Virus record (IMG/VR): IMGVR_UViG_3300020180_000066
Location: 1-35,046 of that record
From: a virus
Direction: 5' to 3' (one strand)
DNA length: 35,046 bases
The number at the start of each line of letters is the position of its first letter. Position 1 is the first letter of the stretch. Of the stretch, positions 1 to 35,046 are shown piece by piece. The notes beneath the pieces were generated by a model. It did no database searches, was not told the origin of the DNA, and saw only the letters and a program-made list of their open reading frames with translations. The translations under genes were made by a program, and so were the position numbers.

Positions 1-127
1 AGAATATGGCAACAATCCCACCAGGACGCAGTCCAGGACCGCCAGGAAGTAAATACGCATTCGTTGGTCCCAATTTTTTAAGATTCGCGGAAAATGGTAA
101 GCCTCCAGTAGGATACGCCTATGACCC
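1..127. repeat. Terminal overlap, copy 1 (circular closure)
   Basis: Bases 1-127 are identical to 34920-35046. The repeat starts at the end of the adaptor gene and runs into the first 122 bases of the 506-aa gene, so it does not sit at a natural boundary. A length of 127 matches a common maximum assembly k-mer, so this is most simply the overlap left when a circular or circularly permuted genome is assembled. A true 127-bp terminal repeat cannot be excluded from sequence alone. Confidence 0.9.
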
Positions 128-1526
128 ATACCGAGATAAATTTTTTCCTGACCCAAATTACCAAAGGCAACTAGAAATAGATCAAGGTTTAAGACCACCA
201 GATCCTAAATCGCCAGGATTAGCAGGTACTTTAGGGACAGTTGCGGGGGTAGCAGGAGTTCATGCGGTGGGGCAGCAAATTGGTAGCAGTGGAGCTGATA
301 TAGTTGGTAATGCAATATCAGATGGTGCAGCCACAGCAGCTGGAACAAGTAGTGCAGCAAGTGGTGCAGCAAGTAGTGCAACAAGTGGTGCAGCAAGTGG
401 TGCAGCAAGTAGTGGAGCAAGTGGTGCAGTAAGTGGTGGAGTAGGTGGTGCAGCAAGAAGTGGTGCAGGTGGTGCAAGTGGTGCAAGTGGTGCAGCAGCA
501 CCACCAGTTGAAGGAGCAGGAGCTGGTAGTGTTGTAGGCCCCGCACTCTCAACAGCGGCGACCCTTAAAGGTGGGTACGATATTTTCAAATCTCAACAAA
601 ATGGCGGGGAAGGTATTAGGAGTGCCACCACTACTTTCGGCGCGGGAGTAGGCGGTTTTGCGGGCCCAGTAGGGGCCGCGGTAGGCGCAGGTATGGGCAA
701 TCTTGCGGGTTATGGTCTACAGGACGACGGCACGAAGAATAATCTAGCGTTGGCAGCTAATCCAATTACATGGCCATTGTTAGCCGCTCGACTAGCTGGC
801 GTTGAATTATTTCATAAATCAACAAGACAAGTACAGAACGAAGTTACGCAAAAACTAATAGAGGAAGCAGGTGACGACCCAATAGCACAAGCTTACGTGA
901 TGCACGCGAGGCAGGGATTTGACGCACCGAAACCGCCACGCGATCCTAACGCCAAAGGTGGTGGTAAGTATGATAGCTTCGAGGAGTACAGAGAAGCAGG
1001 ATTAGAAGCCCCCGATTTAACCCACGTCGAGGGAAATATCGACGCTTACTCGTTACAGAAATGGGCAGCACTAACAGAAGACCAACGAATAGCTGTGACT
1101 CAAGCTAATATTGATTCGGATATTTATTACTCTAAAAAAGGCAGCGTATTAATAGATGATAAGGAAGTAGCGTTAGCGAATTTTGAAAGAGTTATAAACG
1201 GAGTAACCCCACAATCCCCAGTACAGCCAACCGGATTAATGGCAACAGGAGAAACGTTAGGGGCTAAGCCACTATCGCCAGGGCTGATAAATCCTACACC
1301 TCCGCCAGTAGCTAGGCCAACCGGATTAATGGCAGCGGGAGATACTTTAGGGGCTGTGCCACTATCGCCAGCCGTAGGAGCTAACGCGCAAGGCGCGGCT
1401 GCAGCTACTGGCAACAAAAAGGTGATAGATGCACTCTTTGCTCAACCAACGAGAACCGGCACTAGCCCAGGTTTTGACGAGAATGGAAATAGAATTAATT
1501 ACGGAATGATAGGAGTGGGCAGGTAA
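6..1526 (+). CDS. Putative internal virion/ejection protein with Ser-Gly-Ala linker
   Basis: This is a 506-residue protein starting at ATG with GGAG about ten bases upstream (seen in the second copy near 34912). The N-terminus is Pro/Gly-rich. Roughly residues 112-168 are a low-complexity run of Ser, Gly and Ala. A Gly/Ala-rich stretch around residues 205-235 could be membrane-active. Near the C-terminus a unit with PTGLMA..(E/D)TLGA..PLSP occurs twice. It lies between the head-tail adaptor and the tail nozzle, in the tail and ejection module. Podoviral ejection proteins often have Gly/Ala-rich membrane-active segments, so an ejection or tail-associated role is inferred. No enzymatic motif is visible. 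The gene is intact only when the circle is closed; its first 122 bases recur at 34925-35046. Confidence 0.8.
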   Translation: MATIPPGRSPGPPGSKYAFVGPNFLRFAENGKPPVGYAYDPYRDKFFPDPNYQRQLEIDQGLRPPDPKSPGLAGTLGTVAGVAGVHAVGQQIGSSGADIVGNAISDGAATAAGTSSAASGAASSATSGAASGAASSGASGAVSGGVGGAARSGAGGASGASGAAAPPVEGAGAGSVVGPALSTAATLKGGYDIFKSQQNGGEGIRSATTTFGAGVGGFAGPVGAAVGAGMGNLAGYGLQDDGTKNNLALAANPITWPLLAARLAGVELFHKSTRQVQNEVTQKLIEEAGDDPIAQAYVMHARQGFDAPKPPRDPNAKGGGKYDSFEEYREAGLEAPDLTHVEGNIDAYSLQKWAALTEDQRIAVTQANIDSDIYYSKKGSVLIDDKEVALANFERVINGVTPQSPVQPTGLMATGETLGAKPLSPGLINPTPPPVARPTGLMAAGDTLGAVPLSPAVGANAQGAAAATGNKKVIDALFAQPTRTGTSPGFDENGNRINYGMIGVGR

Positions 1527-3118
1527 TGGGTTCAAGGCTTATACCACTAGTGCCACCGGCTAAAGGATTGAATACAATTAATCCTCTTGTTGATTTCGAA
1601 TCTGGCTATGCTAGGGAGCTCACCAATTATTTTATGACGACCGGCGGATTAAAAATCCGCCCTAATGTTGGCAATATTTATATAAAGACCGGAGCTAATA
1701 CAATCTTCCACCACGATGGTCAGTATGCAATTTCAGATAACGGAGATATTTACAACCTCGCTACAAACTCAACAAGCTCTGATATTGGAGGAGCGTGCCA
1801 ACGGAGGGCGGGAAGTTACGTTAAACATCTAAGTTTGGACCTGGTCTTTGGCGGCCGCCAACCACGAATTGTTGCATATCCTTTTACTGCATGGACAATT
1901 ACGCCGATAAGTGGAGGTATTACAGCAACTGCCATAGTAGCCGGATGCTCACATAAGGCTCGGTTGTATTATACAGACGGCACTACTATTGAATATACAG
2001 ACATAGGTCAAATTACCGGGGCTGTTGTAGATGGTTTCGGCGGGAAGTTTCTAGTCAGCCAGTTTATGGATGGTCAGTTAATTAGCAGAATCTTTAGCAT
2101 AACCGCGCCGTCGGGGAATTTAACGGAAAATGTATTTGTAATTTTCGGAAAAGGCGGAAAAGTCTTAGTCTATGCTGGCGATTATCCTGGTTCGGCAAGT
2201 TGGAGCCTTATTGGTACACACGACATGTCGGCTCCCATAGGGGGGGACGTCGGTTATGTAGAGAAGGATGGGGATATATATGTGCCGACTCTCAAATATG
2301 CTTACTTGGCAAGAGATTTATTATTAGGGGGCGGTTACGCTTACGAGAATAGACTCACTAAGGATATCGAGAATCTGTGGCAAAATCAAAACTGGGGTCA
2401 GCCAACGGCTGCTGAAGTGCCGCATAGTTTCCATTTGGATAGAGATAGTGTCAGTGGGACGATATACGATCTATTTATAACAATGTGCAGCCAGTGGGAT
2501 GTAGATTTTGGCGCTGGAGGGCGATATAAGAATGACGGAATGTATTTTGTTTATAATAGAATAAACAAACATTGGTCAATATGGATAATGACCCCTCTTT
2601 ATGCACCAGTAAGAGCAGTTGCTGGAATTGTGACTGGCACTACTGAAGATGGTGGATTGTCGTATATAGGTAACGACCCGGAGATGCGGGATTTTTATGA
2701 ATTATCAAACGCCGCGGCAACAGTAGATATAATAACTTCTTGGAAAACCCCGTATACTCCGTATTATGAAGGCCGATATCAGAAGCTAACAGGAGTAAGA
2801 CCTTTTTTTAAAAACACTTCATCGGGATATTTAGATAAGTTTCGTGCGATCTATGACTATTCAGATCTAAACGCACCATATGGATTCTACACTCAACCTT
2901 TATCGACAGAAATTAATCCTGATAAATTTTCAGACGCACAAATTGATCTGGCTATGAATACTCATGGATATTATCAGGGGTTTAAAGGTTTGGCAGGGGC
3001 TGGTACTAGTGTGAGCCTACAATTTTCGCAAACGAGAAAACAGGGGTCAGCAAATAAGCAGTCACATGAAGTTTATGGTGGCACGGCATATGTGTCTGAC
3101 GGCGGCATATTATATTGA
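1526..3118 (+). CDS. Tail nozzle/hub protein, P22 gp10-like
   Basis: This is a 530-residue protein whose ATG overlaps the upstream stop by one base (TAATG). The N-terminus reads 'PLVPPAKGLNTINPLVDF', then 'LTNYFMTTGGLKIRPN'. This is the pattern seen at the start of podoviral tail hub/nozzle proteins, a conserved N-L/x-D-P-L stretch followed by a 'RxG' segment. The rest is beta-rich with many aromatic and Gly residues, consistent with the beta-propeller fold of P22 gp10, and the length is close to that family. In the mature virion it would form the distal tail tube after the adaptor. The gene order adaptor, 506-aa protein, nozzle, ejection proteins supports this. Identification is by pattern, not by a search. 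Confidence 0.75.
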   Translation: MGSRLIPLVPPAKGLNTINPLVDFESGYARELTNYFMTTGGLKIRPNVGNIYIKTGANTIFHHDGQYAISDNGDIYNLATNSTSSDIGGACQRRAGSYVKHLSLDLVFGGRQPRIVAYPFTAWTITPISGGITATAIVAGCSHKARLYYTDGTTIEYTDIGQITGAVVDGFGGKFLVSQFMDGQLISRIFSITAPSGNLTENVFVIFGKGGKVLVYAGDYPGSASWSLIGTHDMSAPIGGDVGYVEKDGDIYVPTLKYAYLARDLLLGGGYAYENRLTKDIENLWQNQNWGQPTAAEVPHSFHLDRDSVSGTIYDLFITMCSQWDVDFGAGGRYKNDGMYFVYNRINKHWSIWIMTPLYAPVRAVAGIVTGTTEDGGLSYIGNDPEMRDFYELSNAAATVDIITSWKTPYTPYYEGRYQKLTGVRPFFKNTSSGYLDKFRAIYDYSDLNAPYGFYTQPLSTEINPDKFSDAQIDLAMNTHGYYQGFKGLAGAGTSVSLQFSQTRKQGSANKQSHEVYGGTAYVSDGGILY

Positions 3119-3129
3119 TATAGGGAATT

Positions 3130-4371
3130 ATGAAAGCTAAAGACAAAAAAAAAGACAAGCCACCGGTTAATCAAAACCCGCCTCCAGGTAGGCCGGGCAA
3201 TCAAAACCCGCCTCCAAATAGGCCACCGGGCAATCAAAACCCGCCTCCAAATAGGCCACCGGTTAATCAAAACCCGCCTCCAAATAGGCCGGGTAATAAT
3301 CCAGGTAGGCCGGACGATACTCCAGGTAGGCCGGGTAATCAAAACCCACCTCCAGGTAGGCCGGGCAATAATCCAGGTAGGCCGGGTAATCAAAACCCGC
3401 CTCCAGGTAGGCCAGGTAATAATCCAGGTAGGCCGGGCAATAATCCAGGTAGGCCAGGTAATAATCCAGGTAGGCCGGGCAATAATCCAGGTAGGCCGGA
3501 CGATACTCCAGATAGGCCGAGGACGACTCCGAACATTATAGACAATTTCGGCGAAGGCGTTGACGCGAATCGAGGCGAATCAATAATAGACGCCAGAGAG
3601 GAAGTCAAGCTTAATAATCCAGATATTATAAATCCGCTCGGCGAATCATCGACTAAAATTAATCCAGACGGAACAGTTTCTATAGAGCAGAAACTTAGTC
3701 CTGAACAAGATGACATTTTAAAGGGCGGGCAAGGCATAACGAGGCTAGGGCAACAGCTCGGTAGTGATCAATTAAAAACAATTGCAGGTGGGCCGACGTA
3801 TAGAGATGCTATTAATTACGACCCTATTAAAGCTGAGACTGCTGTTTATGACAGTCTTACTAGAGGTGTGGCAGAAAAAAACACTACAGCATTAAACAAT
3901 CTCTCACAGCAGCTTTATAACAGGGGGTTGCAACCGGGAACGGAAGCATACAACCAACAATATAAACTCTTAGCAGAATCACAGAATAACTTTGATTTAG
4001 GCGCTAGAAATCAAGCAACCTTAACAGGGCTTACGGCTCAGAACCAATTTTTTAATCAAAATGAAACTCAGACTGCGAACGATTTGAATAAGTATAATAA
4101 TACTATTAATTCGGCGGGAGCGTTGTCAAACTTAGGCACGGGTCTCTTAATGCCTAGCTTTCAACCATTCCAAGGGTCCAGCATTTCGGGCGGAACGCCA
4201 ACAGATATCTATACGCAGTTAAATGGAATTAAGCAGGGTAATAGACAGCTAGACATAAGTCAGCAGGGAGTAAATAACTCCGGTGGCGGTGGCGGTGGCG
4301 GTGGCGGCGGTGCCGGTATTACGCCTGAACAGCAATTAGCGGCGGATAGAAAAGCAGCGGGGTTTGCATGA
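3130..4371 (+). CDS. Putative ejection/internal virion protein with Pro-rich repeat N-terminus
   Basis: This is a 413-residue protein with GGGA just before its ATG. Residues about 12-132 are repeats of NQNPPPGRPG and NNPGRPG type, encoded by a DNA repeat at about 3170-3515. The region around residues 235-320 contains 'AVYDSLTRGVAEKNTTALNN' and then LYNRGLQPGTEAYNQQY. This is a helical pattern that recurs in phage virion proteins between nozzle and lytic transglycosylase genes (Y(D)xL..., ...xNxGIxPGSxAY). Near the C-terminus there is a run of ten Gly. Position and helical core suggest an ejected or tail-associated protein; the Pro-rich arm is probably a disordered spacer. Product function is not certain. 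Confidence 0.75.
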   Translation: MKAKDKKKDKPPVNQNPPPGRPGNQNPPPNRPPGNQNPPPNRPPVNQNPPPNRPGNNPGRPDDTPGRPGNQNPPPGRPGNNPGRPGNQNPPPGRPGNNPGRPGNNPGRPGNNPGRPGNNPGRPDDTPDRPRTTPNIIDNFGEGVDANRGESIIDAREEVKLNNPDIINPLGESSTKINPDGTVSIEQKLSPEQDDILKGGQGITRLGQQLGSDQLKTIAGGPTYRDAINYDPIKAETAVYDSLTRGVAEKNTTALNNLSQQLYNRGLQPGTEAYNQQYKLLAESQNNFDLGARNQATLTGLTAQNQFFNQNETQTANDLNKYNNTINSAGALSNLGTGLLMPSFQPFQGSSISGGTPTDIYTQLNGIKQGNRQLDISQQGVNNSGGGGGGGGGGAGITPEQQLAADRKAAGFA

Positions 4372-4390
4372 TTAAAACAAAGGGGGCAAC

Positions 4391-5752
4391 TTGCCAGAAT
4401 TAAGTGAATTAGATAAATTAGCAACGTTATTGGCAGGCAATACTTACGAGAAGCCTAACTTCGCCGAAGGCGATATATATGGTCCACTTGCGGGAATTAG
4501 CGGCGGGATGCAAGGCCATATCATGAGAGGTGATTTCAGCACCAAGGAAAAACTGATAGGTTCGCTCGTTAACGGCATAGTCGGCGGCAGTCTGACTGGG
4601 CTTAGTCAGGATTATCAGCAGAACGCAAGACGAGATTATAATCAAGAGATCATAAACGCTTTAGGTGGAGGTACTTCGGCGGTTACAGACTTATCACCTG
4701 CCTTGTTTGATACGGCTCAGAATAATTCAAAGCTCTTTCAAGTTAATCGCGCGATGAGAGAAGATGAATTAGACTCAGCGTACGCTCGCGATATTAATAA
4801 AGCTAGAGACCTCACTAGGATTCAAACTGAAGCGCAGCTTGAGATGGAAATGTTTAAGAACCCGGCATTACGGAGAAGACTAGAAGCAGGAACCGAGGCG
4901 CAGCCTATGGGCTTCTCGCCGGAGCCACTGTCCCGCTTTCCAGATTCAGGCGAATCGCTACAATCTAAATTTAAAAGGCTACAACAGGAGCAGCTTGACA
5001 TGGGCATACCGGGTGGCGCCGCTACTGAAGCAGCCTCGCGACAATTGGAGGCAGAAAGAAAAGCTTTAAAAGAATCAGTCGATAGAGTCGCCATCTCGCG
5101 GCAAAAATCAAATGACTTAAATCAACTTGCGGCAACGGCAGAAGCTGGAATTGAAGGGGCAGGACAAACAGGTGGGGCGTTAGGACCTGCTAGGGATATC
5201 TTGTCTTCTATCTATGCGATTGGGAATGATGAAGAACGAGATCAGAGAGCCTCGCAAGCGCTACTTGACTCTATAGGCCCCGACATAATTAAAGCTTCGC
5301 GGGATGCTGGATCCGGTGCTACGAGCGACAACGAGATGAGAACATATCTATCCGCTGGACCATCATCATCTAAAACCCCAGAGGCTAATATTATCTTAAC
5401 TCAAAAAATGAGAAAGTTAGCCGAAATCGAAGGCGAGTATGGGGACTTCCTGGATACCTACCGAGAAGAGACGGGTACAACTTACGGAGCCGATAAATAT
5501 TGGCAGACTTATAAAGCAAGCAACCCTATTTTTATTTCGACGGACCAGGGAACAGTTGTTAATCCTTCGCGTATGCCTTGGCAAGAATTTGATTTCAATA
5601 CTAAAACGCAAGGCGGATACAGCGAAGCAACACAAGATAGAAGTGCTTCGGGCTTAGCTACTAAAGCGACAGCGCCGACACCACCGGTGGGATTTGAATT
5701 TAGTGGGAAGATAAACGCTAACGGAGATTACGGAATAAGGAAGATAAGGTAA
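4391..5752 (+). CDS. Putative internal virion (ejection) protein
   Basis: This is a 453-residue protein. The start is TTG at 4391, preceded by AAAGGGGG about five bases upstream; no better ATG exists in this frame near the N-terminus. The sequence is mostly helical and rich in Gln, Glu, Arg and Ala, with a small Gly-rich patch ('GPLAGISGGMQG') and a predicted coiled-coil-prone stretch around residues 130-250. No signal peptide or catalytic motif is visible. It sits between two other likely ejection proteins and its stop overlaps the next ATG by one base (TAATG), so it is translationally linked to the transglycosylase-bearing protein. A role in genome ejection is inferred from context only. 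Confidence 0.75.
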   Translation: MPELSELDKLATLLAGNTYEKPNFAEGDIYGPLAGISGGMQGHIMRGDFSTKEKLIGSLVNGIVGGSLTGLSQDYQQNARRDYNQEIINALGGGTSAVTDLSPALFDTAQNNSKLFQVNRAMREDELDSAYARDINKARDLTRIQTEAQLEMEMFKNPALRRRLEAGTEAQPMGFSPEPLSRFPDSGESLQSKFKRLQQEQLDMGIPGGAATEAASRQLEAERKALKESVDRVAISRQKSNDLNQLAATAEAGIEGAGQTGGALGPARDILSSIYAIGNDEERDQRASQALLDSIGPDIIKASRDAGSGATSDNEMRTYLSAGPSSSKTPEANIILTQKMRKLAEIEGEYGDFLDTYREETGTTYGADKYWQTYKASNPIFISTDQGTVVNPSRMPWQEFDFNTKTQGGYSEATQDRSASGLATKATAPTPPVGFEFSGKINANGDYGIRKIR

Positions 5753-7848
5753 TGGGTTTTTTTTTAGATGAAGATACGCCGAGCAATAGCGAGGCACCAC
5801 AAGGATTCAATAACGAGGCACCACCAGGATTTTTTTTGGACGAGTCGCCAGCAGCGGCCCCGACTAGCGCCTATGATTATGTGATGGGCGGCTTAAAGGG
5901 CGTTGCGAAGGCTGGAACAGACGTTATAGCAGCACCCGCCGATCTAATGTTCCGGGGCGGTAATTACGTACTAGACAAAATAACAGGCGAAGAAACCGAT
6001 CTAACCGGCGCTTATCCGTCTGATTATAGAAATAAAGCATTAGAATTTATTTCAGGTGGCGAAGGCGACCAGACAACAGAGGACGTGACGCAAGCAGTGG
6101 GCAATCTCGCAACTGTTGTAGCTATGCCCGCTCAGGGCCAAAATATCGCGGCTAAATTGCCAATACTTAGCAAACTTCCTGGCGCTAGCAAATTATTAAA
6201 TCTAGGGGCAGGATATGGAGCTGAAGGGGCAGCTTATGGCGCGTTATTTAACGCTAAGAGCGATACCCTAGGCGAGGATATGACAACGGGCGCGGCGCTT
6301 AACGTAGCTATTCCTTCGCTGTTTAAGGTTGCGGGTAAAGCAGCGTCTTCTATTTCTAGCAAGTTTGGTAATGCGTCTAAAGAAACGCTTGAGGGTGGCT
6401 TGGGTATACAGTACGGAGACAGGACACGAGGACTTAATAGAGTTAATTTATATGTTGATGATGCGGGGAACACTGTTCCCTTTGATAAAATAGATGATGC
6501 TATAGGTATACAGGCGCCAATTCAGCTGCAAGTTAAGACATTAGAAGATGCTGGAATTCTGGCTAACGCGCCTAATGAAGTTCAGGCTTTGAAGTTGCAT
6601 ATCACTAAAGCAAAAATAGAAGCGGGGAATACTATCCCGAAGTTGGCAGCTAAAGCAGATGAGGTTATTGGCAGTAAAGAAATTTTACCTGAATTTAACG
6701 AAACATATAAATTCCTGAACGGATACAGAGATAGCACAAGAGAGGGTTTAGTTAAGCAATTTGACGAAATGCTTGACGACTACGTAAAGATGCCCGGCAC
6801 AGGTTTGCATAAGCTTAATAAATTCACCGACCAAATACAAAAGGAAACTACCTTCGAGTCAGCTGTCCCAGCGGCTCAAATAAAACTTAGAAGAATGGTG
6901 CAATATGATTTGAGAAGAGCAGCCGAGAGAGAATTTGATGCTGCATTGCCACACAAGGCTGGAGAATTTGCGAGAGCCAACGAAATATATTCGGCCGCAG
7001 AAAGTGTAGGTAGGACGCTTAATAAGTCGCTCGCCAAGAAGGGGCCATCAATTGGCGATTATATGACAGGCGGCAGCTTGCCGATGACCGTAATGACAGG
7101 GGCGGGTTCGGCGGTACTAGGACTGCCAGCTGCTGCTGCTGTAGCGGGCGGGAGATTGTTGGTTAAAGCAGGGCAGCAATATTCAGAGCACGCGTTCCCT
7201 ATCAGCACATCAAAGCTTTATCAAAGGTTATCGGATAAGGCCCAGGGGGTATCAAATCTAGCAGAATTGGGGATTAAAGGCTCTAAGGCTAGCGCTGGTC
7301 TTGGTGCCTTGAGTTCAGATAATCCTCAAGAGTCAAGTGAGACAAAACAAGAAATAAATAGGTCGTTGTTCCAAATTAAACCCAAATTAAACCCAAATCA
7401 AACAACAAATAACGGAGGTAAGATTGTGAAGAAACAAGACGTGAAGTTTGTAGAGGCAGAAATAGATAAAGACCTGTATTATTCAACGCTTTATCAATTT
7501 GAATCCAATAGAGACCCTAAAGCCAAGAACCCTGAGAGCACAGCTAAAGGGGGCTTCCAATTTATTGATCGCACTGCAAAGAATTTAGGCTTGACCGATC
7601 CTTACGATCTAGGCGCAAGCTTTGAAGCCGTGAAAGTTTTAGATTCTCAAACTAAAAAATTAACTAAGGGCGATCCAGAATTAAGATACGCTGCACACTA
7701 TTTAGGCCAAGACGTACTTAACAAACTACTTAACGATGGCGAATTAACTGGTACGCAATTAAAGCAAGTTGACTATTTACAGAACATCCTACTGCCAAGG
7801 TTCCGCAAGATGTATGCGATGAACGCAATTAAATTAGGAATAGCATGA
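5752..7848 (+). CDS. Ejection protein with C-terminal lytic transglycosylase domain
   Basis: This is a 698-residue protein. The N-terminus carries two copies of a GFFLDE motif (residues 2-7 and 27-32), which recurs at the start of many phage virion transglycosylase proteins. Gly/Ala-rich, possibly membrane-interacting segments lie around residues 130-165 and 430-470. The C-terminal 130 residues look like an SLT-type lytic transglycosylase: YQFESNRDP with candidate catalytic Glu584, then NPESTAKGGFQF and TAKNLGLTDPYD. The enzyme would cleave peptidoglycan locally so DNA can cross the cell wall during infection. The stop overlaps the next start (ATGA). A Ser/Asn/Gln/Lys-rich linker at about residues 520-557 separates the two parts and contains an internal ribosome-binding site (listed separately). 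Confidence 0.85.
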   Translation: MGFFLDEDTPSNSEAPQGFNNEAPPGFFLDESPAAAPTSAYDYVMGGLKGVAKAGTDVIAAPADLMFRGGNYVLDKITGEETDLTGAYPSDYRNKALEFISGGEGDQTTEDVTQAVGNLATVVAMPAQGQNIAAKLPILSKLPGASKLLNLGAGYGAEGAAYGALFNAKSDTLGEDMTTGAALNVAIPSLFKVAGKAASSISSKFGNASKETLEGGLGIQYGDRTRGLNRVNLYVDDAGNTVPFDKIDDAIGIQAPIQLQVKTLEDAGILANAPNEVQALKLHITKAKIEAGNTIPKLAAKADEVIGSKEILPEFNETYKFLNGYRDSTREGLVKQFDEMLDDYVKMPGTGLHKLNKFTDQIQKETTFESAVPAAQIKLRRMVQYDLRRAAEREFDAALPHKAGEFARANEIYSAAESVGRTLNKSLAKKGPSIGDYMTGGSLPMTVMTGAGSAVLGLPAAAAVAGGRLLVKAGQQYSEHAFPISTSKLYQRLSDKAQGVSNLAELGIKGSKASAGLGALSSDNPQESSETKQEINRSLFQIKPKLNPNQTTNNGGKIVKKQDVKFVEAEIDKDLYYSTLYQFESNRDPKAKNPESTAKGGFQFIDRTAKNLGLTDPYDLGASFEAVKVLDSQTKKLTKGDPELRYAAHYLGQDVLNKLLNDGELTGTQLKQVDYLQNILLPRFRKMYAMNAIKLGIA
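7426..7848 (+). CDS. Possible internally initiated free lytic transglycosylase domain
   Basis: Inside the 698-codon gene, GGAGGT at 7414-7419 is followed six bases later by GTG at 7426, in frame (codon 559). Translation from here gives a 140-residue product that begins just before the transglycosylase domain and includes Glu584 of the parent. This is a near-perfect Shine-Dalgarno match, stronger than that of most annotated starts in this genome, and it lies exactly in the linker. A separate soluble muramidase-like protein, possibly used for lysis, is inferred. It could also be a chance GGAGG in an Asn-Gly-Gly-Lys stretch. Confidence 0.4.
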   Translation: MKKQDVKFVEAEIDKDLYYSTLYQFESNRDPKAKNPESTAKGGFQFIDRTAKNLGLTDPYDLGASFEAVKVLDSQTKKLTKGDPELRYAAHYLGQDVLNKLLNDGELTGTQLKQVDYLQNILLPRFRKMYAMNAIKLGIA

Positions 7849-8222
7849 CCGATAAATATACGCTGTATTATCCACAACGAGTATTCGAGACAATCGACGG
7901 AGCTATACCCATTTATCATATTCATTTCCGCCAGATAATTGGTAATGCTACTGTAATAAATGGTGTAGCAAATAAAGTAATTGAGGTTATAAGCTTAACA
8001 TGTCAATCAGATGCTGCAGGCAATGGGACATTGGCTTTTATATCAAACTCAGTGTTGCTTTGGAAATTCCATACGCCATCAAACACTCAGCCGCCATATA
8101 TGGAACAAGATTCCATTAACGGACTGTTTAGAAGTGGGATAGGTGACACTCTTACGATTGAGGCGACCAATCAAGTACAACTAGCTAGGTTATCCTATAG
8201 GATTTATGCGTTATCATTGTGA
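7845..8222 (+). CDS. Small beta-rich virion-module protein, unknown
   Basis: This is a 125-residue protein starting at an ATG that overlaps the upstream TGA (ATGA). The sequence alternates hydrophobic and polar residues (for example 'TLAFISNSVLLWKF', 'DTLTIEATNQVQLARLSYRI'), suggesting a beta-sandwich. It ends in a hydrophobic YRIYALSL. There is no signal peptide or membrane helix. It lies between the ejection proteins and the lysis genes. I do not recognise the family; a minor virion or fibre-associated protein is possible. Confidence 0.7.
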   Translation: MTDKYTLYYPQRVFETIDGAIPIYHIHFRQIIGNATVINGVANKVIEVISLTCQSDAAGNGTLAFISNSVLLWKFHTPSNTQPPYMEQDSINGLFRSGIGDTLTIEATNQVQLARLSYRIYALSL

Positions 8223-8228
8223 GGATAA

Positions 8229-8660
8229 ATGCACGATAAAGAAGGTCAGCAAATTGAAGACTTATATACGGAGTTTAAGTTGTTTGTGAAACAAGGGTCG
8301 GCTGCACTAAGATTAGTCCGAATGGACACGAAGAGAACTTTAGGGTTTCAGGAGAGCATACACGAGACTATGAAGTTAATCGCAGATACAGCCGAAAAGG
8401 GCGAAAAAAGGCAGGCAAGGTTAGAAGCCATAGCAGTTGGTAAAGACCAGATACCTTTAAAGACTCATTACGTAACGGTTGGCATAGTGGCGCTATGGTC
8501 GCTAGCGTTAACGCTTGGAGGAGTAATCGGAATACTTTATATTACTAATACGAACATAACGGGTACGCTTAGTTCGATACAAATTAACCAAGCTAAGGCT
8601 TTACAAAACCAAGCAGAAGTTAAGAAGGCTTTAGAAAAAGTTGAGGAGATTGTAAAATGA
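8229..8660 (+). CDS. Single-span membrane protein with coiled-coil flanks, possible lysis accessory
   Basis: This is a 143-residue protein starting six bases after the upstream stop, with GAGGA before its ATG. One membrane segment lies at about residues 82-106 ('VTVGIVALWSLALTLGGVIG'). The N-terminal 80 residues are charged and helical, and residues 115-143 are a second helical, coiled-coil-like stretch (KALQNQAEVKKALEKVEEIV). The stop overlaps the next start (ATGA). Its place just before a candidate hydrolase and a holin suggests a lysis accessory such as a spanin-like or holin-regulating protein, but the topology (central span) is not typical of a known spanin. Function is unproven. Confidence 0.75.
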   Translation: MHDKEGQQIEDLYTEFKLFVKQGSAALRLVRMDTKRTLGFQESIHETMKLIADTAEKGEKRQARLEAIAVGKDQIPLKTHYVTVGIVALWSLALTLGGVIGILYITNTNITGTLSSIQINQAKALQNQAEVKKALEKVEEIVK

Positions 8661-9613
8661 TAGAAGGGTTAGACCTATTAGCAGGTGCGCAATATAAAAA
8701 AGAGGTTACGCTGTTCTCCAATTACGCAACCGGCATTTTTGCGGAAACGTTCGGCGACGCTTACCCCGTAACGGAAGATACGTTAAAAAAGGGCTGTAAA
8801 CTAATTAGAATTCAGCTAATCTGGAGTGATAGCCATCAATTTGGCGATAGAGATATAAAAAAAGTAAAAGAGCTGTCTAGAAAATATAATATTTTAGCAA
8901 ACAAATATCCTGCTGCTGATATTCGGCTATCCCCTTTTTGCGAACACAATTTAAGCAATCCAGATAAATATTTAGATATAGCACAACTTGAAGCGCCAAA
9001 TTGCACGATTGTTAATACGCCATGGAAAGGGGCTTTTTCTGCGAAATATATTAATGAAATTCATGGCGATCATGCTAAACCATCAGGGCGCTATCAATAT
9101 TCGTTTGATGGCACAGAATGCACGAATGCAGACGTAGAAGGTTATAAGAAAAAATATGGAGATGCAGAGGTGTTCTTTATGTGGAGTAGCCGCTTTAATT
9201 TAAGGTTTCGCGAAAAAGACACAACCCCAAGACCGCAGAGAATCAAAGAATCAAAGATGCGCAAACCGAATAAAGATTACATCCAGTCAATTGCTTATTT
9301 ATTTAACGATAAGGGCAGATCATCACTGCCTAAACATTGGCTCGTGAAGTCTCACGCAGAGAAGCATCAAGCTAACGATTATAAAGGCGACAAGCTATTA
9401 ATAATAAGTCCAATTCATGCAGCAGCTATTGAGCTTAAACGAGGTAGTAAGATAATCGCTAAATTGCCTTATTACGGCAGCTTTGACGGCGGCGGCTTCC
9501 GTTACTATTCAGCAACTATGGGCTTCAAATTAGGTTCAGATTTAGACGTTTACATAAATAAAAAGAAGGTTGGCACTATTAACGGCGGCTTTAGAGATGG
9601 AAGTTTTAGATGA
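8657..9613 (+). CDS. Conserved phage protein in lysis module, possible TIM-barrel-type hydrolase
   Basis: This is a 318-residue protein that starts in an ATGA overlap. Residues about 45-200 show alternating beta strands and helices with conserved-looking short motifs (GCKLIRIQLIWSD, DIRLSPFCEHN, CTIVNTPWKGA, VFFMWSSRFN), as expected for a barrel-type glycosidase fold. Residues about 235-318 are beta-rich with a repeated GG/G pattern and could be a small binding domain. It has no signal peptide. It lies directly after a membrane protein and close to the holin, so it is the best positional candidate for the main endolysin, but none of the standard endolysin motifs (amidase, GH24, GH25, peptidase) is visible. 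The function is inference. Confidence 0.75.
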   Translation: MIEGLDLLAGAQYKKEVTLFSNYATGIFAETFGDAYPVTEDTLKKGCKLIRIQLIWSDSHQFGDRDIKKVKELSRKYNILANKYPAADIRLSPFCEHNLSNPDKYLDIAQLEAPNCTIVNTPWKGAFSAKYINEIHGDHAKPSGRYQYSFDGTECTNADVEGYKKKYGDAEVFFMWSSRFNLRFREKDTTPRPQRIKESKMRKPNKDYIQSIAYLFNDKGRSSLPKHWLVKSHAEKHQANDYKGDKLLIISPIHAAAIELKRGSKIIAKLPYYGSFDGGGFRYYSATMGFKLGSDLDVYINKKKVGTINGGFRDGSFR

Positions 9614-9861
9614 AGAAAACAAATATGGATAGCGGTTTGCCTTATATACTACCTTTTAAAGACGCGTTATGTCTCCATGGGGAGACTATCGACAGAAGTC
9701 ATTTGAATAAAATATATGCTGAGTATGACAGGGTCGACGATATGATAGATTTAAAGTTAAGTACGACTAATTCTATAACGCCAGAAGAAGCTACCACGGT
9801 TATTAGCCTGTTGGCCGAAGTTTTAAGGATGCGCGCTGATTTTAAAAAAATGGGAAGTTAG
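9610..9861 (+). CDS. Small hypothetical protein in lysis module
   Basis: This is an 83-residue protein beginning at an ATG overlapping the upstream stop (ATGA). The second half is helical (PEEATTVISLLAEVLRMRAD). There is no signal peptide, membrane span or recognisable motif. It is translationally coupled to the candidate hydrolase and followed 38 bases later by the holin, so it may belong to the lysis set. Confidence 0.65.
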   Translation: MKKTNMDSGLPYILPFKDALCLHGETIDRSHLNKIYAEYDRVDDMIDLKLSTTNSITPEEATTVISLLAEVLRMRADFKKMGS

Positions 9862-9898
9862 ATTTAAAAAGATATTTAATTAATATAAGGAAAACTTT

Positions 9899-10105
9899 AT
9901 GAGCGAATTAACTGGTAGTAAAATGGCGATTCTCAGCAAAACGAATTGGGGGGCTTTATTCATGTTCATAGCGCCTATAATTGCCGCGAGGACAGGTTTG
10001 ACGAGTGAAAACCTACTAGACATCGGTAATCTTGCAATTACCGCAGGAGGGGCTATTTTCACAATTTACAGCCGAATTAGAGCGAGTAAGAAAATATCGG
10101 GCTAA
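9899..10105 (+). CDS. Holin, two membrane segments
   Basis: This is a 68-residue protein with AAGG nine bases before its ATG. Two hydrophobic spans are seen, roughly residues 16-33 (TNWGALFMFIAPIIAA) and 44-61 (GNLAITAGGAIFTIYSRI), ending in a basic tail (RIRASKK). The 'K-T-x-WGAL' opening and the 'IYSRIRASKKI' end are typical of small class II phage holins. It would form the inner-membrane hole that times lysis. It is the last gene of the plus-strand late block; a large hairpin follows 13 bases after the stop. Confidence 0.8.
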   Translation: MSELTGSKMAILSKTNWGALFMFIAPIIAARTGLTSENLLDIGNLAITAGGAIFTIYSRIRASKKISG

Positions 10106-10118
10106 GCAATCTAAAGCG

Positions 10119-10159
10119 TTGGCATCCTCCCCTACCTACAAGGCAGGGTGGGATGTCAA
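10119..10159. terminator. Large hairpin between convergent transcription units
   Basis: The arms 10119-10137 and 10141-10159 can form 19 stacked positions around an ACA loop; 17 of 19 pair, counting two G-U pairs. It lies between the holin stop and the convergent minus-strand genes, and contains the stop codon of the 57-aa minus-strand gene. There is no T-run on either side, so it is not a textbook intrinsic terminator. A bidirectional transcript 3'-end structure is the simplest role. Confidence 0.5.
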
Positions 10160-10329
10160 TCACGTCTCTTATTGTTCCTAGAACGCTTAATAGCATCAAG
10201 CATAATTTTCCGTTTTTCGATTTCAGAAATGTTTGGAAGTCTGGGAATCTCGTGAACGGGAACATTGATATTCAGTTCCTTGAATATCCTTTCTAGATCT
10301 TCTTTTGATTTAATAATTTCGTTTTTCAT
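10156..10329 (-). CDS. Small charged protein, last gene of the early operon
   Basis: This is a 57-residue protein read on the minus strand. Its ATG (10327-10329) overlaps the TGA of the upstream DUF1064-like gene as ATGA, and GGGAG lies nine bases upstream. The protein is helical and highly charged (begins MKNEIIKSKEDLERIFKELN, ends RNNKRRD). There is no known motif. Tight coupling and the ribosome-binding site make it a real gene despite its size. Confidence 0.65.
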   Translation of the reverse strand: MKNEIIKSKEDLERIFKELNINVPVHEIPRLPNISEIEKRKIMLDAIKRSRNNKRRD

Positions 10330-10694
10330 TTATAAAAGCTCCCAGTCCATTTATTAAGTTGATAAAGCATGTAGTCATATTGCGGATAAATCGCTTGAGC
10401 AAGTTTCCATTTTAGGCGGAAATCAGCGGTAGCCCTTCCTTTAGCTTCGCCTACGGTTTGTTTGCCATTGCATGTTTTAGTAAAAAAATAATCAGAGTAG
10501 TAAATGCATATTTGCTTGCCCGCAACTGTGATTACTAATTCCTTTTGTAGTTCTAAATCTTTTATAATGCCACTTTTTTCTAAGAGCAAAAGCTCGGAGA
10601 AACCAGAAGCTTCCAGCTTCGAAGGGAACACTAGATCGCCGACTGCTGTCTTGATTGCGCCGAATTTATGTCGTTTAAATCCTGAACGTCTCAC
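10326..10694 (-). CDS. DUF1064-family putative phage endonuclease/resolvase
   Basis: This is a 122-residue protein. The start is GTG at 10694, overlapping the upstream TGA (GTGA), with GGGG about four bases before. The pattern FGAIKT...FPSKLEASGFSELLLLEK, then IKDLELQKEL, then IYYSDYFF and 'EAKGRATADFRLKWKLAQAI' matches the DUF1064 family. This is a small restriction-endonuclease-like family common in phage replication operons and often annotated as a Holliday junction resolvase or nuclease. Candidate metal-binding acidic residues are the Glu of KLEA, the Asp of YYSD and the E-K pair of GEAKG. It probably acts in recombination or replication-intermediate processing with the RecT-like protein. 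Confidence 0.8.
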   Translation of the reverse strand: MRRSGFKRHKFGAIKTAVGDLVFPSKLEASGFSELLLLEKSGIIKDLELQKELVITVAGKQICIYYSDYFFTKTCNGKQTVGEAKGRATADFRLKWKLAQAIYPQYDYMLYQLNKWTGSFYK

Positions 10695-10924
10695 AATACC
10701 CCTTTTAAATTAAACTTCGCGCGGATATTATCTAAGTCAAAGAGCTGTTTCTCTATGTAGTAAACAAATTCAGTTGGGTTGAGTTTTTTTCTTTCTGATT
10801 TTAAAAAAGTTAGTTTCGCAGTTTGGTACTCATCGCATTGTTTAAATTCCAAGACGTCTTTGATACACATGTTCTTGAGGCGATTTCGCTTCCAAAAATC
10901 GAACCTCTGTTTGTTGCTCAGCAT
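10691..10924 (-). CDS. Small hypothetical protein in replication operon
   Basis: This is a 77-residue protein. I place the start at ATG 10924, one base after the helicase stop and ten bases after CAGGAG, rather than at the longer start 10966, which would overlap the helicase by 41 bases and lacks a ribosome-binding site. The protein is basic and helical with two Cys (MCIKDVLEFKQCDE) and many aromatic residues. It has no recognisable fold. It overlaps the next gene as GTGA. Confidence 0.65.
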   Translation of the reverse strand: MLSNKQRFDFWKRNRLKNMCIKDVLEFKQCDEYQTAKLTFLKSERKKLNPTEFVYYIEKQLFDLDNIRAKFNLKGVL

Positions 10925-10925
10925 G

Positions 10926-11885
10926 TTAAAATAACTCCTGTTCGTCTTTAGTGTCATCATTGTCATAATTATCCCCTCTACAGCTAAATTCGTTTTTTGA
11001 CTTTTTTAATGTGCTTTTTATAAAAAAAAGTGGCTTGCCGACTTCTAAGGCTATTTGCGTGTCGGACATACCGACCTCCTTCATCTGCGCTATACGTTCC
11101 TCGAGCTCGTCGTCTAAACCACCCCACTCCCAAGCCAAGCCGTGTGCGCTTTCTTTGATATTAACTAGCAAGCTCTCAACGTCTTCGCCGTGTACTCCCC
11201 GAATCTTCGTAAATCGGAGTTCGAATCTAGCGCCTTCAGTGGCTTCATAAATTGCTGGTCTCCTTAATTCTATCATCCAATTTAACGGCTGCTCCTTCTT
11301 AGATGTGCCTAGCTGTAACCCACCTTTGCCTGCGTGATGTACGATGATAATTGCTTTCTTCATCGCCTTTAATTGCTTAATTAATCCCCAACATCGATCC
11401 CATACATGCTCATCTGACTCGGTGCCGTTCTTTGTTGTGAGACACCCATAATTGTCAAATATGATTAGATCCTTGTCTCTTGCTTGTTCCAGATAGAAAC
11501 CATGATGTGCGGGATTTGAGATTTGCGGAATCTCACCGTTGTTAAAATCATCTGGGCAGATTATTTTAAAGTTTTCTCCTTTATAGGCATAATCAACGCT
11601 TACGACTAGTTTAGATAATCTTGATTGCGTTAGTTCATCACCCATCTCGCCGTCGACGTATAAAGTTCTAGCCGGCACTTCAGATTTCCATTTTAAAAAG
11701 TTCCCCTGACTAGCTGCAGCTAGTCCCATCCCCAGCGCCGTAAATGTCTTACCAATGCCGGGGCTAGCGTATATCATCATTAATGAGCCACGAAACAATA
11801 GTGGTTTAAGAAAATATTCCTTCTTTGGAAAATCTCTGATTAATAACTCCTTGAGCGTTACCGGTTTAATGTTTTTAATGTTCAA
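10926..11885 (-). CDS. RepA-like replicative helicase/ATPase (RecA fold, AAA_25-type)
   Basis: This is a 319-residue protein. The start TTG (11883-11885) overlaps the upstream TGA and has AGGAG six bases before it. Walker A is ASPGIGKT at residues 40-47. LYVDGEM at 75-81 and the Walker B LIIFDN (Asp144) follow, then IIIVHHAGKGG at about 179-189. This is the order seen in RepA-type hexameric helicases of plasmids and phages. The C-terminal 60 residues include a helix-turn-helix-like stretch ('MKEVGMSDTQIALEVGKP'). It would unwind DNA at the phage origin, recruited by the initiator encoded just upstream. Position in the operon after the replisome organiser supports this. Confidence 0.85.
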   Translation of the reverse strand: MNIKNIKPVTLKELLIRDFPKKEYFLKPLLFRGSLMMIYASPGIGKTFTALGMGLAAASQGNFLKWKSEVPARTLYVDGEMGDELTQSRLSKLVVSVDYAYKGENFKIICPDDFNNGEIPQISNPAHHGFYLEQARDKDLIIFDNYGCLTTKNGTESDEHVWDRCWGLIKQLKAMKKAIIIVHHAGKGGLQLGTSKKEQPLNWMIELRRPAIYEATEGARFELRFTKIRGVHGEDVESLLVNIKESAHGLAWEWGGLDDELEERIAQMKEVGMSDTQIALEVGKPLFFIKSTLKKSKNEFSCRGDNYDNDDTKDEQELF

Positions 11886-12604
11886 AACTCGCTCCTAGCC
11901 TCCATCCGCTTAAGTAAATTATCTAGCGCTGAAGCGTGGTCGCGTTTAAGCCTGTAGGATTCCCACCCGGCAAGCTTGGTCTTAGGATTGATGTCGTGGT
12001 TAATGCTCCATTGACTTAATGCTCTCATGCCTAATTCTAAAGCCTTCTCACCCCAAGTAGTAAGCAGGCGTTGGCACTGAGCGTCCGTAATCCATATATT
12101 TTTAAATTGCTCAAGCTTGTTTTCTGATTTAAAAATATCAATCAGGCATTGGGGCAAGTTATCGTTGTCCGGATTTGGTGGATGTCCAATCGCCTGTGAG
12201 ATTCGAGGCGCCTTCTTTTTCTTTTCTACTTTATTTACTTTATTAACCAAAATAGGATTGCCCCCCTTCGAGCCCGATAGATAGCGCTTAGTGGCTATCT
12301 CTCTGTCTCTAACCATTCTTCTAGAATAAATAGTACCGTTCTCTCGAATGCTACATACTCCATTCTCAAGTATGCGCCCCAAGCTGGCTTCGAAGGTTTG
12401 ATTATCCACGCTTATAACCCTAGCTATTAGTTCGCGACTCATCGGCTTGTTGTTTAGAACAAGCTCTCCTCTTAGGTCAGCATCGTGCATTAGCATAAGC
12501 AGCTCAAGCCAGACAGCGCGGTCATGCAAGCTTAATGCCTGTACCCCAATGTCTTTCTTCCAATCGCCGTGATAAAATGGCATATACGGACGTCTTCTAG
12601 TCAA
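11882..12604 (-). CDS. Replication initiator/replisome organiser-like protein
   Basis: This is a 240-residue protein. The start is TTG 12604, with GGAG eight bases upstream, inside the stop of the preceding gene. The N-terminal 110 residues (YMPFYHGDWKKD, 'LSLHDRAVWLELLMLMHDAD', 'SVDNQTFEASLGRILENGVC', YSRRMVRDREIA) match the winged-helix domain of phage proteins related to DUF1376/YdaU and O-like initiators. The C-terminal half (residues 150-240) has Trp-rich helical segments (TTWGEKALELGMRAL, KTKLAGWESY), as in replisome organisers that load the helicase. The very next gene is the helicase. It likely binds the origin and delivers the helicase. Confidence 0.8.
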   Translation of the reverse strand: MTRRRPYMPFYHGDWKKDIGVQALSLHDRAVWLELLMLMHDADLRGELVLNNKPMSRELIARVISVDNQTFEASLGRILENGVCSIRENGTIYSRRMVRDREIATKRYLSGSKGGNPILVNKVNKVEKKKKAPRISQAIGHPPNPDNDNLPQCLIDIFKSENKLEQFKNIWITDAQCQRLLTTWGEKALELGMRALSQWSINHDINPKTKLAGWESYRLKRDHASALDNLLKRMEARSEF

Positions 12605-12830
12605 TGTCTATTCTCCACACTTTAAAGCCTAAATTAGTGCTTTTTGTCTTGGCTTTAAAGCCAAGTCGGAGAAATGAACGCTTGCAGTTTTGCGCTTCGG
12701 CAAAAGTTGCTAGATAAAGTGGTTTGGAATAGGTAAGAACTAAAGCGTTCCATTTTGAACGCAGGTGGAATCTGCGTTGCTTCTTGTCTTCTTTTAGGAA
12801 TGTGGTATGTTGATTGGGTAATTCACTCAT
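12597..12830 (-). CDS. Small hypothetical protein with structured leader
   Basis: This is a 77-residue basic protein starting at ATG 12830 (MSELPNQHTTFLKED...). A longer version from TTG 12944 would run through three hairpins and into the preceding gene, and lacks a ribosome-binding site. The middle (KWNALVLTYSKPLYLATF) is hydrophobic and beta-like, and the C-terminus is Lys-rich. No clear Shine-Dalgarno precedes the ATG; instead the start codon sits in a hairpin arm. I do not recognise the family. Position suggests an early DNA-metabolism or regulatory role. Confidence 0.6.
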   Translation of the reverse strand: MSELPNQHTTFLKEDKKQRRFHLRSKWNALVLTYSKPLYLATFAEAQNCKRSFLRLGFKAKTKSTNLGFKVWRIDID

Positions 12831-12910
12831 ATTTGTTCGCGCAAATATGTCCAGATTGCCGGTCAAGGCTCGCCGAAATGTGAGCCTTGACCGTGACTGA
12901 ACAGGGTCAC
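12829..12910 (-). promoter_or_regulatory. Three consecutive hairpins in mRNA leader
   Basis: Three perfect inverted repeats stand in a row upstream of the ATG at 12830: GTGAC/GTCAC (12893-12897, 12906-12910), GGTCAAGGCTC/GAGCCTTGACC (12861-12871, 12882-12892, loop 10) and ATATTTG/CAAATAT (12829-12835, 12842-12848, loop 6). The last arm includes two bases of the start codon. No tract of T follows. The arrangement suggests RNA-level control of translation of the 77-aa gene, or an operator cluster. Confidence 0.5.
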
Positions 12911-12925
12911 AAGATTTAGCATCTT

Positions 12926-13108
12926 CTAGAAATAACGCCAACAAAAAATGGGTTGTTCTTCGTGTCGGCGCTCGTATTGTTCTTCGTCATGAAGTTGGAT
13001 TTCATAATTGCGTTTTAAAATCGCTTCAATGTTCTCGTCTTCGTCTTCGTTATAGTCTTCGTTATAGTCTTCGTTCTCGTCTTCGTTCTCGTTCTTTTTG
13101 TCTATCAT
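12926..13108 (-). CDS. Small acidic repeat protein
   Basis: This is a 60-residue protein with AAAAGGA seven bases before its ATG and a promoter-like element at 13139-13167. Residues 5-29 are almost only Glu, Asp, Asn and Tyr (NEDENEDYNEDYNEDEDEN), encoded by a 6/12-bp DNA repeat. The rest is charged with a Tyr/Cys/Trp-containing end (IFCWRYF). It is the first gene after a promoter within the early operon. Small acidic phage proteins can act as DNA mimics or host inhibitors; here this is speculation. Confidence 0.65.
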   Translation of the reverse strand: MIDKKNENEDENEDYNEDYNEDEDENIEAILKRNYEIQLHDEEQYERRHEEQPIFCWRYF

Positions 13109-13138
13109 ATTTTCCTTTTAGTGTTAAACTTATACCTA

Positions 13139-13167
13139 GTGGTACTCTATTAATGTTCACGCGTCAA
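13139..13167 (-). promoter_or_regulatory. Leftward early promoter, member of a three-copy family
   Basis: Read on the minus strand: TTGACG (complement of 13162-13167), a 17-base spacer, then TACCAC (13139-13144). The -10 is poor, but the spacer and flanks share TGAAC, TAAT and GAGTA with the promoters at 15618-15646 and 15950-15978, and the upstream 20 bases are also similar. It would drive the operon from the acidic protein gene to 10156. Confidence 0.5.
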
Positions 13168-13183
13168 TAGTTATTTAGTGCTA

Positions 13184-13414
13184 TTATTTATGGAACGCTA
13201 TTCTACCCCCGCCGTTCTTGTCACACTGGATTTCGTAATTACTTGATTGCGCTAAGCGCTCAAGGATATCGTCAGCCGATAATTCTATTATAGTTGTTGA
13301 TTTCGGCTGCAGTCTTTCCCTGATCCAAAACCCAGCTAACACCATCGAACCCAGCACTATAAATCCCACTATACCGTGAATTGTCGCGATTACTATTTGT
13401 TTTACTTTTTCCAT
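13184..13414 (-). CDS. Small single-span membrane protein
   Basis: This is a 76-residue protein starting at ATG 13414. Residues 8-31 form a clear membrane span ('IATIHGIVGFIVLGSMVLAG'), followed by a charged helical domain (ELSADDILERLAQSSNYEIQ) and a short basic tail. The ribosome-binding site is weak. A large imperfect hairpin (13432-13490) lies directly upstream in the leader. Function is unknown; inner membrane location is likely. Confidence 0.6.
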   Translation of the reverse strand: MEKVKQIVIATIHGIVGFIVLGSMVLAGFWIRERLQPKSTTIIELSADDILERLAQSSNYEIQCDKNGGGRIAFHK

Positions 13415-13431
13415 ATAATTTATTTTTTAAG

Positions 13432-13490
13432 GCGGGATAAGTTGTCCTAGCACATTGCATTTTGAGGAACTACCGGAACACTTACCCCGC
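13432..13490 (-). promoter_or_regulatory. Long imperfect stem-loop between two small membrane protein genes
   Basis: The arms 13432-13447 and 13475-13490 pair at 13 of 16 positions (GCGGG outer stem, TAAGT middle) around a 27-base loop. On the minus-strand transcript the stem is followed by TTAAAAAAT, not a T-run. It fills most of the gap between the lipoprotein-like gene (stop at 13498) and the membrane protein (start at 13414). A transcript-stability or translation-control element is likely. Confidence 0.4.
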
Positions 13491-13497
13491 TCGTTAG

Positions 13498-13674
13498 TTA
13501 CTTTCTTTTATCCGCCGTAAAAGTCTTATCTTCTATGGCTGTCTCGCCGTGATATCCTACTTCCAGTTTGAGACTACAACCTGTTAAATAACTAAGTAGT
13601 GATATCCATATTGCTGCCCAGAAAATAACGTTTATAAAACTTCCCTTCTGCTCGTTCTCTGTTCTTACTCTCAT
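13498..13674 (-). CDS. Small lipoprotein-like/membrane protein
   Basis: This is a 58-residue protein on the minus strand starting at ATG 13674, with GGAG ahead of it. A charged N-terminus of 12 residues is followed by a hydrophobic segment (FINVIFWAAIWISLLSYLTGC, residues 13-33 in total). It ends in LTGC|S, which fits a lipobox with Cys33. The remaining 25 residues are polar. The hydrophobic stretch has the length of a signal anchor, so it may be lipid-modified or simply membrane-anchored. An outer-spanin-like role is conceivable but the gene is in the early operon. Confidence 0.55.
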   Translation of the reverse strand: MRVRTENEQKGSFINVIFWAAIWISLLSYLTGCSLKLEVGYHGETAIEDKTFTADKRK

Positions 13675-13688
13675 AACCTAATCTCCAT

Positions 13689-13886
13689 TTATTGTTTATA
13701 AAAACCTACAACCTTCCGTTTATTTTTAATGACTTCCAGTCGGAATAAACAATCCGACATATTTACGCCATCCCCAAGCTGTCGATGAAGCACCTGCAAC
13801 AATCCGAGTTCTGGGGTGATAGACAGCATCATCCGCCTAACTTCAGCGATGACCTCCGCCCTGCACGGGTCTACTGCATTAATCAT
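13689..13886 (-). CDS. Small hypothetical protein
   Basis: This is a 65-residue protein. Its ATG (13884-13886) lies inside the stop region of the upstream 59-aa gene, an 8-base overlap (ATGATTAA). It is helical (EVIAEVRRMMLSI, GLLQVLHRQLGDGV) with two Cys. No recognised domain. Translational coupling supports its being real. Confidence 0.55.
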   Translation of the reverse strand: MINAVDPCRAEVIAEVRRMMLSITPELGLLQVLHRQLGDGVNMSDCLFRLEVIKNKRKVVGFYKQ

Positions 13887-14058
13887 CGTATTTACTTACG
13901 ACTTTAAATAATTTAATTACACCCAACCTAGATGCTCTGACCAATTGTCGGTTTAGTCGCTTCGCTAGATTTATTTGCAACAAAGCCTCGCCTAGCTTGT
14001 TAGCTTTGGCTTTTTTCATAATGTCTTCGCCACTTTTTATTTCATATTCGTATTTCAT
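13879..14058 (-). CDS. Small basic hypothetical protein
   Basis: This is a 59-residue protein from ATG 14058, with AAAAGGA eight bases upstream. It is strongly basic and helical (KKAKANKLGEALLQINLAKRL...RASRLGVIKLFK). This could be nucleic-acid binding, but there is no recognised motif. It sits ten bases after the Gp157-like gene and overlaps the next gene by eight bases. Confidence 0.6.
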   Translation of the reverse strand: MKYEYEIKSGEDIMKKAKANKLGEALLQINLAKRLNRQLVRASRLGVIKLFKVVSKYDD

Positions 14059-14068
14059 TTTTTTCCTT

Positions 14069-14548
14069 TTATTTTATTTGTAAATTTAGTTTCTCAATTA
14101 AAACACACCCCGGTATTGTAGCCCCTGCCCTTAAATCTGCTTTGATTAAAGTCTTATCTGGTTCAACGATTGTCTTAGTGCGCTGATATTGTTCCGGCAC
14201 TATCGCCGCGTCTAAAACCTCGACCGATTCTGATTTTCTGAAGTGCAAACTAAAGGTCTTTGTCTTTACTGATTTGCCTTGCAAACAGTAACCGATGTAA
14301 TTCTTCAATAAATCGGCCTGTCTGCCCTTCTGCGAGGCCTTGGCCTCTAATCGCGCCGCCTCGCTACGATATGCTGCCTCCTCTTGACAGAGATTGCGGT
14401 AAATCCATGCACAACGCTCCAGCTTATCCTCGAGGGCATCCACCACGTCATTAAGATGCAGGCCTATATCAGTTTCCTCGCCTATCTCACAGTTGTCGAG
14501 TCGGTTAAGCAAAGATTGATATTGTCCCACGAAGTCTATTAATCTCAT
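14069..14548 (-). CDS. Siphovirus Gp157-like protein
   Basis: This is a 159-residue protein starting in an ATGA overlap with the RecT-like gene. The helical N-terminal half (residues 35-90: VDALEDKLERCAWIYRNL, then EAARLEAKASQKGRQADLLKNYI) is followed by KSVKTKTFSLHFRKSESVEV, 'IVPEQYQRTKTIVEPDKTLI' and ADLRAGATIPGCVLIEKLNLQIK (shown in part). This order of coiled coil, beta strands, the 'vP-Y' motif and 'DKxxIKxxLkxG' is characteristic of the Gp157 family (Pfam Sipho_Gp157). The family occurs beside single-strand annealing proteins in phage recombination modules; its exact activity is not established. Confidence 0.8.
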   Translation of the reverse strand: MRLIDFVGQYQSLLNRLDNCEIGEETDIGLHLNDVVDALEDKLERCAWIYRNLCQEEAAYRSEAARLEAKASQKGRQADLLKNYIGYCLQGKSVKTKTFSLHFRKSESVEVLDAAIVPEQYQRTKTIVEPDKTLIKADLRAGATIPGCVLIEKLNLQIK

Positions 14549-15363
14549 ATTAGTTCCCCTGTATTATCGTTAATATCTGGCTGCCCTTCGTCGGCGCTGG
14601 CATCTCTTCTAGATATCTCTTGCTCGGCCTTAGATTGCGTTTGCTTGCTACCGTTGTGCCTGATGTATTCTAAGTAATCCGGCGGTAACTGATACCAGAG
14701 CAGGTCTTTATACGTGCCCCCTGTTACCAGCTCTTGCCCAGTCCATTCATCAGATTTAGGCTTGCTTACTTCCTCATCGGATTTAACTGGGCATTCAATA
14801 GCCGGTTGCTGTCTTACAATTACCGCATCACTCATCTCCTCGCCGCCGTACAGACCTTTAATCTTGTCAGCCCAATGATTACGCGCGTAGCGTGTGACAC
14901 ATCTAGCGTACAGCATGTCCTTGGGCATCCTCTTCCAATTATCCTTACCGGCAAGGCCAGCCTGGACGGCCTCTTGCATGGTGTACTCGGTAATAACTTT
15001 ATTTCCCGCGCGATTGCCTTCAATTCTGCAAAGCTTATCTGTCCATTCTAGATCTCTTATTACACCGCCTTCAGCTAATATCTTAGCCTTCACCCCAGCG
15101 GCGCTAATTGTAGGCTTGCCTTGAATAATATCTATACACTGTAGTGCCTGGATCGGACTAAAGCCTAATTCTTGGCCGTAAAGTATGGCTGCCAACACCG
15201 CGCCATCTGTTTTAAAGTTTGCAGCCGCAAAACCCGATTCGCGCAACAGTTTGCACATCAGCAGCTTTTGCTGCAGATTAGCGGCATACGATTCAATCGT
15301 AGGTACCCCGGCATACGCCACCTCGCCCGGTAAGTTTTCTTTATTTTCCATTTTATTTTCCAT
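14545..15363 (-). CDS. RecT-family single-strand annealing protein
   Basis: This is a 272-residue protein. I choose ATG 15363, preceded by AAAGGA, over ATG 15408; a second ATG four codons on (15351) is also possible. The core has AAILYGQELGFSPIQALQCI, IIQGKPTISAAGVKAKIL, EGGVIRDLEW, then KDNWKRMPKDMLYARCVTRY and ADKIKGLYGGEEM. This is the pattern of RecT-type annealing proteins of phages. It would anneal single-stranded DNA during recombination-dependent replication. The C-terminal 80 residues are polar and likely disordered. There is no exonuclease partner gene of RecE/Exo type in the window; the DUF1064-like nuclease is the only candidate nuclease. Confidence 0.8.
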   Translation of the reverse strand: MENKMENKENLPGEVAYAGVPTIESYAANLQQKLLMCKLLRESGFAAANFKTDGAVLAAILYGQELGFSPIQALQCIDIIQGKPTISAAGVKAKILAEGGVIRDLEWTDKLCRIEGNRAGNKVITEYTMQEAVQAGLAGKDNWKRMPKDMLYARCVTRYARNHWADKIKGLYGGEEMSDAVIVRQQPAIECPVKSDEEVSKPKSDEWTGQELVTGGTYKDLLWYQLPPDYLEYIRHNGSKQTQSKAEQEISRRDASADEGQPDINDNTGELI

Positions 15364-15370
15364 AGTTCCT

Positions 15371-15553
15371 TTACAAAATGTGTTTAGAGATTGTGTTGTT
15401 ATATTCAAGTCGTTCCTGCACTGCTCTTCTATTGCAGCATGCTATAGCACTCTCAACGGCATCCCTGGCTATATATATATGCGCGCCGCCGGAAGTATCT
15501 ATTTCGATGACATCATTTATTGCGTTTAGTATCTGTTCTAATTTCTCTTTCAT
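15371..15553 (-). CDS. Small hypothetical protein, first gene of the early operon
   Basis: This is a 60-residue protein from ATG 15553 with GGGGGA four bases upstream. Two helical parts flank a short hydrophobic turn (DTSGGAHIYIARDAVESAIACC). It has no recognised domain. It is the first gene downstream of the leftward promoter at 15618-15646 and is followed seven bases later by the RecT-like gene. Confidence 0.7.
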   Translation of the reverse strand: MKEKLEQILNAINDVIEIDTSGGAHIYIARDAVESAIACCNRRAVQERLEYNNTISKHIL

Positions 15554-15572
15554 ATATCCCCCATTTTAAATT

Positions 15573-15608
15573 AGTGAATCACTATTGACAACTCGATTAT
15601 GATTCACT
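15573..15608. promoter_or_regulatory. Inverted operator-like boxes AGTGAATCA/TGATTCACT
   Basis: AGTGAATCA at 15573-15581 and its exact reverse complement at 15600-15608 flank the -35 of the rightward promoter. A third copy in direct orientation lies at 15988-15996, at the expected start point of the promoter at 15950-15978. These are likely binding sites for the repressor-like protein encoded at 15686, but no binding data exist. Confidence 0.55.
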
Positions 15609-15613
15609 ATACT
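15585..15613 (+). promoter_or_regulatory. Rightward sigma70-like promoter for the repressor-like gene
   Basis: TTGACA at 15585-15590, a spacer of exactly 17 bases, and TATACT at 15608-15613. This is close to the bacterial consensus. Transcription would start near 15620 and read into the repressor-like gene at 15686. The promoter lies within the inverted operator-like boxes, so autoregulation is likely. Confidence 0.7.
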
Positions 15614-15617
15614 GCCA

Positions 15618-15646
15618 GTTATACTCAATTATCGTTCACACGTCAA
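15618..15646 (-). promoter_or_regulatory. Leftward early promoter
   Basis: On the minus strand: TTGACG (15641-15646), 17-base spacer, TATAAC (15618-15623). It drives the early operon starting at 15553. It is divergent from, and almost touches, the rightward promoter at 15585-15613. It shares an extended spacer sequence with two other promoters. Confidence 0.7.
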
Positions 15647-15685
15647 CAGATATTTAGTACTATTTTAAATTTATTTATTAAAGTT

Positions 15686-15910
15686 ATGAAACTAGTTAAA
15701 ATCATTAGAGAAAAGCTGAAGCTCAATCCTTGGAAGATGCATAAATTGATGAGCAAGAAGACGTTACAGGCTTATTTGTCGCTAGAGAGAAAGGCAGCTA
15801 GGATTACTCTAAGAGACCTCGAATTACTAGAACAGGCTTATATCGCTGGGGGCTTTACCACAGAAAGCTTCAAGGCTCTTCAAGATAAGTGCGCTAAAGA
15901 AGAAGAATAG
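15686..15910 (+). CDS. Small helix-turn-helix regulator (XRE/Cro-like)
   Basis: This is a 74-residue protein. ATG 15686 is preferred over the upstream start 15599, because the upstream part overlaps the promoters. The sequence 'LNPWKMHKLMSKKTLQAYLS' then LERKAARITLRDLELLEQAY has the helix spacing of an XRE-type helix-turn-helix, although short. It lies between divergent promoters and beside three copies of AGTGAATCA, which fits a Cro-like repressor controlling early transcription in both directions. With no integrase or second repressor, a lysogeny switch is not evident. Confidence 0.65.
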   Translation: MKLVKIIREKLKLNPWKMHKLMSKKTLQAYLSLERKAARITLRDLELLEQAYIAGGFTTESFKALQDKCAKEEE

Positions 15911-15949
15911 CTTTTTTTAAAATAAAATTAAAAAAGTAATAAATAATTG

Positions 15950-15978
15950 TTGACTCATGAACATTAATTGAGTACTAT
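15950..15978 (+). promoter_or_regulatory. Rightward promoter of the accessory cassette
   Basis: TTGACT at 15950-15955, 17-base spacer, TACTAT at 15973-15978. Start point expected near 15985, where AGTGAATCA (15988-15996) would let a repressor block it. The gene at 16033 follows. Flanks match the promoters at 13139 and 15618. Confidence 0.65.
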
Positions 15979-16032
15979 TAGTAAAAGAGTGAATCATAAG
16001 ATACACTTTAACTTTAAAACTAAGGATTATAT

Positions 16033-16323
16033 ATGAACGATAAACAAAAAGGTGTAGTTATTACCACAGAGAACAGAGGCGTGTTCTTCGGATACGTTAA
16101 AGACGACTCGGAATGCCCTGCTAAGATTATCTTACTAAAGTGCCGCATGGGCGTTTATTGGGACGCCGATACTAAGGGCGTCTTGGGTCTAGCTGCTACT
16201 GGCCCAACAAGCGGATGTCGGATAACTCACAGTACACCAGAAGCCACACTTTATAAGGTTACCGGCATCTTTGAATGCACCCCAGAAGCAGTCGTGGCGT
16301 GGGAGAATTCAGTTTGGAAGTAA
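16033..16323 (+). CDS. DUF6948-like conserved phage protein
   Basis: This is a 96-residue protein with AAGGA eight bases before its ATG. The opening 'VVITTENRGVFFGYVKDDSE', the centre VYWDADTKGVLGLAATGPTSGCRI and 'VTGIFECTPEAVVAWENSVW' match a family of small phage proteins (DUF6948, as I recall it) found next to Gly-rich small proteins. It is beta-rich. Function is unknown. It is the first gene of the accessory cassette and overlaps the first GY-rich gene. Confidence 0.65.
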   Translation: MNDKQKGVVITTENRGVFFGYVKDDSECPAKIILLKCRMGVYWDADTKGVLGLAATGPTSGCRITHSTPEATLYKVTGIFECTPEAVVAWENSVWK

Positions 16324-16787
16324 CTTTAGAGCACGTGAGCAAGGCGATTCAATTCGGGGCTAGTTCTAGCAATATACCAGAAGTGGGACAGTTGATTTCA
16401 GGCATCTCGCAGGAAACGCTAGTGTGGGCAGAGAATAAGAAGATACTGGATTCACCCATGTGGTATCATTGCGACTACGCCACCGGCACCGGCGACGGCC
16501 ACTACGGTGTCGGCTACTACGGCTACGACCACGGCTACGGCTTCGGCCACTACGGCTACGGTGACGGATACGGCGGCTACAGCTACAGCTACGGGTTCGG
16601 ATACGGCGACGGTGACAGCTTCGGCTACGGTGACAGCTACGGCTACGGCGGCGACAGCTACGGCTTCGGCGGCGACGGCACCGGCGACGGCACCGGCGAC
16701 GGCAACGCCTACGGCTACGGCGGCAGGGGCACCGGCGGCAACGGCAACGGCGACGGCTTGCTTAAGCTACTTTGGGGACTAATATGA
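16314..16787 (+). CDS. GY-rich repeat protein 1 (with unique N-terminal domain)
   Basis: This is a 157-residue protein if TTG 16314 is used (GGGAG eight bases upstream); GTG 16299 and ATG 16275 are alternatives. The N-terminal 50 residues are an ordinary helical domain (VTLEHVSKAIQFGAS, then ISQETLVWAENKKILDSPMWYHCDY). From about residue 57 on it is nearly all Gly, Tyr, Asp, Phe and Ser in GYG/GDG/GFG units, ending in LLKLLWGLI. The DNA of this part is very GC-rich (GGCTACGGC) compared with its AT-rich surroundings. The frame is fixed by the VTLE start, the shared LLKLLWGL end and the coupled junctions; other frames are open only because of the codon repeats. Function unknown; disordered, assembly-prone or adhesive behaviour is plausible. 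Confidence 0.75.
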   Translation: MEVTLEHVSKAIQFGASSSNIPEVGQLISGISQETLVWAENKKILDSPMWYHCDYATGTGDGHYGVGYYGYDHGYGFGHYGYGDGYGGYSYSYGFGYGDGDSFGYGDSYGYGGDSYGFGGDGTGDGTGDGNAYGYGGRGTGGNGNGDGLLKLLWGLI

Positions 16788-16825
16788 TGGGGACTAAGAT
16801 TATGGGGACTAAGATTATGGGGACT
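16774..16825 (+). repeat. Four-fold 15-bp repeat of a ribosome-binding-site/start module
   Basis: GGGGACT occurs at 16774, 16789, 16804 and 16819, exactly 15 bases apart, each followed by AA(T/G)AT and an ATG. The same GGGGACT precedes the starts at 17073, 17503 and 17781 once each. It looks like tandem duplication of the intercistronic module that couples these genes. In frame it encodes MGTKI-type repeats. Confidence 0.75.
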
Positions 16826-17080
16826 AATATGATGATTAAAGTAAAAGAGCAAGACAGATTCGGCGACGGATACGGCGGCTACGGCAACAGCTACAGTTAC
16901 GGCTTCGGCTACGGCGACGGTGACAGCTACGGCTACGGCGCCGACAGCTACGGCTTCGGCGGCGACGGCACCGGCAACGGCACCGGCTACGGCAACGCCT
17001 ACGGCTACGGCCACAAAGGCACCGGCGGCAACGGCAACGACGACAACCTGCTTAAACTATTATGGGGACTTGATGCTTAA
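16784..17080 (+). CDS. GY-rich repeat protein 2
   Basis: This is a protein of 98 residues from ATG 16784, which overlaps the stop of protein 1 as ATGA; ATG 16829 or 16832 would give about 82 residues. The early part is the MGTKI repeat, then IKVKEQDRFGDGYGGYGN, and then GYG/GDG/GTG units ending in NDDNLLKLLWGLDA. It lacks the SRTEVTLEEDYVF start of proteins 3 and 4. It is translationally coupled to its neighbours. Confidence 0.65.
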   Translation: MMGTKIMGTKIMGTNMMIKVKEQDRFGDGYGGYGNSYSYGFGYGDGDSYGYGADSYGFGGDGTGNGTGYGNAYGYGHKGTGGNGNDDNLLKLLWGLDA

Positions 17081-17510
17081 AGTAAGCCGAACGGAAGTAA
17101 CTTTAGAAGAAGACTACGTCTTTGGCGGCTACGGCTACGGCGACGGTGACGGCTTCGGCTACGGCTTCGGCTACGGCGGCTACGGCGGCTACGGCGATAG
17201 CTTCGCCTTCGGCTACGGCACCGGCTACGGCGGCTACGGCTTCGGCTACTACGACCACGGCTCCGGCCATTACGGCTACGGCGACGGCTACGGCTACGGC
17301 GACTACGGCTACGGCTACGCCTACGGCGACGGCTTCGGCTGTGGCAACGGCTACGGCTACGGCCACTACGGCGACGGCAGCGGCAGCGGCTACGGCGACG
17401 GCTACGGCTTCGGTGACAGCTACGGCTACGGCGCCGACAGCTACGGCTACGACTACGACGACGGCTACGACGACAACTTACTTAAACTACTATGGGGACT
17501 TGATGCTTAA
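17073..17510 (+). CDS. GY-rich repeat protein 3
   Basis: This is a 145-residue protein. ATG 17073 lies inside the stop of protein 2 (ATGCTTAA, 8-base overlap) with GGGGACT just upstream. It begins MLKVSRTEVTLEEDYVFGG, then has over 100 residues of GYG, GDG and GFG units, and ends in DDGYDDNLLKLLWGLDA. The first 64 bases are nearly identical to those of protein 4, showing recent duplication. Tyr and Gly dominate the repeat; there is one Cys. No known domain. Confidence 0.75.
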   Translation: MLKVSRTEVTLEEDYVFGGYGYGDGDGFGYGFGYGGYGGYGDSFAFGYGTGYGGYGFGYYDHGSGHYGYGDGYGYGDYGYGYAYGDGFGCGNGYGYGHYGDGSGSGYGDGYGFGDSYGYGADSYGYDYDDGYDDNLLKLLWGLDA

Positions 17511-17787
17511 AGCAAGCCGAACGGAAGTAACTTTAGAAGAAGACTACGTCTTCGGCGGCTACGGCGACGGCGGCGGCTACGGCGACGGCGACGGCTACGG
17601 CTTCGGCTTCGGCTTCGGCTACGGCGGCTACGGCGACAGCTACAGCCTCGGCGACGGCTTCGGCTTCGGCGGCGACGGCTACGGCTTCGGTGACAGCTAC
17701 GGCTACGGCGCCGACAGCTACGGCTACGACTACGACGACGGCTACGACGACAACTTACTTAAACTATTATGGGGACTAATATGCTAA
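17503..17787 (+). CDS. GY-rich repeat protein 4
   Basis: This is a 94-residue protein whose ATG overlaps the stop of protein 3 in the same ATGCTTAA arrangement. It begins MLKASRTEVTLEEDYVFGG and ends YDDNLLKLLWGLIC. The last 90 or so bases match protein 3 almost exactly. It differs mainly by a shorter repeat core with more Phe (GFGFGFG). Its stop overlaps the metalloprotease start by seven bases. Confidence 0.75.
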   Translation: MLKASRTEVTLEEDYVFGGYGDGGGYGDGDGYGFGFGFGYGGYGDSYSLGDGFGFGGDGYGFGDSYGYGADSYGYDYDDGYDDNLLKLLWGLIC

Positions 17788-18263
17788 TTAGAATTATATT
17801 ATTATTATCAGTAAATTTACAGCCAATTGAGGTACAATCATTCCTCGCGAGCAAGGGGCTAAAGGCGCAAGTGCAGATGATAAGATTATCAGAACCACTA
17901 AATCTGGGTGCGCAGCAAGATTACTTTAACGGTCTTATAGCAGCGTTCCAGTTTCGAGGTTATAGGCATATTTTATTAAATCCCTTTTATTCGGGGAAAA
18001 CGGAATACATATTAGGCTTCGCTTCTGGTAACTTGTCGATGAGCGTGTGGAACGATACGAACGATAAAGGAGAGCCGAGGCGATTACATTCTTTAAGTGC
18101 CATCGCTCACGAACTAGGTCATAGTCTATTAAGATTAAAGCATACCACAGGCTGCACCACTATCATGGACGAGCAAGCGCTATGGTGCCCTAACCTTGCT
18201 TCACTTACCTTTAGCCCAGCCCAGCGCATGAAGATAAAGTTTAAAGCACAACACAGGCGATAA
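17781..18263 (+). CDS. Metzincin-like zinc metalloprotease with hydrophobic N-terminus
   Basis: This is a 160-residue protein from ATG 17781, preceded by GGGGACT; ATG 17769 is four codons earlier. Residues 2-10 (LIRIILLLS) are hydrophobic and could be a short export signal. The zinc motif is HELGHSLLRLKH: His110, Glu111, His114 and His121, with one extra residue before the third His compared with the classical HExxHxxGxxH. TGCTTIMD follows with Met129 as a candidate Met-turn, and Cys125 and Cys136 could form a disulfide. This combination is characteristic of metzincin-type proteases. Substrate unknown; a host envelope or extracellular protein is inferred from the signal and neighbours. Confidence 0.75.
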   Translation: MLIRIILLLSVNLQPIEVQSFLASKGLKAQVQMIRLSEPLNLGAQQDYFNGLIAAFQFRGYRHILLNPFYSGKTEYILGFASGNLSMSVWNDTNDKGEPRRLHSLSAIAHELGHSLLRLKHTTGCTTIMDEQALWCPNLASLTFSPAQRMKIKFKAQHRR

Positions 18264-18521
18264 TTGGACCGTAAACGATTTACTATTAGCGAGTACCTCG
18301 AAGTAATAGCGGCAGACGGCCGAGAAGCGGAAGCTGAATTTATTAAAAAGTACATTGATAGTCTGGAATCGCGCATATTCGAGCTAAAGCCGATGGCCGA
18401 CAACTGGCAGCGATTTCAAAGGGCCAAAGCTATGAAGCTTCTTAAAGACTATTCAGAGTTTGACGAGATATTGAGGCTTCGAGATAGGGTAGCAGAATTA
18501 GAACTTGAGCTAAAGCCATGA
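18264..18521 (+). CDS. Small coiled-coil protein
   Basis: This is an 85-residue protein starting at TTG 18264, directly after the protease stop (TAATTG), with AGGCGA upstream; no in-frame ATG gives a full-length product. It is highly charged and helical (YLEVIAADGREAEAEFIKKY, RLRDRVAELELELK), likely a coiled coil. Its stop overlaps the LpxR-like start as ATGA. Function unknown. Confidence 0.6.
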   Translation: MDRKRFTISEYLEVIAADGREAEAEFIKKYIDSLESRIFELKPMADNWQRFQRAKAMKLLKDYSEFDEILRLRDRVAELELELKP

Positions 18522-19321
18522 AGCTTCTCTTATCAGTTATACTACTCCCTAGCTTGGCCTTTGGAGATTGTTCATTCAAATGGGAAAACGACTACGTTAA
18601 GCCAGGCGGCCTAGATCACAACTATACGAACGGTGTTACATTAAGATGCGGCAAGTGGTCAGTAGTTAATGAGATGTATACCCCCACAGAGAAGAACTCC
18701 GACCTCGTTGATACCGGTGACCGGCCTTGGGACGGTATTACCTACATGCAACACGAGAATAAATGGGATATTAGATCAGGCGAAGCCGTTGTTTTAAAGA
18801 CAAGAATCGGTGTAGTCGGTAAAGCTTCCGGTACGCAAGCACTGCAGCAGACAGTGCACGACGATTGGGGATGGGGAGAGCATCCTACATGGGCAGGGCA
18901 GAACCCAACAGAGCCTACCCTAAGTTTTGTTCTCTCAAAGAGGAACCGTGAGTACCTTCAGAGCATAATAGGTGACTCGATGATTGAAAATGAATATGGC
19001 ATAGAGGCTGGGAACGTTAAAGATAGATTATTTTTATGTCAAACATTACAGAAGCACTTTTATAAATATATATATCCTTATGCGGGTCTATGCGGGGAAG
19101 CCGTTCTTTATAACACCCACCTAGACGGAAGGCTTTTTTCAGAAAATAGCTACACGGTTAACAAAAACTGGTTCGTAGCAGAGGCGAGAGCAGGGATACG
19201 ACTATACTTTCCAGGCTTAGGGTTCAGCGTTGACTATGCGTATAAATACAGAACCGAGGAATTCGACAAGCAAATAGGAAGACATACCTTTGGAGCTTTA
19301 GAATTCACTTGGAATATTTAG
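18518..19321 (+). CDS. LpxR-family lipid A 3'-O-deacylase homologue (DUF2219)
   Basis: This is a 267-residue protein starting in an ATGA overlap. Residues 1-16 (MKLLLSVILLPSLAFG) are a clear Sec signal peptide, with mature start near Asp17. The family pattern is present in order: FKWENDYV (Asn24, Asp25), HNYTNGVTL (Thr37, Asn38), DRPWDGITYM, RIGVVGKASG, QQTVHDDWGWGEHPTW (His114), then EPTLSFVLSKRNREYL, and a beta-rich C-terminus ending ALEFTWNI, as for an outer-membrane barrel. In LpxR the Asn-Asp pair and the His are catalytic, removing the 3' acyloxyacyl chain from lipid A; all are kept here. It would act in the outer membrane of the host, perhaps altering the receptor or excluding other phages. 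Confidence 0.8.
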   Translation: MKLLLSVILLPSLAFGDCSFKWENDYVKPGGLDHNYTNGVTLRCGKWSVVNEMYTPTEKNSDLVDTGDRPWDGITYMQHENKWDIRSGEAVVLKTRIGVVGKASGTQALQQTVHDDWGWGEHPTWAGQNPTEPTLSFVLSKRNREYLQSIIGDSMIENEYGIEAGNVKDRLFLCQTLQKHFYKYIYPYAGLCGEAVLYNTHLDGRLFSENSYTVNKNWFVAEARAGIRLYFPGLGFSVDYAYKYRTEEFDKQIGRHTFGALEFTWNI

Positions 19322-19665
19322 CTTGAACTTTTTAAGACTTTACATTAAGCTAGAAGGAAGGAACGCCCCAGAGTTTAATTTTAATGGGGTTAAGTCTAAA
19401 CTTTAGGGCTCGTCTACTTTAAAGCGAATCAAAGCAAACGCCTTCTTATGAACTTTACTTCATCAAACTTCGCAACGCAACATAAAACAAATCACTTCCA
19501 AGCAGTCTTATCTAGGTATTATTCGTTAATAAATCCTTGGCTGAAACGACAGATCGGCAGCACTCGAAGCCCGTCAAGTATTATCAGCAGTAAACGCGAC
19601 AACATAGGTTGCGGTCTAACTTCGCCTTTAAAGGGGGGGGCTAAGCACATTTCTTAAATAGTTTT

Positions 19666-19689
19666 CTCTTATTTATATAAGAGTTTTTT
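19666..19689 (+). terminator. Rho-independent-type terminator
   Basis: CTCTTAT (19666-19672), a TTAT loop, ATAAGAG (19677-19683), then six T. The stem is perfect but AT-rich. It would end transcription of the accessory cassette from the LpxR-like gene, before the lipoprotein and packaging block. Confidence 0.6.
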
Positions 19690-19752
19690 CCGCGCAACGC
19701 GCTACTACTGGATGTAGCATATGGGCCAATGCGTCGCGGTCGATAGTACGAC
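19690..19752 (+). other. Nested hairpins, candidate structured RNA or site
   Basis: Directly after the terminator: CCGCG (19690-19694) pairs with CGCGG (19735-19739), ACGC (19697-19700) with GCGT (19731-19734), and inside them GCTAC (19701-19705) with GTAGC (19714-19718). A further GTCG/CGAC pair follows at 19739-19742 and 19749-19752. The GC-rich nested stem stands out in an AT-rich stretch. Role unknown: small RNA, or a packaging/origin element. Confidence 0.35.
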
Positions 19753-19927
19753 TTAATAACAAAAACTAGTATTAGAGAAATGTGTGAGTTAGTTAAAGGT
19801 TACAACGCTTGGAATCGCATCTCTATAATGCTTTTAATCTATTTCTTTTAGGAATTTAGATTAGTAGTAAAGGGGAATTGGCCCTGTGTGCTCAAAATCA
19901 GGTATATTAACATAAAATAAGGTAAAA

Positions 19928-20107
19928 ATGAAAAAACTAATATTACTAGCAGTAGTCATACTAGCTGGATGCTCTTACTATACGGACAGGCGCTTAGATG
20001 GGAACTTCCAGGCGACGAAAGCCGCTTTTGAAGTTACATCAAAAGCTCACAACGAAATTGTAAAAAGAATTGAACACTTAGAAGCTAATAAGGCGTCTAA
20101 AAAATAA
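19928..20107 (+). CDS. Small lipoprotein, possible outer spanin-like
   Basis: This is a 59-residue protein with AAGG six bases before its ATG. It begins MKKLILLAVVILAGCSYYTD: a signal with a lipobox LAGC at residues 12-15, so Cys15 would be lipidated. The mature part of 45 residues is helical and charged (TKAAFEVTSKAHNEIVKRIE). It stands alone between the noncoding stretch and the iterons. Small lipoproteins of this size serve as outer-membrane spanins in Gram-negative phages, but no partner gene is adjacent, so another role is possible. Confidence 0.7.
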   Translation: MKKLILLAVVILAGCSYYTDRRLDGNFQATKAAFEVTSKAHNEIVKRIEHLEANKASKK

Positions 20108-20132
20108 AGTAGTGAAGTAGAGCAACAGCTAT

Positions 20133-20232
20133 TTGGTTAACTATATAGATAACTAGATAGTTAACTAGATAGTTAACCAAAATAGTTAACCAAGATAGAT
20201 AGCTAGAATTGTTAACCAAAATAGTTAACCAA
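20133..20232. repeat. Iteron array of ATAGTTAACCAA
   Basis: Six copies of a 12-mer: an inverted copy at 20133-20144, then direct copies at 20157 (two mismatches), 20169, 20182, 20208 (one mismatch) and 20221. Spacings are 12, 13, 26 and 13 bases. The last copy ends just before the AAGGAG of the next gene. Such arrays bind initiator or terminase-type proteins, or repressors. Confidence 0.75.
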
Positions 20233-20244
20233 GGAGAAACCAAA

Positions 20245-20592
20245 ATGTTAGACGCTAGACCCGAGAAGGCACTCTTAATGGCGATGCTAGAACGCGCCAT
20301 ACTGGATTTTTTAAAGAAAACCGAGTACTCCCCAGGCAGAACATCCGTTTACGAAAATCCTCAAGAGACAGCTAGTAGATGGCTGTTAGAGAGCGTAAGA
20401 GAGGCACCCTTTACCTTCATATGGACTTGCGATATGTTAGATCTCAATAAAGATTTAATAAGACAGAACATTATCGAGATTAAAGAAAGAGGTGAAAGTT
20501 TAAGGGCTAGCCACCTCTGGTCCGATGCCGTCTATGGTTGTCTTGAGCATGTTTACTCTTCCCCGAACGATGCAGAGTTGTATATTTGCTAA
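20245..20592 (+). CDS. Hypothetical protein upstream of terminase
   Basis: This is a 115-residue protein from ATG 20245, with AAGGAG ten bases upstream; the longer start at 20209 would run through the iterons. It is helical (LLMAMLERAILDFLKKTEY, 'ETASRWLLESVREAPFTFIW') with a stretch IRQNIIEIKERGESLR that could be a recognition helix. It is the first gene after the iteron array and sits before terS. I do not recognise it; a DNA-binding or packaging accessory protein is possible. Confidence 0.7.
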   Translation: MLDARPEKALLMAMLERAILDFLKKTEYSPGRTSVYENPQETASRWLLESVREAPFTFIWTCDMLDLNKDLIRQNIIEIKERGESLRASHLWSDAVYGCLEHVYSSPNDAELYIC

Positions 20593-20600
20593 GCGTGCTC

Positions 20601-20633
20601 ATAACAATTAGATAACAATGTTATAACAATGTT
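20601..20633. repeat. Three 11-bp direct repeats at the terS start
   Basis: ATAACAAT recurs at 20601, 20612 and 20623, exactly 11 bases apart, about one helical turn each. The third copy contains the first bases of the terS start codon (ATG 20629). Phased repeats beside terS are suitable for binding by the small terminase or for autoregulation. Confidence 0.6.
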
Positions 20634-20892
20634 TGAAAAAGGTAAGTCAGGGAACCCGGGCGGAAGACCAAAAATAGCACAGGAGGTTAAGTTACTCGCT
20701 CAAGCGTACAGTATCGAGGCCATAGAATATTTATATGCACTCATGAAGGATAAGAGCGCAGACCCTAAGACACGTAAATCCGCAGCGGATTCCATACTAG
20801 ACCGCGCCATTGGCAAGCCATCACAAGACATAGAGATAAGCGCAGATGCAGACCTCACAGCAATCCTCAACCTTACCCTCAAAGGGAAGTAG
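20629..20892 (+). CDS. Terminase small subunit-like protein
   Basis: This is an 87-residue protein. The N-terminus 'MFEKGKSGNPGGRPKIAQEV' is the KGxSGNPGGRPK motif (DUF5681-like) often found in phage proteins placed just before the large terminase. The rest is helical: 'AQAYSIEAIEYLYALMKDKS', 'KTRKSAADSILDRAIGKPSQ'. It is shorter than many small terminases but its position is typical. Phased repeats lie at its start. It overlaps the large terminase by 47 bases. Confidence 0.75.
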   Translation: MFEKGKSGNPGGRPKIAQEVKLLAQAYSIEAIEYLYALMKDKSADPKTRKSAADSILDRAIGKPSQDIEISADADLTAILNLTLKGK

Positions 20893-22396
20893 TTTAGATG
20901 TAGGCTTGTATCCGAGACAGATGCAAGCGCTATTAACCAACGCGACTAATTATCTATTCGGCGGTGCTTCCGAAGGCGGCAAGAGCTTCTTTGTGCGAAT
21001 TGCCTTAATTACTTGGTGCCACCTTATCCCAGGTTTAGAGACCTTTATTTATAGAAAGTATTATGCAGACGTAATATCCAACCACATGAACGGCCCAACA
21101 GGTTTTAGAGCGCTATTAAAACCCTGGGAGGAGGCGAAGATAGTTAAGATTACGGAAGACCAGGTTACCTGGACTAGAACCGGCTCAACTATTAGCCTAA
21201 AGGCAATCCAGTTGGCTAAGGACTTAGAGAAGCATCAAGGCATCGAGAAGCATGTATTAGTTTTGGAAGAATCGACGCAATTGCCAGAGGCTCATATATT
21301 AGGGTTAGAAGCCTGGACGCGAATGTCGCTAGATATGAAGGAGAAGCTTCCAGAGCAACTAAAGGACCTTTACCCGCATATAGCTTACGAAGATAGAAAG
21401 GCTTTATTCCCGCGCGTAATTAAGACCGCCAACCCGGTTGGCCTATCGGTTGGATACCATAAACGCAAGTATATATTACCGAGGCCAGCGTTCGAGATAG
21501 AAAAACTTGGTGCCTGGAAATACCAGTACATACCTTCTAAGATACTTGATAACCCCTCAGCCGACCCGGAAGCTCAGCGGGCGAGGTTATCAGAGCTAGG
21601 CGAGGCACAAGCTCGAGCTTATATTGAAGGCGACTGGACGGCGCCAACAGGGGACTTCTATGAAGAATACAACGACGAGATTCACGCCGTACCGAACTTC
21701 ATGCCGCCTTCCTATTGGTTTAAGTTTCGTACATTTGACTGGGGGGGGTCTGACCCCTTTGCTGTACTCTGGGCTTGCATTTCAGACGGCCAACCATTTC
21801 TTGACGAGAACGGCAAAGAGCGCTGGTTTCCGCTAGGTGCATTAATCTATTATCGCGAGTGGTACGGATGCGACCCTAACAAGCAATCTAGGGGGTTAAA
21901 CATGCGTAATGAAGACATTGCTAAAGGCATTGTAGAGAGCACGCCTGAGACTACTTGCGGAATTACTTTATCGGACAACTTTCCATTTGCTGACCGAGGC
22001 AGTTCAAAGAACGGCGCTAAATACACGATGGCCGATGACTTCTTCTCGAACGGTTGTCCCTTAACACTAGGCAACACGGCTAGGGTGTATGGATATAAAC
22101 AGATGCGGTCTAGGCTGCAGGGACAAGATGGATTCCCGATGATTTACATCTGCCATTCGTGTATATATCTTAGAGAGTACTTGCCAGCCCTACCAAGGCA
22201 CGCGACGAAGCCGGACGACGCAGCGGAATCGGGCGAAGCAACCCACGTAACCGACGCTGCTAGGTTGGGTTGTGCAGCGAAGCCGTTTATTAAGACGCAG
22301 AACATAGCTCTTCCCCCAAAGTTTAAAGTTGATAATGTATCCGCATCACCGAGCCAACTATTAAAGCTGATTAAAAAGCGTGACAGAAGAAGATAA
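20846..22396 (+). CDS. Terminase large subunit
   Basis: This is a 516-residue protein. Walker A is GGASEGGKS at residues 39-47, and Walker B LVLEE at 138-142. The RNase H-type nuclease domain has the acidic residues of TFDWGGSDPF (Asp298) and of GITLSDNFPF, plus DDAAESGEATHVTDAARLG near the C-terminus. It would cut and pump DNA into the prohead through the portal. The start lies inside terS; a conserved LYPRQ motif just after residue 20 requires a start at or near 20846. The portal start overlaps its end. Confidence 0.9.
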   Translation: MQTSQQSSTLPSKGSSLDVGLYPRQMQALLTNATNYLFGGASEGGKSFFVRIALITWCHLIPGLETFIYRKYYADVISNHMNGPTGFRALLKPWEEAKIVKITEDQVTWTRTGSTISLKAIQLAKDLEKHQGIEKHVLVLEESTQLPEAHILGLEAWTRMSLDMKEKLPEQLKDLYPHIAYEDRKALFPRVIKTANPVGLSVGYHKRKYILPRPAFEIEKLGAWKYQYIPSKILDNPSADPEAQRARLSELGEAQARAYIEGDWTAPTGDFYEEYNDEIHAVPNFMPPSYWFKFRTFDWGGSDPFAVLWACISDGQPFLDENGKERWFPLGALIYYREWYGCDPNKQSRGLNMRNEDIAKGIVESTPETTCGITLSDNFPFADRGSSKNGAKYTMADDFFSNGCPLTLGNTARVYGYKQMRSRLQGQDGFPMIYICHSCIYLREYLPALPRHATKPDDAAESGEATHVTDAARLGCAAKPFIKTQNIALPPKFKVDNVSASPSQLLKLIKKRDRRR

Positions 22397-24656
22397 GGGT
22401 CATACAGTAAGTTACTTGCATAAATGGATAACGGCTTCAAGGAAGGCTGCTAAGAACCATTGGCACGCAAGCAGGGCGGCCTACGCTGAATTTAATAAAG
22501 ACGGCGGGAAGCTCTCAACAAGTAAAGAAGCATTTAACATCAGCGAAGGCTGGTATCCGATCTATCATAGTTCAGTGAAGACAGTAGAGGCAGCATATTA
22601 TGCAAGGACGCCTAAGCTAACAACTAACCGCCTTTGGGATAATTCTGATGAGAGTATAATTAGGCGAAGCACATACCTAGAGAGACTAGGCGATAATCTT
22701 CTTAAATACTCACATATTGACGATGCAATGAGAGCGGCGGTGCAAGACTTTATCCATGCAGATAAGGCTACGGTACAGCTAGTTTATGAAGGCAGCGCCG
22801 TAGAATCACTGGAGAGAATCGGCCTAGAACAGCGTATCAATGACGATGGGGCTGCTGAATATTACGAGGGCGATAGTTCGTACCCTGATGAAGTATTCGA
22901 AGATGACGAGGGATATTTCTATAGTAAAAGCGCTAGCAAAATAGAGGGGCAGAAGATTTACCTGTCGCCACTGTGCTACGATGAAGTCCTACACAGCCCG
23001 GAAGCTAAGACCGAAGCAGAAATTACTATTAAAGCTTACAAGTTCAGCCTGACATGGGACGAAGTAAAACAGCGTTTTGGGGAAGAGAAGGCAACTAAAG
23101 TTAAGGACTTCTTTAAAGCTTCGAACTCTTACAAGTCGGACGATAGGGATTCAGACGAGACCCCAGAAGCGCCGGGTAAGTTTTTAGAAGGTTGGGAAGT
23201 TTATTGCAAGAAGACATATAAGGTCTACTGGGTTAATGAAGATTACAAAGACGATTGCCTCGACATCAAAGATTACATGTATGACTTGGAAGGCGTATTT
23301 CCATCACCTAAATTTAGAATAAGCTCTAAGCCTCCGAAGTCTCTCTACCCGACACCGGAATTTGTACACCTAAGAAATTTATTAGGCCAGCTTCATGAGC
23401 TACAGGACAAGATGTTTCGGGGAATTAAGACAATTGAGCGGAAGATTATTATTGATGGGGCAGAAAAGGATTTAATCCTAGCGCTCGAGAGTGCTGAGAA
23501 TGTTTACGTTGCTGCCGAAAACTTTCAAAGTATAGTCGAGAAAGGCGGAGTGGCTGGCATCTTACTTGACGTGCCCGTACGGGAATTCGTAGCAGCATTG
23601 ACAGAATTTACGCAGTTAAAGACTGAATTTAAAAACGAATTCTTCGAACACTTCGGTGTGCCGGATATCCTCAGAGGAATATCGGATGCGATGGAAACTG
23701 CAGCAGCGCAAGAAATTAAACAGGGCGCAGCTTATGACCGTTTTCGCTACAACAAAAAACAGCTAACAGACCTAGCCCGTGATGCAATCGAAATGATGAT
23801 AGACCTCGCGCTAAAGGTTTATGACGACCAGAAAATAGCACAAATCGTAGGCGGGAACATTCTAGACGCCGTGTTCTTAGAGGACTTAGCTTTTTTAAGA
23901 AATGACACTGAGCGGACGATAAGAATAGATATCGAGACAGATTCAACCAACTTTATTAACGAACAAGCGCAAGTGCAGCAGAAGACAGCAGTAACAACTA
24001 CGCTGGTACAAGGTATGCAGCAGATTTCAGCAATGCTTACTAACGGTCAACCTGAATATGCTGCCGTGTCTTTACATGCGCTAACCTCGCTTCTTGATTC
24101 AATGCCCGGCGGGAAGGCTTACGTCCAGGAGATGAAGGGATATACACAACAGCTTATAGAAAAAGCTATGCAGCCACCAGAAGCAACGCCACCTCCGCCT
24201 GATTATGAAGGCATGAAACAGCAGAACGCAGCTAATAAGATTCAGCTAGACAGTCAGAGTAAGATGAGAGAATTAGATCAAAGAGAATTCAAGTTACAGT
24301 TAGATCAACAGCAGCAGAACTTCGACCAACAAATTACAGCCCAGCAAGCGGCACTAAACGAGAGAGTCGAGCAGGCATACGAGATGATTGAATTTACGAA
24401 GCTCGAAATGGCCAAGATGTCAGAACAATTAGAAGCGGTTAATAAAGTAGAGGACAATAAGCGGTTAGAGAATCAGCAGGTGTTAGATACGATTGCAATA
24501 CTGCAATCTAAAGTAGACGCGCCAGTTAAGCCTACGACACCAAATATTACAGTAAATGTTGGTGGGGCTAAAAAGAAGGTTAAAGTTAAAAGAACCGCGG
24601 AAGGGCTAGAAGGCGAGAGCTTCGATTATGAAGATATCGCACCAGTAATTATATAA
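22380..24656 (+). CDS. Portal protein
   Basis: This is a 758-residue protein starting at GTG 22380, overlapping the terminase by 17 bases. The long N-terminal and central part (for example KTVEAAYYARTPKL, 'SPLCYDEVLHSPEAKTEAEI', FKNEFFEHFGVPDILRGISD) fits P22-type podoviral portals. The C-terminal 140 residues are a long coiled coil rich in Gln and Glu ('QLDQQQQNFDQQITAQQAAL'), then TVNVGGAKKKVKVKRTAEG. A coiled-coil barrel at the C-terminus is typical of large podoviral portals. It forms the dodecameric ring for DNA entry and the head-tail junction. Confidence 0.85.
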   Translation: MTEEDKGHTVSYLHKWITASRKAAKNHWHASRAAYAEFNKDGGKLSTSKEAFNISEGWYPIYHSSVKTVEAAYYARTPKLTTNRLWDNSDESIIRRSTYLERLGDNLLKYSHIDDAMRAAVQDFIHADKATVQLVYEGSAVESLERIGLEQRINDDGAAEYYEGDSSYPDEVFEDDEGYFYSKSASKIEGQKIYLSPLCYDEVLHSPEAKTEAEITIKAYKFSLTWDEVKQRFGEEKATKVKDFFKASNSYKSDDRDSDETPEAPGKFLEGWEVYCKKTYKVYWVNEDYKDDCLDIKDYMYDLEGVFPSPKFRISSKPPKSLYPTPEFVHLRNLLGQLHELQDKMFRGIKTIERKIIIDGAEKDLILALESAENVYVAAENFQSIVEKGGVAGILLDVPVREFVAALTEFTQLKTEFKNEFFEHFGVPDILRGISDAMETAAAQEIKQGAAYDRFRYNKKQLTDLARDAIEMMIDLALKVYDDQKIAQIVGGNILDAVFLEDLAFLRNDTERTIRIDIETDSTNFINEQAQVQQKTAVTTTLVQGMQQISAMLTNGQPEYAAVSLHALTSLLDSMPGGKAYVQEMKGYTQQLIEKAMQPPEATPPPPDYEGMKQQNAANKIQLDSQSKMRELDQREFKLQLDQQQQNFDQQITAQQAALNERVEQAYEMIEFTKLEMAKMSEQLEAVNKVEDNKRLENQQVLDTIAILQSKVDAPVKPTTPNITVNVGGAKKKVKVKRTAEGLEGESFDYEDIAPVII

Positions 24657-24665
24657 GGAGAGACA

Positions 24666-25073
24666 ATGTCGGCAAGTAATACAACAGAGAATGATATAGC
24701 AACGTATATTTTTGACACCACAGCGCCAGCATGGGCAGCTAATGGAAGCTTTTATATCCGACTGCACAGCGCAGACCCAGGCGAAGCGGGAACGGCGGTC
24801 ACAAGCGAAATCACATACACAGGTTACGACGGCGTAACGATTAGCAGGACCACGGGATTTACAATTTCGGGAAATGAGGCGAGTAACGCAGCGTTGGCGC
24901 AGTTCCCTCTGTGCTCAGCAGGAACAGCAACGGCCACACACTTTAGTATTTGCACCACTCAAAACGGCGCAGGTCAGATAATCGTCTCGGGCGCTTTATC
25001 GGCATCATTATCAATCAGCGCGGGGATTCAGCCGCAATTTAACACTGGTGAGTTAGACGTAGTAATTGATTAA
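24666..25073 (+). CDS. Small virion protein of the phage tail-fibre-associated type
   Basis: This is a 135-residue protein with AAGGAG six bases before its ATG. The beta-rich sequence FYIRLHSADPGEAGTAVTSE, GYDGVTISRTTGFTI, NAALAQFPLCSAGTATATHF and 'GQIIVSGALSASLSISAGIQ' matches a common family of small phage proteins ('LHtadPG ... vxFP') that is often labelled tail-fibre protein. Located between portal and capsid genes, a head-decoration or fibre role is possible. Confidence 0.7.
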   Translation: MSASNTTENDIATYIFDTTAPAWAANGSFYIRLHSADPGEAGTAVTSEITYTGYDGVTISRTTGFTISGNEASNAALAQFPLCSAGTATATHFSICTTQNGAGQIIVSGALSASLSISAGIQPQFNTGELDVVID

Positions 25074-25074
25074 T

Positions 25075-25935
25075 ATGGCTTTAGCGAACGTAAGGGCAAT
25101 GATAGACTCGGAGATAGAGGGTAGAATGCGACAATATGCGTGGCGCAAGACTCCTTCTCAAGTAACATCTTTAGGAATCTGGTTTGACTTATCAATGAGT
25201 CCGGGAATGCCTGTGCCTAAATATTGGTTTGACGCACCACCTGCAATAGCTAAGGTTATATCTCAATCAACAGACGGTGGAGTTTATCACGGCGCAAATG
25301 TTAGTCCACAAACTAAGTACATTAGACAACTAACAACTAGGGCTAGCGTAGTAACCGCGCTACCGATGACAATGATACTCTGTGATTATCTAATGTATTA
25401 TCCGAGTATAGATGATTCAGTAATAGAAGCCCAGTTGCTAGATAACACAACCACGATACCGCGATACACTGATGGTGCGGGAGTACAAGTAATTGCGGTA
25501 ACGGTGGCTGGACGAACGGGTGGACAAAGCTTTACTTTTAATTATACAAATTCAGAAGGCGCTACCGGCAGAATTTCACAAGTGATGGTGCAAAATGCAT
25601 TCTCAGCAATCGGCACTATTGCAATAAGCGATAGAGCTACGCTTGATTCCTATGGGCCGTTTTGTGGCCTACAGGACGGGGACAGCGGCGTAAGAAGCAT
25701 TGAGTCAGTGACAATGAACGGTGCGGATGTCGGACTGTTCACGCTGATATTAGTTAAACCCTTAGCGCAAACAGCGATTAAGGAGATTACGGCGCCTTAT
25801 GAAAAAGATTTCTTTCTAGCCGCCGGAAATCTCCCCGAAGTAAAAGATGACGCTTATTTAAGCTTTCTATGCGTGCCCAACGGCTCGCTATCGGCTACGG
25901 TTTTGATGGGCGATTTAAAAGTAATTTGGAATTAA
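25075..25935 (+). CDS. Virion structural protein, paralogue A
   Basis: This is a 286-residue protein. I use ATG 25075, nine bases after the alternative TTG 25066. Family landmarks are KYIRQLTTR, ILCDYLMYYPSID, IPRYTDGAGV, NYTNSEG, GLQDGDSGVRSIE, TLILVKPLA and NLPEVKDDAYLSFLC, ending GDLKVIWN. The same landmarks in the same order occur in the next gene, so the two are paralogues. The protein is beta-rich. Families with PRYTDGAGV and LQxGDxGV recur in phage structural modules next to the capsid genes. A decoration or collar/fibre role is likely but unproven. Confidence 0.75.
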   Translation: MALANVRAMIDSEIEGRMRQYAWRKTPSQVTSLGIWFDLSMSPGMPVPKYWFDAPPAIAKVISQSTDGGVYHGANVSPQTKYIRQLTTRASVVTALPMTMILCDYLMYYPSIDDSVIEAQLLDNTTTIPRYTDGAGVQVIAVTVAGRTGGQSFTFNYTNSEGATGRISQVMVQNAFSAIGTIAISDRATLDSYGPFCGLQDGDSGVRSIESVTMNGADVGLFTLILVKPLAQTAIKEITAPYEKDFFLAAGNLPEVKDDAYLSFLCVPNGSLSATVLMGDLKVIWN

Positions 25936-25944
25936 AGGAACTTT

Positions 25945-27117
25945 ATGGCGGGATTTACCAGCAACGATGCGATTATCGCAGCCTTAACTGCGGGGCAAAC
26001 ATTCAAAGCTAACTGGGGTAAGAACTTTAACTTTACAGCCGCAGCGGTAGCCAATGAATGGCATACGCTTTTTAGAGGCCAAGGCAACCCAGGCGCGGAC
26101 GCACTATTTAACACAGGTAGTAATCTAACATTTCAGGCAGTAAAGGATAATACTGCCAATGCTGGAGCGCTTCAACACGGCGGCAATGTTCAACCGACTT
26201 ATCACAAGTATCTACTTAACGGTTCATGTGTATCAGCCGCCGCAAACGTGGTACCTGCAACGGTGGCACTTGTAGATGTAATTGGATTCTACAGACTAAC
26301 AAGCGTTACTACTACCACTGCGCAAACGACAACTAACACGTTATCACAGTCGGACACCTTTACGGCTGTAGCGGGGACGGATACTTGTACATATACAAGT
26401 GAGGTAAACGTACCATCCAATATATTAACCGGAACGCGAGCAAGGCTAACAACTACAACAACACTGCCGGGAGGACTAGCCTTAGCTACTGATTACTATG
26501 TAATTAAAGTATCAAACACTACCTTTAAGTTAGCCACATCTTACGTAAACGCAGTAGCGGGAGCTGCAATCGATATTACTGATGCAGGCACGGGAACTCA
26601 CACAATATCATGGCTATTGCCACGTTACACAAACGGTGCGGGCGTACTAGCGATATTTTTTAATCCCAACGTCACGGCGATGGGGGCAGCAACTCCTAAC
26701 TTGTCATTAGGCTACACAAACAGCGCTCAGACAACTACAAGAGCAACGCCGACTGTATTGCCTATCGGCAAGACTGCAGCATCTAATAGTCATATATTAT
26801 ATACGGGCGCTACGGGAGCGGGTAAGTATAACTATCAAATGCCATTACAGGCTGGCGACGCGGGAGTAGCGGAAGTAAATACTATTCAAAATTCTATCAG
26901 TTACGTGTCGGGCGAGTACTGCGTTGCTTTAATTAAAGAGATAGCTAGGTTCCCCATATCAACATTAGGACTTGCGGCTGAGAGAAATTTTCTTTTCGAA
27001 ATGCCATCACTGCCAAGAATTTACGACGGGGCAGCTTTATACTTTCTTGTCGGGTCAGGCGTAGCGACTTCGGCAAACTCGGCTTTTTCAGGGCATCTAG
27101 ATCTAGCTTGGGGATAA
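25945..27117 (+). CDS. Virion structural protein, paralogue B, with inserted beta domain
   Basis: This is a 390-residue protein with AAAGGA six bases before its ATG. It shares the landmarks of the preceding gene: PTYHKYLL, LVDVIGFYRL, LPRYTNGAGV, LGYTNSAQ, PLQAGDAGVAEV, VALIKEIA, SLPRIYDGAALYFL and GHLDLAWG at the end. Between FYRLTSVTTTT and LPRYTNGAGV about 100 residues are added. Their core is NILTGTRARL, TTTLPGGLALATDYYVIKVS, TFKLATSYVNAVAGAAIDIT and GTGTHTI. This insert resembles a repeat domain common in phage fibre and adhesion proteins. It would stand out from the virion surface and may bind something. Confidence 0.75.
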   Translation: MAGFTSNDAIIAALTAGQTFKANWGKNFNFTAAAVANEWHTLFRGQGNPGADALFNTGSNLTFQAVKDNTANAGALQHGGNVQPTYHKYLLNGSCVSAAANVVPATVALVDVIGFYRLTSVTTTTAQTTTNTLSQSDTFTAVAGTDTCTYTSEVNVPSNILTGTRARLTTTTTLPGGLALATDYYVIKVSNTTFKLATSYVNAVAGAAIDITDAGTGTHTISWLLPRYTNGAGVLAIFFNPNVTAMGAATPNLSLGYTNSAQTTTRATPTVLPIGKTAASNSHILYTGATGAGKYNYQMPLQAGDAGVAEVNTIQNSISYVSGEYCVALIKEIARFPISTLGLAAERNFLFEMPSLPRIYDGAALYFLVGSGVATSANSAFSGHLDLAWG

Positions 27118-28092
27118 ATGCTATTAGGCAATTATAATATATTTAACAATAATCCTGGTAGGGCAATCGGTGGGCCAACCGACCCAGCCAAATGGATGAA
27201 GTCAGGAACGGCACATAATTACTATACCGGCGGACACGTAGTATCAGGGGAGACAGATAAATCAGGGTTTAACACGGGCTATCTACCGCCATACTCTTGG
27301 ATATTGCCTCCTAAATCTGGCGGCCTATCATCACATAGAAGCGCTATTATTAACTTTGTAAGTACGCCGAGTTTAGCGGGCGGAAAGCCGGGAGTAGGGG
27401 CGGCAACAATAACATTCTCGCAAACAGATACTGGATTATTAGTAGTGTCAGGCTCAGGCTCGGCAACTATAACCTTTAGTTCAGTAGCGTCAATCCTAGC
27501 CGCCTTATCAGTAATAGGCTCGGCAACTATAACGCTATCCGGGACAGCAGAGTTATTAGCTAAGGCATATTTAGCAGGTAATACAACTATAACGCTTAGC
27601 CCTACGGCTATAAGGTACGCAATTGGGTACATGTCAGGACTGTCAACCTCAGAAACAGAATTCTCAGCCGCGGCATTAGCTCAAGCAGTATGGGATGCGG
27701 CAACAGCCGCGTACGCTAACCCCGGCAGCTTTGGGCAGGCAATGGCTGCAGCAGGAAGTGCAGGTGACCCGTGGTCTACTAACATCCCAGGTGCTTACGT
27801 GGCTGGACAAGCTGGATACTTAGTCGGCAATCAAGTATTAACGGAGGACGACATAACTAAGATTGCAGATATTATCTTAAGACGTGCAACATCAAGCGTT
27901 GAGGCAAGCGCGAACGGCGATGCGCTATCAGTAAGAAGTCTATATGGAATGATAGCTCAAGGCACGCATAAGACAAGCATAGCAGGCGCAACTCTAACGA
28001 TTACTAAATCAAATGAATCAACAACCTTAGGAACTAGAACAATTACAACAAGCGCTACAGCGGAACCAATAACGGGGTTGGATACAGATTAA
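27118..28092 (+). CDS. Virion structural protein with repeated beta motifs
   Basis: This is a 324-residue protein starting directly after the previous stop. The opening LLGNYNIFNNNPGRAIGGPT is a motif seen at the start of phage structural proteins. Residues about 95-165 contain four repeats of a GSATITLSG-like unit with intervening hydrophobic turns. The middle (AALAQAVWDAATAAYANPGS, FGQAMAAAG) recalls helical linkers in tail proteins. It has no signal peptide. A surface or fibre-like role is inferred. Confidence 0.65.
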   Translation: MLLGNYNIFNNNPGRAIGGPTDPAKWMKSGTAHNYYTGGHVVSGETDKSGFNTGYLPPYSWILPPKSGGLSSHRSAIINFVSTPSLAGGKPGVGAATITFSQTDTGLLVVSGSGSATITFSSVASILAALSVIGSATITLSGTAELLAKAYLAGNTTITLSPTAIRYAIGYMSGLSTSETEFSAAALAQAVWDAATAAYANPGSFGQAMAAAGSAGDPWSTNIPGAYVAGQAGYLVGNQVLTEDDITKIADIILRRATSSVEASANGDALSVRSLYGMIAQGTHKTSIAGATLTITKSNESTTLGTRTITTSATAEPITGLDTD

Positions 28093-28547
28093 TGGCAGCA
28101 GTTTTTCAAAATTATTTACATGCGATTTACGGCTTGCCGGGCGGGTTGATAGTCACTAGTAACGTATCGACCGGTATAATTCATGGGAAGGCCAACCCTC
28201 ACGCTGGCTTTCAGATTACACGACCTCCTCGAAATTTCGAAATAAAGAAAAAGTTAAAGAAGAAGCTTCAAAAACCTTTACTTGAAAAGCTAGAAACAAG
28301 ACCGAGCGCACTTGAATATTCAGACGAGTTACAAAGAGCTGTTCTAGATCTAAAAGCACTATCAGAGGCAATCGACTTAATAGGAATTAAAATTGCGGAA
28401 TTTAAACTATCGCAGCAAATGGAAGCAATAGATCGGATGCTAGCACAGCAAGCCCTGTTAGAGGTTCAGAAACAATCGCTGGCCATGGTTGTGTTAGAAA
28501 TGGAAGAAGAAGAACATCTAATATTAATGATGCTAATGGATGATTGA
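28092..28547 (+). CDS. Hypothetical coiled-coil protein in structural module
   Basis: This is a 151-residue protein whose ATG overlaps the upstream TAA. The N-terminal 45 residues are hydrophobic and Gly-rich; the rest is helical and charged (EIKKKLKKKLQKPLLEKLET, 'EYSDELQRAVLDLKALSEAI', 'AIDRMLAQQALLEVQKQSLA'), ending in an acidic, Met/Leu-rich tail. It may act as an assembly chaperone or scaffold accessory. No family recognised. Confidence 0.65.
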   Translation: MAAVFQNYLHAIYGLPGGLIVTSNVSTGIIHGKANPHAGFQITRPPRNFEIKKKLKKKLQKPLLEKLETRPSALEYSDELQRAVLDLKALSEAIDLIGIKIAEFKLSQQMEAIDRMLAQQALLEVQKQSLAMVVLEMEEEEHLILMMLMDD

Positions 28548-29005
28548 TGACAGAGATTAGAAGCAAGGTGCACAATTACGGGAACGATAAGGAATCCGAT
28601 TGGCCAAGTCAATTCGGCACCGGAGGAAAGGGTTTGTATAAACGTTGTCCAGTAACGGGAGAGATGAAACTAGCACATGAAATAGTGCCAGACAGATATC
28701 ATTATGTGATTCAAGACACCTTTAAAGAGCCTGTACAATCTATGACAGGATCGGATCTTATCACGGATTCTAAATCGGCATTAAGGCAAGATTATAAAAA
28801 GCATGGGTACGTAGAAGCCCAGACAACATATGAACGGAAGTCAGTTCATAACGATAAATTAGAGAGAGCGGCTGATAGAAAAGACGATATAGAGCGAGCT
28901 TACGCGGATGTCAAATATGACAAGATAAAGTTTAGTGATTTAGAAAAAGAAACATTTAAACGAGAGGACAGAGCATGGCAGGATTACCAGAAGAGACGGA
29001 AGTAG
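28547..29005 (+). CDS. Conserved head-module protein, possibly zinc-ribbon related
   Basis: This is a 152-residue protein. ATG 28547 overlaps the previous stop (TGATG). The pattern KRCPVTGEM, 'YHYVIQDTFKEPVQSMTGSD', SKSALRQDYKKHGYVEA is seen in a small phage family found before the scaffold and capsid genes, related to FmdB-like zinc ribbon proteins; here only one of the Cys is present. The C-terminus is charged and helical. Role unknown; assembly is likely from context. Confidence 0.65.
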   Translation: MTEIRSKVHNYGNDKESDWPSQFGTGGKGLYKRCPVTGEMKLAHEIVPDRYHYVIQDTFKEPVQSMTGSDLITDSKSALRQDYKKHGYVEAQTTYERKSVHNDKLERAADRKDDIERAYADVKYDKIKFSDLEKETFKREDRAWQDYQKRRK

Positions 29006-30141
29006 AAAATGACTATAGCGACGAGAATCAGGAAAATCAGGAAATCGAGAGCGCCGAGACCGAAGACCCGTATAAAAATGAATCGGCTGGCGAAACGGCT
29101 AAGCGTGTCTACGAAGAATTACAGCGTGATGGGGAGGCGGACGAGGAGGAGAAGCACGGCACTCAGGCTCTTCAGAATACGCCCCAAAAAACGATAGGCA
29201 AACGGAAATCTACAGGAACGGAGGACTTTGACCCTGAGCTATCGCCACCGGAGCGACTGAAGGTGCACGAGAAGGAGATGTTTAACAACTTACCTAAAGG
29301 CTTAAAGCGCGCCTATAGCCGTTCACTTAAAGATATGGAGGGTCTAACCGGCCGAACGCAGAACGAAGCAGCGAGACAAGCGGCTAAATACAGAGAAATC
29401 GAAGAAGTAGTAAGTCCGCTAGTCGTGGAATGGGGAGAGCTTGGACTATCACCCTCACAAGGGATGCGAGAATTAGTTTCCGCACAAAAAAGATTAACAG
29501 ATCCAAAACTAGAGGTTAGGGAGAAGGCTTTTAGAAAAATGGCGGCTGGTTGTGGAATGCAGCATATCCTTAGTGCTAGTAATAATTCGAATGGTGGCGC
29601 TCAAGACGCTGCATCAGATATTTCTAATAATCCAGTGATTAAAAGATTGGAACATGAAAATTTACTATTGCGCCAGAAATTAGATCCGATAATCTCAAAC
29701 CATCATCAGGCACTCTCGCGACAAGCGAGAGACGGAGCCAACGCTAACATAGCTTCCATGGAAGCAGTGCGCGATGAAGTAGATGCACGAACCGGCAAGT
29801 ATCTTAGACCAGAATTGCACGACGATGCATTTATTGACCGAGCAGGATCGTTAGTTTCAGAGCTAATGAAGACCGTTCCGGGGAGAACAGCAGGAGAAGC
29901 ATTAAGACTGGCGCATCTTGCTATTACATCCGGGAATCTTTATGCGGCTAATCAAACTAAACCCTTCGCCAACAATAATTCAAGTATTAATCAACGCGCC
30001 ACACAGGCAGCAGTTTCAGTTCGAGGGAAGAGCGCACCGGTAATATCAACCGATGAACTCGGTGAGATACCGGAATCAGCTCTTAAGACTCCAACGGATA
30101 CAGCTCGATGGGTGGCACAACGGCTATCAAGGGGATACTAA
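28975..30141 (+). CDS. Capsid scaffolding protein
   Basis: This is a 388-residue protein with GAGG seven bases before its ATG, overlapping the previous gene by 31 bases. The N-terminal 100 residues are acidic and disordered; residues about 85-205 are helical with LSPPERLKVHEKEMFNNLPK, then YREIEEVVSPLVVEWGELGL and SPSQGMRELVSAQKRL, typical of phage scaffolding proteins placed just before the major capsid gene. It guides prohead assembly and is later removed. No protease motif is seen. Confidence 0.75.
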   Translation: MAGLPEETEVENDYSDENQENQEIESAETEDPYKNESAGETAKRVYEELQRDGEADEEEKHGTQALQNTPQKTIGKRKSTGTEDFDPELSPPERLKVHEKEMFNNLPKGLKRAYSRSLKDMEGLTGRTQNEAARQAAKYREIEEVVSPLVVEWGELGLSPSQGMRELVSAQKRLTDPKLEVREKAFRKMAAGCGMQHILSASNNSNGGAQDAASDISNNPVIKRLEHENLLLRQKLDPIISNHHQALSRQARDGANANIASMEAVRDEVDARTGKYLRPELHDDAFIDRAGSLVSELMKTVPGRTAGEALRLAHLAITSGNLYAANQTKPFANNNSSINQRATQAAVSVRGKSAPVISTDELGEIPESALKTPTDTARWVAQRLSRGY

Positions 30142-30188
30142 CAACTTTAACCCCAAGAAGCTAAAAATAGCTAAGGGAGCAAAATAAA

Positions 30189-31193
30189 ATGGCAGATGTA
30201 GGATTAGGACAACTAGCAACAGCAACAGGTCGCTATAGGTCGAAGAAACTCAGAGATGCAGTAACGGACGCGACACCGCTGATGCAAGCAGCTAAAGATA
30301 AGGGCGGTATTCGTAGAATCGCGGGCGGTCGCACAGTTTTAGATGAGGCTAAAACAGGAACAAATAGTACAACTTCATGGGTTGGGGAGAACGGCGTAGT
30401 GCCTTTGACGGACGCGAAGATAATTGATTCACCAGAATTCGATTGGAAATATCAATTAGCTGCTGTTGTCTGGACACTAGCAGAGAAATATAAAAACTCC
30501 GGCGCGTATCAGTATCACGACATCGTGGGGACTAAATTCGAAGTAGCCGAAGATTCCATGATGAACCAATTCCACGAAGGAATGCTATCAGCTGGTACAG
30601 GTTCAGGCGGGTTACAGCTCAACGGCTTGGCATCTTTAGTCTCAACTACACCAACAACTGGAACAGTCGGCGGGATTGATAGATCTAACGCCAACGCAGC
30701 TTGGTTTAGGAATCAGAAGTTTGACACGGCGACCGATTGGTCAGATGGTTCGGTAGATGCAGGTAACGTTAAACGCTTTTTAAATAAGGCATTAGATGCT
30801 ACCTCCAGAAACTCAGCCTCAAGCATTGATTTATTTCTGATGGGTTCAACACATTGGGACTTCGCACAGCAGGCTTTTCAAGCCGTACAAGTAATTAACG
30901 ATAATAGTGGCACTGGAAAGCTGGGGTTTGATAAATTAGTTTTTCGCGGCGTACCGATTTATTTCGGCGGCGGCGTTAACTTCTCGGGATACTCAGCGCT
31001 AACAGCTACTAGGACATATGGCTTATGCTTAAAACCAGGTGGCGTTAATCTTGTTTTCCACAACGAGGCTGAGTTCAGCATGTTGAACCCGGTAGAATCA
31101 GCAGACCAGGCAGCAATATCGAGGCTTTTATTTACGATGGCCGCAATGACCATCGGAGGTTTGGCTAAATTTAATTGGGTTGGATTCGATTAA
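30189..31193 (+). CDS. Major capsid protein, HK97-type
   Basis: This is a 334-residue protein with GGGAG nine bases before its ATG. The sequence has family landmarks: RIAGGRTVLDEA, 'VPLTDAKIIDSPEFDWKYQL', 'LQLNGLASLVSTTPTTGTVG', GIDRSNANAAWFRNQKFD and FDKLVFRGVPIYFGG. This is the pattern of HK97-fold capsid proteins in this group of phages. It has no long delta domain, so the separate scaffold acts instead. It is followed by a decoration-like gene and a terminator, which would favour high expression of this pair. Confidence 0.85.
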   Translation: MADVGLGQLATATGRYRSKKLRDAVTDATPLMQAAKDKGGIRRIAGGRTVLDEAKTGTNSTTSWVGENGVVPLTDAKIIDSPEFDWKYQLAAVVWTLAEKYKNSGAYQYHDIVGTKFEVAEDSMMNQFHEGMLSAGTGSGGLQLNGLASLVSTTPTTGTVGGIDRSNANAAWFRNQKFDTATDWSDGSVDAGNVKRFLNKALDATSRNSASSIDLFLMGSTHWDFAQQAFQAVQVINDNSGTGKLGFDKLVFRGVPIYFGGGVNFSGYSALTATRTYGLCLKPGGVNLVFHNEAEFSMLNPVESADQAAISRLLFTMAAMTIGGLAKFNWVGFD

Positions 31194-31210
31194 TAATAAG
31201 GAGATTTAAT

Positions 31211-31684
31211 ATGACAGATCAGATTTTACCAGGGGACTTGACGCAGGTTGACACGGTGGCTAGATGTGGGGTTGGAACCAGATATTCAGACCCTACTAAC
31301 GGCAACGTGTGGCAGTATGTTAAAGCAGGCGGCACGATTGCTCAATATGAGTATGTAAGTATTACAGAGGATGGAAACTTTACCGCTGTTTCACTTACAA
31401 CTACTACAAACCCAAACACTGAACCGTCGCTAGTAGGTTGCCTACAGGCTTCGGGTGGACTAACGAGCGGTAAGTTCGCGTTCGTTCAGCGTAAGGGCAG
31501 TCATACGGGCAAGTTTGCAGCATCTTGTGTGCAAGATGTGAAGATTTTCACAACTGCAACAGCTGGCGTAGTGGACGATTCATCGACAACTTTAATCAAC
31601 GGCTTAAAACTTCTCACAACTATTGTAGGCGCGGCATCATCGCTAGCTCATGCAAGTGTTGAGATGACAACAGTCGTAGCTTAA
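31211..31684 (+). CDS. Putative capsid decoration/head stabilisation protein
   Basis: This is a 157-residue protein; ATG 31211 with AAGGAG nine bases upstream is the start, not the overlapping 31175. It is beta-rich: DLTQVDTVARCGVGTRYSD, 'VWQYVKAGGTIAQYEYVSIT', GCLQASGGLTSGKFAFVQRK. Small beta proteins directly after the capsid gene usually decorate or stabilise the head. The family cannot be named with certainty. Confidence 0.7.
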   Translation: MTDQILPGDLTQVDTVARCGVGTRYSDPTNGNVWQYVKAGGTIAQYEYVSITEDGNFTAVSLTTTTNPNTEPSLVGCLQASGGLTSGKFAFVQRKGSHTGKFAASCVQDVKIFTTATAGVVDDSSTTLINGLKLLTTIVGAASSLAHASVEMTTVVA

Positions 31685-31693
31685 TAGATATTC

Positions 31694-31722
31694 TTTGGGG
31701 TTAGAGATAGCCCCAAATTTTT
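31694..31722 (+). terminator. Rho-independent terminator after capsid genes
   Basis: TTTGGGG (31694-31700), a ten-base loop, CCCCAAA (31711-31717) and five T. It stands ten bases after the decoration gene. It would reduce transcription of downstream genes relative to the capsid and stabilise the capsid mRNA. Confidence 0.65.
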
Positions 31723-31742
31723 AACGGAGAAAAAAAGAATAT

Positions 31743-32546
31743 ATGCACATTAATGGAATTTTAGACCACTTTAATCTGCCAGAAGAAGCCGAGAAGGCAC
31801 TTAGAACACAAAACTTAAGACAAACTAATTTAGGTGACGGGGTATCAACCTACTCTGGGCACGATAGCGGCACAGCGTTTAGCTTTGACCGAGTAGTAGT
31901 TTATAATTACGAGCGCTCACGAGGAAAACCTATACAGCTCTTTGATGAGATAGAAGTAGTCCGCTATTACAATGACGGCTTTAATCATCCGGTAGAGCAA
32001 GTAAGATTTTTAGCACCTGAATTACTTAACTTCGACCGAGAAGAAGTTTGGGGCAAGGATAAGTCGGGGAATGATAAGATAGTTAAGATTATAATAGGCG
32101 AAGCTGTAAGCGGTAAGTATTTAGAGGAATACAAGCGATTTAAAGCAGGCCTAACAGCTCCCGGCACAGCCCTAGCCAGATGGGGCGTACTTTCCGACAA
32201 TCTTGTTGCGACGTTAGCGGCTAAAAGCGTTTACTCCGTTGAGCAATTGGCGGCTATGCCACGTGGCAAGATAGTCGGAATTTTTCCACAAGAAATTGTT
32301 GAAGCTCACGAAAGAGCGCAGCAATATGTAAACGAGAAGAGCGGTCGCTTCGAAGTAGAAAAACAATCTGCAGAAATAGATGAATTAAAACGAGCAGCAG
32401 ATGCGCAGGTAATCGAGCTTCAAGAAATGCGAGCTTTGGTTAAAGAGCTAACAACCGTAAAGAGAACCAGGCGGAGACGAAGTAACGGACAGAAGCAGGT
32501 AATTATAAAAACAGAAGAAATTAAGGAGATATTGGAAGATGAGTGA
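31743..32546 (+). CDS. Conserved structural-module protein of unknown function
   Basis: This is a 267-residue protein with GGAG upstream. It begins with a beta-like part (residues 35-100: STYSGHDSGTAFSFDRVVVY, VRYYNDGFNHPVEQVRFLAP), then a helix-hairpin-like segment (VATLAAKSVYSVEQLAAMP), then a long coiled coil (EVEKQSAEIDELKRAADAQV) with a very basic end (KRTRRRRS). Proteins with the same 'GTALARWGVLSDNLVATL' pattern follow capsid genes in related phages. Possibly a head-completion or DNA-contacting protein. Confidence 0.65.
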   Translation: MHINGILDHFNLPEEAEKALRTQNLRQTNLGDGVSTYSGHDSGTAFSFDRVVVYNYERSRGKPIQLFDEIEVVRYYNDGFNHPVEQVRFLAPELLNFDREEVWGKDKSGNDKIVKIIIGEAVSGKYLEEYKRFKAGLTAPGTALARWGVLSDNLVATLAAKSVYSVEQLAAMPRGKIVGIFPQEIVEAHERAQQYVNEKSGRFEVEKQSAEIDELKRAADAQVIELQEMRALVKELTTVKRTRRRRSNGQKQVIIKTEEIKEILEDE

Positions 32547-33486
32547 ATCAATGAAAAAAGTACTTAAATTATTATTAGCTTCTTTGCTGCTACCTATCAG
32601 CTTGGCCTACGGTGACACACAAGACCAGATTGTAAGTCAATTAATGGGGCGGGGCATGGCACCAGAATTGGCTGAATACGTAGCTAAGATTACAGTAACA
32701 GCAAGCGGAACGCGCAACAATGATACCTATCTAACATCGAGGAACGCTGCCGGAACAGCTAATATTGACGTGCTTAAAGTTGATGCTACCGATGACACCA
32801 TAATTAACTCAGACGCTGCTGATGTGATAAAGCTACAAATCGGCGGTGACGCCAATAGGCTTTTTACTTTCAACGCGACAACTGACGCTGCCCATATCCT
32901 GACCTTTGGAGATGCTGGAGTTACGGCAACTCAAACTTTAGATATTGTTGGTTCAACAGCTAATGCAGATGACGATAGTACTCTTTGCCTGACCGGCGGC
33001 GGTGCTTGCGATGCCACTAGAGGGTCCTTCGTCTATCTTAACGGTGCGGATGCAGGTGGTGCTAATGCGGGTGATGCACAAATCACAGCAACGGACGATT
33101 TTTACATCGCTACCGGGACAGGTGGCTCAGTACGTTTAACTATTACCGAGACAGGGGCAATTAGCACAGCGTCAGGGATAACTCTTACAACTGGAGACCT
33201 TATTATTAGCGCATCCGGCGGAGCGTTGTCATTACAAGAAGCCACAGCAGCAACAGCGTGCATGGGAGTGACGGCACCTAACGGGACTACACCAGTAGCC
33301 GTAACAACTACATGTGCAACGTCAGGCTCAAGGGTTTTTTATTCGAGAAGCGGCGCAGTTACAAACAATGCGAGCATTACCACAACTACAGCACCAGGCG
33401 GTTCGGGTTTTTCATTCGCTAGCACCAACGCCGCGGACTCAGGTGGCGCAACAGTAGCATGGTTCATAATTAAAGAGTCGGCTTAA
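32539..33486 (+). CDS. Exported fibre-like protein with Sec signal peptide
   Basis: This is a 315-residue protein starting within the end of the previous gene (ATG 32539; ATG 32551 is a second choice). The N-terminus MKKVLKLLLASLLLPISLAYG is a textbook Sec signal peptide with probable cleavage after Gly25 (numbered from the first Met). The mature part is Thr/Ala/Gly/Asp-rich beta sequence with four Cys (LCLTGGGACD, ACMG, TTCAT). The C-terminal 70 residues (VFYSRSGAVTNNASITTTTA, SGFSFASTNAAD, VAWFIIKESA) resemble the knob-like ends of phage fibres. Its site in the virion block with a signal peptide is odd. Either it is displayed on the host surface, or it is a virion protein with retained hydrophobic leader. 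Confidence 0.65.
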   Translation: MSESMKKVLKLLLASLLLPISLAYGDTQDQIVSQLMGRGMAPELAEYVAKITVTASGTRNNDTYLTSRNAAGTANIDVLKVDATDDTIINSDAADVIKLQIGGDANRLFTFNATTDAAHILTFGDAGVTATQTLDIVGSTANADDDSTLCLTGGGACDATRGSFVYLNGADAGGANAGDAQITATDDFYIATGTGGSVRLTITETGAISTASGITLTTGDLIISASGGALSLQEATAATACMGVTAPNGTTPVAVTTTCATSGSRVFYSRSGAVTNNASITTTTAPGGSGFSFASTNAADSGGATVAWFIIKESA

Positions 33487-34004
33487 TGAGACACCTATTA
33501 GCAATACTTAGCACCTTGGTATTATGCCAAGGTGCTATTGCTCAAGAAATTAATATACTTTCGAAAGTAGTAGAAGCGGCACCTACTATAGATACTTCAG
33601 CTTATTCAACAGGGGATTTAATAGGTGCGGAATTAGCGTTATTAGGAGCAGTTAGATCAGGAGTATCATCAGGCGTAATTGACTCTATAGAAATAGTAGA
33701 TGCAGACAGGGAAACCGTAGATATTGATGTGGTTTTTTTTGACGCTAACCCCGCTGCTTTTGGTGCTGACAACGCAGCATTTGACCCCACAGACGCAGAT
33801 CTATTAAATATAGTTTGTGTCGTAAGCGTGACTACTCACGTAGATTTTAATGACAACGGCGTGAGCATTGCTCGTGGAGTTAATTGCCCATTTAAATTAG
33901 CGCAAGGGCAAACAACTCTTTACGCTGCTTTAGTATCACGAGCAGCAGTAACTTACACTGCAGCAACAGACTTACTATTAAGAGTTGGAGTAAGACAGGA
34001 TTAA
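33486..34004 (+). CDS. Structural-family protein with added Sec signal peptide
   Basis: This is a 172-residue protein whose ATG overlaps the upstream TAA. Residues 1-20 (MRHLLAILSTLVLCQGAIAQ) look like a signal peptide with cleavage after AQ. The rest matches a beta-rich family common in phage structural modules: YSTGDLIGAELALLGAVRSG, VFFDANPAAFGADNAAFDPT, DLLNIVCVVSVTT, TLYAALVSRAAVTYTAATDL, LLRVGVRQD. In related phages I know this family without a leader. No downstream ATG would remove the leader. The combination with the preceding signal-bearing gene makes export likely. Confidence 0.65.
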   Translation: MRHLLAILSTLVLCQGAIAQEINILSKVVEAAPTIDTSAYSTGDLIGAELALLGAVRSGVSSGVIDSIEIVDADRETVDIDVVFFDANPAAFGADNAAFDPTDADLLNIVCVVSVTTHVDFNDNGVSIARGVNCPFKLAQGQTTLYAALVSRAAVTYTAATDLLLRVGVRQD

Positions 34005-34042
34005 TGTGTCAGAGACGATATTTAGAATTCTGAGTATGAACC

Positions 34043-34921
34043 ATGAATGTATTGGAATTAGTGCAAGCAGCATACGGAGAGATGGGGATACCAGAGCCAG
34101 CATCACTTCTTACGACAGGTGAAGACGAGATGCAGGCCAAGCGATTATTATACGCTCAAGCAAGGCATTTAAGGAATCAAAGGAGTTTTCCGCAACTAAA
34201 AAGAATTAAGACCTTAACGACTACAACGGCATCAACCTACCAACTGCCACAGGATTTCTTTGCAGCGATAGCAGAAACAGGATGGGATCGAACGAATAGG
34301 CATAGCCTAGGGTCTTCCGGCTCGGACATTGAATATAATCAACTAACTTACGGTTCGGGAATCGGCGGCGCGCCTTACAATTACAGAATCTTCGGGCCCG
34401 ACTCGAATCCAAATAGCACAGGTGGGCAATTTAATATTTACCCAGCGCCTGCAAATAATACTTCTATCGGTTTTGAATACATCACTAAGACAATGTTTAC
34501 CCCTCCGTATTGGACAGCGTCAGAAACAGGAATCACTTCAACGCCTGCAGAATATAGATTTGTTAATGAACTTATTTTAAAGGCTACGGCAATAACAACA
34601 GGGACAACAAGTACCACGGCACCAACAGCAGCCGGGGTGGATGGTGGAGTAACTTGGGCGGTAGTTAGCGCGCCCTACGAAACGATACTTGTAAATGAAG
34701 ATTTAAGTCTTTTTGATGACGATATTATGATTGCCGGGATTAAATGGCGGTATAGACAATCAAAGGACCAGGAGTTCTCAAGCTTCTTAGCGGAGCATAA
34801 CGCGTTAAAGGACAAAGCTAAAACCCGTTGGCACGGAAGCTTTACGGGCAGATTAGATAACAAGGGGGCTAATCTCTTTAGCGGAAGATTACGAACCCCT
34901 TATAAATCATGGAGTATATAG
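34043..34921 (+). CDS. Head-to-tail adaptor protein
   Basis: This is a 292-residue protein. The N-terminus (MNVLELVQAAYGEMGIPEPA, 'LLTTGEDEMQAKRLLYAQAR', HLRNQRSFPQLKRI) and the central YQLPQDFFAAIAETGWDRTN match the phage adaptor family that binds beneath the portal. The rest is beta-rich (GFEYITKTMF, EYRFVNELILKATAI) with a helical end. In P22-like phages the adaptor follows head genes and is followed by the nozzle gene, as here after closure. Its stop lies 3 bases before the next ATG, which is only seen when the circle is closed. Confidence 0.75.
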   Translation: MNVLELVQAAYGEMGIPEPASLLTTGEDEMQAKRLLYAQARHLRNQRSFPQLKRIKTLTTTTASTYQLPQDFFAAIAETGWDRTNRHSLGSSGSDIEYNQLTYGSGIGGAPYNYRIFGPDSNPNSTGGQFNIYPAPANNTSIGFEYITKTMFTPPYWTASETGITSTPAEYRFVNELILKATAITTGTTSTTAPTAAGVDGGVTWAVVSAPYETILVNEDLSLFDDDIMIAGIKWRYRQSKDQEFSSFLAEHNALKDKAKTRWHGSFTGRLDNKGANLFSGRLRTPYKSWSI

Positions 34922-35046
34922 AATATGGCAACAATCCCACCAGGACGCAGTCCAGGACCGCCAGGAAGTAAATACGCATTCGTTGGTCCCAATTTTTTAA
35001 GATTCGCGGAAAATGGTAAGCCTCCAGTAGGATACGCCTATGACCC
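34920..35046. repeat. Terminal overlap, copy 2
   Basis: Exact second copy of 1-127. It contains the last two bases of the adaptor gene stop and the first 122 bases of the 506-aa virion protein gene (from 34925), which is cut at the window end. Closing the circle here restores both genes and gives about 34,919 bp. Confidence 0.9.

What the first reader, a model, noticed from the sequence alone, without database searches (positions are those of the whole stretch)
18518..19321. Phage-encoded LpxR-like lipid A deacylase
The protein has a signal peptide and the whole LpxR pattern in order, with the catalytic Asn-Asp (ENDY), TNG and His (TVHDDWG) retained. LpxR removes the 3' acyloxyacyl chain of lipid A in the outer membrane. 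On a phage it could reshape lipopolysaccharide during infection, for example to block superinfection, weaken the envelope for lysis or alter host surface sensing. It is a possible new type of phage-borne envelope modification.
Basis: partly seen in the sequence, partly recalled or inferred. Interest (0 to 1): 0.85.

Follow-up and report, generated by a model that had tools for sequence, protein, structure and literature searches.

The report
Phage lipid A deacylase (LpxR family)
A bacterial virus carries a gene for an outer-membrane enzyme that, to judge by its fold and active site, cuts fatty chains off the host's endotoxin; such genes were already recorded on an E. coli phage, but this one belongs to a separate, divergent phage lineage that in one relative sits among the genes that burst the host cell.

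Summary
ORF 18518-19321 is an LpxR-family (PF09982) outer-membrane barrel: Pfam E 7e-34. Its AlphaFold model matches Salmonella LpxR at Z 26.4, far above any other barrel. The five residues essential in Yersinia LpxR (N9, D10, S/T34, Q118, H122) are N24, D25, T37, Q110, H114. The window is a virus record with a 127-bp terminal repeat, so probably a complete tailed-phage genome. 'Lipid A deacylase' is well supported but not assayed; the host is unknown. 'New type of phage-borne envelope modification' is only partly right: phage 434 carries an annotated LpxR, the same gene as in EHEC, whose lipid A activity is published. What is new is a divergent phage clade (window plus two IMG/VR phages, 36-37% identity, support 100/98) absent from 50,697 phage records; viral LpxRs arose more than once (AU p 0.006). 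All three phages otherwise share only a TIM-barrel protein of the lysis cassette. In one of them, and in an unrelated contig, LpxR lies beside holin-like genes. Window relatives lack LpxR, so it is accessory. Likely role: outer-membrane weakening for release, or surface change against superinfection; the data do not decide.

The parts
18518..19321 (+). LpxR-family outer-membrane lipid A deacylase, 267 aa
   Evidence: Pfam PF09982 E 6.9e-34; AF2 pLDDT 87.7; PDB 3fid LpxR Z 26.4, rmsd 2.5 over 246 residues
18518..18565 (+). putative Sec signal peptide (residues 1-16, MKLLLSVILLPSLAFG)
   Evidence: read from sequence; low-confidence helix in the model before strand 1; no predictor available
18587..18592 (+). 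N24-D25, equivalents of Salmonella N9-D10 (calcium site)
   Evidence: alignment: N and D in all viral and 49 of 49 bacterial or plasmid homologues compared; N9A and D10A inactive in PMC3486919 Table 2
18626..18628 (+). T37, equivalent of S/T34
   Evidence: S34A inactive in PMC3486919
18845..18859 (+). Q110 and H114, equivalents of Q118 and catalytic H122, on the loop helix 106-117
   Evidence: Q118A and H122A inactive in PMC3486919
18264..18521 (+). 85-aa coiled-coil-like ORF whose stop overlaps the lpxR start (ATGA), likely the same operon
   Evidence: weak match phrog_1638, unknown function
17769..18263 (+). putative secreted metzincin-like metalloprotease (HELGHSLLRLKH...IMDE), directly upstream
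   Evidence: read from sequence; homologues of 30-33% identity in related phages; no Pfam or PDB sequence match
19928..20107 (+). 59-aa small lipoprotein candidate (lipobox LAGC) between lpxR and the terminase genes; possibly o-spanin-like
   Evidence: lipobox scan; purine-rich ribosome-binding-site-like stretch before its start
8657..9613 (+). TIM-barrel glycosidase-like protein of the lysis cassette; apart from lpxR the only window gene found in both phages that carry close LpxR relatives
   Evidence: model pLDDT 93.5; best PDB match GH5-like 3kzs Z 14.4, residues 1-219
9899..10105 (+). small holin-like ORF after the TIM-barrel gene
   Evidence: read from sequence and position; no Pfam match; did not pass the hydropathy threshold of the TM scan
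15585..15613 (+). sigma-70-like promoter (TTGACA-17-TATACT) at the divergent junction; could drive the plus-strand genes that include lpxR
   Evidence: 11 of 12 matches; the number of such sites in the region is as expected by chance
20629..24656 (+). terminase small-subunit candidate, terminase large subunit and portal protein, downstream of lpxR

Best explanation
The gene encodes an LpxR-type lipid A 3'-O-deacylase made by the phage during infection. Inferred steps: the protein is exported by Sec, folded into the outer membrane as a 12-stranded barrel, and uses a calcium ion held by N24, D25 and T37 and a water activated by H114 (with Q110) to hydrolyse the 3'-acyloxyacyl ester of lipid A in the outer leaflet. 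Shown here: the family, the predicted fold, the retained active site, the phage setting, the existence of a divergent phage clade, and its linkage with lysis genes in a relative. The role I find most likely (about 0.4) is to thin and loosen the outer leaflet late in infection so that the outer membrane fails and progeny are released, as an optional aid to the holin, endolysin and lipoprotein genes; the main alternative is to change the surface early and shut out other phages (about 0.3). The confidence below is for the enzyme identity, not for the role.
For: Family and fold. Active site: all five residues whose mutation abolishes activity in Yersinia LpxR (PMC3486919 Table 2) are present, and are invariant in the other viral and 49 bacterial or plasmid homologues apart from S/T at one site. 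Real phage genome. Phage clade. Lysis link: in G001 the gene lies after a lysozyme (PF00959, E 1e-14), a lipoprotein of the TIM-barrel family, a small putative holin and a VRR-NUC ORF, all on one strand; in the separate contig L094 it overlaps the end of a holin-like ORF with two hydrophobic segments; window, G001 and G002 all share only LpxR and the TIM-barrel protein, and that TIM-barrel protein sits beside lysozyme- or transglycosylase-like and holin-like genes in L125 and L126. Precedent for a lipid esterase in lysis: mycobacteriophage LysB (PMC5707550). An open slot exists: about 13% of tailed phages of Gram-negative hosts lack identifiable spanins (PMC12819732).
Against: No activity or expression data. 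Host unknown, so the lipid A substrate is unknown. In the window itself lpxR is about 8.4 kb from the lysis cassette and near the start of the plus-strand genes, which fits earlier expression. Cells tolerate LpxR expression (PMC3486919, PMC12571757), so it is not lytic alone. The window has small lipoprotein candidates that could be spanins. Relatives of this phage lack LpxR. Glu128 is missing.
Confidence: 0.7

Rival explanations
1. Superinfection exclusion or receptor masking: the enzyme is made early and alters lipid A so that related phages adsorb or inject less well.
For: lpxR lies in an accessory region near the start of the plus-strand genes, away from the lysis cassette; it is sporadic among related phages, as exclusion genes often are. 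In phage 434 it is on the strand opposite to the late genes.
Against: Lipid A acyl chains are buried and are rarely phage receptors (general knowledge). In G001 and L094 the gene is with holin-like genes.
Confidence: 0.3
2. Lysogenic conversion or fitness gene: it changes the host surface to benefit a lysogen or carrier cell, as EHEC LpxR dampens innate immune sensing.
For: Phage 434 LpxR matches EHEC lpxR, found next to prophage antitermination genes (PMC13192938), and EHEC LpxR attenuates TLR4 signalling (Ogawa et al. 2018, cited in PMC6863877). Two window relatives carry integrase-like genes (L126, L128; read).
Against: No integrase was recognised in the window, and nothing suggests an animal-associated host.
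Confidence: 0.2
3. Same fold and chemistry but a different substrate, for example another acylated surface lipid or an unusual lipid A of the host.
For: Only 17-20% identity to Salmonella LpxR; Glu128 differs; host unidentified.
Against: All five catalytic residues retained.
Confidence: 0.15
4. Non-catalytic outer-membrane barrel (for example a sensor or structural decoy).
For: Yersinia LpxR catalytic mutants still restore some regulatory phenotypes (PMC3486919).
Against: The active site is conserved across a phage clade of only 36-37% identity.
Confidence: 0.05

Closest known systems
Salmonella Typhimurium LpxR (PDB 3fid), lipid A 3'-O-deacylase, Pfam PF09982
   Same: 12-stranded barrel with loop helix, the calcium and histidine active-site residues, predicted outer-membrane location
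   Different: 17-20% identity, shorter (267 vs 319 aa precursor), no Glu128, encoded by a phage
Escherichia phage 434 LpxR (CPT_434_65) = phrog_2309 = EHEC prophage-linked LpxR
   Same: LpxR family on a tailed phage
   Different: Separate acquisition (AU p 0.006); lambdoid temperate phage, on the strand opposite to the late genes; window protein matches phrog_2309 only at E 0.0026
LpxR proteins of IMG/VR phages G001 (32.1 kb, terminal repeat) and G002 (38.7 kb)
   Same: Same clade, 36-37% identity, shared DRPWDG and QNPxE motifs; both phages also have the TIM-barrel lysis-linked protein
   Different: No detectable similarity in structural genes; in G001 the gene is in the lysis cassette, in the window it is not
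Mycobacteriophage LysB (mycolyl-arabinogalactan esterase)
   Same: Would be a phage lipid esterase acting on the outer lipid layer in the third step of lysis (PMC5707550)
   Different: Different protein and substrate; analogy only, role of the phage LpxR not shown
Bacterial and plasmid LpxR-family proteins (Marinobacter, Hydrogenophaga, Desulfobacteraceae and others)
   Same: 23-30% identity, same active site
   Different: Outside the phage clade

Membership tests
LpxR lipid A 3'-O-deacylase (PF09982) | Match to the family profile over its curated cut-off | tested here: met
   117.7 bits against 26, E 6.9e-34; also by genome search
LpxR lipid A 3'-O-deacylase (PF09982) | 12-stranded outer-membrane barrel with active-site helix in an extracellular loop | tested here: met
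   12 strands and helix 106-117 in a model of pLDDT 87.7; 3fid Z 26.4, next barrel 17.4
LpxR lipid A 3'-O-deacylase (PF09982) | Residues essential for activity: N9, D10, S/T34, Q118, H122 | tested here: met
   N24, D25, T37, Q110, H114; essentiality from PMC3486919 Table 2
LpxR lipid A 3'-O-deacylase (PF09982) | Glu128, proposed to orient the histidine (variable in the family, so not counted as defining) | tested here: not met
   Gly in the window, G001 and G002; among 49 bacterial or plasmid homologues D 27, Q 7, E 5
LpxR lipid A 3'-O-deacylase (PF09982) | Signal peptide and export to the outer membrane | tested here: inconclusive
   Hydrophobic N-terminus followed by the first strand; no signal-peptide predictor available
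LpxR lipid A 3'-O-deacylase (PF09982) | Calcium-dependent removal of the 3'-acyloxyacyl chain of lipid A | not testable with these tools
   needs expression and mass spectrometry
phrog_2309 (phage 434 / EHEC LpxR cluster) | Member of this phage protein cluster | tested here: not met
   E 0.0026 over 80 residues against 3e-230 for the phage 434 protein
Phage outer-membrane disruptors (functional class of spanins and disruptins) | Gene in the lysis cassette beside holin and endolysin | tested here: inconclusive
   Yes in G001, and beside a holin-like ORF in L094; no in the window, G002, L093 and phage 434
Phage outer-membrane disruptors (functional class of spanins and disruptins) | Required for, or able to restore, outer-membrane rupture at lysis | not testable with these tools
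   needs phage genetics

The most novel reading that the evidence does not exclude
LpxR-type esterases are an enzymatic class of outer-membrane disruptors in phages of Gram-negative hosts, a counterpart of mycobacteriophage LysB: acquired several times from bacteria and used with the holin, endolysin and the TIM-barrel protein to break the outer membrane at lysis.
Probability: 0.25. Interest if true: 0.75.

Novelty: new variant of a known kind. Interest (0 to 1): 0.48.

Why it matters
How phages without recognisable spanins open the outer membrane is an open question (PMC12819732). A lipid A deacylase placed among lysis genes is a concrete, testable candidate. If it instead works early, it would be an enzyme that edits lipid A to alter phage competition, which I did not find described in the papers searched. 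Either way, repeated capture of lpxR by unrelated phages suggests that lipid A acylation matters to phages.

Tried and rejected
Single-sequence scan of viral contigs and tblastn against 50,697 phage records found no relative; an alignment query was needed. A first scan of genome contigs with the phage-only alignment found nothing. Host search failed: the TIM-barrel family gave no hit in 247, 247 and 398 genomes of three phyla, which shows nothing without a positive control, and none in phage records. Capsid and portal resemble Mx8-like and rhizobial phages at 20-34% identity, too far to name a host. A single origin of all viral LpxRs was considered and rejected (AU p 0.006, or 0.002 without phage 434), with the caveat of long branches. 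No LpxR-like viral model stood out in the viral structure library (weak evidence of absence). Rejected: another barrel family (3fid stands 9 Z units above the next); a bacterial contaminant (terminal repeat, phage genes around it, ordinary G+C and codon use). A claim that the window phage lacks spanins was dropped after a 59-aa lipoprotein was found at 19928-20107. NCBIfam gave no match, but none either for two annotated LpxR proteins tried as controls. PADLOC gave nothing for LpxR. Rfam and tRNA scans of the window were empty.

Full report
Observation. The ORF at 18518-19321 is real, 267 aa, without internal stop. It matches Pfam LpxR at E 6.9e-34 over three stretches covering most of the profile. 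Against the PDB by sequence alone only Salmonella LpxR (3fid) is a plausible hit (E 0.013), rising to E 1.5e-26 with a family profile. An AlphaFold2 model built on 39 family members has mean pLDDT 87.7 and shows 12 strands with a helix at residues 106-117. Foldseek gives 3fid E 4.6e-14; the structural aligner gives 3fid Z 26.4, rmsd 2.5 over 246 residues, with the next barrel, KdgM, at 17.4.

Active site. In Yersinia LpxR, changing N9, D10, S34, Q118 or H122 abolishes lipid A deacylation (PMC3486919, Table 2), and the proposed mechanism is calcium plus a histidine-activated water (PMC6260217). Aligned through the phage 434 protein, the window has N24, D25, T37, Q110 and H114 at these positions; N, D, Q and H are invariant in all viral and 49 bacterial or plasmid homologues compared, and the remaining position is S or T. 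Glu128, listed with the active site in PMC6863877, is Gly in the window clade, but this position is also variable in bacteria (D 27, Q 7, E 5 of 49). Lys67 aligns with a Lys in the window but is not conserved in the family.

It is on a phage. The record is a virus record, 35,046 bases with a 127-bp direct terminal repeat, with terminase large subunit, portal, major head protein, RecT-like and replication genes. G+C and codon use of lpxR are like those of the other genes. No integrase was recognised. The host is unknown.

Neighbourhood. Upstream, probably in one operon (ATGA overlap), lie an 85-aa coiled-coil-like ORF and a putative exported metzincin-like protease (17769-18263). Downstream is a 59-aa lipoprotein candidate (19928-20107), then the terminase genes. 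The likely lysis cassette is elsewhere: 8229-10105, with a membrane/coiled-coil protein, a 318-aa protein predicted to fold as a TIM barrel most like GH5-type glycosidases (pLDDT 93.5; Z 14.4), and a small holin-like ORF. A strong promoter-like site at 15585-15613 could start the plus-strand genes, although such sites are no more common than chance in the region.

Relatives. An alignment search of 2.9 million viral contigs found two relatives at 36-37% identity, in phage G001 (32.1 kb, also with a 127-bp terminal repeat) and phage G002 (38.7 kb). With the window they form a clade with support 100/98 in a careful tree and 97 in a second tree with closer bacterial hits added. Bacterial homologues are 23-30% identical. 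Two other viral contigs, L093 and L094, carry LpxR of other lineages. Holding all viral LpxRs together is rejected (AU p 0.006; without phage 434 p 0.002), with the caveat that long branches are involved. So phages probably took lpxR more than once.

Link to lysis. Compared gene by gene (tblastn E 0.01 or better, low-complexity ORFs left out), window, G001 and G002 all have in common only LpxR and the TIM-barrel protein; window and G001 also have one replication protein. In G001 the order on one strand is a small membrane protein, lysozyme (PF00959, E 1e-14), TIM-barrel lipoprotein, small putative holin, VRR-NUC ORF, LpxR. In L094 LpxR overlaps the end of a holin-like ORF with two hydrophobic segments. 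In further phages related to the window the TIM-barrel gene lies beside lysozyme- or transglycosylase-like and holin-like genes (L125, L126). Against this, in the window and G002 LpxR is not in the cassette, in phage 434 it is on the strand opposite to the late genes, and L093 shows no lysis gene nearby. Two direct holin neighbours among six viral cases is suggestive, not proof.

Accessory gene. Fourteen virus records that carry the TIM-barrel gene, several of them sharing terminase, portal or structural genes with the window, have no LpxR, though some are fragments. LpxR is therefore optional for this kind of phage.

What was known. Phage 434 carries an annotated LpxR. The gene is found in 618 of 5,426 complete E. 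coli genomes, 616 of them at 99% identity or more, and LpxR together with antiterminator Q is described as a conserved prophage neighbourhood in pathogenic E. coli (PMC13192938). EHEC lpxR modifies lipid A and damps TLR4 sensing (Ogawa et al. 2018, as cited in PMC6863877 and PMC9263587). PHROGs holds that cluster as phrog_2309 without a function. I found no paper on phage LpxR in lysis or exclusion, within an open-access library.

Mechanism and role. Most likely the protein is exported, folds in the outer membrane and removes the 3'-acyloxyacyl chain of lipid A; this rests on family, fold and active site, with activity inferred. For the role I give lysis aid 0.4, superinfection exclusion or surface change 0.3, lysogen or host fitness 0.2, other 0.1. 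LpxR is tolerated by cells that express it (PMC3486919, PMC12571757), so at lysis it would weaken rather than break the membrane. LysB of mycobacteriophages is a precedent for a lipid esterase in the third step of lysis (PMC5707550), and phages without recognisable spanins are an acknowledged gap (PMC12819732).

Verdict. Observation confirmed; identity well supported; novelty claim reduced to a new, divergent phage lineage of a known phage-borne enzyme, with a testable link to lysis.

Noticed in passing
window 8657-9613: Unnamed phage protein family (predicted TIM barrel, GH5-like fold, conserved EHNL, NEIH-like and SxDG motifs) with at least 15 viral members, no Pfam, PHROG or phage-record match, next to lysozyme and holin-like genes: a possible new lysis-associated glycosidase.
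   Followed up: partly
window 17769-18263; L128:15148-15417, L133:8662-9030, L136:8662-9030: Putative exported metzincin-like protease (HELGHSLLRLKH, IMDE) shared at about 30% identity by related phages; in L133 and L136 it is a few genes upstream of the TIM-barrel lysis gene.
   Followed up: partly
window 16275-17787: Tandem ORFs of Gly/Tyr-rich repeats, built on CGGCTA arrays with G+C 63% against 45% for the genome, that share the tail LLKLLWGL; function unknown.
   Followed up: no
L098 (G002:C1:19374-38746), G002 19724-20705: Phage G002 has an analogous cluster of tandem low-complexity ORFs, two of them starting MKIT, rich in Ser/Arg, not far from its lpxR.
   Followed up: no
window 13184-13674, minus strand: Adjacent small membrane protein and lipoprotein (LTGC lipobox) ORFs in the early region; the lipoprotein is also found in L126 and L138.
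   Followed up: no
window 20136-20233: AT-rich tandem repeats of 13 and 39 bases (TAGTTAACCAAA units) just upstream of the terminase genes; possible packaging or replication signal.
   Followed up: no
L092:4482-6594 (phage 434): The annotated CII-dependent paQ promoter points towards the phage 434 lpxR, which might therefore be switched on at lysogenisation.
   Followed up: no
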